Shown piece after piece: positions 1 through 50,958 of a DNA stretch of 50,958 nucleotides. The stretch's first letter is position 1. Each line of letters opens with the position of its first letter. This stretch comes from Pseudomonadota bacterium. Its GTDB lineage: Bacteria > Pseudomonadota > Gammaproteobacteria > Xanthomonadales > Xanthomonadaceae. Where the stretch lies: the NCBI GenBank assembly GCA_963205415.1, contig CAUJJS010000142.1, positions 1 to 50,958 on the forward strand, in the 5' to 3' direction. The position numbers and the translations under genes are program-made. Under the pieces are notes generated by a model that saw only the letters and a list, made by a program, of their open reading frames with translations, had not been told where the DNA came from and searched no databases.

Positions 1-615
1 CGCGAAGAACTCGCCAATGCCCTGACTCACGGACTGGCCGCAGCCGTCGCACTGGCGGCGGGATCGGTCTTGATCACCTTGGCCAGTCTTCAGGGCGATG
101 GCTGGCAACTGGCCAGCGCCATCGTGTTTTGCGCCACCTTGGTGTTGTTGTATGTGGCATCGACCCTCTACCACGCCATTCCCCACCCGATCGCCAAGGC
201 ACGGCTCAAGGTCTTCGATCACTGCGCGATTTACGTCCTGATTGCGGGCACCTACACGCCATTTACCTTGATCGGCCTGCGCGGGGCCTGGGGTTGGAGC
301 CTGTTCTCGGTGATCTGGACGCTGGCCGTGGCGGGCGTTGTTTTCAAGCTTTTCTTTACCGGCCGCTTCAAGCTGCTATCGACCTTGATCTACATCGCCA
401 TGGGCTGGCTGGTGCTGGTAGCCATCGTCCCCATGACGCGGGCGCTCGACGCCTGGGCTCTGGGCTGGCTGTTTGCCGGCGGCATCGCCTACACCGCCGG
501 AACGTTTTTCTACATGAGCCGGCGCATTCGCTATGCGCACGCCATCTGGCATGGCTTTGTGATCGGCGGCAGCGCCTGCCACTTTCTTGCCGTGGCCAGT
601 CAGGTTCTGGCCTGA
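1..615 (+). CDS. Hemolysin III / PAQR family membrane protein, 5' truncated
   Basis: The reading frame is open from base 1 and the first visible residues (REELANALTHGL) are the conserved N-terminal part of the hemolysin III family, so the true start lies just outside the window. Seven hydrophobic segments can be followed. Family hallmarks are visible: ATLVLLYVASTLYHA near the second helix, FDHCAIYVLIAGTYTPF in the middle and AIWHGFVIGGSACHF near the end, giving the Ser and His residues thought to hold a metal ion in PAQR proteins. The family is an inner-membrane protein of uncertain role; the hemolysin name is historical. A minus-strand terminator lies between it and the next gene, which converges on it. 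Confidence 0.9.
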   Translation, partial: REELANALTHGLAAAVALAAGSVLITLASLQGDGWQLASAIVFCATLVLLYVASTLYHAIPHPIAKARLKVFDHCAIYVLIAGTYTPFTLIGLRGAWGWSLFSVIWTLAVAGVVFKLFFTGRFKLLSTLIYIAMGWLVLVAIVPMTRALDAWALGWLFAGGIAYTAGTFFYMSRRIRYAHAIWHGFVIGGSACHFLAVASQVLA

Positions 616-620
616 TTGCG

Positions 621-650
621 TAAGACAAAACGCCCCGCACAAGCGGGGCG
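621..650 (-). terminator. Rho-independent terminator of the sigma/anti-sigma unit
   Basis: An 8-bp perfect GC stem (631-638 with 643-650, four-base loop) is followed on the minus strand by TTTTGTCT. It lies about 25 bases past the stop codon of the minus-strand gene at 676, so it ends that transcript; on the plus strand no T-run follows the stem. Confidence 0.8.
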
Positions 651-675
651 CCGAGGTGATCCTGATAGGTCGGAC

Positions 676-1161
676 TCAGGAATCGAAATTGCCGCTGAAG
701 ATGACACCCTCGTTGGGATTGGCGAGGCCGTGGTCGCTGCCCTCCGCCCCATTTTCAAACGAGATCGCGGAAATGATGTCAGACGGATTCAAGCCCGGAG
801 CCGTCGTCTCGGGCAGCCCACGCGGACCCGGCAGCAGTGTAAACAACAGGGCCACCGCGGCCACGCCCGCAGCCACGGAAAAACCACCGCGCAACATCGT
901 CGCCGAACGACTGACCGGCGCCACGCGCGTCTGTTGCAAGGCCTGCGAAAGCTGACGGGCCTCCGGTGCCAACTCTGCCAGGACGCGGGTGATCGCGGCA
1001 GCCGTGGTGGATGCGGCAACGCGATCGATCGGTGCCACCTCGTCCGCCGGCCAGCCGTAGCCGGTCAGTACGGCCTCGATGTCTTCGGCCAGCGCATCGT
1101 CCAGCGCCGGCTCACGCCGCGCGGCACCACGATACAGAGCCTTGATTCGTGCCTCGTCCAT
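676..1161 (-). CDS. Probable anti-sigma factor, single-pass membrane protein
   Basis: A 161-residue protein with a charged cytoplasmic N-terminal half (MDEARIKALYRGAARREPALDD) and one hydrophobic segment at about residues 92-112 (FSVAAGVAAVALLFTLLPG), followed by a short, polar, probably periplasmic tail. It starts one base after the stop of an ECF-type sigma factor (TGA-C-ATG), so the two are translationally coupled. I see no zinc-binding HxxxCxxC anti-sigma motif and no recognisable known domain. The role as anti-sigma factor is inferred from position, size and topology, not from a sequence match. Confidence 0.6.
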   Translation of the reverse strand: MDEARIKALYRGAARREPALDDALAEDIEAVLTGYGWPADEVAPIDRVAASTTAAAITRVLAELAPEARQLSQALQQTRVAPVSRSATMLRGGFSVAAGVAAVALLFTLLPGPRGLPETTAPGLNPSDIISAISFENGAEGSDHGLANPNEGVIFSGNFDS

Positions 1162-1162
1162 G

Positions 1163-1681
1163 TCACTCCTCCAAACCTGCTTCCTTCAATCGCGCCCGAA
1201 CCTCGTCCAGACCGCGATAAATCAATTTGCGCGCCGCATCCAAGGTCAGCCCACAGGCATCGGCGGCTTCCTGCAAACCAAACCCTTCCAGATACAACTG
1301 CAAGGGTCGACGCCGCCGCGCCGGCAACTCCGAAATGCAACGCGCCACCGCCTCCACCGCACGACGATCCGATGCCATGTGCTCCGGTCCAGGGGTACTG
1401 GATCGCAACTCGATGCCATCGTCCACGTCGGGTAGTGGCTCGGCTGCACGCACCTGCGCGCGCCGCACCGCATCGATGATGACCGTGGCGACCACTCGCT
1501 GGATATAAGACGCAGGCAAGTCCGCGTTTGGGTCACGCTCGATCACCTTCCAAAGCCGGATGCGCACCTCCTGCTCCACATCATCCGGATCAATCCCATG
1601 TAAATTCAACGAATTGGAAGATATCTGGGCACGGATTCGACCAGCAAAGCGATCCAGGATTTCGCGTAAGCGCTGACTCAT
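1163..1681 (-). CDS. ECF-type RNA polymerase sigma factor
   Basis: 172 residues from the ATG at 1681 (MSQRLREILDRF). The frame is open further upstream, but that part overlaps the glycosyltransferase end and is not protein-like. Region 2 includes DPDDVEQEVRIRLWKVIER followed by SYIQRVVATVIIDAVRRAQ. Region 4 includes ELPARRRRPLQLYLEGFGLQEAADACGLTLDAARKLIYRGLDEVRARL, a helix-turn-helix for recognising -35 elements. The linker is short and there are no extra domains. The gene is coupled to the membrane protein downstream, the usual arrangement of a sigma factor with its anti-sigma factor. Its regulon cannot be read from the sequence. Confidence 0.85.
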   Translation of the reverse strand: MSQRLREILDRFAGRIRAQISSNSLNLHGIDPDDVEQEVRIRLWKVIERDPNADLPASYIQRVVATVIIDAVRRAQVRAAEPLPDVDDGIELRSSTPGPEHMASDRRAVEAVARCISELPARRRRPLQLYLEGFGLQEAADACGLTLDAARKLIYRGLDEVRARLKEAGLEE

Positions 1682-1694
1682 GCCATGCTGCCGT

Positions 1695-2717
1695 TCAGGT
1701 TCGCGTGGGTTCTGACGGCACCGACAGGGATTGCCAGGGGCTGTCGAACTGACCGCGCGTACCGCTCCGAGCTGGCAGATAGCGATCACACAGGTACAGC
1801 GGGCGAGCCTTCACCTCCATGTACAGGCGACCGAGGTACTCGCCAATGACGCCGAGCGCCACCAACTGCACACCACCCAAAAACAGCATCACGGCCATCA
1901 TCGAGGGGTAGCCGGCCACTGGATCACCCCAGATCAAGGTCTTGGCGATGATCCATGCGCCAAAGGCAAACGCAGCCACGGCGGTCATCACGCCCACATA
2001 GGTCGCCAAACGCAAGGGCGCGGTGGAAAACGAGGTGATGCCTTCCAGCGCAAAGTTCCACAATTTCCAGTAGTTGAACTTGCTGGCACCGGCCTGACGC
2101 GGGTCACGTCGATAGGGCAAGGCCACGTGGCGGAAGCCCACCCAGGCAAAGATGCCTTTCATGAAACGCTGGCGCTCACGCAGCCCGCGCAAAGCCTCGT
2201 TTGCTCGCCGTGACATCAGCCGGAAGTCGCCGGTATCGGGTGGAATCGGCGTGGCAGACAAGCGCCGCATCACGCGATAGAACGCCGCCGCCGTGGCTCG
2301 CTTGAGCCAGCTCTCACCATCGCGCGCCAAGCGCTGACCGTAAACCACATCAAAACCTTCGCGCCACTTGGCCAGAAATTGCGCGATCAACTCCGGCGGA
2401 TCCTGCAAGTCCGCATCGATCACCACGGTCACATCCGCGTCGACCTGATCCAGACCCGCGGTCAGCGCCGCTTCCTTGCCGAAATTGCGCGCCAACTTCA
2501 GGCCAGCCACTCGGCCATCCTGCGCCGCCAGCGCCTCGATCATCGACCACGTCGCGTCTCTGCTGCCGTCATCGACGTAGAGCACGCTGGCCGCAACATC
2601 GATTTGCGCAAACACGGCCAGCAAGCGCGCATGGAACTCAGCCAGCACGGCAGCTTCGTTGTATGCCGGAACCACCACGGCCAAGGTGGACGGGCCACTT
2701 GCTTGATTCAGATCCAT
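1695..2717 (-). CDS. GtrB/DPM1-like polyprenyl-phosphate glycosyltransferase (GT2)
   Basis: 340 residues. The N-terminal GT-A domain (about 10-230) has the family-2 start LAVVVPAYNEAAVL, the YVDDGSRDAT loop, the metal-binding DADLQDPPELI (DxD) and TGDFRLMSRR further on. The C-terminal part has two transmembrane helices (about 240-262 and 275-300) and the GVIGEYLGRLYMEVKARP signature of the GtrB/ArnC/DPM1 branch. Such enzymes move a sugar from a nucleotide donor to undecaprenyl phosphate on the inner face of the membrane. Which sugar is transferred cannot be told. A GGGAG ribosome site lies 8 bases before the ATG. Its stop is 13 bases upstream of the sigma-factor start, so it may lead a three-gene transcript. 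Confidence 0.88.
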   Translation of the reverse strand: MDLNQASGPSTLAVVVPAYNEAAVLAEFHARLLAVFAQIDVAASVLYVDDGSRDATWSMIEALAAQDGRVAGLKLARNFGKEAALTAGLDQVDADVTVVIDADLQDPPELIAQFLAKWREGFDVVYGQRLARDGESWLKRATAAAFYRVMRRLSATPIPPDTGDFRLMSRRANEALRGLRERQRFMKGIFAWVGFRHVALPYRRDPRQAGASKFNYWKLWNFALEGITSFSTAPLRLATYVGVMTAVAAFAFGAWIIAKTLIWGDPVAGYPSMMAVMLFLGGVQLVALGVIGEYLGRLYMEVKARPLYLCDRYLPARSGTRGQFDSPWQSLSVPSEPTRT

Positions 2718-2744
2718 CCAAAGACTCCCGCAGGACCGCGCATG

Positions 2745-3476
2745 TTAGCGTGAGCGCGACTTGGACTCGCAACAGGCCTGCAACCAGGTCGGGCCACCCA
2801 ACTGTCGCACCTGCCGCTCGATCCAGGCGCGTCGCCGCAACTGGTACGCACTCGGAGCATCCACGCGAAAGCGCTTGGGATTGGGCAAGACCGACGCCAA
2901 GGCTGCAGCTTGCCGCGCACTCAGCTTCGCGGCCGATATCCCGAAGAACCGCTGTGCCGCAGCCTGTGCGCCGTAGATGCCGTCGCCAAACTCGACGACG
3001 TTGACATAGACCTCAAGGATCCGTCGCTTGCTCCACAGCAACTCGATCGCCAGCGTGTAGTAGGCCTCGATGCCCTTGCGCAGCCAACTGCGCCCATCCC
3101 ACAGGAAGAGGTTCTTGGCGAGCTGCTGGCTGATCGTGCTGGCACCGCGCATGCGGCCGGCCTGGCCTCGTCGCGCCAGCACGGTTGAAATGGCGCCCAG
3201 ATCAAAACCATGGTGTGTCTGGAAGTTCTGGTCTTCGGCCGCCACCACCGCGATCGGCAACTGCGGTGAGACATGATCCAGATCCACCCATTGATAGTGC
3301 AGGACCAAGTTCGTGTCGTGACGTCCCTGCCATTGTCGCGCCAACATGTAGGCACTGGTGGGCGGGTCGATGAAAGCCAAGAGGATCACCGGCAACAGGC
3401 TCATCAGCCACGCCAGCCCAAGCCAGCGCAGAAGCCGCCAACGCAGCTTGCGGCGACGCTGCGGCGTGTTTGTCAT
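2745..3476 (-). CDS. mtgA: Monofunctional biosynthetic peptidoglycan glycosyltransferase
   Basis: 243 residues from the ATG at 3476, chosen because AGGTGGGAG lies 4 bases before it and the length matches E. coli MtgA (about 242). One N-terminal membrane anchor (about 14-36) follows a basic stretch. The GT51 motifs are in order: AAEDQNFQTHHGFDL with the catalytic Glu, GASTISQQLAKNLFLW, KRRILEVYVNVVEFGDGIYGAQAAAQRFFG, and LASVLPNPKRF. The enzyme polymerises lipid II into glycan strands on the outer face of the inner membrane and has no transpeptidase domain. It is divergent from hslO with an 84-base gap. Confidence 0.95.
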   Translation of the reverse strand: MTNTPQRRRKLRWRLLRWLGLAWLMSLLPVILLAFIDPPTSAYMLARQWQGRHDTNLVLHYQWVDLDHVSPQLPIAVVAAEDQNFQTHHGFDLGAISTVLARRGQAGRMRGASTISQQLAKNLFLWDGRSWLRKGIEAYYTLAIELLWSKRRILEVYVNVVEFGDGIYGAQAAAQRFFGISAAKLSARQAAALASVLPNPKRFRVDAPSAYQLRRRAWIERQVRQLGGPTWLQACCESKSRSR

Positions 3477-3560
3477 GGCGCTCCCACCTCGTCCACCTTG
3501 TTGACCGATCACCGTGTCCCCATAGTCTCAGCACCCTGTGGCAAACACCATGACTTTCCT

Positions 3561-4445
3561 ATGAGCCAGCGCCATTCCGACGTTCTGCACCGCTTTCTGA
3601 TCGATGGCACGCCCGTGCGCGGCGTGCTGGTGCGTCTGGATGAAAGCTGGAATGCCATCCGCGGTCGTTGTGAGTATCCGCCTGCGGTGGCCAAACTGCT
3701 GGGCGAAGCCATGGCTGCGGTGGCCTTGTTCGGCGGCCACACCAAAGTGGAAGGGCGTCTGTCCCTGCACCTCAAAGGCGGCCAAAGCCTGCGTACGGTC
3801 TTTGCCGAATATCGACAGCCCGGCGTGTTGCGAGGCCTGGCGCACTGGCATGATCCGATGCCTGCCGAACTGTCTCCACGACAGTTCGGCAGCGATGCGC
3901 TGCTCGCCATCACCGTCGAAACCGAGGTGCCCGGACAAGACGAGCCGGTGCGTTATCAAGGCCTGGTGGATCTGGATGCACCCAACCTGGCTCAGGCCTG
4001 CGAACGCTACTTTTCCCAATCCGAACAATTGCCCACACGTCTGATCTTGCTTGAGCATGGCGAGCACGTTGCCGGATTGCTGTTGCAAGTGATGCCGGGT
4101 GCTGATTCGGACGATGCACTCTGGACCGAACTGGGCGCCCTCTTGGATACGCTCAGCGCGCAGGAGCTGGTCGAGTTGCCGGCGGAAACCCTGCTGTATC
4201 GCCTGTTCCACGAGCGTGGCGTACGCCTGTTGGCAGAGCAGAGCCTTGCGTTCGACTGCACCTGCTCGCGCGAGCGCGTGGCGCAAATGCTGCGCGGACT
4301 GGGCGAGGATGAGGCCACGGCCGCCTTGCACGATGGCTACGCGTCGGTGGCGTGCGAGTTCTGCGGACAGGCCTATCGCTTTGATGCCATCGACATACGC
4401 GCACTGTTCAGTGCACCCATGCCCGAGCACGGCACCCGGCAATAG
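3561..4445 (+). CDS. hslO: Redox-regulated holdase chaperone Hsp33
   Basis: 294 residues from the ATG at 3561 (MSQRHSDVLHRFLIDGTPVRG), which aligns with the usual start of the family; the longer open frame upstream is spurious. The core domain holds GRCEYPPAVAKLLGEAMAA and the VEGRLSLHLKGGQSLRTVFAEY strand region. The C-terminal redox switch has the four zinc cysteines as CTCS (about residues 234-236) and CEFC (about 268-271), followed by YRFDAIDIRALF. Oxidation of these cysteines releases zinc and activates the chaperone in the cytoplasm. The stop is six bases from that of the convergent GGDEF/EAL gene. Confidence 0.96.
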   Translation: MSQRHSDVLHRFLIDGTPVRGVLVRLDESWNAIRGRCEYPPAVAKLLGEAMAAVALFGGHTKVEGRLSLHLKGGQSLRTVFAEYRQPGVLRGLAHWHDPMPAELSPRQFGSDALLAITVETEVPGQDEPVRYQGLVDLDAPNLAQACERYFSQSEQLPTRLILLEHGEHVAGLLLQVMPGADSDDALWTELGALLDTLSAQELVELPAETLLYRLFHERGVRLLAEQSLAFDCTCSRERVAQMLRGLGEDEATAALHDGYASVACEFCGQAYRFDAIDIRALFSAPMPEHGTRQ

Positions 4446-4451
4446 GCCATT

Positions 4452-7418
4452 TCACGAAGCCGCCAGTCCGGCGCTGATGATCGCGTGGACGGAGGCCGGA
4501 CGCGCCAGCAGAAAGCCTTGTCCGCTCACCTCGCCCAAACGCTTGACTTGTTCAAGCTGACTCGCGGTCTCGATGCCTTCGGCGATGACTTCCAGCCCGA
4601 GTTCATGACCCAAAGCATGGATGGCGCGCAGCAAGGTTGGAGCATTGGCCCGCAAGGGATTGTCGAGCGGGTCGATGAAGGATCGGTCGATCTTGATCGC
4701 CTGCAGCGGAAACTGATGCAGATAGCTGAGCGATGAGTAGCCGGTGCCGAAGTCATCCAGCGCAATCGACATGCCGTAGCGACGCATTTCGTCCATCACC
4801 ACGCGACTTTGCCGTGGGTCTTCCAGCAGTGCGCTTTCGGTGATCTCGATGCGCAGTTGGGCCGGATTGAAGCCCGCAGCGTCCAGACGACGCAGCAGGG
4901 TATCGACGAACAGCGGTGTCCGCAGATGCCGCGCGCCGACATTGATGCCGAGATAGGCCTGGCTGCCCAGGAGCGGTTCGGCCAAGGCGAACGCGGCCTC
5001 ATAGACCTGCCAGTCGAGCGATTCCACCAAACCGGACTCTTCCGCTTGCGCCAGAAACCGCGCCGGCTCCACCACACCGTGCTGCGGATGCCGCCAGCGC
5101 ATCAGGGCCTCGAATCCCACCACCTTGCCACTGCCCAGTGCGAAGATCGGCTGGAACACCGGCTCGAACTCACGTCGCGCAAGACCGCGCCGCAATTGTT
5201 CTTCCGTTTCCACCTGCAGCAAGACCTGACGCCGCAGGTCCTCATCGAACACCTCGAAACGATGCCGGCCGCGGGCCTTGGCCCGATACAAGGCGGCATC
5301 GGCATCGCGCAGCAGTTCTTCGGCCGTGCGGTAGTGCGTCTGCACGAACGCAATTCCAATGCTGACCGAACTGAAAATATCCTTGCCGGCAATGCGCATC
5401 GACTCATCCATCGCGGCAATGATGCTGTTGGCAACGTCGGTTGCGCGCGCACGCGCCATGCCGGCATCCAACAAGATTGCAAATTCGTCTCCCCCCAGTC
5501 GCGCGATCACGTCGCCGCCTTCCAATTGCAACCTAATGCGGGTGCCGGCCAGCTTGAGCAGCTCGTCCCCGACCAGATGGCCGAGCGAATCGTTGATGAC
5601 CTTGAATCGATCCAAATCAAGAAACAGCACGGCAAACTCGGCACGGGTATCGCGACGGTACGAATCCAGTGCCTGAGACATGCGTTCCAACAGCAAGGTC
5701 CGATTCGGCAAACCGGTCAAACCATCGTGCAGCACCGCGTGACGCAAGCGACGTTCTGCCAGTTCGCGTTCGGATATCTGATCGCGCAAGGTGTTGTTGA
5801 TCGTGGACAAGGCCTCGGTTCGCTCGGCGACGCGACGCTCCAGATTGACGTTGGCTTCACGCAGCGAATCCGCCTGTTGTTTGCGCTGCAGCGCATTGGC
5901 GATGTGATAGGAGACGAAGATCAGGATGTCCTGATCGCGCTGGTCGTAATGATGGCTGTCGTCGTAGCTCTGCGTCGCCATCACGCCCACGGCGCGCTCG
6001 TCGTAGATCAAGGGCACGCCGAGCCAGGTCATGGACAAAGCGCCAATCGACTGCAACTCGCCACACGCCTGCAGGTGCGCAATGGCGGCGCGATCGGCCA
6101 GCAAAGGTTTGGCAGTACGAAGGACATACTCGGTCAGCCCCCTTTTCAGGGTGCGCGAGGGGCGTACCGGCTCACGCTCGTCGACCGAATACGGAAAATG
6201 CAAATGCTCTCCATCGTCCGAGAGCAAGGCAATGTAAAAGTTGCGCGCTGTCACCAACTCGCCGATCACACCGTGCAGGGACTCGTAAAAGCTCGTAAGA
6301 CTGCCGCCGGTGGAGCCCAGTTCGGCGATCTTGAACAAGGCGGCTTGCAGGCGTTCCGCACGTTCACGCTCGGCAATCTGCAAACGCAATGCATCGTTGG
6401 CTGCACGCAACTCCTCGGTGCGTGCCCGTACGTGCTGCTCCAGACGCTCGTGCGCACGCAGTCGCTCGAGGGCCGTGGCGACGTGCTGGGCCACGAAGGT
6501 CAACAAGGCCCGATCCTTGTCCGCGTAGTGCCGCAACGGGTCGTAACTTTGCACAACCAGAGCACCAAAAGCTTGGCCTTTGCGTAGCAACGGCACGCCG
6601 AGCCAATCCTCACAATGCGGGCCATAGCCTTCTGCCGGAAGATGGTTGTCGACCAGCAGCTTTTCGGATGCACCCATCAGGGTCTTGCCGTGCTCGATCA
6701 CCCACCAGGTCAAGGAGCCGTGCCATTCTTCCACTGCATAGACCGTACCCTCGTGCTGTTCGTCATCTCGACAATCACGGAAGTACGGCAAGGTGATCAG
6801 CTGGTTTTCAGCGTCGTAGAGCGCGATGAAAAAGTTCTCGGCATAGGCGAGTTCGGCCACGATGACATGGATGCGATGCAGGACTTCCTCCATGTCACGC
6901 TCACCGCTCGCCAGATCGGCGATCTGGTAGAGCGCGCGCTGGAGTTTCTCGGCCTCAGCCAGTTGGCCCATCGCCAGGTGCAGGCGCTCCATTTCCAGCG
7001 CATCGGGGAGCCGGTGCGCGAGCAGGTCGCATGCCTCAGCAAATTTCTCGTCGGCGCCATGATGGCTGCCATCGAAAAATCGACTGACCAATACACCCAA
7101 ACGATTGCCTGATTCTTGCAGGATTCGCGCCGACCATGCCTCGCGCGTCACGCTCTGATCACCGTCCCAGCACGCGTGCGCGAGGGTCGTGGCGACAGCC
7201 GTGTCAAATTGCCCCACCCCATCGCAGCACCGCAGCTCCCCGTCGGGCGACATCACGAACAAGGCATGCCCAACGACCGCTGCGTGAGGCTGTGACCACG
7301 CCAGCAAGGATTCCAGCAAGGTTCGAACACGATTGCCCGCGAGCAACAGCGTACTTCGGGCGAGACCGGGCCCTGGCTGAGCCAGCCGTGGTGCGGCATT
7401 GGCATTGGCTTCTTGCAT
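4452..7418 (-). CDS. GAF-GAF-GGDEF-EAL cyclic di-GMP protein
   Basis: 988 residues from the ATG at 7418 (MQEANANAAPRLAQ); the ribosome site is weak, and an in-frame ATG 51 bases upstream is an alternative. Residues about 30-150 look like a degenerate GAF domain, followed by clear GAF domains at about 165-320 and 375-525, each with a following coiled coil. The GGDEF domain (about 570-735) has LGGDEFAILLD intact but no RxxD inhibitory site at the usual place. The EAL domain (about 745-985) keeps FEALMRW, EITES, LDDFGTGYSSLSYL, IKIDRSF and AEGIE, so phosphodiesterase activity is plausible. There is no membrane segment, so it senses cytoplasmic signals. Whether it makes or breaks cyclic di-GMP cannot be decided from sequence. 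Confidence 0.93.
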   Translation of the reverse strand: MQEANANAAPRLAQPGPGLARSTLLLAGNRVRTLLESLLAWSQPHAAVVGHALFVMSPDGELRCCDGVGQFDTAVATTLAHACWDGDQSVTREAWSARILQESGNRLGVLVSRFFDGSHHGADEKFAEACDLLAHRLPDALEMERLHLAMGQLAEAEKLQRALYQIADLASGERDMEEVLHRIHVIVAELAYAENFFIALYDAENQLITLPYFRDCRDDEQHEGTVYAVEEWHGSLTWWVIEHGKTLMGASEKLLVDNHLPAEGYGPHCEDWLGVPLLRKGQAFGALVVQSYDPLRHYADKDRALLTFVAQHVATALERLRAHERLEQHVRARTEELRAANDALRLQIAERERAERLQAALFKIAELGSTGGSLTSFYESLHGVIGELVTARNFYIALLSDDGEHLHFPYSVDEREPVRPSRTLKRGLTEYVLRTAKPLLADRAAIAHLQACGELQSIGALSMTWLGVPLIYDERAVGVMATQSYDDSHHYDQRDQDILIFVSYHIANALQRKQQADSLREANVNLERRVAERTEALSTINNTLRDQISERELAERRLRHAVLHDGLTGLPNRTLLLERMSQALDSYRRDTRAEFAVLFLDLDRFKVINDSLGHLVGDELLKLAGTRIRLQLEGGDVIARLGGDEFAILLDAGMARARATDVANSIIAAMDESMRIAGKDIFSSVSIGIAFVQTHYRTAEELLRDADAALYRAKARGRHRFEVFDEDLRRQVLLQVETEEQLRRGLARREFEPVFQPIFALGSGKVVGFEALMRWRHPQHGVVEPARFLAQAEESGLVESLDWQVYEAAFALAEPLLGSQAYLGINVGARHLRTPLFVDTLLRRLDAAGFNPAQLRIEITESALLEDPRQSRVVMDEMRRYGMSIALDDFGTGYSSLSYLHQFPLQAIKIDRSFIDPLDNPLRANAPTLLRAIHALGHELGLEVIAEGIETASQLEQVKRLGEVSGQGFLLARPASVHAIISAGLAAS

Positions 7419-7716
7419 CGTTGATCGTCCCACGCGTTGCCATGGATCTGTGCCGACCAATCCCCCCATGGAATGGTTCTGCAACGCGGGAGCAAGCGTA
7501 CTGCATCCGTGTCCGCTGCGCCGACACCTCGTGGTCAAAGAATGGCAAGCCGATTCGCGGCATCACGCCCTGCCAGACGCGTGGCCCCCTTTGGCAAGGC
7601 ATTCGAGCACGCATTCACATTTGTTAATTGCCAGTAAAATCATTACAATTACAGCCGCTTCTTCAGCTGCCGGCGACTGTGGAACCTCACCGGCGCATAC
7701 GGGTCTCATCTTGGTC
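7419..7716. promoter_or_regulatory. Divergent intergenic region, about 300 bases without a gene
   Basis: This gap separates the GGDEF/EAL gene (minus) from the exported protein at 7717 (plus). The half next to 7717 is AT-rich in a GC-rich genome and holds the promoter listed at 7621-7649. I saw no convincing promoter facing left, and no convincing repeat or hairpin. Confidence 0.5.
7621..7649 (+). promoter_or_regulatory. Sigma-70 type promoter for the exported protein at 7717
   Basis: TTGTTA (7621-7626) and TACAAT (7644-7649) are separated by exactly 17 bases in an AT-rich patch. The predicted transcription start near 7656 would leave a leader of about 60 bases before the ATG at 7717. Confidence 0.6.
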
Positions 7717-8742
7717 ATGCCTGCGCTATCTGCCCATTGCTCCTCGCCGCTCCGACGCCTGTCCATGGCGCTGGCACTGGCGTTGATGGTCAATACCGCG
7801 CCTCAGGCACAGGCACTGGGCAGCCTGAGCGAAACTTCGAACGACGGTCAGCACGTTGTGCCGGTGTGGAATGCACACAGCGGCAAGGTTGAGGCCCTGT
7901 TGCTTCTGGAACCAGACGCCAATACGGACCGCGCGCTCGATCGCGTGCTCGCACGCGGCACCCAATTGCCGGGTCTTGGCTTGGGCATGACCTTGAACGA
8001 TGGCAGCCGACTGCGCACCAGCCTTGCGCCGGAAGCCAACACCGGCTTGGCGCTGTTGTGCAGTCAAGGCATCCACGTGGCGATGACCTTGGGCAGTTTG
8101 AGCGAGCAATGCCTGCTGACCAATGTCGGCGCGGGGGATGACCTTGCCCTGCCAAGCAGTCGCAAACCGGGCCTCAGGCTCGACAATCAGTGGCGTTCGG
8201 CTGGCGGTGGACTGGATCTGAACTTTGGCCTGTCTTGGCTCAAGGCGCCGCTGCAAGGCGTGGCAACTCAGGAAGTTCCGGCGCTGCCGGCAAGCCAAGC
8301 GGTCTTTTCCACCCTGCCCAGCCTCGTGCCCTCCAGCCTGGGCGAGCTGAGTCTTCGACAGGTGCATTGGAACGGAGTGCTGAATTTGCCGGAGCAACGC
8401 TGGGTTTCTCTCGGAGGCACCGCGAGCACCCAAGTCCTTGAGAGTTTTGTCAGCGCACCCCTGCGTTGGGACAGTGCCACCCTCAGCGTAGGCGTCGGCT
8501 TTCGTGGTCTCAGCGGGCGTCTTGTCGGTCGCTTGATCGAACTGCCTGCCGGTCAGGGTTCCTACAGTGGCCTTGATCTGGGTCTGAGCTGGCGGACGCC
8601 TTGGCAGGGCGAGCTGAGCATTGGCGCGCAAAACCTGCTGAACCAGAAGCCCGATACCAGCAAGTGGCCGCTCAACGAACTGCCAGCGCTGGAATTGCCG
8701 AGTGGACGCACGCCTTACGTGCGCTACAAGCAGGATCTTTGA
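7717..8742 (+). CDS. Exported, probably outer-membrane, beta-rich protein of unknown function
   Basis: 341 residues from the ATG at 7717. The start was chosen because it gives a standard signal peptide: RR followed by [19 protein letters not shown], with likely cleavage after AQA. The mature part is rich in alternating polar and hydrophobic stretches. It ends with YSGLDLGLSWRTPWQGELSIGAQNLLNQKP, which resembles the last strands of outer-membrane beta-barrels, including the GAQNLLN seen near the end of TonB-dependent receptors. The C-terminal residue is Leu rather than Phe. No plug domain or TonB box is visible and the protein is too small to be a receptor. It converges on plsB with a 5-base gap. 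I do not recognise the family. Confidence 0.65.
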   Translation: MPALSAHCSSPLRRLSMALALALMVNTAPQAQALGSLSETSNDGQHVVPVWNAHSGKVEALLLLEPDANTDRALDRVLARGTQLPGLGLGMTLNDGSRLRTSLAPEANTGLALLCSQGIHVAMTLGSLSEQCLLTNVGAGDDLALPSSRKPGLRLDNQWRSAGGGLDLNFGLSWLKAPLQGVATQEVPALPASQAVFSTLPSLVPSSLGELSLRQVHWNGVLNLPEQRWVSLGGTASTQVLESFVSAPLRWDSATLSVGVGFRGLSGRLVGRLIELPAGQGSYSGLDLGLSWRTPWQGELSIGAQNLLNQKPDTSKWPLNELPALELPSGRTPYVRYKQDL

Positions 8743-8747
8743 TCCAT

Positions 8748-11267
8748 TCAGTCATCTGCGACTGTCGCGGCCTGCGGCTTACCCGCCATCTCAGGCGTGA
8801 TCTTGAGAATCGAATGCCGCACTTCGCGTGACAGGATCAGGCGCGAATCATTGGCCCATGCGACCAGCTCATCGCCAAATGCGAGTTTCCCCGCCTCGTC
8901 CACACGCACCAGCTTGAGTTCGCGCAAGGTGGCGATGAAACCACGGAACAAGGATCGATCGAAGAACTCCGGCGCCGCCGGCGCGTACAGCAAGGCCAGG
9001 CGTTGGGCCGTGAGGTGGCACAGGTTTTCCAGTTCGCCCGTGCTCACTTTCCCGGAGCCGTTTTTCACCAACACCGCGACACCGATGTAGTAGCGTTCGA
9101 AGGCCTGCATCACCGAGTTGGCGATGACCCGCAGGCAGAACACCTCGTCGGTCTGGCCTGGTCCACGTTGCAGCTGGCCGTCGCTCGCACGCGCTTCCAA
9201 CAAGCCGCGTTCGACCAGAACATCGATGGTGGCCTCGACCTGTGTCGCAAATCCATCGGCATCCCAAGGCAAAAACAACTCACGCCGCAAGAACGGATAG
9301 ACCAGCTGCCCCAGGCGCACGACGCTGGCGCGTGGCAGGCGACGGGTATTCTGGAAGCAACTGGCGACCCAGGCCGAACACACGAAAAGATGCAGCACGT
9401 TGTTGCGGAAGTAGCTTTGCAACACGGCCTGCTCGCCAACCAGGGCCAACACGTCACCAAGCGGGTGACGGGTTCGGGTGAGCACACCGACCTGCTCGCC
9501 GTAGGCAATGATCTCGGACGGCGACATCGCGGTCACGCTGACCCGCGCCGAATAGGGCGCTGCGATCAGCAAGGCCTTGAAAATTTCCAACTGAATGGCA
9601 AGGTCACCCTCGCTCATCGCGTACTTGGGCGTAGACAACAAGGCTACCGCCAGCAGATTGATCGGGTTCACGTCTGCTGCACGATTGATGTTGCGCTGGA
9701 TGCGCTCGGCCAAGGTATCCACCGTGGCGTTGATCCAATCGGGCTTCGCGCCGGCTTGCAACTGCGCGCGCCAGTCGGGTGCATGCTGGGCCAGAACATC
9801 GTCGAGCATCACCGGCTCGGCAAAGCTGACCGTCACCCGTCCATAGTTGCGGCGCATGATGCCCGCAGCCGCACGCAACAGCCCCCAGATGCTTTCCTTC
9901 TGCTTGGCTTGACCGGACAGTTCATCGAGATAGCTCTTGCCTTCGATCAAACGCTCGTAGCCGATGTAGACGGGCTGAAACAGCACCGGCAACTGCGGCT
10001 GGCGCAGGTAGGCGCGCAAGGTCATCACCAGCATGCCTGCTTTGGGCGTCAGCAAGCGCCCGGTGCGCGAGCGGCCGCCTTCGATGAAATACTCGATCGA
10101 GTCTCCGCGCCCGATGAGGGTCGCCACGTACTCGCTGAACACCGCCGAATACAGTGGATTGGCCTTGAAGCTGCGGCGCAGGAAGAAGGCACCGCCACGG
10201 CGCAGGATCGGCCCGATCACCGGCAAGTTGAGATTCACGCCCGCCGCGATGTGCGGCGGCAGCAAGCCATGGGTGTAGAGCAGGTACGACAGCAGCAAGT
10301 AGTCGATGTGGCTGCGATGGCTGGGCACATAGATCACCTCGTGCCCCGGCGCCACTTCCTTGAGCGCTGCGAAGTGCTGCATGGTTACGCCGCGATAGAT
10401 CTTGTTCCAAAGCGGGGTCAGCATGAACGAGAGCGAGCGAATCACGGTATGCGAGTAATCCGAGGCAATCTCGGTGGCATAGCCGTGTGCACGCTTCCAG
10501 GCTTTGGCGTGACTGATGTTGTCGCGCCGCATCTGGTCGGCGATGGCCTGACGCACAGGTTCTGCGGCCAGCAAGCCATCGACCAAGGTGCGCCGATGCG
10601 AGAGATCCGGGCCGATGACCGCCGTGCGGATGCGACGAAAATGGGCGCGCAATACGCGAGAGATCTTGCGGACTGCCAGCTCCTGACTCATCTCCTCCAG
10701 CAGTACCGAGCGCAACGAGACCGGCGCGGAGAATCGCACAATGGTGTTGCGACCGTTGAGCAGGACCGCGAGCAGGCGTCGGAATCGACCGACGATGGCC
10801 CAGTTCTCGGCAAACAGCACGCGAAACCAACCGGACTGCCGATCCGGTGCACGTCCCACGAAGATCGACACCGGCACGATCTGCACATCCAGTGCCGGAT
10901 TGGCCTTGAGCGCGGCGATCAGATTCGCCAAGCCTTCCGAATGGGTGCGGTTGCGCGGGCGACCAAACCAGAAACCTTGCCGCCGCGACAACGCCACCAC
11001 GGCGCGACCTTGTCCGGCCATATCGCCGTCCATGGCCACCAGTGGCGAAGGCAAGCCTGCATCACGACAGGCTTGCTCCAAAATCAAGACGTTGGACAAG
11101 CCGTAACGCTCGATGGCATAGCACACCGGCAGGTCGGGCAGTACGGGGCTGGGTTCGGCCTCGGCTGGCTCACGCCGGATCGCCAGCCACGGCTCGATCA
11201 CCCAGCCAAGCAGGCGAAACAGCCAAGACGGTGAGCGTCGGCCTGCAATGGAATCGGAAGAACTCAT
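8748..11267 (-). CDS. plsB: Glycerol-3-phosphate acyltransferase
   Basis: 839 residues, close to the length of E. coli PlsB (about 807). The acyltransferase core has VPSHRSHIDYLLLSY (the HxxxxD catalytic motif), followed by GVNLNLPVIGPILRRGGAFFLRR, FIEGGRSRTGRLL with the Gly-Arg substrate-binding pair, and VLFQPVYIGYERL. The enzyme attaches the first acyl chain to glycerol-3-phosphate at the inner face of the membrane, the first step of phospholipid synthesis. The N-terminal part and the long helical C-terminal part are typical of the bacterial form. A clear ribosome site is lacking before the ATG at 11267. A 90-base gap separates it from the lipoprotein gene upstream on the same strand. Confidence 0.96.
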   Translation of the reverse strand: MSSSDSIAGRRSPSWLFRLLGWVIEPWLAIRREPAEAEPSPVLPDLPVCYAIERYGLSNVLILEQACRDAGLPSPLVAMDGDMAGQGRAVVALSRRQGFWFGRPRNRTHSEGLANLIAALKANPALDVQIVPVSIFVGRAPDRQSGWFRVLFAENWAIVGRFRRLLAVLLNGRNTIVRFSAPVSLRSVLLEEMSQELAVRKISRVLRAHFRRIRTAVIGPDLSHRRTLVDGLLAAEPVRQAIADQMRRDNISHAKAWKRAHGYATEIASDYSHTVIRSLSFMLTPLWNKIYRGVTMQHFAALKEVAPGHEVIYVPSHRSHIDYLLLSYLLYTHGLLPPHIAAGVNLNLPVIGPILRRGGAFFLRRSFKANPLYSAVFSEYVATLIGRGDSIEYFIEGGRSRTGRLLTPKAGMLVMTLRAYLRQPQLPVLFQPVYIGYERLIEGKSYLDELSGQAKQKESIWGLLRAAAGIMRRNYGRVTVSFAEPVMLDDVLAQHAPDWRAQLQAGAKPDWINATVDTLAERIQRNINRAADVNPINLLAVALLSTPKYAMSEGDLAIQLEIFKALLIAAPYSARVSVTAMSPSEIIAYGEQVGVLTRTRHPLGDVLALVGEQAVLQSYFRNNVLHLFVCSAWVASCFQNTRRLPRASVVRLGQLVYPFLRRELFLPWDADGFATQVEATIDVLVERGLLEARASDGQLQRGPGQTDEVFCLRVIANSVMQAFERYYIGVAVLVKNGSGKVSTGELENLCHLTAQRLALLYAPAAPEFFDRSLFRGFIATLRELKLVRVDEAGKLAFGDELVAWANDSRLILSREVRHSILKITPEMAGKPQAATVADD

Positions 11268-11357
11268 GAGAATGCGATCGCGCCGCCTATGCCAAGCAAA
11301 CCGGCAAGACGACGCGACTCAGACCTGATCGCAAACGAGTGATGTCGTCGCTCAGGC

Positions 11358-12335
11358 TTACTGCTGCGGAGCCTGTTCGACCGGGGCCTCATCCTGAGCG
11401 GATGCCTGAGCCTCGTCGGTGGCGTCGGTTTTCATGGTGACCTGTACGTCCTCGGTTTCGCCGGCCAAGCTCTTGGTGATCTGCTCGGCGGTGTCCTTGC
11501 CATACCAGCGACCATCGACTTCGACCATGTCGCTCTGCGAGGTCAAAGGCTTGCCCAAGAGGTTGTAGGCCACCGATACCGTGGCGGTACCTTCGCCCTT
11601 GGTGGTCACGCTGGCCTTGGTGCTGGCGAGCGCCTGATTGAGGTCGAGCCCGTAGAGCGCAAGGATGTCCTTCAGACCACCGAACGCGATTCCGGCCTTG
11701 CCCATGGCATGGTCGAAATCCAGCGCGCGCACCTGATCGAGCGTGGCTAGGTCCAGACTACGCGCGGTCTTGACCACGATGGCAATGCCTTTCTTGGCCA
11801 GTTCGCGGTCGGTCAACTTGGCACTCTGCAACCAACCGGCAATCGCGCCAATCGCTTCGGTCGCCTCTTTCTTCTGGACTTCGTTCAATTCAGTGCTGGC
11901 CTGAATCGACTGGATAACGAAGCCTTGGCCCATGCCGACCATCATCGGCATTTGCGCCGCCATTTCGGTTTCAAACTTGACCAACTGCGGCTCCAGCAGC
12001 GCATACAGTGCGGTTTCCGCATCCGGCCCGGTGAGCTGGGTCATCTGTTCGGCATAGGCCTTGCGATCTTCCTCGGAGGGCGCCTCCTTGCTCATGGCCT
12101 CCTTGAACTTGGCGCGCACTTCGTCCAGTTGCGCCGGCGGCACGGCCAACTGAATGGCTTCGAGCACGTTGTTCTCACGCAGCTTGGCCGCCATGGCCTC
12201 GACGGCCTTGGCCGGATCCGAGGTCTGTCGAGCGACTGCCGCCTGCGAGGCGGGCTGTGAGGCTTCCTTTTCGCCACACGCACTCAGGCCGAAGGCCAAG
12301 AGGCCGGAAAAGGCAAGGATCAGAATCGGTTTCAT
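11358..12335 (-). CDS. Lipoprotein of unknown function
   Basis: 325 residues from the ATG at 12335 (MKPILILAFSGLLAFGLSACGEKE), which gives a clean lipoprotein signal with lipobox LSAC. The mature part is mostly helical and polar, with a Gln/Ala-rich start (SQPASQAAVARQ) and a Glu/Gln/Ala-rich end. The middle (PDAETALYALLEPQLVKFETEMAAQMPMMVGMGQGFVIQSI) looks like a helical bundle, and the last third (GEGTATVSVAYNLLGKPLTSQSDMVEVDGRWYGKD) looks like a small beta domain. I do not recognise a named family. It would be anchored in the envelope. A terminator between it and the phosphatase gene upstream suggests its own transcript, although no promoter stands out. Confidence 0.85.
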   Translation of the reverse strand: MKPILILAFSGLLAFGLSACGEKEASQPASQAAVARQTSDPAKAVEAMAAKLRENNVLEAIQLAVPPAQLDEVRAKFKEAMSKEAPSEEDRKAYAEQMTQLTGPDAETALYALLEPQLVKFETEMAAQMPMMVGMGQGFVIQSIQASTELNEVQKKEATEAIGAIAGWLQSAKLTDRELAKKGIAIVVKTARSLDLATLDQVRALDFDHAMGKAGIAFGGLKDILALYGLDLNQALASTKASVTTKGEGTATVSVAYNLLGKPLTSQSDMVEVDGRWYGKDTAEQITKSLAGETEDVQVTMKTDATDEAQASAQDEAPVEQAPQQ

Positions 12336-12387
12336 GGAAACGCTCGGCAAGAGGAATGGGGCGCCCATGATGCCGAAAGCCGCGCAA

Positions 12388-12416
12388 GAAAAAAACAAGG
12401 GAGGCTTTCGCCTCCC
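12388..12416 (-). terminator. Rho-independent terminator after the acid phosphatase gene
   Basis: A perfect 7-bp GC stem (12399-12405 with 12410-12416) closed by a GAAA tetraloop on the minus strand is followed there by TTGTTTTTTTCTTG. It lies about 150 bases past the stop at 12564 and before the next minus-strand gene. Confidence 0.85.
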
Positions 12417-12563
12417 TGCCAGTTCCAGCTTCCTGCCGGAGTCATCGTTGTGGTTTGTTTTGGGTAATTGCCGTCTGCTGCGGCCATGGGCGCATATTAC
12501 TTACAAGATATCGTTAATGCAACACCTTACATTCATACGTGTAACTGATTGATTTTACTGATT

Positions 12564-13433
12564 TCAGTATTGATCCTTGAGCGCTGCCCGCAAGCAGGCA
12601 CGCGGCGACGTACCGGCCTCACAGCTACGCAAGATGGCGTTTTCCCACGAGCCATAGGCCGGATTGGGCAACATGAACCAACGCTGGCCCCACCAATTCC
12701 GGTACGGCGCCATCAGCGCCTGGCGCGTGGCGACATCGGCACTGACGCCATCAAGGAAATCCGCAAGGTTGTCGCCCAGCATCAGCAGCACGCGATAGTC
12801 ACGGGCCACCCAACGCCGCCGTTCGCCTTTTTCCTTGCCGGGCGCACGCGCATCGCCACGCAGGATGACGTTGCTGGCATCGGCCGCAATCGGGAAACCC
12901 AAGGCGCGCAGATTGGCCACCGTCGCTTCGTACTCGGCCGGCGCATCGCGGTTGGTAATGAAGAAAATGGTCACGCCGTGCTCGTTCACATAGTTCGCAA
13001 AATCCACGGCGCCCGGCATGGCGCGTGCGGCGCGCGCATTCACCCAAGCCTGCCACGAGTCTGCGGTATAGCCGCGGTTCTCGCGAATGCTGCGGGCCTG
13101 ATAGGCGCTGTTGTCGATCATGGTTTCGTCCGCATCGACGATGATCGCAGGCGGCTTGCTTTCAAAGCCGGCCTGAAACTCGCCTTGCGGCAGCGCATTC
13201 CACGCATAATCGGCCAAGGCTGCATCCAGCGAACGCTCGGCTGCGGCATAGATGCCACGCACGCTGGCTTCGTACTCAGCCGAAGATTGCATCCAGAGCG
13301 TGGCATTGAGATTGTCGTGCGCCGGCACCGCCTCCGTGGCGGCACTGGGCGAGACCACAGGCTGAGGCGCACTGGCGCAGGCGCCCAACAACACCGTCAC
13401 GACCCACAACGGAAAACCACGAATCACACGCAT
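12564..13433 (-). CDS. Class C acid phosphatase, lipoprotein e(P4) family (HAD fold)
   Basis: 289 residues with a lipoprotein signal (MRVIRGFPLWVVTVLLGAC). Sequence features follow the e(P4) group: NATLWMQSSAEY near the start, the catalytic IIVDADETMIDNSAYQ (DxDxT), TIFFITNRDA with the second HAD motif, and VLLMLGDNLADF carrying the metal-binding acidic residues. The known members are outer-membrane-anchored nucleotidases that strip phosphate from nucleotides (NMN and NADP in Haemophilus) so that the nucleoside can be taken up. The substrate here is inferred to be a nucleotide. It stands alone between a terminator and rep, which ends 51 bases upstream on the same strand. Confidence 0.93.
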   Translation of the reverse strand: MRVIRGFPLWVVTVLLGACASAPQPVVSPSAATEAVPAHDNLNATLWMQSSAEYEASVRGIYAAAERSLDAALADYAWNALPQGEFQAGFESKPPAIIVDADETMIDNSAYQARSIRENRGYTADSWQAWVNARAARAMPGAVDFANYVNEHGVTIFFITNRDAPAEYEATVANLRALGFPIAADASNVILRGDARAPGKEKGERRRWVARDYRVLLMLGDNLADFLDGVSADVATRQALMAPYRNWWGQRWFMLPNPAYGSWENAILRSCEAGTSPRACLRAALKDQY

Positions 13434-13484
13434 TGCACACTCCCGCCCATCAAGGTGATCGTGGCAGTGTAGCGCGCAGCCGAC

Positions 13485-15464
13485 TCAATCTTCGGCGAAC
13501 AAGGCCCGCAAACGTGCAATCGCGGCGCCGGCATGTTCCCGGCTGCGTTCGCTGTCCTGTGCCGCATCGCGGCCGACCACATGCAGCTCGGCGGCCGGCA
13601 ACTCATCCAAGAAGCGGCTTGGCGTCACCTTGACCACTTCGCCAAAGCGTTTGACCCGACGCGGATAGCTCAGGTGCAACAGGGTCTTGGCGCGGGTGAT
13701 GCCGACGTAGAACAGGCGGCGCTCTTCTTCGATGCGGCCCTCTTCGATCGAGGATTCGTGCGGCAGCAAGCCATCTTCCAGCCCGACGATGAACACATGG
13801 GCAAACTCCAAACCCTTGGCCGCGTGCAGGGTCATCAGGCGCACTGCATTGCCGGGGCTATCGCGATCGGCGGCGGTGAGCAAAGCCAGTTGCGCCACCA
13901 GTTCACCGGCTGAGCCTTTGCCGGCTGCGTCGAACCATTGCGCCAATTCCTCGACATTGCCACAGCGCCGCTCAAACAAGGCCTCGTCACGACACTCCGC
14001 GCGCAACGCTGCCGCCTGGCCGCTGTCCTGAAACAGCTTGCGACACAGGTCCGCCGCGCTCATCGCGTGTGCCGCGCGGCGCAGCGTGGCCAATACGCGC
14101 ATGAAGCCATCCAGCGCATTGGCACTGCGGGCAGGCAAGTTGCCCAACACATCCGTGCGTTCCGCCGCTCGCGCCAAACTCAGGTGGAACTGGTTCGCCA
14201 TCTCGCCCAAGCGCGCCAAGGTGGTGGAACCAACCTCGCGCTTGGGCGCGGCCACCGCACGCAGAAACGCGGCATCGTCATCAGGGTTGGCGATCACGCG
14301 CAGCCAGGCCAGAACGTCCTTGACCTCGGCCCGCTCCAAAAACGCCGTGCCACCGGAGAGGTGATAGGGAATGCGCAACAACTGCAAGGCCTTTTCCAGT
14401 GGCCTTGACTGGTGGTTGCCACGAAACAGCACGGCACATTCGTTCCACGCGGTCTTGTGCTTCTGCGCCAGAAACTGGATTTCGGAAGCCACCCGCTCGG
14501 CCTCGTGTTCGTGGTCGCTGCACTCGAACACACGAATCGACTCGCCCTCGGCGTGCTCGCTCCACAGTTGCTTGGGATGGAGATGCGGGTTGTGCGCGAT
14601 CACCGTATTGGCAGCGCGCAGGATGCGGCGCGCGCAGCGGTAGTTCTGTTCGAGCGTGATCACGCGCAGGTTCGGATAGTCGGTACCCAGACGATGCAAG
14701 TTTTCCGGATCGGCACCGCGCCAAGCGTAGATCGATTGATCGTCATCGCCCACGCAGGTGAACGCGCCACGTGGGCCGGCCAAGAGTTTCAGCAGCGCGT
14801 ATTGGGTGCCGTTGGTGTCCTGATATTCATCGACCAGGAGATAACGCAAGCGTTCGCGCCACGCCTCGCGCAAGGATTCGTGCGCCTCCAGCAAGGCCAC
14901 CGGCAGCCGGATCAAGTCATCGAAGTCGACCGCGTTGAAGGCGGCCAGTCGCTTCTGGTATTGCCCGTAAACATCCGCTGCCTCGCGCTCGCGCGGACTT
15001 TGCGCGCGCTCGGCCGCCTGTTCGGGCGACAGGCCATCGGCCTTGGCGCGCGACATCAACGCCCGCACCGCCGCCAGCGCCTGAGCATTGCTGCCGCGGG
15101 GCATCAAGTCCTTCACCACGCTCGCGCTGTCGTCGGTATCGAAGATCGAGAACCCGCGCCGCAAGCCCGCCGCCGCATGTTCGATTTGCAGGAACTTCAA
15201 GCCCAGCGAATGGAAGGTGCAGACCGTCAAACCTTCCGAATCCACGCCGCGCAACAATTTCTCCGCACGCTCGCGCATCTCACGCGCGGCCTTGTTGGTG
15301 AAGGTGATGGCCGCGATCTTGGCCGCCGAAAGATGCCGCACCGCGATCAGATGCCGAATCTTCTCGGTGATGACGCGGGTTTTGCCCGAGCCTGCGCCTG
15401 CCAGCACCAGCAAAGGCGAATCGCAATGCTCCACGGCGGCGCGTTGTGCGGGGTTGAGGCTCAT
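13485..15464 (-). CDS. rep: ATP-dependent DNA helicase Rep (UvrD/SF1A)
   Basis: 659 residues from the ATG at 15464 (MSLNPAQRAAVEHC), which matches the family start; the frame stays open upstream only through a dispersed repeat. All SF1 motifs are in order: AGAGSGKTRVIT (Walker A), DEYQDTNGTQYALLKLL, GDDDQSIYAWRGADPENL, LEQNYRC, VRLMTLHAAKGLEFAHVFIVG and EERRLFYVGITRAK. The length fits Rep (about 670 in E. coli) and the PRRVKRFGEVVKVTPSRFLDELP segment is more Rep-like than UvrD-like. Rep is a 3' to 5' helicase that helps replication forks pass bound proteins. Confidence 0.94.
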   Translation of the reverse strand: MSLNPAQRAAVEHCDSPLLVLAGAGSGKTRVITEKIRHLIAVRHLSAAKIAAITFTNKAAREMRERAEKLLRGVDSEGLTVCTFHSLGLKFLQIEHAAAGLRRGFSIFDTDDSASVVKDLMPRGSNAQALAAVRALMSRAKADGLSPEQAAERAQSPREREAADVYGQYQKRLAAFNAVDFDDLIRLPVALLEAHESLREAWRERLRYLLVDEYQDTNGTQYALLKLLAGPRGAFTCVGDDDQSIYAWRGADPENLHRLGTDYPNLRVITLEQNYRCARRILRAANTVIAHNPHLHPKQLWSEHAEGESIRVFECSDHEHEAERVASEIQFLAQKHKTAWNECAVLFRGNHQSRPLEKALQLLRIPYHLSGGTAFLERAEVKDVLAWLRVIANPDDDAAFLRAVAAPKREVGSTTLARLGEMANQFHLSLARAAERTDVLGNLPARSANALDGFMRVLATLRRAAHAMSAADLCRKLFQDSGQAAALRAECRDEALFERRCGNVEELAQWFDAAGKGSAGELVAQLALLTAADRDSPGNAVRLMTLHAAKGLEFAHVFIVGLEDGLLPHESSIEEGRIEEERRLFYVGITRAKTLLHLSYPRRVKRFGEVVKVTPSRFLDELPAAELHVVGRDAAQDSERSREHAGAAIARLRALFAED

Positions 15465-15551
15465 GCAGAATCGATCAACGCAAAGCGGAAAGCCCGCCAT
15501 TGTGGCGGCGATGCGGAAAAATGTCTTTCGTCTGGAATCGATGGATAGGCC

Positions 15552-15669
15552 GCATTGCGAGGAGCGTAGCGACGCGGCACTGCGCAGGCATGGATGTTCG
15601 ACAAACCAAAGACATGGATTGCTTCGCTTCGCTCGCAATGACGGCGTTTGGACTTGATCAGATGTTCCT
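15552..15669. repeat. Dispersed palindromic repeat, copy A
   Basis: The core runs from CATTGCGAGGAGCGTAGCGA to GCTTCGCTTCGCTCGCAATGAC; the two ends are imperfect reverse complements and could form a long hairpin. The core is followed by a flank ending in TCAGATGTTCC that is shared with copy C at 30888-30999. It fills the gap between the divergent rep and hexosaminidase genes. Confidence 0.8.
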
Positions 15670-15787
15670 TCGCTGCGCTCGCCATGACCGTATCCAGATG
15701 ATCCCTGACGTCCGGATTACCGGAAGATCCGCGTTCGCCCGGGCGCGGTCAATCCATGCACAATGCGACATCCCCCGCCGCACAGTG

Positions 15788-17281
15788 ATGTCGCCCATGA
15801 AGTTTCCGGCCCTGCTTGTCTATGCCTTCACACTGGCTGCACTGGGTTGCGCGCATCGACCCGCGGTCGTCCGTACGGTGATCCCGTTGGTGCCACAACC
15901 GCAGGAACTTCAGCAGCATTCAGGGGATTTGACCTTCGCCGGCAAGGTGTCGATCGAGGCCGATACCGCAGCACCGAACGCGCGCCGTGCCCTTGACGAC
16001 GTGCTGGGCGCCTTGCAGCTGGCCAACGACGACGCCGCAAAACCTCGCATCCATCTACAACGCATCGATGATGCCGCCTTGGGTGCAGAGGGATACCGCA
16101 TCGCCATCGACGATGCGATCCGCCTGAGTGCCGCGACCGACACCGGCCTGTTCTACGCGGTGCAGAGTCTGCGCCAGCTACTACCGGCGCAGGCGCAAGC
16201 ACACTATCGACTGCCGCAACTGACCATCACCGATGTGCCGCGCTATCGCTGGCGCGGGGTCTCGCTGGACGTGGCACGCAGCTTTCTGCCGCTGTCCTAT
16301 CTCGAAAAGACCATCGACCGGATGGCCTTGTTCAAGCTCAATCGCCTGCATCTGCACCTGACCGATGACCAGGGCTGGCGAATCGAGATCAAGCACTACC
16401 CGAAGCTGACCGAAGTCGCTGGCGCCAGCGCGGTCAAAGGCGGTCGCGCCGGCTACTACACCCAAGATCAACTGCGTGGTTTGGTGGCCTATGCGCAGGC
16501 CCGTGGCGTCACCATCGTGCCGGAAATCGACATGCCCGGGCACGTGCAGGCGGCGCTGGCCGCCTACAACGAACTGGCCTGCGAGGGCGTCACAAACCTG
16601 TCCACCTACGAGGGCACCGAGGTCGGTTTCAGCGTGCTGTGCCTGGACAAGCCCGACACGGTGTACCCCTTCGTCGAGAACGTTCTCAAGGAAGTGTTGG
16701 CGGTGTTCCCGTCAAAGAAAATCCACATTGGCGGAGATGAGATCAAACACCCGCGTTACGCCGAGTTCGTCACCCGGGCGGCGGCCATTGTCGATGGCAT
16801 GGGGCGAACACCGATCGCTTGGGAAGAAGCCTCGGTGGGCGATACCAAACCCGACATGCTGTTGCAGTTGTGGAACGATGGCTATGACATCGCGCCGGCG
16901 GTGGCCAAGGGTCATCCCCTGATCCTGTCACCGTGTTCGTATTTCTATATCGACCATGGCAACTACGCCGGCCAGCCCAACACCTACGATTGGTGCAGGA
17001 AGGAAGGCGTGCCCTTGCCACGGATCTATGCATTCGACCCGACGAAGTTCCCCACCGCTGTGGGCATCGAGGGCGCGTTGTGGTCGGAACTGGTGCATGA
17101 CAATGCCGCCGCCGACAACCGCCTGTGGCCGCGACTGGCGGCGGTGGCGGAACTGGGCTGGACGACAACAGCGCGGCGTGACTACCTCGGTTTTACCCGA
17201 CGCTTGGCTGCGCTGCGTCCGCATCTGGATGCACTCGGCATCGGCTACTACGCCGATCCTGAACTCGGGTGGTCGGAGTAA
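15788..17281 (+). CDS. Beta-N-acetylhexosaminidase, GH20, exported
   Basis: 497 residues from the ATG at 15788; a second in-frame ATG at 15797 is equally possible and neither has a good ribosome site. The N-terminus (MKFPALLVYAFTLAALGCAHRP) is a signal peptide ending in a near-lipobox (ALGC), so it may be a lipoprotein. A small alpha/beta domain (about 30-150) precedes the GH20 barrel. The barrel holds YRWRGVSLDVARSF, LFKLNRLHLHLTDDQGWRIEIKHYPKL, IVPEIDMPGH and the catalytic Asp-Glu pair in KIHIGGDEIKHPRY. It should remove terminal N-acetylglucosamine or N-acetylgalactosamine from chitin fragments, glycans or wall fragments in the periplasm or outside. No chitinase or sugar transporter is nearby. 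Confidence 0.92.
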   Translation: MSPMKFPALLVYAFTLAALGCAHRPAVVRTVIPLVPQPQELQQHSGDLTFAGKVSIEADTAAPNARRALDDVLGALQLANDDAAKPRIHLQRIDDAALGAEGYRIAIDDAIRLSAATDTGLFYAVQSLRQLLPAQAQAHYRLPQLTITDVPRYRWRGVSLDVARSFLPLSYLEKTIDRMALFKLNRLHLHLTDDQGWRIEIKHYPKLTEVAGASAVKGGRAGYYTQDQLRGLVAYAQARGVTIVPEIDMPGHVQAALAAYNELACEGVTNLSTYEGTEVGFSVLCLDKPDTVYPFVENVLKEVLAVFPSKKIHIGGDEIKHPRYAEFVTRAAAIVDGMGRTPIAWEEASVGDTKPDMLLQLWNDGYDIAPAVAKGHPLILSPCSYFYIDHGNYAGQPNTYDWCRKEGVPLPRIYAFDPTKFPTAVGIEGALWSELVHDNAAADNRLWPRLAAVAELGWTTTARRDYLGFTRRLAALRPHLDALGIGYYADPELGWSE

Positions 17282-17314
17282 GGACAAGCGCCGCGGCGCA
17301 TTTGGCCTCTGCAT

Positions 17315-17338
17315 CGAGGTGACGGCTGTCACCTCGAT
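17315..17338. terminator. Perfect 10-bp hairpin between the hexosaminidase and ABC genes
   Basis: TCGAGGTGAC (17315-17324), loop GGCT, then the exact reverse complement (17329-17338). There is no T-run, so it is either a weak terminator of the hexosaminidase transcript or a dyad operator for the ABC operon that starts about 75 bases on. Confidence 0.5.
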
Positions 17339-17412
17339 TGCGTGAGGCTCGCCACTCACGGTCACCGGCGCAAAATACCAAGATGGCATCGCCCTCATTC
17401 AGGACGATCCCC

Positions 17413-18333
17413 ATGACTTGCGCACGACACACCTTGGCCCGTTTGCAAGCGGCTCGAAAGGCCTACGGCGCGGTGCAGGCCTTGGCCGGTATCGATCTTG
17501 GCATTGCTGCCGGCGAAGTGCTGGCCGTGCTTGGGCCGAACGGCGCCGGCAAGAGCACGGCCATCGGCCTCTTGCTCGGCCTCTTGTCACCGGACTCGGG
17601 CAGCGCTGAGTTGTTCGGTGCCGACCCCGCCCATCGCCACGCGCGCCAGCGCATCGGCGTGATGCTGCAACAGGCCAGCCTGCCCGACACGCTCAGCGTG
17701 CGTGAGCTGCTTGCCCTGACCGGTAGCTATTACCCCGATCCGCATCCCATCGAATTGAGCGCGAAACTCGCTGGCGTCGATGATCTGCTGGATCGTCGCT
17801 ACGCACGCCTTTCTGGCGGCCAACAACGTCGCGTGCAGTTCGCGCTGGCGATCTGCGGCAAACCCGATCTGTTGTTTCTCGACGAGCCGACGACCGGCCT
17901 CGACATCGAAGCCCGGCAGGCGATCTGGGCCGCCGTTCGCTCCCACACACGCGCCGGCGGCGCGGTGTTGCTGACCACCCACTATCTGGAAGAAGCCGAG
18001 GCCCTGGCCGATCGCGTCGCCGTCATCGGCCAAGGTCGGATTCTGGCCGAAGGCAGTGTCCGCGACATCAGCACCCGCATTGGCCATCGCCGCATCGTCT
18101 GTACGACACGACTATCGCCTTCAATGGTTGAAGCTTGGCCGGATGTGCGCGATGTGCGCGTCGATGGTGCGCGCATGGAGATCGTCACCGATGCCGCCGA
18201 ATCGATCCTGCGTCGCCTGCTGGTGGAGGATTCGGAGCTGCACGACGTGGAAGTCGTGCGCGCCGGCCTCACCGAAGCCTTCCTCCAACTCACTGCATCG
18301 CGGTCGAACCAAACCTTCAAGGAGGCTGCGTGA
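17413..18333 (+). CDS. ABC exporter, ATP-binding subunit
   Basis: 306 residues from the ATG at 17413, chosen because AGGA lies 8 bases before it; the upstream extension is not protein-like. The nucleotide-binding domain (about 10-225) has GPNGAGKST (Walker A), the Q-loop in IGVMLQQASLPDTLSV, the signature LSGGQQRRVQ, LLFLDEPTTGLD (Walker B) and TTHYLEEAEALADRV. The C-terminal 70 residues are the regulatory tail usual in DrrA/CcmA-like exporters. It is the first gene of a four-gene run: its stop overlaps the permease start (TGATG), and the two-component pair follows. The exported compound is unknown; relatives carry antibiotics, peptides or lipids. Confidence 0.93.
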   Translation: MTCARHTLARLQAARKAYGAVQALAGIDLGIAAGEVLAVLGPNGAGKSTAIGLLLGLLSPDSGSAELFGADPAHRHARQRIGVMLQQASLPDTLSVRELLALTGSYYPDPHPIELSAKLAGVDDLLDRRYARLSGGQQRRVQFALAICGKPDLLFLDEPTTGLDIEARQAIWAAVRSHTRAGGAVLLTTHYLEEAEALADRVAVIGQGRILAEGSVRDISTRIGHRRIVCTTRLSPSMVEAWPDVRDVRVDGARMEIVTDAAESILRRLLVEDSELHDVEVVRAGLTEAFLQLTASRSNQTFKEAA

Positions 18334-19094
18334 TGAACGCCATCGTCCAATCCCACGTCAGTGATCGGGTGCTGCGCGCCTATGTCATGGAAGCGCGCTA
18401 CGAATTCATCCGCCTGCTGCGCACGCCGGCCTTCAGTCTGCCGGTGCTGATGTTTCCTGCGCTGTTCTACCTGTTGTTCGGCACCCTGCTCAATCACGGC
18501 AATGCCGCGGCGGCGACCTACCTGTTCGCCACTTACGGTGTGTTCGGCGTAATGGGCATCGCGCTGTTCGGATTTGGTGTCGGCGTCGCCGAAGATCGCG
18601 ATCGCGGGCTACTCACGCTCAAGCGCGCCCTGCCGATGCCGCGCGGTGGCTACCTGTTCGCGAAGATGGCGATGGCCATGCTGTTTGCCGCGATGCTGTC
18701 GCCATTGCTGGTGCTGCTCGCCGCAGGTCTCGCCGGTGTATCCCTGGCGCTGTCGCAGTGGCTGACACTGATCACCATCAACATCTTGGGTGTGTTGCCG
18801 TTCGCCGCAATCGGGCTGTGGCTGGGCACGCTGTTTCGCGGCTCCTCGGCGGTGGCGGTGATCAACCTCGTTTATCTGCCAATGGCCTTTCTCTCCGGAC
18901 TTTGGCTGCCGCTGGCGATGTTGCCCGGCATCTTCACCACGCTGGCACCGCTGTGGCCGGCCTGGCATCTGAGCCAGATCGCGCTCAAGGTGGTGGGCAT
19001 GGATGCTGGCGCGTCCTTGGCCCTGCATGTGTCGGTGTTGATCGGCACGACGATCGCGTTCTTCGTTCTGGCCCTGCGTCGGCTGGCGCGCTGA
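18333..19094 (+). CDS. ABC-2 type transporter permease
   Basis: 253 residues. The start ATG at 18333 overlaps the stop of the ATPase gene and is preceded by AAGGAGG at about 18319-18325. Six hydrophobic segments are visible, with the ABC-2 features LPVLMFPALFYLLFGTLL in helix 1, ILGVLPFAAIGLWLGTLF in the middle and NLVYLPMAFLSGLWLPLAMLP in the conserved fifth helix region. It forms the membrane path for the ATPase encoded just upstream. The next gene, the histidine kinase, begins 67 bases later. Confidence 0.93.
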   Translation: MNAIVQSHVSDRVLRAYVMEARYEFIRLLRTPAFSLPVLMFPALFYLLFGTLLNHGNAAAATYLFATYGVFGVMGIALFGFGVGVAEDRDRGLLTLKRALPMPRGGYLFAKMAMAMLFAAMLSPLLVLLAAGLAGVSLALSQWLTLITINILGVLPFAAIGLWLGTLFRGSSAVAVINLVYLPMAFLSGLWLPLAMLPGIFTTLAPLWPAWHLSQIALKVVGMDAGASLALHVSVLIGTTIAFFVLALRRLAR

Positions 19095-19161
19095 GGCCTG
19101 GCCGCTGACGAGGGCTGCGCGAGTCGTGCCATGATGAACCACAAGCCTGGAGCAGACGCGC

Positions 19162-20412
19162 GTGTCTGAGTTCAATCGCCCCATCGCCAAACCGGCATTT
19201 TTGTTTACCCCCGCGCCGGGCTCGGAAGCCGAACAGTTGCTGCGCCTCGGACGCTCGCCGTGGCTGCCGATGGTGCATCTGTTCTGGTCGATCTGGGTGG
19301 TGCTCACGCCTGCGTTTGGCGACGGCGACTATGGCTTCACGCCACGCTGGTTCGTACTGACCGCAGTCTCATTCCCGCTGTTCCTGTGGCTCTACGTCAG
19401 GGCCATTTTTGCCGCGCCGCATCCGGCCTACTGGTCGGCGGCCGCCATGATCGCCCTATGTCTGGTCTTGCTGCCCTGGTACCCGTCGGGCCTCTCCTAT
19501 TTCGTGTTCGGTTGCGTGATGTTGCAACCGCATGGGGCGCGCAACATCTGGCGCTATTGCGCGTCTCTGGCCGTGCTCAACGCCTTGTTGGTGGTCTATG
19601 CGCTTTCACTGGGCTATCCGTGGCAACCCTTGGTATGGATTCCTACCATCACCTTCATCATCGGCGTGGTGGTATTTACCGAGAACAAAGGCTTGGAAAG
19701 CGACGTGGCGCTCAAGCTCTCGCACGAAGAAGTCCGTAGGCTTGCCGCCACCGCCGAACGCGAGCGCATCGGGCGCGACATGCACGATCTGCTCGGCCAC
19801 ACCTTGTCGATGGTGGCCTTGAAGTCGGATCTGGCGGCGCGGCTGGTTACGCGCGATCCGATGGCCGCCAGCCGCGAAATCAACGAAGTGGCCCACATTG
19901 CCCGTGACGCCTTGAATCAAGTGCGGCGTGCGGTCAGCGGCATTCGCGCTGCCGGCATTGCCGCCGAGCTTGCCTCGGCCAAATTGTTGCTGGAAACCGA
20001 AGGGGTCCGCTTCGATTACGACTTCGACCCCGAGTTTTCCAACACCAAGCTGAGCACGCAAGCGCAGACCGCCTTGGCGATGACGGTTCGGGAAGCGGCG
20101 ACCAATATCCAGCGCCATGCCCGCGCGCACAGCGCCCAAGTCAGCTTTGCGACCGACAACGGCCACGCCATCTTGCGCGTGGTCGATGACGGGCGTGGCG
20201 GCAAACTCGTGCCCGGCAATGGCCTGAACGGCATGCGCGAACGTCTGGAAGCGGTCGGCGGCACCCTTCGGTTTGAACGCATGCCAAGCGGCGGCACCCA
20301 AATCGAGGCGCGCGTGCCCTTGAGTGGCGAATCCGAGGTGTCAGGGCTCACGTCCCCACCGCCCCATGCAGCATCGCCCGTGGCAACTCTGGCACAGGAG
20401 CACCGATCATGA
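19162..20412 (+). CDS. DesK-type sensor histidine kinase
   Basis: 416 residues from a GTG at 19162 with GGAG about 9 bases upstream. The N-terminal part (about 35-175) has five or six membrane helices and no large periplasmic loop, as in thermosensor-like DesK proteins. The HisKA_3 dimerisation helix has RERIGRDMHDLLGHTLSMVALKSDLA with the phosphorylated His. The ATPase domain shows VREAATNIQRHA (N-box) and VVDDGRGGKLVPGNGLNGMRERLEAVGG. The gene overlaps the response regulator by four bases (ATGA). The setup resembles Bacillus loci where an ABC exporter is next to a DesK/DesR pair, so membrane state or the exported compound is the likely cue. Confidence 0.93.
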   Translation: MSEFNRPIAKPAFLFTPAPGSEAEQLLRLGRSPWLPMVHLFWSIWVVLTPAFGDGDYGFTPRWFVLTAVSFPLFLWLYVRAIFAAPHPAYWSAAAMIALCLVLLPWYPSGLSYFVFGCVMLQPHGARNIWRYCASLAVLNALLVVYALSLGYPWQPLVWIPTITFIIGVVVFTENKGLESDVALKLSHEEVRRLAATAERERIGRDMHDLLGHTLSMVALKSDLAARLVTRDPMAASREINEVAHIARDALNQVRRAVSGIRAAGIAAELASAKLLLETEGVRFDYDFDPEFSNTKLSTQAQTALAMTVREAATNIQRHARAHSAQVSFATDNGHAILRVVDDGRGGKLVPGNGLNGMRERLEAVGGTLRFERMPSGGTQIEARVPLSGESEVSGLTSPPPHAASPVATLAQEHRS

Positions 20413-21011
20413 TCCGCCTGTTACTGGCCGAAGATCAGGCCATGGTGCGGGGCGCGCTGGTGGCGCTCCTAGGCATGGAATCGGATCTGGAGGTGATCGG
20501 CGCTGTCGCCGACGGCGACACGGCGTGGCTGGATCTGCAACGACTCAAACCGGATCTTCTGGTTACCGATATCGAAATGCCCGGCGCCAGCGGTCTGGAA
20601 CTGGCGCGACGGGTGCAGCACCATGGCTTGCCGGTGAAAGTGGTCATCGTCACGACCTTTGCCCGTGCCGGCTTTCTGCGGCGCGCGCTGGATGCCGGCG
20701 TCACCGGCTATTTGCTCAAGGATGCGCCAGCCGAACAGCTGGCCGATGCGCTGCGTACCGTTCACCGCGGTGGCCGCGCCATCGACCCGCAATTGGCGCT
20801 CGAAGCCTGGACCGAAGCCGACCCCTTGAACGAACGCGAACGCGAGATCCTGCGCCTCGCCGGTGACGGCCTGAGCACCCACGACATCGCGCGCCAACTC
20901 AAGCTTTCGCACGGCACCGTGCGCAATTACCTGTCCGAATGCATCGGCAAACTGGGCGTCAGCAATCGCATCGAAGCCCATCGCCTGGCGCGACAGAAGG
21001 GTTGGCTCTAG
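20409..21011 (+). CDS. DesR/NarL-family response regulator
   Basis: 200 residues. The receiver domain (1-120) has LLAEDQAM, the phosphorylated Asp in LVTDIEMPGASGLEL, VIVTTFARAGFL and the Lys in GYLLKDAPAEQL. The LuxR-type helix-turn-helix (about 135-195) reads LNEREREILRLAGDGLSTHDIARQLKLSHGTVRNYLSE. It is phosphorylated by the kinase encoded just upstream, with which it shares four bases, and most likely controls the ABC genes of the same run. No inverted repeat matching a DesR-type operator could be assigned with certainty; the hairpin at 17315-17338 is a candidate. Confidence 0.94.
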   Translation: MIRLLLAEDQAMVRGALVALLGMESDLEVIGAVADGDTAWLDLQRLKPDLLVTDIEMPGASGLELARRVQHHGLPVKVVIVTTFARAGFLRRALDAGVTGYLLKDAPAEQLADALRTVHRGGRAIDPQLALEAWTEADPLNEREREILRLAGDGLSTHDIARQLKLSHGTVRNYLSECIGKLGVSNRIEAHRLARQKGWL

Positions 21012-21112
21012 GGAATATATGAATTAGCCGTCATTGCGAGATCCCTTTTCCGTTCCGGAAATGCCCACGGGCCATGAACCTGACTTATCGCACGGGTTCA
21101 TGGAGAGACCCC

Positions 21113-21195
21113 GTAGGTCGGGCTTCAGCCCGACACGCCTGTCCGCAGACCTCGGTACCCAGGCCGGGCGCCAGTCGGGATGAATCCCGACCTAC
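21113..21195. repeat. Palindromic intergenic element (GTAGGTCGGGCTTCAGCCCGAC type)
   Basis: The left end GTAGGTCGGGCTTCAGCCCG is itself a hairpin, and the right end GTCGGGATGAATCCCGACCTAC is both a hairpin and the reverse complement of the outer left end. This type of extragenic palindrome is common in GC-rich gammaproteobacteria. It lies between two copies of a 25-base direct repeat. Confidence 0.7.
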
Positions 21196-21304
21196 GAAAG
21201 CACGGCCAATCGCAGGTTGTGCTTCAGACGTCACGCGTTGGGATCCAAATCACTGGATCGCTTGGCTACGATGACAAATCAACAACTTATCGCATAGGTT
21301 CATG

Positions 21305-21461
21305 GAGAGGAGCGCAGCGACGTGGCACTGCGTAGGCATGGATGCCGGAGCGAACATTCGCGCAGCGAATGGCCCGCAGGGCAGGCCGCAGGAGGCGGCC
21401 TGTCATCCATGGATACTCGACAAATCAAAGGCATGGATTGCTTCGCTTCGCTCGCAATGAC
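21305..21461. repeat. Dispersed palindromic repeat, copy B, interrupted
   Basis: Homologous to copies A and C (AGCGACGTGGCACTGCG to GCTTCGCTTCGCTCGCAATGAC). It is split by about 64 extra bases bounded by CATGGAT on both sides (21337-21343 and 21408-21414). Its outermost left end appears displaced to 21030-21040. Confidence 0.75.
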
Positions 21462-21488
21462 AGCGTTCTGACTGATTGCGATGTCTAG

Positions 21489-21602
21489 CCCACACAAGCT
21501 GCCGACCTGGGCTGCGGCTTGTATGATTCCGGCCTCGGACGTGTGCGCTTTGGTGCACGGAAAGACGCGCCAAGCACAGGTCGATGGACCGCCAAGGATC
21601 CG
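21489..21602 (+). pseudogene. Relic of the C-terminal core of an RHS-repeat protein
   Basis: After an in-frame stop at 21486, the translation includes GLYDSGLGRVRFGARKDAPS followed by TGRWTAKDP. This closely follows the end of the RHS core, usually seen as GLYDxDTGLVRFGARDYDPxTGRWTAKDPI. Nothing upstream encodes the rest of an RHS protein, so this is a short leftover of a much larger gene. The frame runs without a stop into the Sel1 gene, whose ATG falls exactly where the RHS motif would have Ile. Confidence 0.7.
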
Positions 21603-22346
21603 ATGAAGCACTCCCCTCTTTGCTACGCAGTGGTACGCCTATTTGCCCTGAGCCTGATGATCGGATTTCCGACGGCCATGGTGCACGCCGCGCCGCCCGT
21701 GTCGGAACAGCAGGTCATCAGCTCGGAAGGATTCCTGAGCGCGCACCCGGATCTACGCCACCGTTTGAACGGCTTGGCGCAATACGAAAAGGGCGCGATG
21801 GAATACGCCTTGACGGCATTCAAGCGTGCGGCGCGTTTTGGCGACAAGCCTTCGCAGGCCATGCTGGGCGAGATGTACTGGAAGGGCGAAGGCGTATCTG
21901 CGCAGCCGGCTGAAGCCTATATCTGGATGGACCTTGCGGCCGAGCGCGGCTACCCGCTGTTTCTGAGCCGGCGTGAGCATTTCTGGAGTGCCATGACGGC
22001 CGAGCAACGCGCCGACGCGCTGGCGCGTGGCCCGAACTACTACGACCAGTTCGGCGATGCCGTGGCGACGGCGCGCCTCGCCAAGGTCCTCAAGCGCGGC
22101 AAGCGCGAAGTCACTGGCAGTCGCGTGGGCTTCGTCGGCAATCTCAGCATCATCCTGCCCTCGCCCGGCGGCGGCATTCGCGTATCCGGCGAAGATTTCT
22201 ACCGTGATGAATACTGGGTGCTGGATCAATACCTCGCCTGGCAGGACCGCAACTGGAAGGACTTGCCACAAGGGCGCGTGGAAATCGGCCCCTTGCAAAG
22301 CGATCCGGCATCACCTGCGCCAAGTCAGAAAGACAGCGGCGACTGA
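21603..22346 (+). CDS. Exported Sel1-repeat protein
   Basis: 247 residues from the ATG at 21603. It has a signal peptide (MKHSPLCYAVVRLFALSLMIGFPTAMVHA) with likely cleavage after VHA. One clear Sel1-like repeat pair follows: ALTAFKRAARFGDKPSQAML and GEMYWKGEGVSAQPAEAYIWMDLAAERGY. The C-terminal half (VTGSRVGFVGNLSIILPSPG and on) is a domain I do not recognise. Sel1 proteins usually act as adaptors for other proteins; here in the periplasm. The ribosome site AAGGA lies inside the RHS relic, six bases before the ATG. The same frame is open upstream from a TTG at 21519, so a longer product cannot be excluded, but it would bury the signal peptide. Confidence 0.8.
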   Translation: MKHSPLCYAVVRLFALSLMIGFPTAMVHAAPPVSEQQVISSEGFLSAHPDLRHRLNGLAQYEKGAMEYALTAFKRAARFGDKPSQAMLGEMYWKGEGVSAQPAEAYIWMDLAAERGYPLFLSRREHFWSAMTAEQRADALARGPNYYDQFGDAVATARLAKVLKRGKREVTGSRVGFVGNLSIILPSPGGGIRVSGEDFYRDEYWVLDQYLAWQDRNWKDLPQGRVEIGPLQSDPASPAPSQKDSGD

Positions 22347-22367
22347 TCAAGTCGAGCCCAAGCCCAA

Positions 22368-22390
22368 GGCACGCCACCTCAAGGCGTGCC
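22368..22390. terminator. Hairpin between convergent genes, probable shared terminator
   Basis: GGCACGCC (22368-22375), a 7-base loop, then GGCGTGCC (22383-22390): a perfect 8-bp stem placed between the convergent stops at 22346 and 22424. There is no T-run on either side, so intrinsic termination is uncertain. Confidence 0.5.
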
Positions 22391-22423
22391 CATGGACTAC
22401 GTCAGCGTTCTCCTTGCCTGCGC

Positions 22424-23158
22424 TTACGGGCCGGAAATGGTGTCGGACTTGTAACCGCCCACTTCAAAGCTGATCACCTGTGCGCCACCATCGGCGAGTG
22501 TGGCATTGACCTTGACCAGCTTCGCGTCCGGCAGGTGTTGGGTGAAGTACTCGAAGTCCTTGACGAAGATGGCGTGTTCGCCGGTTTCCGGGATTTCGCC
22601 CGGCACCGTGCGAACTTCGCCATCGTCGAACTGCACCTGCAACTCGCAGGGAGTGCCGCAGCTGAAGGGGCCGCGCTCGGACAAGAGATACACATCATCG
22701 CCCCACTGCGGATGGCGACGCAGCACCAGCCGCGCACGCGGCGCTTCCTTGCCGGCTTCGGCCGGGCCGATGGGATCCTTGGCGAAGAGATAAGCCGTGC
22801 GCACGCGGCCACCGGCCTCGGCATCGTCCTCGTCGTGGTACACCCACAGCTCATCCAGGCGACGGGTTTCGCGCTCGGCCACGATCTGGGCGCGCAGGGG
22901 TTCGACTTTCTCTTTGAACTTGGGCGCCAGCTTGCTGTTGGGATAGGTCTTGAGCACGTGGTCGGCGATGTTCAAGGCCAGATCGGCGCGGCCAGATGCC
23001 AGCAATTGTTCGAAGTTGTGATACTGCTTTTCGACCTCGGCTTCGACCCGAGCTTGCCGCCGCTGCGCGAGTTCCGCTTCAGGATCGACCTGATTGCAGG
23101 CGGAGAGGGGCAGGATCATCGATGCCAAGAGGGCCACGATTGCGAGATTCGATTTCAT
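22424..23158 (-). CDS. Lipoprotein of unknown function
   Basis: 244 residues from the ATG at 23158, chosen because it gives a lipoprotein signal (MKSNLAIVALLASMILPLSAC) and has GAGGAG about 9 bases upstream. The first half of the mature part is a charged helix resembling one or two TPR units (QYHNFEQLLASGRADLALNIADHVLKTYPNSKLAPKF). The second half is a beta-rich domain including RLVLRRHPQWGDDVYLLSERGPFSCGTPCELQVQFDDGE, with two cysteines that could form a disulfide. I do not recognise the family. The start overlaps the stop of the hydrolase gene (ATGA), so the two are co-translated. Confidence 0.87.
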   Translation of the reverse strand: MKSNLAIVALLASMILPLSACNQVDPEAELAQRRQARVEAEVEKQYHNFEQLLASGRADLALNIADHVLKTYPNSKLAPKFKEKVEPLRAQIVAERETRRLDELWVYHDEDDAEAGGRVRTAYLFAKDPIGPAEAGKEAPRARLVLRRHPQWGDDVYLLSERGPFSCGTPCELQVQFDDGEVRTVPGEIPETGEHAIFVKDFEYFTQHLPDAKLVKVNATLADGGAQVISFEVGGYKSDTISGP

Positions 23159-24054
23159 TGCAGGAACTCCTCGATAGCAGTCACGGTAGCGGTGGTGTTT
23201 TCCATCATCGGCATGTGGCCACAGCCGTCGATCATCACGGTGCGGCTTGAGGGGATTATTGCAGCATAAATCGCCGCCGCACTGGGATCGACCACACGAT
23301 CGCCGCGACACCACAGCAGCAAGGTCGGCATGTCGATTCGAGCGGCCGAGACCTGCGGCAGGAAGGCCTCCGGCCCGCGCCCGATCTGATCCAGCACGGA
23401 TTGCTCGAATCCTGCCTGTGCCTGGCGTTGGACCACGAAATAACGCAGCACGCTCCTCGGCACCTTGGGCGGGCGCTCGAACACCAAGGCCATGAAGCGT
23501 TTGAACGAGGCCTCATCGTGCACCGCAAAGGGATTTTCCCCATCGAGCACCGCCTGCCCGAAGGCGTTGTCGGAAAACCGCACGCCGGCGGCATCCATCA
23601 GCACCAGTCGGCGCACCCAGCTCGGATGGTCGGCGGCTAGCATGACCGCAATGCCGCCACCCATTGAATGACCGATGACATCCACCGGCTCGCCGATCTC
23701 GCGCGCGATGAACTCGGCCAGTCGATCGGCCTGGGCCGCGAAGCCGTAATCCAAGCCCTCGCGTCGTTCGCTTTCGCCCCACCCGGGAAGGTCGGGCGCG
23801 TACTGTTTGCAACGCCGGTCGGTGGCTGCCAACATCGCCAGCCAGTTTTCTTTCATGCCGGCAAAGCCGTGGATGTAAAGCCGCGGCACGCCGCCTTGAC
23901 CGGTGCGCAGGTACACCAGTTCGCCATCGCGCAGTGCCACCGATTGGCGTACGGCGCGGGCACGGCGACGCTGCCGTGCGAACTCCATTGCCAACAGCCA
24001 GCGCGCAGGCAAGACCACGCCAATCACCCCCAAGCCCGGCAGGGCCAAGCGCAC
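23155..24054 (-). CDS. Alpha/beta-hydrolase fold esterase or lipase-like protein
   Basis: 299 residues from a GTG at 24054, which directly follows a stop codon; an ATG 66 bases further in is an alternative start. The N-terminus may be a membrane anchor (LALPGLGVIGVVLPARWLLAM). The hydrolase core has LYIHGFAGMKENW with the oxyanion region, DLPGWGESER, the nucleophile elbow VIGHSMGGGIA with the catalytic Ser, an acid in LLLWCRGDRVVDP, and the His in IDGCGHMPMMENT. All three catalytic residues are present. The layout resembles membrane-anchored triacylglycerol lipase or esterase relatives. The true substrate is unknown. It is paired with the lipoprotein downstream. Confidence 0.88.
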   Translation of the reverse strand: MRLALPGLGVIGVVLPARWLLAMEFARQRRRARAVRQSVALRDGELVYLRTGQGGVPRLYIHGFAGMKENWLAMLAATDRRCKQYAPDLPGWGESERREGLDYGFAAQADRLAEFIAREIGEPVDVIGHSMGGGIAVMLAADHPSWVRRLVLMDAAGVRFSDNAFGQAVLDGENPFAVHDEASFKRFMALVFERPPKVPRSVLRYFVVQRQAQAGFEQSVLDQIGRGPEAFLPQVSAARIDMPTLLLWCRGDRVVDPSAAAIYAAIIPSSRTVMIDGCGHMPMMENTTATVTAIEEFLQ

Positions 24055-24130
24055 TCAGAACACCCAGGCCACCGCTTCCGACAGATGGCCACGACACGAC
24101 GCACCGGCTTTCGAGCCGATGCATGGCCCA

Positions 24131-25984
24131 TCACTTTTTCTTCGCCAACACCGCTTCGACCGAAGCGGTCGTGATCGGGTGATAGCCTGGCCGCGCCTTG
24201 TTGAACACTTCCTGGGCGAAGGCGCGACCGTCCTTGGTGGCGACCAGCGCTTCGTAGATCGGCATGATCAACTTGCGCCGGCCGACGCGCTGCAGGAACT
24301 CGGCCATGGCCGCACGCGCCTCGAAGTAATCACTGCGCACGGCCAGCGGGAACCAGCGCATCAGGATTTCGCCATTGTGCGAGGCAGTGAAATGGAAGTT
24401 TTCATCCAACTCCACCAGCTTTTCGTTGGAGAGTTTGGACGGCAGCCCTTCCAGGAAGCGCAACCATTCCTGCGTCACCCAGCCTTGGGTGTCGATGTCG
24501 CTGGCCGCGATGCGCCCCGCCAACCAGCGCTTGCGCACCGCATCGACTGCCTCGAAGCGTGGCGACTGACTGGCCGGCGCCACCGATGGGATGCCGGGTT
24601 GTTCGAGCCAGGCGTCCAGCTCCTTGGCCGTGACCGCATCGGGATGTTGCTTGAGGATCGTGTCTTTTAGATAGGCCACGAACTGATCAGTGTGAATGCT
24701 CTGGAAGGCGAAGTGGTCGAAGTACTGGCGCAGAAACGCATCGAAGTTTTCTCGCCCGAAACGCTGTTCCAGAAAGCGCAGGAACCACGCACCCTTGACG
24801 TAGGGCACATCGCTCAAAGCCGCATCCGGATCGGAACCTGCCTCGGGTTTCACATCCAGCAACTGCGCCGGCTTGGGCATGGTCTTGATCTCGCGCTGGA
24901 TGCCATCCTCGGCAATGACGCGCTCCATCGCCGCCGCCTCGGGGCCATAAAGCGCCTCGACGATGCGATTTTCGACATAGGTGGTGAAGCCCTCGTTCAA
25001 CCAGATGCCGCTCCAGTCGGCATTGGTGACGAGATTGCCCGACCAGGAATGCGCCAGCTCGTGCGCGATCAGGGACACGAGCGATTTGTCACCGACGATG
25101 ACCGTGGGCGTGGCAAAGGTCAGGCGCGGATTTTCCATGCCACCGAAGGGGAACGAGGGCGGCAACACCAAGATGTCGTAGCGCTCCCAGCGATAGGGAC
25201 CGTACAAGGATTCGGCCACCTGGATCATCTTTTCGGTATCGTCAAATTCACTCGCCGCCGCATCGATCGTGGCAGGTTCCGCCCACACACCGCTGCGCTC
25301 GGACACCGGCTTGAACACCAGATCGCCTACCGCAATGGCCATCAGATAGGACGGGATCGGCTGCCGCATGCGGAACACGTAATCGCCATCGCGCGGCTCG
25401 TTGGGCGGGTTGTCCGCGCTCATCAAAGCCATCAAGGAACCATCGGTGCGGATGCGTGCGCTGTAGGTGTAACGCACCGAGGGTGTGTCCTGCAGCGGCA
25501 CCCAACTGCGCGCGTGGATGGCCTGGCTCTGGCTGAACATGAAGGGCGAGGCCTTGCCCGCCGTCATCGCAGGTTCCAGCCATTGCAGGCCGGAGGCATC
25601 GGGGGAAGTGCGATAGCGGATGCGCACGTTGTCGTACGCCTGCTGCATGTGGATGGTGAGTTTTTGACCCAGCACCGGATCGCGCTCGCCCAGCTCGTAT
25701 TTGAGGCGATACCACGGGCCATCGACTTGCTTGCCGGAGACCTTTTCGATGGTCAAGTCACGCGTGTCGAGCACCAGGTCGCGGGCGGACGGATCGCGCC
25801 ACTCCAGCGCCAGATCGGCGCGGCCGCGAATCTGTTTCTCTTTGAAATCCACCCGCAGGTCCAATCCCAAGTCGCGGATCACGACCTTGTCCGGCTGGGA
25901 ATAAGAGTGGATGTCGCGCGCTGGCGCTTGGGCTGCCGCCGGTGCGGCCAGAATCAGGGCGGAAAGAGCAAACAACAGACGCAT
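24131..25984 (-). CDS. M1 family aminopeptidase, leukotriene A4 hydrolase-like, exported
   Basis: 617 residues from the ATG at 25984, which gives a signal peptide (MRLLFALSALILAAPAAAQA); the ORF upstream adds only four residues. The peptidase domain has the substrate-binding FGGMENPRLTF at about 280 and the zinc site HELAHSWSGN (HExxH) at about 308 with the third ligand in WLNEGFTTYVE. The C-terminal third is the helical domain typical of the LTA4 hydrolase/cold-active aminopeptidase branch. It should remove N-terminal residues from peptides in the periplasm or outside. The 76-base gap to the hydrolase gene holds nothing notable. Confidence 0.95.
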   Translation of the reverse strand: MRLLFALSALILAAPAAAQAPARDIHSYSQPDKVVIRDLGLDLRVDFKEKQIRGRADLALEWRDPSARDLVLDTRDLTIEKVSGKQVDGPWYRLKYELGERDPVLGQKLTIHMQQAYDNVRIRYRTSPDASGLQWLEPAMTAGKASPFMFSQSQAIHARSWVPLQDTPSVRYTYSARIRTDGSLMALMSADNPPNEPRDGDYVFRMRQPIPSYLMAIAVGDLVFKPVSERSGVWAEPATIDAAASEFDDTEKMIQVAESLYGPYRWERYDILVLPPSFPFGGMENPRLTFATPTVIVGDKSLVSLIAHELAHSWSGNLVTNADWSGIWLNEGFTTYVENRIVEALYGPEAAAMERVIAEDGIQREIKTMPKPAQLLDVKPEAGSDPDAALSDVPYVKGAWFLRFLEQRFGRENFDAFLRQYFDHFAFQSIHTDQFVAYLKDTILKQHPDAVTAKELDAWLEQPGIPSVAPASQSPRFEAVDAVRKRWLAGRIAASDIDTQGWVTQEWLRFLEGLPSKLSNEKLVELDENFHFTASHNGEILMRWFPLAVRSDYFEARAAMAEFLQRVGRRKLIMPIYEALVATKDGRAFAQEVFNKARPGYHPITTASVEAVLAKKK

Positions 25985-26036
25985 CGTGGCCACCAAGGCG
26001 AATCGGGCATGAGTGCCGAGTCTAACCCAGCCGCCC

Positions 26037-28412
26037 TCAGTGTTCGGAACAAATTTCCAGTTTGGCGTCGACCTGGCACAGGTCAGAACGCACCACGTCC
26101 AGATACTCGCGGGTGCTGGGCGGCGCTTCGGTGTGCTTCAGCTGTTCTTGTGCCTGCTTGAGACCGGCCTCGGCCTCGTTGAAACGACCCAGAACACGTT
26201 GCGCATCGGCCAGCGCGATGGTCGCCACCACGCGTGAATTATGCCCGCCGGGATACAGGCGACGCGCCATGGCTTCGGCCGCTTCCGCGTAGGGCAAGGC
26301 CTCCTTGCCACGCCCCAGATCAACAAACTGGCGCGCAAGATTGGTCGTGGGCACCAACACCATCGAATGATCGCCCTTGTGCAGCGTGCGGTGCATGTCC
26401 ACCGCTTGACGCTGCAAGTCGAGCGCCTGTTCGAGTTGATTGCGGCGCCGGGCGAGACTGGCACGGTTATTGAGCACGATGGCCTCCTGCGTACTGCCTT
26501 CGGGGAGGCCCTTCTTGAACACCGATTGGGCCTGACTGTAGAGCGCATCGGCCTGCTCGAAATCACCTTGTCCGCTCAAGGCCTGCGCCAGATTGGCCAG
26601 AGTGTGGGCATGGGTGAATGGATCGACGGGGCTGTCACTGCGTTCGTCCAACTCGATGGCCTGACGCAACACGTCGGCGGCCTGCGCGCGCTGTTCCTGC
26701 GCCAGATACAGCAAACCCAGATCACTCAACGCGCGCGCATGCAAAGCGTCATCACGCCAGTGGGCGCGCTCGATGCGCAACAACACGCTCTGATAGATGC
26801 GTTCGGCCTCGGCGTAATGTCCCAACTCGCGACGCGCCGATGCCTGCACGATCATGGCCTTGACCGTGCGTTTGTCGTGCTCGCCAAAGCTCGTCTGATT
26901 GCGTTCAACCACACGATCCAGTTGCGTGCTGGCCTGCTGCACCCTGCCCGCATGCAACAGCGCCTCGCCCAAGGCCAGATGCAGGTCGGTTGCCAATTCC
27001 GGCCGATCGGCAAACTTCTCGTCCACCAACGTATCGGCGCGCTGCATGGCTTCGGCCATGCTCAGCTCACCGCCGGTTTCGTAGGGGTCGGACAGATTCA
27101 GCACTTCGATGAGAAAGTCATTGGCACGCTGGGTATCGGCCATGGCGCGCTCGGCCACGAGCGCCTGATGCCAAGCCATGATCGCGGCCATCAGCACCGC
27201 CAGCACAGCCAGACTCGCCAAGCTCACACCCAAGCGATGGCGACGCACGAATTTGCGGATGCGATACCAACGCGAATCCGGATGCGCCAGTACCGGTTGA
27301 CCCGCCAGATATCGACGCAAGTCCTGCGCCAACGCATCGGCTGACGGATAGCGTCGCGCCGAATCCTTGTGCAAGGCCTTGGCCACGATGCGTTCCAGAT
27401 CGTCATCGATCTGCTGCGCGTGGCGGCGGCGCATCGCCGCATCGAGTTTCGTGTCTTGCAGCGCCTGACGCACGCTCACCGACGGGCTGTCCGAGACCGT
27501 GCGTTCGATCGCGGCGGGCGACAATCCGGCCAACTCGTAGGGACGCTTGCCAGCGAGCAATTGAAACAGCACCACACCCAGCGAATACACGTCCGAACTG
27601 GTGCTCAAGGCCTCGTGTCGGACTTGTTCAGGGCTGGCGTAAGCCGGGGTCATGGCCGAGTACAGACTGGCGCCGGTTTGCCCAACATCCAGGCCCGCGC
27701 TCAATTCGCGCGCAATGCCGAAGTCGATCAGCCTCGGCTCGCCATTGCTGCCGACCAACACGTTGTCGGGCTTGATGTCGCGATGCACGATCAAGTGTCG
27801 ATGTGCTTCCTGCACGCCATCGCAGAGCTTGCAGAACAGTTTCAGGCGCGCCGGCACATCCAGCTTTTGATCGCGGCAATAGTCATCCAGCGGCTGGCCG
27901 TCGACCCGCTCCATCACGAGGTAGGGCACCCCGGCTTCGGTGCTGCCACCGTCAAGGATGCGCGCGATATTGGGGTGATCGAGCTGAGCCAGGATCACGC
28001 GCTCGGATTCGAAACGCGAAATCAGCATGGCGCGCGCCACGGCATCGCCGTACATGTGCACGGCGCGAATCAACTTGATCGCCACTTCCTGGTGATACAC
28101 ATCGTCGGCGCGCCGAGCCAGATACACCACGCCCATGCCACCGGCCGCCAGCGGACGCAGCAATTCCCATGGACCCAGACGGTCACCGATATTGGGAAAG
28201 GCCGGGCCTTCGATCAAGCTGGCGGGGCTGTGCACCGCAGTATCGAGAAAGTCACCGACATGGCCCTCGGCCCGCAGCAAGCGTCGCGCGTGTTCGATCA
28301 CCGCTGGCGCCGCGGGTTGGCGCACCAGCCAATCTTCTCGCTGATCGACGGGCAGCTCGCAGGCCTGCTCGTAGAGCTCCATGGCGGCCATGTCGGTGAC
28401 GGCATACATCAT
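26037..28412 (-). CDS. Ser/Thr protein kinase with transmembrane helix and TPR repeats
   Basis: 791 residues. The first 70 residues are a small helical region (MELYEQACELPVDQREDWL). The kinase domain (about 75-345) is complete: LAAGGMGVVYLARR (Gly loop), EVAIKLIR (Lys), IVHRDIKPDNVLV (catalytic Asp), LIDFGIAREL (DFG), TPAYASPEQ and DVYSLGVVLFQLLAGKRPY. One membrane helix at about 393-413 is followed by a long TPR array (about 430-780), which should be periplasmic. The gene sits 81 bases after an ECF sigma-factor gene on the same strand. Kinases of this build paired with such sigma factors are known to activate them by phosphorylation in Xanthomonas and Vibrio. Confidence 0.95.
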   Translation of the reverse strand: MMYAVTDMAAMELYEQACELPVDQREDWLVRQPAAPAVIEHARRLLRAEGHVGDFLDTAVHSPASLIEGPAFPNIGDRLGPWELLRPLAAGGMGVVYLARRADDVYHQEVAIKLIRAVHMYGDAVARAMLISRFESERVILAQLDHPNIARILDGGSTEAGVPYLVMERVDGQPLDDYCRDQKLDVPARLKLFCKLCDGVQEAHRHLIVHRDIKPDNVLVGSNGEPRLIDFGIARELSAGLDVGQTGASLYSAMTPAYASPEQVRHEALSTSSDVYSLGVVLFQLLAGKRPYELAGLSPAAIERTVSDSPSVSVRQALQDTKLDAAMRRRHAQQIDDDLERIVAKALHKDSARRYPSADALAQDLRRYLAGQPVLAHPDSRWYRIRKFVRRHRLGVSLASLAVLAVLMAAIMAWHQALVAERAMADTQRANDFLIEVLNLSDPYETGGELSMAEAMQRADTLVDEKFADRPELATDLHLALGEALLHAGRVQQASTQLDRVVERNQTSFGEHDKRTVKAMIVQASARRELGHYAEAERIYQSVLLRIERAHWRDDALHARALSDLGLLYLAQEQRAQAADVLRQAIELDERSDSPVDPFTHAHTLANLAQALSGQGDFEQADALYSQAQSVFKKGLPEGSTQEAIVLNNRASLARRRNQLEQALDLQRQAVDMHRTLHKGDHSMVLVPTTNLARQFVDLGRGKEALPYAEAAEAMARRLYPGGHNSRVVATIALADAQRVLGRFNEAEAGLKQAQEQLKHTEAPPSTREYLDVVRSDLCQVDAKLEICSEH

Positions 28413-28493
28413 TTGGAAACCGGCGTCGGGTTGGCCCGCAATGGCGTGGCCTTCATTCGATCAAGGCGCAAAATGCTGCGCGATCGGCTCATG

Positions 28494-29063
28494 TCATCCA
28501 TCGACCGACACATGCGCCGCATTGAGCACATCGAACAGCCAAAGGCGTGCGGTGTGCCAATGCCGCTTCACCGTCGCCGGTGAAATGCCCATCACCTCGG
28601 CCGTGGCCTCGATCGACAGGCCGCCGTAGAAGCGCAGCTCCACCACGCGGGCCTTTTCTGGCGCGATGGCTTCGAGGCGTTGCAGGGCGTTTTCCAGTTC
28701 CAGCGCGTCGAGCGCGTTGTCGGCCGCCGGCAAGTTGGTGAACAAGGTCACGCGCTCGCCGCCATCGCGTTTGGCGGCACTGCGACGACGGGCGTGGTCG
28801 ATCAGGATTTCGCGCATCAACTTGGCCGCCACGCCGATGAAATGGGCGTGGTCCTGCCATTGCATGCGATCCAGCGCGGCAAGGCGCTGGTAGGCCTCGT
28901 TCACCAGCGCGGTGGGCTGCAAGGTGTGGTCGCGGCGCTCCTGATTGAACTGGCGATCGGCGACGCTGTGCAGCTCGGCGTAGAGAAGGCTCACCAAACG
29001 GTCACGTGCGGCCGTGTCACCGCCCCGCCATGCCTGAAGAAGTTGGGTTGCTTCGCCCGTCAT
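28494..29063 (-). CDS. ECF sigma factor of the Ser/Thr-kinase-linked type
   Basis: 189 residues. The start and length match the TIGR02999-like group: ATQLLQAWRGGDTAARDRL, HTLQPTALVNEAYQRLA, FIGVAAKLMREILIDHARRR in region 2, and PEKARVVELRFYGGLSIEATAEVMGISPATVKRHWHTARLWL in region 4. Region 2.2 lacks the acidic cluster that most ECF factors use to hold core polymerase; a Thr and a single Glu stand there. In the kinase-linked group this gap is reported to be filled by threonine phosphorylation. The kinase gene follows directly downstream, and no anti-sigma gene is adjacent. The ribosome site is weak. Confidence 0.93.
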   Translation of the reverse strand: MTGEATQLLQAWRGGDTAARDRLVSLLYAELHSVADRQFNQERRDHTLQPTALVNEAYQRLAALDRMQWQDHAHFIGVAAKLMREILIDHARRRSAAKRDGGERVTLFTNLPAADNALDALELENALQRLEAIAPEKARVVELRFYGGLSIEATAEVMGISPATVKRHWHTARLWLFDVLNAAHVSVDG

Positions 29064-29075
29064 GGGCGCAATCTA

Positions 29076-29483
29076 TCACTTCGGCGAGTGCGTCGTCGCT
29101 TGCAGCCACGGCAGTGGTGCGTCGGGGTCTCGAGAACGGCCTGCCGCTTCCAGTTCGGCCAGATAGCGCGTCCAGTTGGCGTCGAAGTCGCGTCCCAGAC
29201 TGTAGAGCAGCTCCCAAGTGAAGATGCCGCTGTCATGGCCGTCGGTGAAGATCAATTGGATGGCGTAGTGGCCAATGGGCGCGATGCCCTTGATGCCGAC
29301 TTCGCGCTTGCCCGCCACCAGTACCCGTTGGCCCGGCCCGTGGCCGGTGACTTCGGCCGAGGGCGAATGCACGCGCAGGTATTCGGCTGGCAAACGGAAG
29401 TTCGAACCCTCGTCGAATTCGACCTCCAGCACACGCGAAGCGCCGTGCAACACGATGTCGGTGGGGTGCGGATGCGTGCTCAC
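29076..29483 (-). CDS. DUF971 domain protein
   Basis: 135 residues from a GTG at 29483 that overlaps the hslU stop (GTGA). The single domain has [29 protein letters not shown] followed by [39 protein letters not shown], the hallmark of the DUF971 / gamma-butyrobetaine hydroxylase N-terminal-like family. The conserved His and Asp in [12 protein letters not shown] may bind metal, as in the related domains. The gene commonly follows hslVU in this order. Its biochemical role is not known; in other proteins the domain is linked with iron-sulfur protein maturation. Confidence 0.92.
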
Positions 29484-30808
29484 AGGATGTAGCGCGAGAG
29501 ATCCTGATCGGCGGCGAGGCTGCCCAGCGTGCGATCGACGTAGGCGGCATCGATGGTGACCGCATCGCCATCGCGATCCGGTGCTTCGTAGGACAGGGTA
29601 TCGAGCAACTTTTCCAGCACCGTGTGCAGTCGGCGCGCGCCAATGTTCTCGGTGGTTTCGTTGACGGTGAAGGCGATGTCGGCCAGGCGCTCGATGGCCT
29701 CGTCGGTGAACGTGATCTTCAGCCCTTCGGTGCCGAGCAGCGCCTGGTATTGCTTGGTCAGCGCGCTGTGCGGCTCGGTCAGGATGCGACGGAAATCCGC
29801 GCGCGAGAGCGAGGACAGTTCCACCCGGATCGGCAAGCGACCCTGCAATTCGGGAATCAGGTCACTGGGCTTGGCCAAGTGGAATGCACCCGAGGCGATG
29901 AACAGGATGTGGTCAGTCTTGACCGGCCCGTACTTGGTGCTGACGGTGGAGCCTTCCACCAAGGGCAAGAGGTCGCGCTGCACGCCCTCGCGCGAGACAT
30001 CGGCGCCATAGCCTTCCGAACGCTTGGCGACCTTGTCGATCTCGTCGATGAAGACGATGCCGTTCTGCTCCGCCGAATCGATCGCCTGCTGGCGGATCTC
30101 GTCCTCGTTGACCAGCTTGCCGGCTTCTTCCTCGATCAAGACCTGCCGCGCGGCAGCCACTTTCAAGCGCCGTTTCTGGGTCTTGCTGCCGGCCAGTTGC
30201 GAGAACATCTGGTGCAACTGCTGACCCATTTCCTCCATGCCCGGCGGCGCCATGATGTCCACGCCGACATTGAGGCTGGTTTCCAGTTCAATCTCGCGCT
30301 CGTCGAGCTTGCCTTCGCGCAATTGCTTGCGCAGCTTCTGGCGCGTATCGCCTTCACCCGCTTCGTCTTGCGGCCAGCCGGCGGCATCGTGACGGCGCGG
30401 CAAGAGGGCATCGAGAATGCGGTCTTCAGCGCGATCTTCGGCTTGGCTGCGCACCCGCGTCTTGGCCTGTTCGCGCTGCATCTTGACGGCGGTATCGATG
30501 AGATCGCGGATGATCTGCTCGACATCCTTGCCGACATAGCCCACTTCGGTGAAACGCGTGGCTTCCACCTTCACGAACGGCGCATTGGCGAGCGTCGCCA
30601 GGCGGCGTGCGATTTCGGTCTTGCCGACGCCGGTGGGGCCGATCATCAGGATGTTCTTGGGCGTGACTTCGCGCCGCAGTTCCGGTTCGAGCTGCATCCG
30701 CCGCCAGCGATTGCGCAAGGCGATGGCCACCGCACGCTTGGCGGCGTTCTGGCCCACGATCCAGCGGTCCAGTTCATTGACGATTTCGCGGGGGGTGAGT
30801 TGGGTCAT
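29480..30808 (-). CDS. hslU: ATP-dependent protease ATPase subunit HslU
   Basis: 442 residues from the ATG at 30808 ([20 protein letters not shown]), matching E. coli HslU (443). AAA+ motifs are present: [18 protein letters not shown] (Walker A), [15 protein letters not shown] (Walker B), and [15 protein letters not shown] (sensor region). The inserted I domain lies between, at about 110-240, and the C-terminal tail ends in ISRYIL-like residues (DLSRYIL) that dock into HslV. It forms hexamers that unfold proteins and feed them to HslV. It is separated from hslV by 229 bases of repeats, an unusually wide gap for this pair. Confidence 0.97.
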
Positions 30809-30820
30809 GGGGTTTGCGTG

Positions 30821-31065
30821 GGAATGGGGAATGGGGAATGGGGAGTCGGGAGTCGGGAGTTGGGCGTTGGGAGTCGCTGGATAATCCGTCATTGCGAGGA
30901 GCGAAGCGACGTGGCAATCCAGAAGTATTCGCCAAATCAATGAGGTGGATTGCTTCGCTTCGCTCGCAATGACGGCGTTTTGACTTGGTCAGATGTTCCA
31001 TCGGCGGGAACGGGGACGCTGTTGCTCTTGCGAATCCCTATTCCCCATTCCCCACTCCCAGCTCT
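30821..31065. repeat. G-rich tandem repeats around dispersed repeat copy C
   Basis: On the left, GGGAATGGGGAATGGGGAGTCGGGAGTCGGGAG-type short repeats run over about 30821-30875. On the right, the inverse (ATTCCCCATTCCCCACTCCC) lies at about 31039-31060. Between them is copy C of the dispersed palindrome. The whole block separates hslU from hslV and reaches into the 3' end of hslV. Confidence 0.8.
30888..30999. repeat. Dispersed palindromic repeat, copy C
   Basis: The most symmetric copy: GTCATTGCGAGGAGCGAAGC at the left, then GTGGCAATCC; at the right GGATTGC followed by TTCGCTTCGCTCGCAATGAC (ending 30973). It could fold into a stem of over 25 pairs. The flank up to TCAGATGTTCC is shared with copy A. 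Confidence 0.85.
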
Positions 31066-31598
31066 TCAATCGTCCGGTTGTGATTGGTGTAGATGCAGAT
31101 GTCGGCGGCGATCTTGAGGGATTGTTCGACGATCTGGCGGGCATCCAGTTCGGTGTTGGCGAGCAGGGCGCGGGCGGCGGATTGGGCGAAGGGGCCGCCC
31201 GAACCGATTGCGATCAGGCCGTCTTCCGGCTCCAGCACATCGCCATTGCCGGACAGCAGCAGCGAGGCTTCCTTGTCGGCCACGGCGAGCATGGCTTCCA
31301 GCCGCCCGAGGCGACGATCGGTGCGCCAGTCCTTGGCCATTTCCACCGCCGCGCGCACCAGTTGGCCGCCGTGCTTTTCCAGCTTGGCTTCGAACAATTC
31401 AAACAGGGTGAAAGCATCGGCGGTGGCACCGGCAAAACCGGCCAGAACCTTGCCGCCGGCCAGGCGCCGGATCTTGCGGGCATTGGCCTTGACCACGGTG
31501 TTGCCCAAGGTGACCTGGCCATCGCCACCGATCACGACGCGACCAGCGCGGCGGACCGAAACGATGGTGGTGGCGTGAAACGACTCGTTGTTGCCCAC
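31038..31598 (-). CDS. hslV: ATP-dependent protease proteolytic subunit HslV
   Basis: 186 residues from a GTG at 31598 ([17 protein letters not shown]). The propeptide is removed so that the first Thr of TTIVSVRR becomes the N-terminal nucleophile; the same N-terminal extension ending FHA is found in Xanthomonas. The rest follows E. coli HslV closely: [64 protein letters not shown] and [15 protein letters not shown]. The last six residues (GVGNGE) and the stop are encoded by the G-rich repeat, replacing the natural end. It forms the two six-fold rings of the HslUV protease. xerC ends 53 bases upstream. Confidence 0.96.
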
Positions 31599-31651
31599 GG
31601 CACGGTTCCGAAACGAACGGGTAAACGATATGGGGCAGTCCCGGCGGACTA

Positions 31652-32596
31652 TCAAGCCGATGGCGTCGTCTTTCGCCGCGCCCGTGGATGCGCTGCGTCG
31701 TAAACCTTGGCCAGATGCTGGAAGTCCAGATGGGTGTAAACCTGCGTGGTGGCGATATCGGCGTGGCCGAGAAACTCCTGCACGCCACGCAGGTCGCCGG
31801 AGGATTCGAGCAGATGGCTGGCGCAACAATGCCGCAGCAAATGCGGATACACGCGCTTGTCGATGCCTTGTCGCTGGGCGATGGCGCGTACCCGTTGCTC
31901 CACCACACCGCGTCCGATGGCGAGGCCATCGCGGCCTTTGAATACCGGCTGGGCCGGCGTGTTGCCGCCTTGTGCGTGCAAGGCCTCCAGTGCCGTCACG
32001 GCCTTGGTTCCAACCGGCACATCGCGCACCTTGCCGCCCTTGCCGCGCACCCGAACCAAACCTTCACCGAGTTGCAGGTCGCCCCACGTGAGGCCACACA
32101 CTTCGGCCAAGCGCAGACCGGAGGAGTAGAACAGTTCCAGCATCGCCCGATCGCGCACGTCCTCGGGCGTCAGGACGGGAAACTCCAGCAAGCGTGTGAC
32201 TTCGTCCGCATCCAGCACCTGCGGTAATTTGCGCCGGGCCTTGGGCGCGCGCAGGCCCAAGGCCGGACTGGCACTGAGCACGCCTTCACGCAGCAAATCG
32301 TTGAACAGGCCACGGCAGGCCGACAACAGGCGCTGCACGCTGGGTGGCGACAGGCCACGACGGTGTTCGCTGGCGATGAAGCGTTGCAGACGCGGCCCGT
32401 CCAGTTCCTTCCAGTGGCTGATGGGCAGGGCCTGCGCAAAATCCCGCAATCGCGCCAGATCGCGCCGATAGCCGGCCAGGGTGTGCGCGGAGTACGCCCG
32501 CTCCACCCGCAGTCGTTCCAGATAGGCGGTGATCGCCGCGCCCAGCGCGTCCTCGCCCTCGGCGTGGATCGGCTGGGCCTGCGGCGCGGTGTTCAC
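31652..32596 (-). CDS. xerC: Tyrosine recombinase XerC
   Basis: 314 residues from a GTG at 32596 that overlaps the DUF484 stop (GTGA). The N-terminal SAM-like domain (about 20-110) is followed by the catalytic domain with all active residues: Arg in [15 protein letters not shown], Lys in [24 protein letters not shown] (HxxR), [17 protein letters not shown] with the second His and the Tyr nucleophile. With XerD it resolves chromosome dimers at dif. The order dapF-DUF484-xerC supports the XerC rather than XerD assignment. No dif site was seen in the window. Confidence 0.95.
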
Positions 32597-33285
32597 GGCG
32601 TTGGAACGCTCATGTCGAAGCGCGCCAATGCCGCCACCAAGGCCTGCGCCATCAGGCGCACGAAAAAGGTGCCCATGCCGGGATAGAAGTGATTGGGATC
32701 GCTGCTGCCAATGGCCAAGACGCCGTAGTCGCCCAAGGGCACCAAGGCGCTGGATTGCACCTGTGCTGCCTCGGCGCCGAACAGGGCCTGCAACTTGTCG
32801 GCTTGCAGGCGTCCGCTCAAGGGCTCGGCATCGGGCTTGAGGTCCGAGAAAACCGCCATCTGCGCGCTGTCGCGGCTGGCGTGCGCCCACCACGGACTGC
32901 TTGCCACGTCCATGCCGGGCTTGCTCAACAGGATGCGCACCCATTCACTGGAAAAATCTTCGCGCAGGCTGCCCACGGCCATGGCCAAGGTCTGCGGCAA
33001 GTCCTGGGCGCGCAACAAGGCCAAGGTGAACTGGTGGGTGCGAACCGTGAGGCGCTCGTTCTCGTTGGCCACCGCGAACAGCTCCGCAAGGCGCCGATTG
33101 AGCTCGCGATTCTTTTCGCGCAAGACATCCAATTGATAGCTGGCCAGTGACGTGGCGCGGCCGTTTTCACGCGGCAGGTCGATGGCCAGTGCCACATCCG
33201 GGTGATGCAGGAAAAAGTTCGGATGCTCACGCAGCCACACGGCTACATCGGCAGCCTCCAGCTCACGTCGCGGGGATTCACTCAT
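32593..33285 (-). CDS. DUF484 family protein
   Basis: 230 residues from the ATG at 33285, overlapping the dapF stop by four bases. The family start is clear: VAVWLREHPNFFLHHPDVALAIDLP, followed by SLASYQLDVLREKNRELNRRLAELFAVANENERL as a coiled coil and then a GAF-like domain (SSALVPLGDYGVLAIGSSDPNHFYPGMGTFFVRLMAQAL). The protein is conserved between dapF and xerC in gammaproteobacteria and its job is unknown. Its own stop overlaps the xerC start, so the three are a tightly coupled set. Confidence 0.95.
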   Translation of the reverse strand: MSESPRRELEAADVAVWLREHPNFFLHHPDVALAIDLPRENGRATSLASYQLDVLREKNRELNRRLAELFAVANENERLTVRTHQFTLALLRAQDLPQTLAMAVGSLREDFSSEWVRILLSKPGMDVASSPWWAHASRDSAQMAVFSDLKPDAEPLSGRLQADKLQALFGAEAAQVQSSALVPLGDYGVLAIGSSDPNHFYPGMGTFFVRLMAQALVAALARFDMSVPTP

Positions 33286-34118
33286 GCCAGAAACTCTCCT
33301 TCGAAAACGAATGCGGCCGGACCGGCCATCTGGATTGGATGCCCGGTTCCGGGCCAGTCGATCGTTAGGGTGCCACCGGGAAGCTGCACCGCCACACGGG
33401 AAGCCAGACGCCCGCGCCGCGCCAGCACCGCCACGGCGGCACAGGCACCCGAGCCACAGGCGAGGGTTTCGCCCACGCCGCGCTCGTACACACGCAACGC
33501 CACGCGGTGCGGGTCGATGATCTGGGCGAAACCGACGTTGCAACTGTCTTTGAAGCCAGCCTCGCGCTGCAGCACCGGCCCGAGTGTCTCGACCGCCGCC
33601 GTGGCCACGTCCGGCACTTCCATCACGGCGTGCGGATTGCCCATCGAGACTGCGCCAAACCTCAGCACCTGATCCCCGATGGGGAATATGTATGGATCCA
33701 TTTGCGGACGATCCAGCGCAATGGCCTGCGGCGAAAAATCCGGCACACCCATGTCGATGGCAAAGTCCTCGCCGCGACGCTGCGCCACGATCGCGCCGCT
33801 CGGGCCATCCAACACGAAGGCCTCAGCACCCGCTGCACCCTCGCGAACCAACCATGCCGCCACGCAGCGCGCACCATTGCCGCATTGGCCGGCCCGGCTG
33901 CCGTCGGCATTGAGGATCGAATACGCCGCCACCGCGCCCGCCGTGCGTGCCGCTTCGATGGTAATGAGCTGATCAAAACCCACACCGCGATGGCGATCGG
34001 CGATCAGGGCCACGCGCTCGGGCGTCAAGGGCGCTGAGACGCGGCGCCGATCCACGATCACGAAGTCGTTGCCGGCCCCGTGCATCTTGGTGAATGGCAA
34101 CGGCACAGGTCCGCTCAC
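33282..34118 (-). CDS. dapF: Diaminopimelate epimerase
   Basis: 278 residues from a GTG at 34118 that overlaps the stop of lptM (GTGA). The family start FTKMHGAGNDFVIVDRR lies at about residue 8; the frame is open far upstream but through lptM in the wrong frame. Both catalytic cysteines are present, in NADGSRAGQCGNGARC and ETLACGSGACAAV, as are MGNPHAV and RVYERGVGETLACGSG. The enzyme turns LL-diaminopimelate into the meso form for lysine and peptidoglycan. Confidence 0.97.
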   Translation of the reverse strand: MSGPVPLPFTKMHGAGNDFVIVDRRRVSAPLTPERVALIADRHRGVGFDQLITIEAARTAGAVAAYSILNADGSRAGQCGNGARCVAAWLVREGAAGAEAFVLDGPSGAIVAQRRGEDFAIDMGVPDFSPQAIALDRPQMDPYIFPIGDQVLRFGAVSMGNPHAVMEVPDVATAAVETLGPVLQREAGFKDSCNVGFAQIIDPHRVALRVYERGVGETLACGSGACAAVAVLARRGRLASRVAVQLPGGTLTIDWPGTGHPIQMAGPAAFVFEGEFLA

Positions 34119-34231
34119 GGTGTCGCCGCAGACTGTGGCCGGTCGGGCATCACCAGATCGCCCTTGTTGCCGCAGGCGGCCACGAGCAGGAGCAGGAGAC
34201 AGATCAAGGCAAGGCGCGAGAAGATTTTCAT
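34115..34231 (-). CDS. lptM: Small lipoprotein LptM (YifL family)
   Basis: A 38-residue gene, found by reading the frame just upstream of dapF. The product starts MKIFSRLALICLLLLLVAAC with the lipobox VAAC, followed by GNKGDLVMPDRPQSAATP. The CGxKGxLxxP pattern straight after the lipid-carrying Cys is the signature of the YifL/LptM group, which in E. coli helps the LptDE complex that inserts lipopolysaccharide into the outer membrane. It is found just upstream of dapF there as well. A minus-strand TATACT lies 7 bases before the ATG, and the stop overlaps the dapF start. Confidence 0.93.
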   Translation of the reverse strand: MKIFSRLALICLLLLLVAACGNKGDLVMPDRPQSAATP

Positions 34232-34237
34232 GGCCAA

Positions 34238-34271
34238 AGTATAATCGGCCGATCACGCGTTCGGATCGGCC
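34238..34271. promoter_or_regulatory. Overlapping divergent -10 boxes plus an inverted repeat
   Basis: TATAAT (34240-34245, plus strand) overlaps TATACT on the minus strand (34238-34243). Next to it GGCCGATC (34247-34254) and GATCGGCC (34264-34271) form an 8-bp dyad that ends at the base before the ATG at 34272. Good -35 boxes are not evident for either direction. Confidence 0.45.
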
Positions 34272-34940
34272 ATGTCGCCTGCCCTGTTCGTCCTCATTCC
34301 CGCCCTCTCCTGCGCCATCTTTGCCGCGATCTTCCTGTTCGGCGCGCGTGCGCGTCGGCACCACCATCGCCGTTCCGGCGCGACTTGGCGCCTGTTGGCC
34401 GCACTGATGTTCACCGTGGCAGCGCTGGCTTTGATCGCGCTTTCGGTGTCAATCCGACATTACTTCGCGCTGGAACGTGAAGTCAGCGTCGCCACGCTGT
34501 CGTTCCAGCAGTTGGCGCCGCAACGGTTTCAGGCCGAGATCACCACCGCCGACGGCCGCGTTCACGCGTTCGTGCTTCTGGGCGACCAGTGGCAACTCGA
34601 CGCACGCGTGCTCACCTGGCGACTTCCGGCTGTGCTGGCCGGCGCACCGCCCCTCTATCGAATCGAACGCATCGGCGGGCGCTACCAGAACATCGATCAG
34701 GAGCGCGAGTCCGAGCGCAGTGTGTTCGAGCTGGACGCCAACGCCGGTTTCGACCTGGGTTTGCTCAAGCAGTCCGCATCGCGCTGGCTGCCCTTCGTGG
34801 ACACGCGCTTTGGTAGCGCGGCCTATATGCCCATGCTCGATGGTGGTCGTTTCGAGGTGAGCTTCGCCGGGCGCGGGGGTTTGGTGGCGCGTGCCGCCGA
34901 CGCCCAGACCCAGGCCGCACTCGACCGCAACGGCTGGTGA
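34272..34940 (+). CDS. Membrane protein of unknown function with a periplasmic domain
   Basis: 222 residues. Two membrane helices (about 4-24 and 40-62) are separated by a basic loop with RARRHHHRRSG. The remaining 160 residues should face the periplasm and are beta-rich, with HAFVLLGDQWQLDARVLTW and RYQNIDQERESERSVFEL. Comparable proteins exist in this order of bacteria next to lptM/dapF, often labelled as efflux proteins without good reason. No known functional motif is visible. The ATG follows an inverted repeat directly, with no ribosome site, so the transcript may have a very short or structured leader. Confidence 0.8.
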   Translation: MSPALFVLIPALSCAIFAAIFLFGARARRHHHRRSGATWRLLAALMFTVAALALIALSVSIRHYFALEREVSVATLSFQQLAPQRFQAEITTADGRVHAFVLLGDQWQLDARVLTWRLPAVLAGAPPLYRIERIGGRYQNIDQERESERSVFELDANAGFDLGLLKQSASRWLPFVDTRFGSAAYMPMLDGGRFEVSFAGRGGLVARAADAQTQAALDRNGW

Positions 34941-34956
34941 GGCCGCCTACCCAAGC

Positions 34957-35292
34957 CTAGGTTTGCTGCGCGGCGGTTTGGCGCAAGGCATCGAGGAAGG
35001 CGGCAAAGTCCACGCCCTGTTGCACACACACCTGATACGCCGGCGGACGTACCGTCTCGTCCTGCGCCAGCCACTGGTGCCAAGGCTCTTCCAGTGCGCG
35101 CGCCTGCCGACTCAGTTCGGCAAAGCCATAGGTGCCCGCAGAACCCGCCAATCGATGCAGCAAAAGATGCAACTGGGCAACCCGTTCAATCGGAACATCC
35201 TCATCGCAGAGCACATCGAAGGCCTGGCGCAACTGCACGACCTTGTCCGCCAAGGACTCCTGATACTTGCGATGAAGTTGCTGCGATGACAT
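34957..35292 (-). CDS. Stand-alone HPt (histidine phosphotransfer) domain protein
   Basis: 111 residues from the ATG at 35292, chosen over one 27 bases upstream because AGGA lies about 8 bases before it. The four-helix HPt motif is clear in the middle: LHLLLHRLAGSAGTYGFAELSRQA, with the phosphorylated His in HRLAGSAG. There is no kinase or receiver domain in the same gene or close by, so it would relay phosphate between a hybrid kinase and a response regulator encoded elsewhere. It converges on the membrane-protein gene with a 16-base gap. Confidence 0.85.
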   Translation of the reverse strand: MSSQQLHRKYQESLADKVVQLRQAFDVLCDEDVPIERVAQLHLLLHRLAGSAGTYGFAELSRQARALEEPWHQWLAQDETVRPPAYQVCVQQGVDFAAFLDALRQTAAQQT

Positions 35293-35426
35293 CGCCGATT
35301 CCTGATGCTCGTGATGCATGAGCGTACGCCAGCGCCCGCCTTCTCACCAACTGGGCAATGCACCTGCACACACGCCGCGCTGCGGTGTTAATGTCGGCGT
35401 CCCTCAACCCGAACGTGAGTCGCGCC

Positions 35427-36056
35427 GTGTCCAATCTTGCCGAATCCCTGTTGTCTTCGCTGGATGCCAACAGCATCCGTTCCATGTCCAGCCAGCTTGG
35501 CCTCAGCCCGCAAGCCACCGGCGACGCCATCCAGGCCGCACTGCCGATTCTTTTGGGACAGATGGGCCGCAATGCCTCCCAGCCGGAAGGCGCAAACGCC
35601 TTGTTCGGCGCCATCCAGCGCGACCATGGCGGCATCGACATCGGCGGCCTGCTGGGCTCGGTGCTCGGCGGCGGCGCGTCCTCCAATGCGCCCGATCTGA
35701 GTTCGGGCATGGCCATCCTCGGTCACGTTTTCGGTGGCGGTGGCAGCCAACGCGCCAGCGCCCCGAACGTCCCCAACGTGCCGGGCATGGGCGGCGCAGA
35801 TTCCGCCAAGCTCTTGGCGATGCTCGCCCCTCTCGTCATGGCCGTGCTGGGCAAAATGAGCCAAGGCGGCGGCCTCAATGCCGGTGCGCTCGGCGGCCTT
35901 CTGGGTGGCGAGAGTCAACGCATCTCGCAGGCGCCGCCCTCGGCCCTGGGTGGCATCCTGGGTTCGGTGCTGGATCGGGATGGCGATGGCCAAGTTGGCC
36001 TGGGCGACATGCTCGGCGCAGCCCAAGGTCTCGGCTCCTTGTTCGGCAAGCGCTGA
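35427..36056 (+). CDS. DUF937 family protein with an EF-hand-like loop
   Basis: 209 residues if translation starts at the GTG at 35427 (MSNLAESLLSSLDANSIRSM), which fits the family; ATG at 35391 or 35358 would add 12 or 23 residues. DUF937 features are QLGLSPQATGDAIQAALPILLGQM and the Gly-rich stretches LLGSVLGGG, ALGGLLGGE. Near the end stands DRDGDGQVGLGDML, a good calcium-binding loop of the EF-hand/dockerin kind (Asp at 1, 3, 5). Proteins of this family (E. coli YidB is a relative) have no settled function. There is no signal peptide. A strong hairpin follows. Confidence 0.85.
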   Translation: MSNLAESLLSSLDANSIRSMSSQLGLSPQATGDAIQAALPILLGQMGRNASQPEGANALFGAIQRDHGGIDIGGLLGSVLGGGASSNAPDLSSGMAILGHVFGGGGSQRASAPNVPNVPGMGGADSAKLLAMLAPLVMAVLGKMSQGGGLNAGALGGLLGGESQRISQAPPSALGGILGSVLDRDGDGQVGLGDMLGAAQGLGSLFGKR

Positions 36057-36081
36057 GGCTTCACGTTCATCATCGAACTTG

Positions 36082-36112
36082 GGCGATGGATGGCTTGAGA
36101 CCATCCATCGCC
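36082..36112 (+). terminator. 12-bp perfect hairpin after the DUF937 gene
   Basis: GGCGATGGATGG (36082-36093), loop CTTGAGA, CCATCCATCGCC (36101-36112). It lies 25 bases past the stop at 36056. No T-run follows, so it may act as a terminator with help, or protect the transcript end. It isolates the borosin operon from the gene upstream. Confidence 0.6.
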
Positions 36113-36375
36113 AAGATTCAAATGCATGACGCTTGACTGTGAAACCTCATCACGCGACGAACGCCCCCACCAAGCGCCACGAAAGCCGGAGCGGCTCACC
36201 TTGCGCGTCCAACACTAGGGCCCAACGACAGACCATTGCGTTTTGTCATTGCATTTGCGCCATGCATTTGCGCCATGCGTTTGTGCTAGTGTTGCACACT
36301 GAAATTGAAACAGGCTGGCGTAGCTGCGCGTCGTAACGGAGAAGCGGCGCCCAACATTCAAGCGAGGGGAATGCG
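36113..36375 (+). promoter_or_regulatory. Leader and control region of the borosin operon, no gene seen
   Basis: About 260 bases between the upstream hairpin and the precursor gene. It has no convincing coding frame. It holds four imperfect direct repeats and a flanking dyad (36210-36294), followed by about 80 bases of leader. I could not choose a -35/-10 pair with confidence. Confidence 0.5.
36210..36294 (+). repeat. Four 13-14-base direct repeats framed by a 9-bp inverted repeat
   Basis: Units are CATTGCGTTTTGT (36234), CATTGCATTTGCGC (36247), CATGCATTTGCGC (36261) and CATGCGTTTGTGC (36274). CAACACTAG (36210-36218) and CTAGTGTTG (36286-36294) are exact reverse complements on each side. The spacing of 13-14 bases is a little over one helix turn. 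Placed 80-140 bases before the precursor start, this could be a regulator-binding array. Confidence 0.6.
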
Positions 36376-36594
36376 GTGTCGAAACTTCTGGATTTCATGC
36401 GCGAACTGGGGCGCAACGCGTCGCTCGCGGCCGAATACACCCAAGATGCGGATGCAGTGATGCGACGGGCCGGCTTGTCCGACGAAGAGCGTACCGCCAT
36501 GCTCGAAAAGGACTACGCCACCATCAAGCGCCTGAGCGGCCTGAGCGATGGCCAATTCGCCACCAATCACATCATCACGGCATACGACCGATGA
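36376..36594 (+). CDS. Split-borosin RiPP precursor peptide (SonA-like)
   Basis: 72 residues from a GTG at 36376 with GAGGGGA five bases upstream. Residues 1-55 form the helical borosin-binding domain: LLDFMRELGRNASLAAEYTQ, DADAVMRRAGLSDEERTAML, DYATIKRLSG. It parallels SonA of Shewanella (a five-helix leader of the pattern FxxLGxDAxLxxxYxxxPxAVMRxxGLxxE). The last 15 residues, DGQFATNHIITAYDR, would be the core, with the hydrophobic HIIT at 65-68 where SonA carries its methylated Leu/Val/Ile stretch. The helical part also resembles LigA-like domains, the label an automatic pipeline might give. The methyltransferase gene begins 14 bases later. Recognition is from remembered family sequences; methylation sites are inferred. 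Confidence 0.88.
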   Translation: MSKLLDFMRELGRNASLAAEYTQDADAVMRRAGLSDEERTAMLEKDYATIKRLSGLSDGQFATNHIITAYDR

Positions 36595-36608
36595 TTTGAG
36601 GGGGTACG

Positions 36609-39131
36609 GTGGTGCGGGCTCGGAATGTTCTGCTGACTGCCAGCCTTGTGCTCCTGACCACCGGGGCATGGGCCGCGGCGCAGCTACCGGAGCTTGGCGC
36701 AACCGCGCACGCGCCTCCCATCGAAACCCCGTCGCCGCAAACGCCCTCGCCAAGGTCATCTGATTCCACTCCGGACTCGACCCAAGCCGGTAGCAGCGAA
36801 TCGGATGAGCAAGCCTACCAACGCCTCTGGGAAATGGCCGTTAGCGGCCAGCAACAGAAGTCGCTCGACGGCCTGAACGCGCTCCTCGAGCGCGAGTTGT
36901 CGCCCAAGCTTCGCACCCGCATCTACTCCACCGCCATCGCGATCACCGGCAATATCGAAGACTGGACCGAGGCCTTCAAGTGGCTTCGCCGTGGCATGGC
37001 CGACCTCCCCGATGACAAGGCGTCCACCGCGAGGCTGTTGGCCACGGCTGCCTATCTCCACACCTTGGCCGGCTCGACCGATCGGGCTCGCGAACTTGGG
37101 CGTCAAGCCCTCGCCATGGCCGAAGAAAGCGGCGATCGGGCAGTTCTGTGCCGGGCATTGTCGCCACTGGCTCTGGGCGAGGCGATGGCCGAGCGCTACG
37201 CCGAGGCGGAAGCCTATCGCCGACGCCAGGTGGAGGTCTGTGAAAGCGTGGGTGATGAGGTCTACGCTGCCAATGGCTTGTTCGGCATCGGGAGTGCGGC
37301 GCAGGCACGGGGCCGCAACGAAGAGGCGCTGGCTTGGGGCGAACGCGCCCTGGCCCTAGCGCGCAAAGCTGATTTCGTGGATGGCGTCCACGCCGCTGAG
37401 CTCTTGATCGCCCATTGCCTGATCAGCCTGGGGCGGCAACCCGAGCGTGCCGAGGACCTGCTTGCCTCCAGCCTGCGCTACTACAGCACCGACAATCCTT
37501 CGGCGTCCTCCCTGTCGGAAGTGGGTGCCCTTTGGTCGCAGCTGACCGAACGGCGCGGAGACGCGGCCGGTGCGCTGATCCACCTGCAAGAAGCCATGGC
37601 CCAGACCAAGGAGGCCGAGCGCAATGCGCGCGCGCGTCAGCTTGCCTTTTTGCAGGTGCAGTTCGACACCCAGCTCAAGGAACAGGAAATCAGTCTGCTG
37701 AAGGCCGAGAAAGACCTGGCCGAAGTGCGCGCCGACTCCAATCGCAAGACGCAATGGCTGCTCTTGCTCGGTGTCGGTGGTTTGGCGATTGCAGCGGCCT
37801 TGCTGATCATCTTGTTGCGACGCAGCTTCCGTGATCGGCAAAGGTTTCGCTGGCGCGCCGAACACGACAGCCTGACGCAGTTGTACAACCACCAGCAGAT
37901 GCTCAAGGTCGGCGAATCGACCATGGCCCGCGCCTTGCAGCACAAATGCCCGTTTACCGCCGTTGCCATCGACATCGACTTGTTCAAGGAGGTCAATGAC
38001 TCCTATGGCCACGAGGCAGGTGATGAAGTGCTACGCCAGCTTGGCACATGGATCGCGATGGCCATCGATGACAACGCCATTGCCGCACGTCGGGGTGGCG
38101 ATGAGTTCATGATTCTCATGGAAGGCGACGTGATCCAGGCTGAGGCCATGCTGCAGAAATTGCGCGCGCTCATCGGTCCGGTGCAGTCGCTCGGCCAGAG
38201 CATTGCCTTCACCATCAGCGCAGGCGTCTGCCAGACCGAGGATGGTGCGAGCACGCTCACCCAACTGATGCACAACGCCGATCAGGCCCTTTATCGCGCC
38301 AAGCGCCAAGGCCGCAATCGCTCGGTCATGTTGCACGAGGACGAACCACACGCTCCGCGTCCGACCACACGTCTGGTGATCGTGGGTTGCGGCATCCAGT
38401 TCGCGCGCCATGTCAGCGAACGCACCTTGTCTGAGATCCGACAGGCTGAGGTCGTGTTCTGTCTCGCCGACAGTTTCGCCTTGGGCATGGTGCGTGAGAT
38501 GCGCCCGGACGTGATCGATCTGAGTGGCCACTACGCGAACGGCAAGGATCGCCGCCAGACCTATCGCGACATGGAAGCGGCCCTGATGCAGCCACTGCTC
38601 GATGGCAAGCAGGTCTGCGCGGTGTTCTACGGCCACCCGGGCGTCTTTGCCGACGTTCCCCACAAGGTGATGCGACAGGCACGCGCCATGGGAATCGATG
38701 CGCGCATGGAACCGGGCATTTCGGCCGAGGCCTGCCTCTACGCCGATCTGGGCATCGACCCCGGACAGCGCGGCGTGCAGTCGATGGAAGCCACGCATTT
38801 CATGGTCTACGACCGCCAACTGGATCCGGCCAGCCTGGTGTTGCTCTGGCAGGTGACGCTCACCGGCGACCTGAGTTGCACCCGCACCGAGGCCGATCCG
38901 GCAGCGCTGCGTGCCTTGGTCGATCGGCTGTTGACCTGGTACCCACCCGAGCACGAAGTGATCTTGTACGAGGCCGCCAACGTGCCGATCCAAAACCCGC
39001 GCGGCGACCGCCTGCGCCTGTGTGATCTGCCCCATGCGCACTACCGCGAGTACACCACCTTGGTGATCCCGCCGCTGGTGGAACTGCAGGCCGTCGACCT
39101 GCAATTCGTTCGCCTCGGCAAGCGCGACTGA
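36609..39131 (+). CDS. Sensor-diguanylate cyclase fused to a borosin alpha-N-methyltransferase
   Basis: 840 residues from tandem GTG codons at 36609/36612 with GAGGGGG just upstream. In order: signal peptide (1-24); Pro/Ser/Thr-rich linker (30-65); TPR-like helical repeats (about 70-335) and a coiled coil (335-378), both periplasmic; membrane helix (382-404); GGDEF domain (about 415-575) with AIDIDLFKEVNDSYGHEAGD and intact RRGGDEF (495-500), no RxxD inhibitory site; then a tetrapyrrole-methylase fold (588-836). The last part is borosin-type: LVIVGCGIQF, Tyr642/Arg648/Tyr652 with the spacing of the OphMA catalytic residues, FYGHPGVFADVPH (673-685) and EPGISAEACLYADLGIDPG (701-719). It should N-methylate the backbone of the peptide encoded just before it. 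The fusion is not one I know from described borosins. Confidence 0.9.
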   Translation: MVRARNVLLTASLVLLTTGAWAAAQLPELGATAHAPPIETPSPQTPSPRSSDSTPDSTQAGSSESDEQAYQRLWEMAVSGQQQKSLDGLNALLERELSPKLRTRIYSTAIAITGNIEDWTEAFKWLRRGMADLPDDKASTARLLATAAYLHTLAGSTDRARELGRQALAMAEESGDRAVLCRALSPLALGEAMAERYAEAEAYRRRQVEVCESVGDEVYAANGLFGIGSAAQARGRNEEALAWGERALALARKADFVDGVHAAELLIAHCLISLGRQPERAEDLLASSLRYYSTDNPSASSLSEVGALWSQLTERRGDAAGALIHLQEAMAQTKEAERNARARQLAFLQVQFDTQLKEQEISLLKAEKDLAEVRADSNRKTQWLLLLGVGGLAIAAALLIILLRRSFRDRQRFRWRAEHDSLTQLYNHQQMLKVGESTMARALQHKCPFTAVAIDIDLFKEVNDSYGHEAGDEVLRQLGTWIAMAIDDNAIAARRGGDEFMILMEGDVIQAEAMLQKLRALIGPVQSLGQSIAFTISAGVCQTEDGASTLTQLMHNADQALYRAKRQGRNRSVMLHEDEPHAPRPTTRLVIVGCGIQFARHVSERTLSEIRQAEVVFCLADSFALGMVREMRPDVIDLSGHYANGKDRRQTYRDMEAALMQPLLDGKQVCAVFYGHPGVFADVPHKVMRQARAMGIDARMEPGISAEACLYADLGIDPGQRGVQSMEATHFMVYDRQLDPASLVLLWQVTLTGDLSCTRTEADPAALRALVDRLLTWYPPEHEVILYEAANVPIQNPRGDRLRLCDLPHAHYREYTTLVIPPLVELQAVDLQFVRLGKRD

Positions 39132-39198
39132 GCGGCGTCCCGTATCGGCCGCTAACATCGTCGACCTGATCCACGTGCTGTCATTGCCCGGTACTCCC

Positions 39199-40920
39199 AT
39201 GCACATTCTTTCGGCCGGCATTGCCGAACGCATCCGCGACGGTTTTGCTGATTACCACGCGCGTTTTGCCGCTATCACCCGTCGCGCCAAGGGGCGCTTC
39301 GAACAGCGCGATTGGGGCGCGATGCGCAGCGATCTGGTCGAGCGCATCGAACTCTACGACGTGTGCGTCAAGCAGATGCAGGATTGGCTGGCACAGGTGC
39401 TGGCCGAACGCGCACAGGATCGGGTGCTGTGGAATCGCATCCGCGATGCTTACGCCGAGGCGGTCGAACAGCTCCTTGATCGCGAGTTGTACAAGACCTT
39501 CTTCAACACCCTCACACGTCGCTTCTTTCGTACCCACGGCGTTGACCCTTCCATTGAGTTCGTGGCACTCGACATCGAACCCACCGATCAAATCACCCAC
39601 CCGGTGGCGCGCCACAGTCATGCCATCCATGGTGAATTGGCGGCGGTGTTCGAGCGGGTGTTGGTGGGCTATCACTTCGCGGTGCCCTACGCCCACCCGC
39701 AGGCCTGTGCCGAAGCGATGGCGCATACCGTGCGGCAACGTTTTGCTGCCTGGGGCGATACTCCGCTGGTGCAGATCGAACTATTGGAAACGGTGTTCTA
39801 CCGCGAGCAGCGCGCCTATCTGGTCGGGCGCGCTCTGGGCGAGTTCCACTACACACCCTTGGTCATCGCACTCGCCAATGGCCCGGACGGCTTGGTGGTG
39901 GATGCGCTCCTGACCGAGCGCGATCACGTGGCGCAATTGTTTGGCTACACCCGCAGCCATTTCTTTGCTGATTTGCCGACGGTGGGCAATGCCGTGGTCT
40001 TCTTGCGTGCCTTGTTGCCGCACAAGCCGCTGGACGAAATCTACACCGTGCTGGGTCGCGCCAAGCAGGGCAAGACCGAGCGTTACCGCGCCTTCTTCCG
40101 GCATTTGGAACACCGCCCGAACGAGCCGTTCGTGCATGCGGATGGCGAACGCGGCATGGTGATGTTGGTGTTCACCCTGCCCTCGTGGCCATTGGTGTTC
40201 AAACTGATCCGCGATCGCTTCGCCTATCCCAAGGAAACCGCGCGCGAGGACGTGCAGGCCAAGTACCGGATCGTGTCACGCCACGATCGTGCGGGGCGAC
40301 TGGTGGATGCACAGGAGTTTCGTTTCCTGCGATTCCCGCGCCGCCAGTTTGCCCCCGAGCTTCTGGATGAACTTTTGGAAAGTTGCAGCGAGATCGTGCA
40401 ACTGGAAGGCGATGATGTGGTCATCGGCCACTGCTATGTCGAACGCCGTCTGCGACCTTTGAACCTGTACTTGAAGGAAGTCAGCGCCGACGACGCCCTG
40501 CGCGCGGTGATCGATTATGGGCAGGCGATTCGTGACCTCGCCCGCAGCGACATTTTCCCGGGCGACCTCCTGCTCAAGAACTTCGGCGTCACCCGCAATC
40601 ATCGCGCCATCTTCTACGACTACGACGAGCTGTGCCTGGTGAGCGAATGCCAATTCCGCAGCCTGCCCAAGGCCCGCAATGACGACGAGGAAATGAGCCA
40701 TGGCGCGTGGTTTCATGTCGGCGCCAACGATGTGTTTCCCGAACAGTTTCCGCAATTTCTCGGGCTCACCGACGCCCAGCGTGACGCATTGATCCAGACC
40801 CATGGCGACATCTTCGATGTGCGCTGGTGGTGGTCACTGCAGGAAGCCCTGCAACAGGATTCAGCGTGCGAGGTCAATCCCTATCCCGACGGTGCAAGGC
40901 TGCTGCCGATCGCACGCTAA
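39199..40920 (+). CDS. aceK: Isocitrate dehydrogenase kinase/phosphatase
   Basis: 573 residues from the ATG at 39199 (MHILSAGIAERIRDGFADYHARF), near the 578 of E. coli AceK. The regulatory N-terminal half has RFFRTHGVDPSIEFVALDIEP; the kinase-like half has VFTLPSWPLVFKLIRDRFAYPKE with the ATP-binding Lys, CYVERRLRPLNLYLKEV, and DIFPGDLLLKNFGVTRNHRAIFYDYDEL with the catalytic Asp region. The enzyme switches isocitrate dehydrogenase off and on to steer carbon into the glyoxylate bypass. aceA and aceB are not in the window. It lies 67 bases after the borosin gene on the same strand, but nothing links the two in function. Confidence 0.97.
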   Translation: MHILSAGIAERIRDGFADYHARFAAITRRAKGRFEQRDWGAMRSDLVERIELYDVCVKQMQDWLAQVLAERAQDRVLWNRIRDAYAEAVEQLLDRELYKTFFNTLTRRFFRTHGVDPSIEFVALDIEPTDQITHPVARHSHAIHGELAAVFERVLVGYHFAVPYAHPQACAEAMAHTVRQRFAAWGDTPLVQIELLETVFYREQRAYLVGRALGEFHYTPLVIALANGPDGLVVDALLTERDHVAQLFGYTRSHFFADLPTVGNAVVFLRALLPHKPLDEIYTVLGRAKQGKTERYRAFFRHLEHRPNEPFVHADGERGMVMLVFTLPSWPLVFKLIRDRFAYPKETAREDVQAKYRIVSRHDRAGRLVDAQEFRFLRFPRRQFAPELLDELLESCSEIVQLEGDDVVIGHCYVERRLRPLNLYLKEVSADDALRAVIDYGQAIRDLARSDIFPGDLLLKNFGVTRNHRAIFYDYDELCLVSECQFRSLPKARNDDEEMSHGAWFHVGANDVFPEQFPQFLGLTDAQRDALIQTHGDIFDVRWWWSLQEALQQDSACEVNPYPDGARLLPIAR

Positions 40921-41011
40921 ATGGCGATCGCCGGCATAGATGACAGCCGATCGGCGAGCCATCATGCTGGGTGGCCCAACCCCCCTCAATCGGCTTATTG
41001 GAGGTTTCATC

Positions 41012-41938
41012 ATGCGTTTGTCACCCATCGCTCTTGCCTTGGCCGGCGCGTTCGCACTCGCGGCCTGTCAGCCTGCCGCCGAAGCGCCTGCACCTGCGCC
41101 CGCTCCTGCACCCGCACCGGCCGTTGCGCCGCCGGCTCCGCCCGCCGTCAGCCAAGCCGACGAGACAAAGCAACGTCTGGAAGCGGTGCTGGCTGGCGAC
41201 CATCGCAAGGCCGAAGATCGCGCCCGCGATCAGTATCGTCATCCGGTCGAGACACTCAGCTTCTTCGGCATCAAACCCGATTCGGTGGTGATCGAAATCA
41301 CACCCGGCGGTGGTTGGTATACCGATGTACTGGCACCCTTCCTGCGTGCCCACGGTCAATACGTGGGTGCGATCTGGGATTCCACCCAACCCAATCAACC
41401 CGAGTATTACGCCAAGCTCAACGCGGCGCTCACCGAGCGCGTTTCGGCAGCACCCGATGTGTACGGCAAAGCCAATCTGTTGTCCTTCAATGCCGCAGCC
41501 CCGACGTTTGGCGAGCCCAACTCGGCCGACTTCGTGCTGACCTTCCGCAATGTGCACAACTGGGTACCGGCAGGCACAGCGCCGGCTTACTTCAAGGCCT
41601 TCTTCGATGCACTCAAGCCTGGCGGCGTTCTCGGCGTGGTCGATCACCGTGCCAAGGGCGATGCACCGACCGATGGCAGCACCGGTTATGTCACCGAGCA
41701 GCAAGTCATCGACTTGGCCACCGCCGCCGGCTTCACCTTGGCCGAGCGCAGCGAAATCAATGCCAATCCCAAGGACACGACCGACCATCCCAAGGGGGTT
41801 TGGACCCTGCCACCAACCCTGGCGCTGGGCGATGTGGACAAGGACAAGTACACCGCGATTGGCGAGTCCGATCGCATGACCCTGAAGTTCGTCAAGCCGG
41901 CGGCACAGGCAACGCCACCCGCACCACCCGCACAATGA
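41012..41938 (+). CDS. Lipoprotein with a SAM-methyltransferase fold
   Basis: 308 residues from the ATG at 41012, with GGAGG 8 bases before it. A lipoprotein signal (MRLSPIALALAGAFALAAC) is followed by an Ala/Pro repeat linker (APAPAPAPAPAVAPPAPP). The main domain is a class I methyltransferase fold of the COG4798 kind: VIEITPGGGWYTDVLAPFL (motif I), GQYVGAIWD, DFVLTFRNVHNW and ALKPGGVLGVVDHRA. The lipobox and linker place the domain outside the cytoplasm, where SAM is not expected, so it may not be a working methyltransferase. A perfect hairpin follows the gene. Confidence 0.88.
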   Translation: MRLSPIALALAGAFALAACQPAAEAPAPAPAPAPAPAVAPPAPPAVSQADETKQRLEAVLAGDHRKAEDRARDQYRHPVETLSFFGIKPDSVVIEITPGGGWYTDVLAPFLRAHGQYVGAIWDSTQPNQPEYYAKLNAALTERVSAAPDVYGKANLLSFNAAAPTFGEPNSADFVLTFRNVHNWVPAGTAPAYFKAFFDALKPGGVLGVVDHRAKGDAPTDGSTGYVTEQQVIDLATAAGFTLAERSEINANPKDTTDHPKGVWTLPPTLALGDVDKDKYTAIGESDRMTLKFVKPAAQATPPAPPAQ

Positions 41939-41947
41939 TGGCAAGAC

Positions 41948-41977
41948 CGTGGTGTGTGCTTCATCGCACACACCACG
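41948..41977 (+). terminator. 12-bp perfect hairpin after the lipoprotein gene
   Basis: CGTGGTGTGTGC (41948-41959), loop TTCATC, GCACACACCACG (41966-41977), ten bases past the stop at 41938 and about 46 before xdhA. It has no T-run. It resembles the hairpin at 36082-36112 in stem length and placement. Confidence 0.6.
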
Positions 41978-42023
41978 CGTCTGATGCGTTCCACTCCATG
42001 CGCGTCCGTCGTAACCTGCGGGC

Positions 42024-43412
42024 ATGGAGACTTCAACGACATTCCGTCTGAACGGCGAGACGGTGACGCTATCTGGCGTCGAGCCCACACAATCCCTGTT
42101 GCGGTGGCTGCGTGCGCGCGGCTTGAGCGGTACCAAGGAAGGCTGCGGCGATGGCGATTGCGGCGCCTGTACCGTGGTCTGGCTGGAGTGCGATCAACAG
42201 GGCGCAACGCAGTTGGTCGCGGTCAACAGTTGCCTGCTGCCGATGGGCGCATTGCCCGGCCGCGAGGTGTTGACGGTGGAAGCCGTGGCAGACGGCGATC
42301 AGCTGCATCCGGTCCAAGCCGCACTGACCGCGCACAACGGCTCCCAGTGCGGTTACTGCACGCCGGGAATCGTGATGAGTCTCTTGGCCGGTTATTGCAA
42401 CGGCGAGCTTTCCGATCACACCACCGACGGCAACCTGTGCCGTTGCACGGGCTATCGCCCGATTCGCGAGGCGACGTCGACTCTGGCCCGTCAGGCGCAA
42501 GCCAATGACCGCTTCCGCTTGCTGTTGGCCCAGACGCGAACGGCCCCGGCAGCCAGTCGCATCGGCAGTTTCCACAGCCCGGTCACACTCACCGACGCCA
42601 TCGCACTCAAGCAGCAATACCCTGAAGCCGCTTTCATCGCCGGTGCAAGCGATCTGGGCGTGAACCTGAGCCGGCATCAGGCCGTGGCGCCGGCGTTCAT
42701 TGCGCTCGATCGCATCGCCGAGCTTCAAACTTTGGTGATTGAAGCCGATCAGGTTCGTATCGGCGCGGGCGTGCCATTGACGCGCCTCGAACACGAGCTG
42801 GCTGGCCTGATTCCGGCGCTGGACGACATGCTGCCGTGGTTTGCGGCACGCCAGGTGCGCAATCGCGCCACGCTCGGCGGCAATCTCGGTTCGGCCTCAC
42901 CGATCGGCGACTTCGCGCCACTGCTGTTGGCGCTCAATGCCACGGTGCAGGTGCAGGGGCCGAATGGCTTGCGCGAGATTTCCATTGCGGATTTCTTTCT
43001 GGCCTACCGCAAGACCGCGCTGGCGCGTGACGAACTGATCGTGTCCATCCGCCTGCCACGCGCGACCACGCAGACCCAAGGTTTCTACAAGATCGCCAAA
43101 CGCCAAACCGATGACATCAGCATCGTGGCCGCGTGTTTTGCGGTCGAGCTCGATGGCGAAGGCCGTGTTCACCATGTGCGACTGGCGTTTGGTGGCGTCG
43201 CGGCAACGCCGGTGCGTGCACGCGAGGTGGAGCAGACCTTGATGGGGCAGATACTGGACACCGCCCGCATCGAGGCCACGCGCAGCGCACTGAGCGCAGC
43301 GTTCTCACCCCTGTCGGACCATCGCGCCAGTGCCGACTACCGCCGAGCCCTGTGCGGCAATCTGTTCGTGAAGTTCGCACGCGAAAAGCTCGGGTTGGAG
43401 GCAATGGCATGA
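42024..43412 (+). CDS. xdhA: Xanthine dehydrogenase small subunit (FeS/FAD)
   Basis: 462 residues. The N-terminal 2Fe-2S domain has CGDGDCGAC, the helical second cluster domain has CGYCTPG and CRCTGYRPI. The FAD domain follows (about 175-345), with FIAGASDLGVNLSRHQ and RNRATLGGNLGSASPIGDFAPLLLAL, and then the C-terminal flavoprotein domain (SIVAACFAVELD, LAFGGVAATPVRA). It passes electrons from the molybdenum subunit to NAD+. The stop overlaps the xdhB start (ATGA). Genes for purine uptake or guanine deaminase are not adjacent. Confidence 0.96.
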   Translation: METSTTFRLNGETVTLSGVEPTQSLLRWLRARGLSGTKEGCGDGDCGACTVVWLECDQQGATQLVAVNSCLLPMGALPGREVLTVEAVADGDQLHPVQAALTAHNGSQCGYCTPGIVMSLLAGYCNGELSDHTTDGNLCRCTGYRPIREATSTLARQAQANDRFRLLLAQTRTAPAASRIGSFHSPVTLTDAIALKQQYPEAAFIAGASDLGVNLSRHQAVAPAFIALDRIAELQTLVIEADQVRIGAGVPLTRLEHELAGLIPALDDMLPWFAARQVRNRATLGGNLGSASPIGDFAPLLLALNATVQVQGPNGLREISIADFFLAYRKTALARDELIVSIRLPRATTQTQGFYKIAKRQTDDISIVAACFAVELDGEGRVHHVRLAFGGVAATPVRAREVEQTLMGQILDTARIEATRSALSAAFSPLSDHRASADYRRALCGNLFVKFAREKLGLEAMA

Positions 43413-45742
43413 ATCTGCCCGATCGCAGCACTTCGGCACGAGCACCCGATGCCATGGCGCACGAGAGCGCGACTGGCCACGTCACCGGCAGCGCGATCTA
43501 CACCGACGAGCAACAGCCACCGCATGGCCAATTGAGCCTGTGGCCGGTGTGCGCCCCGCACGCCCACGCCCGCATCCTCGCCATCGACACCCACGCCGCG
43601 CAAGCCATGGCCGGCGTGGTGGCGGTACTCACCGCCAGCGACATTCCCGGCGTGAACAATTCGGGCTCGATTTTGAGCGATGAGCCGGTGATCGCCGATG
43701 ACATCGTGTCCTTCCATGGCCAATCGGTGGCTTGGATCGTGGCCGAGAGCGAAGATCAGGCCCGCGTGGCGGCCGCGAAGGTGATCGTGAGCTACGAGCC
43801 ACTGCCCACCCTCCTGACGATCGAGCAGGCGCTCGCCGCCGAGGCTTTTCACCTGCCCGAAAGTTGCATCCTGCGCGGTGAAGTGGAGAGCGCCTTGGCC
43901 GATGCGCCCGTGGTGCTCGAAGGCGAGCTCGCCATCGGTGGTCAGGAACATTTTTATCTTGAAACCCAGGCCAGTTGGGCCAGCATCGATTCGGAAGGCA
44001 TGCTGCAGGTGGTGTCCTCCACCCAACATCCCTCCGAAACCCAACAGGTCGTCGCCCATGTTCTGGGTTTGCCGCTGCATCGGGTGGTGTGTCGCAGCCT
44101 GCGCATGGGTGGCGGCTTTGGCGGCAAGGAAACCCAAGCTAATCCGTATGCGGCGGTTGCGGCCGTGGCCGCATGGAAAACCGGACGGCCGGTTCGCATC
44201 AAGCTGGAACGTGGCTTGGACATGCGCATGACCGGCAAGCGCCACGCGTTTCTCGCGCGCTGGCGCGTCGGCGCCGATCACGATGGCCGCTTGCGCGCAC
44301 TCGATGTGAGCCTGTTTGCCGAGGGCGGCTGGAGTTGCGATCTCTCGCCCGCGGTGCTGTCGCGTGCCATGGTGCACGTCGACAACGCCTATTTCTGTCC
44401 GCACGTGCGCGTGCGTGGCCACATCTGCAAAACCCACACGCCCTCCAACACCGCGTTTCGCGGTTTCGGTGGGCCGCAGGGCGTGATCTGTGGCGAGGAA
44501 GTCATCGAGCAGATCGCCCGACACCTTGGCTTGCCCGCGCACGAGGTGCGCGCACGCAACTTCTACCGTGATGGCGACACGCCCGCACGCGACACCACCC
44601 ACTACGGCCAGCGCGTGATCGACAACCTGATGCAGCCGTTGTGGGATCAGGCGCTCAGTCGCAGCGCGTTTGAAGCGCGTCGCAAACAGGCAGCCGCGTT
44701 CAATGCGCAGCACGTCCATCGCAAGCGCGGCATCGCGATCACACCGATCAAGTTCGGCATTTCCTTCAACAAGACCGAATACAACCAAGCCGGCGCACTG
44801 GTGCACATCTATACCGACGGCAGTATCCAGCTCAATCACGGCGGCACCGAGATGGGTCAGGGCCTTCATACCAAGATGCTCGGTGTGGCGGCACGTGCGC
44901 TGGGCGTGCCGATCAGCCAGATCAAGGTCACGCCCACCACCACCGACAAAGTGCCCAACACCTCGGCCACGGCCGCCAGCACCGGTTCGGATTTGAACGG
45001 CCAAGCCGTCAAAGCCGCCTGCGACACCCTGCTGGCGCGTCTGCGACCGGCGGCCGCGGCACTCTTGGGCGGCGACATCGATGACGTGGTGTTTGCCGAT
45101 GGCCACGCGCATCGGGCATCACAGCCGCATGCCCGTTGCGCTTTCGTCGACGTGGTGCAGGCGGCTTATCGGCAACGCATCAGCCTTTCGGCAAGCGGCT
45201 ACTACGCGACCCCCGGTTTGTCCTGGGACCCGCAAACCGGCCAAGGCCATCCCTTTTTCTACTTCGCCTTCGGGGCTGCCGTGAGCGAGGTGGAGGTGGA
45301 TGGCGACACCGGCGTGCATCGCTTGTTGCGCGTGGACATCCTGCACGACGTGGGGACATCGCTGAATCCTGCGATTGATCGCGGCCAGATCGAAGGTGGA
45401 TTCGTGCAAGGCTTGGGTTGGTTGACCTGCGAGGAGCTGCGCTTTGGCGACGACGGGCGCCTGCTGACCGATTCGCCCAGCACCTACAAGATCCCGACCT
45501 TGGGCGATGTGCCCGAGGATTTTCGCGTGGATCTGTACGCACGCACACACACGCCCAGCGTCGATGTCATCTACGGCAGCAAGGCGGTGGGCGAGCCGCC
45601 CCTGATGCTGGCCATTTCCGCACGCGAGGCGTTGCGTGAAGCCATTGCCGCTTTCGGTTCCAAACCCCGCCGAGTGCCACTGGCCAGCCCAGCCACGCCC
45701 GAGGCGATCTTCAATGCGATCCACGCGGTGCGACGTGGATGA
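43409..45742 (+). CDS. xdhB: Xanthine dehydrogenase molybdenum-binding subunit
   Basis: 777 residues, the usual length of XdhB. It starts with the conserved AHESATGHVTGSAIYTDE. Moco-binding and catalytic segments are visible: GGGFGGKETQ, NTAFRGFGGPQGV with the Arg used for substrate positioning, GGTEMGQGLHTKM, and near the end GSKAVGEPPLMLAISAREALREAI, where the Glu of GEPP is the catalytic base. It oxidises hypoxanthine and xanthine to urate. The 3' end overlaps the xdhC start by eight bases. Confidence 0.96.
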   Translation: MNLPDRSTSARAPDAMAHESATGHVTGSAIYTDEQQPPHGQLSLWPVCAPHAHARILAIDTHAAQAMAGVVAVLTASDIPGVNNSGSILSDEPVIADDIVSFHGQSVAWIVAESEDQARVAAAKVIVSYEPLPTLLTIEQALAAEAFHLPESCILRGEVESALADAPVVLEGELAIGGQEHFYLETQASWASIDSEGMLQVVSSTQHPSETQQVVAHVLGLPLHRVVCRSLRMGGGFGGKETQANPYAAVAAVAAWKTGRPVRIKLERGLDMRMTGKRHAFLARWRVGADHDGRLRALDVSLFAEGGWSCDLSPAVLSRAMVHVDNAYFCPHVRVRGHICKTHTPSNTAFRGFGGPQGVICGEEVIEQIARHLGLPAHEVRARNFYRDGDTPARDTTHYGQRVIDNLMQPLWDQALSRSAFEARRKQAAAFNAQHVHRKRGIAITPIKFGISFNKTEYNQAGALVHIYTDGSIQLNHGGTEMGQGLHTKMLGVAARALGVPISQIKVTPTTTDKVPNTSATAASTGSDLNGQAVKAACDTLLARLRPAAAALLGGDIDDVVFADGHAHRASQPHARCAFVDVVQAAYRQRISLSASGYYATPGLSWDPQTGQGHPFFYFAFGAAVSEVEVDGDTGVHRLLRVDILHDVGTSLNPAIDRGQIEGGFVQGLGWLTCEELRFGDDGRLLTDSPSTYKIPTLGDVPEDFRVDLYARTHTPSVDVIYGSKAVGEPPLMLAISAREALREAIAAFGSKPRRVPLASPATPEAIFNAIHAVRRG

Positions 45743-46619
45743 GGGCCTCATCGCGCAACTGGCACACGCACTGGAAGCCAATCGCCCGGTCGTTCTGGCC
45801 AGTGTCCTCGAAACCCACGGTTCCACGCCGCGCCAGCGCGGCGCGAGGATGTTGATCGAAGTCGACTGCATCCACGCCAGCGTCGGTGGCGGCGCGATGG
45901 AAGCGCAGGTGGTCGCCGCTGCACGGTCGATGCTGGCCCTGAGCACGGATGTCGAGGAACTCCAGATCGCACTGGATGGCCGCATCGGCTCCGCGGGCGT
46001 CTGCGGCGGTGGCATGCGCTTGGCCTTGCGCCGTTGGCATGGCGCCACGATGGCGAAGCGCGCACGCGCCCTGGCGGATGCCTTGGCGCAAGGCAAAAGC
46101 GCGCATTTGAGCGCCGATGAGTTGGGCGCCGACACCCCAGATGCGCGCGCGCTGGTTCCCCGCTCACGCCTGTTGATCGTCGGCGCCGGCCATTGCGGAC
46201 AGGCTTTGGCGCAGTTGGCTCAATGGCTGGATTTTGAGGTTCTGGTGGCCGACTCGCGAGCCGAGTGCTTCGCGCCGGGCCGATTCGGACAAGCACAGTG
46301 TCTCGATGGCAGCGCTGACAGCCTGCACGATGCCTGTGCGACCCCGCGTGCGCTGTTCATCGTGCTCTTGAGCCGCGACTACCCCACCGATGTCGCGGCA
46401 CTCGATGCCTTGGCCGGAACGCCGTGCGCCTTCATCGGCATGATGGGAAGTCAACGCCGCGTGCAGCAGGTGCGCCAAGCCTTGCCGCAACATGCAGCCT
46501 GGCTGGAAAGCCTGATTGCGCCGATCGGTCTTGAGATCGGCCACCAAACCCCGCACGAGATCGCGGTCAGCATCTTGGCCCAGCTCATCGCCAGGCGTCG
46601 TGCCCTGGCTTCAAGATGA
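45735..46619 (+). CDS. xdhC: Xanthine dehydrogenase accessory protein XdhC
   Basis: 294 residues from a GTG at 45735 (MDEGLIAQLAHALEANRPVVLASVLETHGSTPR); an ATG at 45714 would add seven residues. The N-terminal CoxI/XdhC domain has GSTPRQRGARMLIE, SVGGGAMEAQV and GVCGGGMRLAL with its conserved Cys. The C-terminal Rossmann domain has LLIVGAGHCGQALAQLAQWLDFEVLVAD and FIGMMGSQRRVQQV. XdhC binds the molybdenum cofactor, oversees its sulfuration and delivers it to XdhB. The gene ends convergent with the DUF4124 gene, overlapping it by nine bases. Confidence 0.93.
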   Translation: MDEGLIAQLAHALEANRPVVLASVLETHGSTPRQRGARMLIEVDCIHASVGGGAMEAQVVAAARSMLALSTDVEELQIALDGRIGSAGVCGGGMRLALRRWHGATMAKRARALADALAQGKSAHLSADELGADTPDARALVPRSRLLIVGAGHCGQALAQLAQWLDFEVLVADSRAECFAPGRFGQAQCLDGSADSLHDACATPRALFIVLLSRDYPTDVAALDALAGTPCAFIGMMGSQRRVQQVRQALPQHAAWLESLIAPIGLEIGHQTPHEIAVSILAQLIARRRALASR

Positions 46620-47273
46620 GCGTTCTGCGGCCTTCTCGGCTTCGGCAGCCTTGAGCTCGCGGTAGCGACTGAGGGTCTTTTCGTGCTCGTCCGTCAGTAG
46701 CTTTTTTTCGTTCTCGCGTTTTTGCAAATAGCCGCGCTGTTCATCGACCTGCGAGCGCGCGAGCTTGATCGAATCGCGTACCGCCACCGGCACGGGTTTG
46801 CCGTTGCGTTCCAGATCGGCGGCGTGTTCGAGCAACTCACCGAGGCTTTTCTCCTGACTGCGAATGCCGACTTGGGCCGATACGATGCTTTGCTCGATCA
46901 AGTCGAAACGCTCGCGGTAGGCGCGCTCCAAGTCCGCTTCTGTCGGGTAGGAACCGATCAGCACTGAGTCCATCTTGGCCTGTTCCTCGGCGGCGGCACG
47001 TTCGGTTGCAAGACGCGCCTGTTCGGCATCGTAGGCGACTTTTTCTTCCGGTGTCAGCGCCCGCTCGGTGGTCTTGACGGCCATGCCAAGGTCATTGAGT
47101 TCTTCCTGCTTGTCCTGAACCGCCTCGGCCGGCAAGGAGTCGGTGTAATGCACCTTGCCCTCGGCATCGGTCCAGCGGTACAGCTTGCGTTGCGCTTGGG
47201 CATCAGGTGACAGCGTCGCCAGCGCGAAGGCCAGCAGCGCAAACACGAGTGGAAGCCTGATGGAAGGTGTCAT
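46611..47273 (-). CDS. Exported DUF4124 protein with coiled coils
   Basis: 220 residues from the ATG at 47273, with GGGAGA six bases upstream. A signal peptide (MTPSIRLPLVFALLAFALATLSPDAQA) is followed by a DUF4124 unit: QRKLYRWTDAEGKVHYTDSLP. The rest is highly charged and helical (EEKVAYDAEQARLATERAAAEE; KRENEKKLLTDEHEKTLSRYRELKAAEAEKAAE), probably coiled coil. DUF4124 proteins are common periplasmic proteins in this bacterial group and their role is not known. It is 35 bases downstream of pyrE on the same strand. Confidence 0.9.
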   Translation of the reverse strand: MTPSIRLPLVFALLAFALATLSPDAQAQRKLYRWTDAEGKVHYTDSLPAEAVQDKQEELNDLGMAVKTTERALTPEEKVAYDAEQARLATERAAAEEQAKMDSVLIGSYPTEADLERAYRERFDLIEQSIVSAQVGIRSQEKSLGELLEHAADLERNGKPVPVAVRDSIKLARSQVDEQRGYLQKRENEKKLLTDEHEKTLSRYRELKAAEAEKAAERSS

Positions 47274-47308
47274 AAATTTCTCCCTTGAGCCCGAAGTCCT
47301 GCCGGCAA

Positions 47309-47950
47309 TCACGTCACCCCATACTGGGCACGATACGCGAGCAATCGCGCTTGCTGTGCGGCCAGTGCAGGATCGTCCGCAGTATAGGTCAGCAAATCCG
47401 CCAGCTTTGCGATGGACACCACGGGCAGGCCATGAGTTCGGGTTATTTCCTCAGTCGCAGACAGCCCGGATTCACCCCGTTCCTGCCGGTCCAGTGCCAC
47501 CAACACACCGCAGACCTCGGCACCCGAATCACGGATCAAGGTGATCGACTCACGCACCGCGGTTCCGGCCGTGATCACGTCATCGACGATCAGCACTCGG
47601 CCACGCAAGGGCGCACCGATCAGGCTTCCGCCTTCACCGTGGCCCTTGGCCTCCTTGCGGTTGAAGGCCAAGGGCACATCCCGCCCCTTGTGCGCCAAGG
47701 CAATCGCCACCGCGGTCGCCAGCGGGATGCCCTTGTAGGCCGGGCCAAACAGCATGTCGAAATCGAGCTTGGCGGCGATCAATGCCTCGGCGTAGCAGTC
47801 TCCCAAGGCCGCCATCGCAGCGCCATGGTCGAAACGTCCGGCATTGAAGAAATAGGGGCTTTGTCGACCCGACTTGAGGGTGAAGTCGCCAAAGCGCAGC
47901 GCCTGACAGTGCAAGGCAAGGTCGAGAAAACGTCGTTGGTGTTCGAGCAT
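47309..47950 (-). CDS. pyrE: Orotate phosphoribosyltransferase
   Basis: 213 residues from the ATG at 47950 ([38 protein letters not shown]), the same length as E. coli PyrE. The PRPP-binding motif [16 protein letters not shown] and the [13 protein letters not shown] flexible loop with its catalytic Lys are present, as is [10 protein letters not shown]. It makes OMP from orotate and PRPP in pyrimidine synthesis. Its start is two bases from the stop of the HD-like gene upstream. Confidence 0.97.
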
Positions 47951-47952
47951 GG

Positions 47953-49014
47953 TCAATTTGCGTGGCGCAGCGCCAGATGGGCAAAACTTCGGATGACATC
48001 GATGCCGCGGTGCGTCGGCCCGACGCCAGCGGCGAAGGTCGCTGTCAATTCTTTCACCAAACTGCGAAGGGCCTCGGCGTTGTTGGCCTTGCCCTCGGCG
48101 AAGGTTCGGCTTCCAACCTCGGAACAGAATCGATGCAGATCGAAGAAGAAGCGCTCCTGACCGACGGTGAGAAATGCCAGACAGGGCGCGGCTGACTCGG
48201 GCGATTCCAGCGACCGTCCCGCACGCATCTCGCGTTCTTCGCACAGGCGGATGGAGCTGGCGACCAACTCCAGCAACGGCTCGGAGACATTGGCGGTATC
48301 GAGGTCCGAGGCGATTTGTGCCAGCGCCAAGGCGTGCACGGTGATCGGATCGGAGCGCCATCCCGGCTCGGTCTCGTCCAAGCATTCGTGCAAGTGCGGC
48401 GCCAGTGGCCCGCCGCGCGCGGCCAATTCCGCGGTGTTGCTGCGGCTGTCCGGTGCCAAGGGCCGCGCGTCGAAGGTGGATCCGGCGATGGCCAGTTCCA
48501 GAGTGCGGAACAGCCACGCATCATCAGTCTCATCGAAACCGGCAATGGCAAGAATTCGAACCGTCTCATCAATACTCGCCGCCTCGTTGGCGCCCATCAG
48601 CGCGCCGGTCTCGCCACTTTCGCGCTGCCGCAGGTCATGACAAGCCGAAAACAAGGCCAAGGCAATCCGATCCCGGCCATCGAGCGTGGTGCCCGCCTCG
48701 CACACCAATCGTTCCAAGCGGCCATCAAGCAGTTCCAGCGCGTGGTTCTCGTTGTGATAGGCGTGATAGTCCTCGCCCCAGCTGCCATAGCGCAAACCCA
48801 TGCGCGCCAGCGCCATTCGCAAAGCCGTATTGGCACGCGTTGCGTCGTGCTGGATCTGCACGCCAAATGTCGCGACCAACTCGTGCTGCCAACGCATCAA
48901 CCAAGGCAAAAGCTCCGGACGACGCGAGAACAGCAGGGCGGCTGCCGCATCGGCGTCGGGCAACGCCACTTCGATTGCATCGGCGGGGTACTGCGGTAGC
49001 CTCTGCCTGCACAC
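47953..49014 (-). CDS. Uncharacterised protein, possibly HD-type phosphohydrolase
   Basis: About 353 residues from a GTG at 49014; the frame is open to an ATG at 49092 and another GTG lies at 48969, so the start is uncertain. The centre has [17 protein letters not shown] and, about 35 residues on, [16 protein letters not shown]. This spacing of YHNxxH and HD recalls HD-superfamily phosphohydrolases and cyclic-nucleotide phosphodiesterases. Later acidic residues ([30 protein letters not shown]) could supply the remaining metal ligand. There are no membrane segments. It appears co-transcribed with pyrE. The family is not one I can name with confidence. Confidence 0.7.
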
Positions 49015-49152
49015 GTGCGCATGACCTGCGAAAGCCCAATCGGCCCATGCCCATGAGTATACGCATGTGCGGCGAGGCTGCGAACCGGCCATACCTTGGC
49101 AAGGCGCCGTTCGCCGGCTAAGGTGCGCGTTCTTTTTTGCACGACCATCGCC

Positions 49153-49800
49153 ATGGCCCAGTCACCCTCACAGACCCCGAGCACCAGCACCCCGCGCCCG
49201 TCGCTTGGCCCTTTGTCTTGGCTGATTTTCAGCTCGCGCTGGTTGCAATTGCCGCTGTATCTGGGCTTGATCGTGGCGCAGTGCGTCTACGTCTATCTGT
49301 TCGCTCAGGAGCTATGGCACCTCTTGCACGATGCGCCAACGCTGGGTGAGCAGCAGATCATGCTGATCGTGCTGGGCCTGATCGATGTGGTGATGATCTC
49401 CAACCTCTTGGTGATGGTGATCGTGGGTGGCTATGAAACCTTCGTTTCACGTCTACGCCTCAACGGCCACCCCGATCAGCCGGAATGGTTGAGCCACGTC
49501 AATGCCTCGGTGCTGAAGGTGAAGCTGGCGATGGCGATCATCGGCATCTCCTCGATCCACCTGCTCAAGACCTTCATCGCCGCCGGCACCTTGAATGGCC
49601 TGCCGTTCTGCCCACCGGAAATGTTGGCCAAGGCCGCCGCCAACGCCGGCGTGGACCGCTGCGCCACGCTCACTGCCGATGGCGTGCTGTGGCAGACCAT
49701 CATCCATGTGGTCTTCATTCTTTCGGCCATCGGCATCGCCTGGACCGACCGCCTGATGAACGGCGGCGTGCCGCGAAGCCACCCGCAGAGCCATTCCTGA
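49153..49800 (+). CDS. UPF0114 (YqhA) family membrane protein
   Basis: 215 residues from the ATG at 49153 (MAQSPSQ). After a Ser/Thr/Pro-rich start come four hydrophobic segments and the family marks SSRWLQLPLYLGLIVAQCVYVYLFAQELWHL, IDVVMISNLLVMVIVGGYETFVS and LKVKLAMAIIGISSIHLLKTFI. The C-terminal helix is followed by AWTDRLM. The family is widespread in the inner membrane and its activity is not known. It is divergent from the HD-like gene and converges on the AEC transporter with a 3-base gap. The end is longer than in E. coli YqhA, with an inserted loop carrying two Cys (FCPPEM, DRCATL). Confidence 0.9.
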   Translation: MAQSPSQTPSTSTPRPSLGPLSWLIFSSRWLQLPLYLGLIVAQCVYVYLFAQELWHLLHDAPTLGEQQIMLIVLGLIDVVMISNLLVMVIVGGYETFVSRLRLNGHPDQPEWLSHVNASVLKVKLAMAIIGISSIHLLKTFIAAGTLNGLPFCPPEMLAKAAANAGVDRCATLTADGVLWQTIIHVVFILSAIGIAWTDRLMNGGVPRSHPQSHS

Positions 49801-49803
49801 TTC

Positions 49804-50724
49804 TCAGCTACCGGCAAAGTAGCGCAGCAGCGCATCCCAGGCCGGCAAAGAGAGCAGCGAAAACAGCAAGCTGTAACCCACCATCGCCGCGGCGAAGGTG
49901 GGTGCCAGGCGATGCGAAATCGCCAAGGCGCCGGCCGTGATCATGCTCGGCATGGCGGTTTCCAGCACGATTGCGTCGGCCATCAGCGCGGGCAGACCAA
50001 ACAGCTTCACCCACGCCAAAGCCAACACCGGCATCACGATCAGTTTCAGGGCCAAACCCACCCCCAGCGGCTTCAAGGCATCACGCGGCAGGCGAAATTT
50101 CACCTGTAGGCCCACCGCCAAGGCCACGATCGGCAACAAGGCATCGGACAGGCGTTGCAACACGCCATCGAGCAGGGCCGGTGGCTGTGCCGGAAAAATG
50201 GTCAAAGCCAACAGCAAGGCGATGAAGGGTGGAAAGCGCACGATCCGTCGCAACAACATGCCCACGCTCGGCGCGGCCTCGCCGCTGTAGCGCGCCAGCA
50301 CGATCAATCCATAGGTGGACAGGATCAGAAAGGCGCCGAATTGATCGTAGATCACCGCATAGGGCAGAGCCTGCTCGCCTCGCATGGCTTCCACCAGCGG
50401 ATAGCCCAAGTACGAGGTGTTGCCCAAGGGCACCGCCAGCAACAGCACGGCAGTCACCTCGCGACTCCAGCCAAAGCTGCGCGCCAGCAACAACACCAGC
50501 CCCACTGCGATCGCGCCCAAGCCCCACGGCACCGCAGCCACGGCGAAGATTTCCGGGCCGATCTCCAGTTTCGAACCGTAACGCAGCACTGCCGCCGACA
50601 GGCAGATGTACAGCGCGAACTGGTTCAGCACCTCGGCGGCGTTGTCGGGAAATTGACGGGTACGGGCACACAGCTTGCCCAGCCCCAGCATCAGGAGGAT
50701 CAGAAAAAAGGCATCGAAGGTCAT
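49804..50724 (-). CDS. AEC (auxin efflux carrier) family transporter
   Basis: 306 residues with about ten membrane helices in the two-times-five arrangement of the family. Visible marks are LLMLGLGKLCARTRQFPDNAAEVLNQFALYICLSAAVL at the start, VPLGNTSYLGYPLVEAMRG in the middle, LSDALLPIVALAVGLQVKF, and ETAMPSMITAGALAISHRLAP near the end. Bacterial members carry small organic acids such as malate or malonate, or amino-acid derivatives; the substrate here is not known. No metabolic gene next to it gives a hint. Confidence 0.92.
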   Translation of the reverse strand: MTFDAFFLILLMLGLGKLCARTRQFPDNAAEVLNQFALYICLSAAVLRYGSKLEIGPEIFAVAAVPWGLGAIAVGLVLLLARSFGWSREVTAVLLLAVPLGNTSYLGYPLVEAMRGEQALPYAVIYDQFGAFLILSTYGLIVLARYSGEAAPSVGMLLRRIVRFPPFIALLLALTIFPAQPPALLDGVLQRLSDALLPIVALAVGLQVKFRLPRDALKPLGVGLALKLIVMPVLALAWVKLFGLPALMADAIVLETAMPSMITAGALAISHRLAPTFAAAMVGYSLLFSLLSLPAWDALLRYFAGS

Positions 50725-50878
50725 GCGCCCAGCCTAGCCGATTGGCCATGAACTGAGCAGGGCGTGAAGGTCACGACGCCGGCGCGTTGAGCAACCGGGT
50801 CATGCAGGATGCTGTTCAGCTTGCTGCACCTAAGTTAGCCATGCACGCGGCGCGGGCCGCCTTGACTCAGGAATGACG
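50725..50878. other. Divergent gap before the last gene
   Basis: About 150 bases between the AEC transporter and the last, plus-strand gene. No strong promoter, hairpin or repeat could be singled out. Confidence 0.4.
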
Positions 50879-50958
50879 ATGTACGCACCGACTTCATCTC
50901 GCTTGACCATAATCGCTGCCGTCCTCATGACGGGCCTTGTTGCAGCCTGTCAGCCGAG
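50879..50958 (+). CDS. Lipoprotein, N-terminal fragment cut by the window end
   Basis: The frame runs to the last base. The ATG at 50879 is preferred because AGGA at 50869-50872 lies six bases before it; the ATG at 50873 is too close to that site. The 26 visible residues form a lipoprotein signal: a basic start, IIAAVLMTGLVAAC with lipobox VAAC, then QP. Nothing of the mature protein is visible. Confidence 0.75.
   Translation, partial: MYAPTSSRLTIIAAVLMTGLVAACQP

Follow-up and report, generated by a model that had tools for sequence, protein, structure and literature searches.

A SonM-type methyltransferase fused to a TPR-GGDEF sensor beside a SonA-like precursor: a borosin peptide that may signal to the sensor of its own operon

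TPR receptors of the RRNPP family in Bacillota read peptide pheromones; these receptors are cytoplasmic and mostly DNA-binding, and their peptides are unmethylated. Among the borosins, types V-X were reportedly defined in Imani 2022 and Cho 2022. A publication that reviews types 0-X and adds type XI names "GGDEF, GGDEF-sequence-containing domain" in its Figure 1 legend, among the borosin architectures (PMC11395268). SonM/SonA of Shewanella oneidensis is a type IV split borosin with a separate precursor carrying a five-helix borosin-binding domain, and SonM residues Y58, R67 and Y71 are described as stabilising the deprotonated amide (PMC8429565). In RcbB of Vibrio vulnificus a TPR domain is described as repressing the attached cyclase until a partner relieves the repression (PMC12282931). 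In the open-licence full-text literature, borosin was not found together with diguanylate or tetratricopeptide, and together with GGDEF only via a figure legend.

The window analysed here is the whole stretch of 50,958 nucleotides from a member of the Xanthomonadaceae. In it a SonA-like precursor gene is followed, after a gap of 14 bases, by a single open frame of 840 residues, and GAGGGG is found shortly 5' of both. The features are as follows.

36376..36594, + strand: SonA-like precursor gene, 72 aa, GTG start
Precursor residues 3-54, + strand: five-helix borosin-binding domain (SonA match, AlphaFold2 model)
Within 36376..36594, + strand: C-terminal tail GQFATNHIITAYDR, the putative core
36609..39131, + strand: fused sensor, diguanylate cyclase and methyltransferase, 840 aa, GTG start
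36609..36680, + strand: signal-peptide-like N-terminus, residues 1-24 (hydropathy rule only; helix 2-24 in the AlphaFold2 model)
36804..37553, + strand: TPR solenoid, predicted periplasmic, residues 66-315
37563..37730, + strand: long and probably coiled-coil helix, residues 319-374 (AlphaFold2; pLDDT drops near its end)
37755..37817, + strand: membrane helix, residues 383-403, WLLLLGVGGLAIAAALLIILL (sequence, hydropathy)
37857..38321, + strand: diguanylate cyclase (GGDEF) domain, residues 417-571; intact catalytic motif, RxxD I-site lacking
38370..39116, + strand: SonM-type peptide backbone N-methyltransferase domain, residues 588-836 (SonM match, Foldseek)

The methyltransferase part belongs to the alpha-N-methyltransferases of the SonM/OphMA family. 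It matches SonM in the PDB with an E value of 3e-66 and 46% identity, and OphA with 2e-39. A tetrapyrrole methylase unrelated to peptides is ruled out, the best corrin methylase having an E value of 0.018. Pfam places TP_methylase at residues 588-790 (E 7.8e-17), and the predicted structural likeness of residues 588-836 to SonM was borne out by Foldseek, which returned 7ltr (E 6.7e-18, 46% identity). In the alignment, the three SonM residues named above correspond to Y642, R648 and Y652, whose equivalents are invariant in 65 fused sequences.

The precursor matches SonA in the PDB (E 3e-9), and 144 homologues were found in the sequence search. Superposed on the borosin-binding domain of SonA, its AlphaFold2 model fits to 1.0 A over 54 columns with 44% identity (Foldseek E 4e-3), and Pfam LigA scores 24.4 bits, below the cut-off of 25.3. 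By sequence and predicted fold the locus is a split borosin in that a precursor with a borosin-binding domain is separately encoded; the tail is presumably the core. Among 34 fused precursors pN/pS was 0.58 at residues 62-70 versus 0.41 in the binding domain, synonymous sites being almost saturated. The tails look constrained rather than diversifying, residues 62-70 somewhat less so than the binding domain, and a core more conserved than the binding domain is ruled out by these values.

The sensor part of the frame matches TPR_12 (E 1e-12) and GGDEF at residues 417-571 (E 2.6e-37). The AlphaFold2 model runs from a TPR solenoid (pLDDT about 90-98) through the long helix and a hydrophobic helix to two C-terminal domains. 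The GG[DE]EF motif and the metal- and GTP-binding residues are present, and 117 fused homologues retain them (114 with GGDEF, 3 with GGEEF), so that the domain is likely a diguanylate cyclase, with cyclic di-GMP synthesis predicted from the intact motif. The RxxD inhibitory I-site is often present in diguanylate cyclases and is not required; at the position which we take it to occupy in GGDEF domains it was found in none of the 35 fused proteins. Nineteen GGDEF matches were counted in the host genome (3.0 Mb). Among the 50 matches listed, none to a TPR protein names a peptide pheromone receptor, a list that does not exclude other families; the TPR matches are mostly eukaryotic proteins, one with a bound degron peptide, and indicate a shared fold only.

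The original prediction of a 72-residue precursor-like gene and, 14 bases on, one frame holding a signal-like N-terminus, TPR repeats, membrane helix, intact GGDEF and methylase accordingly stands. Its reading as a split borosin agrees with the sequence matches, the predicted folds and the kept catalytic residues, N-methylation itself being predicted.

The fused protein has 324 homologues at E <= 1e-5, and in the best 120 of these the TPR, GGDEF and methyltransferase profiles all match (120/120). In a 395-genome family sample, the 31 copies with at least 65% identity, the window's own included, all lie within open frames of at least 579 aa. The precursor gene lies 5' of the fused gene in 34 of 35 fused loci, and the remaining one (L137) begins at a contig end. 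The search for methylase domains C-terminal to GGDEF that was proposed with the original prediction recovers both the fusion and its neighbour, and the sequencing error by which two genes might have been joined is excluded by these relatives. The host assembly consists of 273 contigs and is 85.5% complete, and such fragmentation would leave room for an artefact of assembly or a misread methylase; with the fusion recurring in relatives and the domain far closer to SonM than to any corrin methylase, this explanation has a negligible chance of being right.

A scan of genome contigs for named relatives gave a single locus, in Luteimonas mephitis. In related families the precursor, the TPR-GGDEF protein and the methyltransferase are three separate genes, and the fused clade is nested within this three-gene grade, suggesting one fusion of neighbouring genes. 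The tree supports descent of the fusion from a three-gene operon. Furthermore, the GGDEF tree groups all 35 fused domains in a single clade (support 0.996). The distances of GGDEF and methyltransferase correlate at 0.85, as is expected anyway for neighbouring genes that are inherited together.

We compared 129 methyltransferase loci, the window included, which were chosen from similarity matches and not at random. Left out of the counts were L126 and L129 (stretches without a methyltransferase), L158 and L159 (2-base placeholders), and the Luteimonas locus L143 and short loci from the genome search itself. A same-strand GGDEF gene occupies a fixed slot in 116 of the 129: 35 are fused, 21 have the order precursor, cyclase, methyltransferase, and 60 have the methyltransferase first, then precursor and cyclase. 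The precursor adjoins the sensor in the expected slot in 34/35, 20/21 and 57/60 of these, respectively, which indicates that precursor and sensor remain adjacent whichever side the methyltransferase occupies. It is absent from the expected slot in L137 (contig end), L116, L144, L165 and L172; in L116 it lies 3' of the methyltransferase ahead of a second TPR-GGDEF gene, and in L144 beside a TPR-kinase. GG[DE]EF is kept in 113/116 sensors and the DxD..FK..ND motif in 109/116, a hydrophobic helix precedes GGDEF in 113/116, and the N-terminus is signal-like in 109/116. The RxxD site, found in none of the 21 precursor-cyclase-methyltransferase loci, is present in 38 of the 60 methyltransferase-first loci.

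Four loci (L144, L145, L170, L174) have a TPR-hybrid histidine kinase adjoining the precursor, one of them with a TPR-GGDEF gene as well, so the TPR-GGDEF partner can be replaced by a TPR-histidine kinase. L168, additional to the 116, carries a divergent precursor and TPR-GGDEF gene, and is among the 6/109 loci with a GGDEF on the opposite strand within 4 kb. Within the stretch examined no TPR sensor was found in 8/129 loci (L077, L091, L146-L150, L175); in L077 a GGDEF lies 2.3 kb upstream on the same strand, with no TPR match. L104 begins 91 bases 5' of its methyltransferase, and the sensor is not evaluable there. Judged from these gene orders, a TPR-GGDEF partner occurs well beyond the fusion: SonM-type operons in the fetched loci usually have it as their third gene. 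A TPR sensor with a cyclic di-GMP or kinase output occurs beside the pair in several families.

The three parts lie side by side in many relatives, the founding SonM/SonA operon included, from which we propose that the SonA-like precursor and the SonM-type methyltransferase, predicted to yield a backbone-N-methylated peptide, supply the signal that their own TPR sensor reads, its output being likely cyclic di-GMP. We put the probability of this reading at about 0.42. In the cytoplasm the precursor would dock, by its borosin-binding domain, on the methyltransferase at the C-terminus, which would use S-adenosylmethionine to N-methylate amides of the tail (LSDGQFATNHIITAY, about residues 56-70). 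The modified peptide would then be freed and would cross the membrane by means of factors that this locus does not encode, perhaps helped by the permeability that N-methylation confers. In the periplasm it would bind the TPR groove and, via the long helix and membrane segment, shift the pairing of the GGDEF domains and change cyclic di-GMP synthesis. In those relatives whose TPR sensor is a histidine kinase, the input would be the same and a phosphorelay would respond to it. RcbB and the RRNPP receptors serve as precedents for such a sensor. With the fusion, the signal-making enzyme would be tethered to its receptor at the cytoplasmic side of the membrane. At this locus methylation, cyclase activity and binding are all predictions.

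Many RiPP clusters carry dedicated sensors, and the TPR-GGDEF or TPR-kinase protein could likewise be a pathway-specific regulator, or an envelope self-resistance sensor, of a borosin natural product, co-regulated without direct coupling and with the fusion incidental. The closely spaced, operon-like genes on one strand would fit this. However, no exporter, protease, further biosynthetic or immunity gene was found widely conserved beside the 116 loci by neighbour clustering; among the 22 largest clusters, the sole one present in all three arrangements covers 4/116 loci. In GC-rich DNA, reverse-strand frames displace real genes in this clustering, which recovered the sensor/methyltransferase cluster in only 94/116, so a real partner gene could be missed. 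Since 117 aligned homologues also keep the catalytic motifs of the fused protein, we regard simple co-regulation as quite improbable.

The proposal of a peptide signal has difficulties of its own. The peptide and its enzyme would reside in the cytoplasm, across the membrane from the TPR domain in the periplasm, no widely conserved exporter or protease was found nearby, and the fusion at the cytoplasmic end fits a coupling inside the membrane equally well. The sensor may instead control the maker: the TPR domain would sense an envelope cue and the GGDEF domain, through its dimer state, GTP or cyclic di-GMP, would switch N-methylation, the peptide being an ordinary effector or natural product with gated synthesis. 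This is close to the original inference that an envelope signal and cyclic di-GMP production are coupled to peptide methylation. It accords with the fusion, which attaches the methyltransferase behind the GGDEF output domain, on the cytoplasmic side along with the precursor, and SonM-SonA is described as forming dimers of heterodimers (PMC8429565), so that GGDEF and methyltransferase pairing could be mechanically coupled.

The co-divergence of the parts bears on this choice. In partial correlations of distances over 54 loci with 499 permutations, the core correlated with the TPR domain when the methyltransferase was the sole covariate (partial r 0.24, 5/499 permutations as high), whereas with methyltransferase and GGDEF both as covariates the correlation was gone (0.01, 205/499 as high). 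Co-divergence of core and TPR as a sign of ligand binding was therefore dropped, and the ligand step is left without specific support of this kind. The core instead co-diverges with GGDEF (0.29) and with the methyltransferase (0.28; both 0/499), as control of the maker by the sensor would have it. Against such control, the methyltransferase is a separate protein in 81/116 loci and lies on the far side of the precursor in 60, a histidine kinase can be the output with TPR kept and GGDEF lost, and it is the precursor, not the methyltransferase, that holds its position beside the sensor. We consider control of methylation by the sensor or by cyclic di-GMP possible, though on the unlikely side, and rate action of the peptide on the sensor somewhat higher.

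The binding domain and the methyltransferase co-diverge more strongly (partial r 0.44, 0/499, 54 loci), which could also mean that the precursor is a regulatory subunit: docked on the methyltransferase, it would form a complex that sets the pairing and activity of GGDEF or kinase, and methylation would alter its state. The lack of a widely conserved protease or exporter would then be expected, and the SonA binding domain alone is described as binding SonM with a Ki of 3.9 uM; doubly methylated SonA, however, binds much more weakly (Ki 160 uM), favouring release over a locked complex (PMC8429565). Moreover, in the unfused loci nothing indicates contact between methyltransferase and cyclase. A mature released borosin from Shewanella was reportedly obtained by Crone et al. 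2023, which also counts against a regulatory subunit, and we hold this explanation to be improbable.

If the peptide is indeed the signal of its sensor, N-methylated ribosomal peptides would join the bacterial signals and this TPR sensor family would gain a ligand; if the coupling runs in reverse, a RiPP maturase would be gated by a second-messenger enzyme within one chain. Either way, the neighbourhood gives a testable answer to what SonM-type borosins do for their makers, with a TPR sensor adjoining the structurally characterised SonM/SonA pair itself, in a laboratory strain that is tractable. More tentatively, SonM-type borosins of Gram-negative bacteria may in general be not antibiotics but N-methylated peptide signals with dedicated periplasmic TPR sensors acting through cyclic di-GMP or phosphorelay, maker and receptor being one protein here; we think this broader statement doubtful as yet.

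RRNPP receptors resemble the window's sensor by analogy only, as TPR receptors for a small peptide. They are cytoplasmic and act on DNA or a response regulator, whereas the protein found here has a signal-like N-terminus, a predicted periplasmic TPR domain, a membrane helix and a GGDEF output (a kinase in relatives). Fungal borosins of the OphMA type share the methyltransferase family (E 2e-39), but enzyme and precursor form one chain there, and here two chains, with the enzyme joined to a sensor. RcbB has an N-terminal TPR domain on a GGDEF cyclase, as in the window; its partner is another TPR protein, and the passages on RcbB cited here mention no peptide precursor or methyltransferase (PMC12282931). 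At least one borosin architecture in PMC11395268 includes GGDEF, a likeness that comes from the figure legend alone. The original statement that no described borosin has such an architecture is weakened by it, and the fusion itself may not be new. SonM/SonA likewise has a separate precursor with a five-helix borosin-binding domain, and its methyltransferase is 46% identical to the window's, with Y58, R67 and Y71 common to both. The tails differ, YLVISHGNGD in SonA and ATNHIITAYDR in the window. L176 encodes an enzyme with 100% identity to SonM, and there a TPR-TM-GGDEF gene lies directly 3' of sonA; a TTG immediately adjoining the sonA stop codon can serve as its start, and the frame then opens with what reads as a signal peptide. 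There the methyltransferase is a protein of its own and comes first, followed by precursor and cyclase, whereas in the window it comes last, fused to the C-terminus of the sensor.

Two open frames of the window make up the pair that the original prediction had described as a 72-residue precursor-like gene followed, 14 bases on, by one long frame. Both were found as claimed:

36376-36594, + strand: SonA-like precursor, 72 residues, GTG start, open frame ending 14 bases before the long frame
36609-39131, + strand: fused TPR-GGDEF-methyltransferase protein, 840 residues, open frame

The predicted domain order of the long frame was likewise borne out. Pfam recognises TPR_12, GGDEF and TP_methylase in the 840-residue protein. 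Its AlphaFold2 model (mean pLDDT 81.6, pTM 0.47) has a confidently predicted TPR solenoid followed by a long helix, a second helix of hydrophobic character and a pair of C-terminal domains, the methyltransferase being partly of lower confidence. The methyltransferase part matches SonM with E 3e-66 and the fungal OphA with E 2e-39, far more strongly than the best corrin methylase (E 0.018), and judged by these similarities it is of the peptide kind. By alignment Y642, R648 and Y652 are the counterparts of SonM Y58, R67 and Y71, and they are invariant in 65 aligned relatives. On the same strand, aceK (isocitrate dehydrogenase kinase/phosphatase, 39175-40920) begins 43 bases past the fused gene. 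Another GGDEF domain (5259-5732, minus strand), within a 1036-residue frame, resembles the fused protein at the membrane-GGDEF end only.

The small protein scores 24.4 bits against the Pfam LigA profile, just under the cut-off of 25.3, and matches PDB SonA over residues 1-62 (E 3e-9). In its AlphaFold2 model an unstructured tail follows five helices ending at residue 54. The model superposes on SonA at 1.0 Å over 54 columns; with a Foldseek E of 4e-3, this fold match backs up the sequence match and is not independent proof. A short tandem repeat, GCATTTGCGCCAT, was spotted by eye some 90 bases before the precursor gene begins (two copies and a partial one, 36249-36290).

The methyltransferase part, used as query, matched 324 proteins. 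The best 120 of these were compared with TPR, GGDEF and methyltransferase profiles, and all 120 matched the three. The 13 named entries among these best 120 comprise six Luteimonas, three Pseudoxanthomonas and four others, the last including two metagenome bins labelled Sphingomonadales and Rubrivivax. A SonM-like match was present in 132 of 395 genomes of the window's family; the 31 copies at least 65% identical, the window's own included, all lie within long frames, and the remaining copies (38-53% identical) mostly in frames of about 256-350 residues. Three families of the window's order (f1, f11 and f12) yielded fused copies. Each of the 20 fused regions fetched first has a precursor upstream, as do 34 of 35 fused loci overall; in the remaining one (L137) the contig starts within the gene. 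The fusion is therefore real, and a sequencing error joining two genes is ruled out by its recurrence in the 120 best-matching proteins and 35 loci. In one copy (L134, genome G305) the TPR part is spread over two frames, perhaps by frameshift or sequencing error; since its GGDEF and methyltransferase lie in a single frame, it was kept among the fused loci.

Two genomes from other families of the order, G030 and G031, encode the three parts as neighbouring but distinct genes: precursor, TPR-GGDEF (578 and 585 aa) and methyltransferase (258 and 268 aa). In G031 the TPR-GGDEF and methyltransferase genes share four bases. A cyclase gene lies directly upstream of a separate methyltransferase in 21 loci, 20 of them with the precursor upstream; at locus L116 the precursor is placed after the methyltransferase, ahead of a second TPR-GGDEF. 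The fused copies form a clade of the methyltransferase tree (support 0.976, including L104, which is cut by a contig end) that is nested within this three-gene grade, with weak support at some deeper nodes; the GGDEF tree likewise unites all 35 fused domains in one clade (0.996). Given this nesting, the simplest reading is that neighbouring genes fused once.

The sensor gene accompanies the pair well beyond the fusion. The 129 loci analysed comprise 35 fused, 21 precursor-cyclase-methyltransferase and 60 methyltransferase-precursor-cyclase arrangements, one with divergent precursor and TPR-GGDEF (L168), three with a TPR-histidine kinase only (L145, L170, L174), eight with neither TPR-GGDEF nor TPR-kinase within the stretch seen, and one not evaluable for the sensor. 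At L077, one of these eight, a GGDEF gene lies 2.3 kb upstream but shows no TPR match. In one survey, the methyltransferase-precursor-TPR-GGDEF order occurred at 40 loci, inside the window's order and outside it; one large group with this order has precursors with a hydrophobic core and acidic tail. The precursor adjoins the sensor in 111 of 116 loci with a linked cyclase. With 19 GGDEF matches in the 3.0 Mb of the window's own genome, a same-strand GGDEF within 4 kb would be expected by chance at a few per cent of loci; on the opposite strand one was found at 6 of 109.

The founding system was examined by a SonM search of 77 genomes of one genus (that of G1367), of which 67 gave a match. A contig of 4,969,811 bases encodes an enzyme 100% identical to SonM over the 244 residues used; on it, sonM precedes a gene for a 71-residue SonA, and a TPR-TM-GGDEF frame comes next. 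With a TTG immediately past the sonA stop as its start, this frame would open with a signal-peptide-like sequence; a start at the first ATG, 48 bases later, would be without it. Judging by identity and gene order, the contig is probably that of S. oneidensis MR-1 and the frame probably SO1480. All 20 fetched loci of the genus have the sonM-sonA-TPR-GGDEF order. Among the loci examined, the TPR sensor is thus the usual partner of SonM-type pairs.

Several loci depart from these layouts. At L155 the first set is succeeded by another methyltransferase, precursor and GGDEF, and at L157 by another precursor and TPR-GGDEF; L140 and L162 have two consecutive precursor genes with differing tails. At L074, L111, L112 and L114 an extra TPR-GGDEF gene upstream leaves the precursor flanked by two TPR cyclases. 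At L175 (G1047), where no sensor gene lies nearby, the SonM-like domain sits close to the N-terminus of a 1174-residue frame and is followed by a long additional stretch and a membrane helix; the protein is possibly a different kind of fused borosin. The SonM-like methyltransferases of L091 and L146-L150 (33-39% identical), with no TPR-GGDEF neighbour within the stretch seen, would represent other borosin types or functions.

Among the 116 linked cyclases, GG[DE]EF is kept in 113, the metal and GTP motif in 109, a hydrophobic helix ahead of the GGDEF domain in 113 and a signal-like start, by our own hydropathy rule rather than a trained predictor, in 109. The RxxD I-site occurs in 0/35 fused, 0/21 precursor-cyclase-methyltransferase and 38/60 methyltransferase-precursor-cyclase loci. 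Within the window's own genome the TPR part has no second match among proteins, the 14 other hits covering the membrane-GGDEF end only. In four relatives (L144 of G948, L145, L170 and L174) HisKA, HATPase and receiver domains replace GGDEF behind the TPR repeats, with Hpt above cut-off in L174 and below it in L145. The Pfam TPR match of L144 is just under cut-off, yet our own TPR profile matches; its gene order is precursor, TPR-kinase, methyltransferase, TPR-GGDEF.

Since precursor and sensor remain neighbours whether the methyltransferase stands on one side, on the other or is fused, and since output domains are exchangeable, we infer a signalling module in which the precursor-methyltransferase pair would make a peptide, likely N-methylated, that the TPR domain would sense. 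Distances between core (the precursor's C-terminal tail) and TPR correlate when the methyltransferase alone is accounted for (0.24; 5 of 499 permutations as high), but the correlation is gone once GGDEF is also accounted for (0.01), which counts against a TPR domain reading the peptide. Co-divergence is seen between core and GGDEF (0.29), between core and methyltransferase (0.28) and, as docking would predict, between the borosin-binding domain and the methyltransferase (0.44). Two other explanations, that the sensor gates methylation or that the precursor is a regulatory subunit, together deserve about the same weight as signalling by a sensed peptide. Signalling would further require passage of the peptide from cytoplasm to periplasm, and the lack of an evident exporter or protease beside the compared loci speaks against it. 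Membrane permeability is one effect of backbone N-methylation according to the abstract of PMC8429565, which would make such a crossing possible.

The original prediction knew of no described borosin with this architecture. This is weakened: GGDEF appears among borosin architectures in the Figure 1 legend of PMC11395268, and the fusion may already be typed among types V-X. The accessible portions of PMC11395268, PMC8429565 and PMC11285071 do not discuss a sensor, and open-licence full texts gave no mention of borosins with diguanylate or tetratricopeptide. The accessible borosin literature examined likewise held no description of the SonM/SonA-TPR cyclase linkage, the kinase variants or the single fusion, which may nonetheless have been described before.

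For peptides read by TPR domains there is precedent in the RRNPP family, TPR receptors of peptide pheromones. For control of a cyclase there is RcbB, the TPR-GGDEF protein of Vibrio vulnificus, whose TPR domain keeps its own cyclase inactive until a partner binds (PMC12282931).
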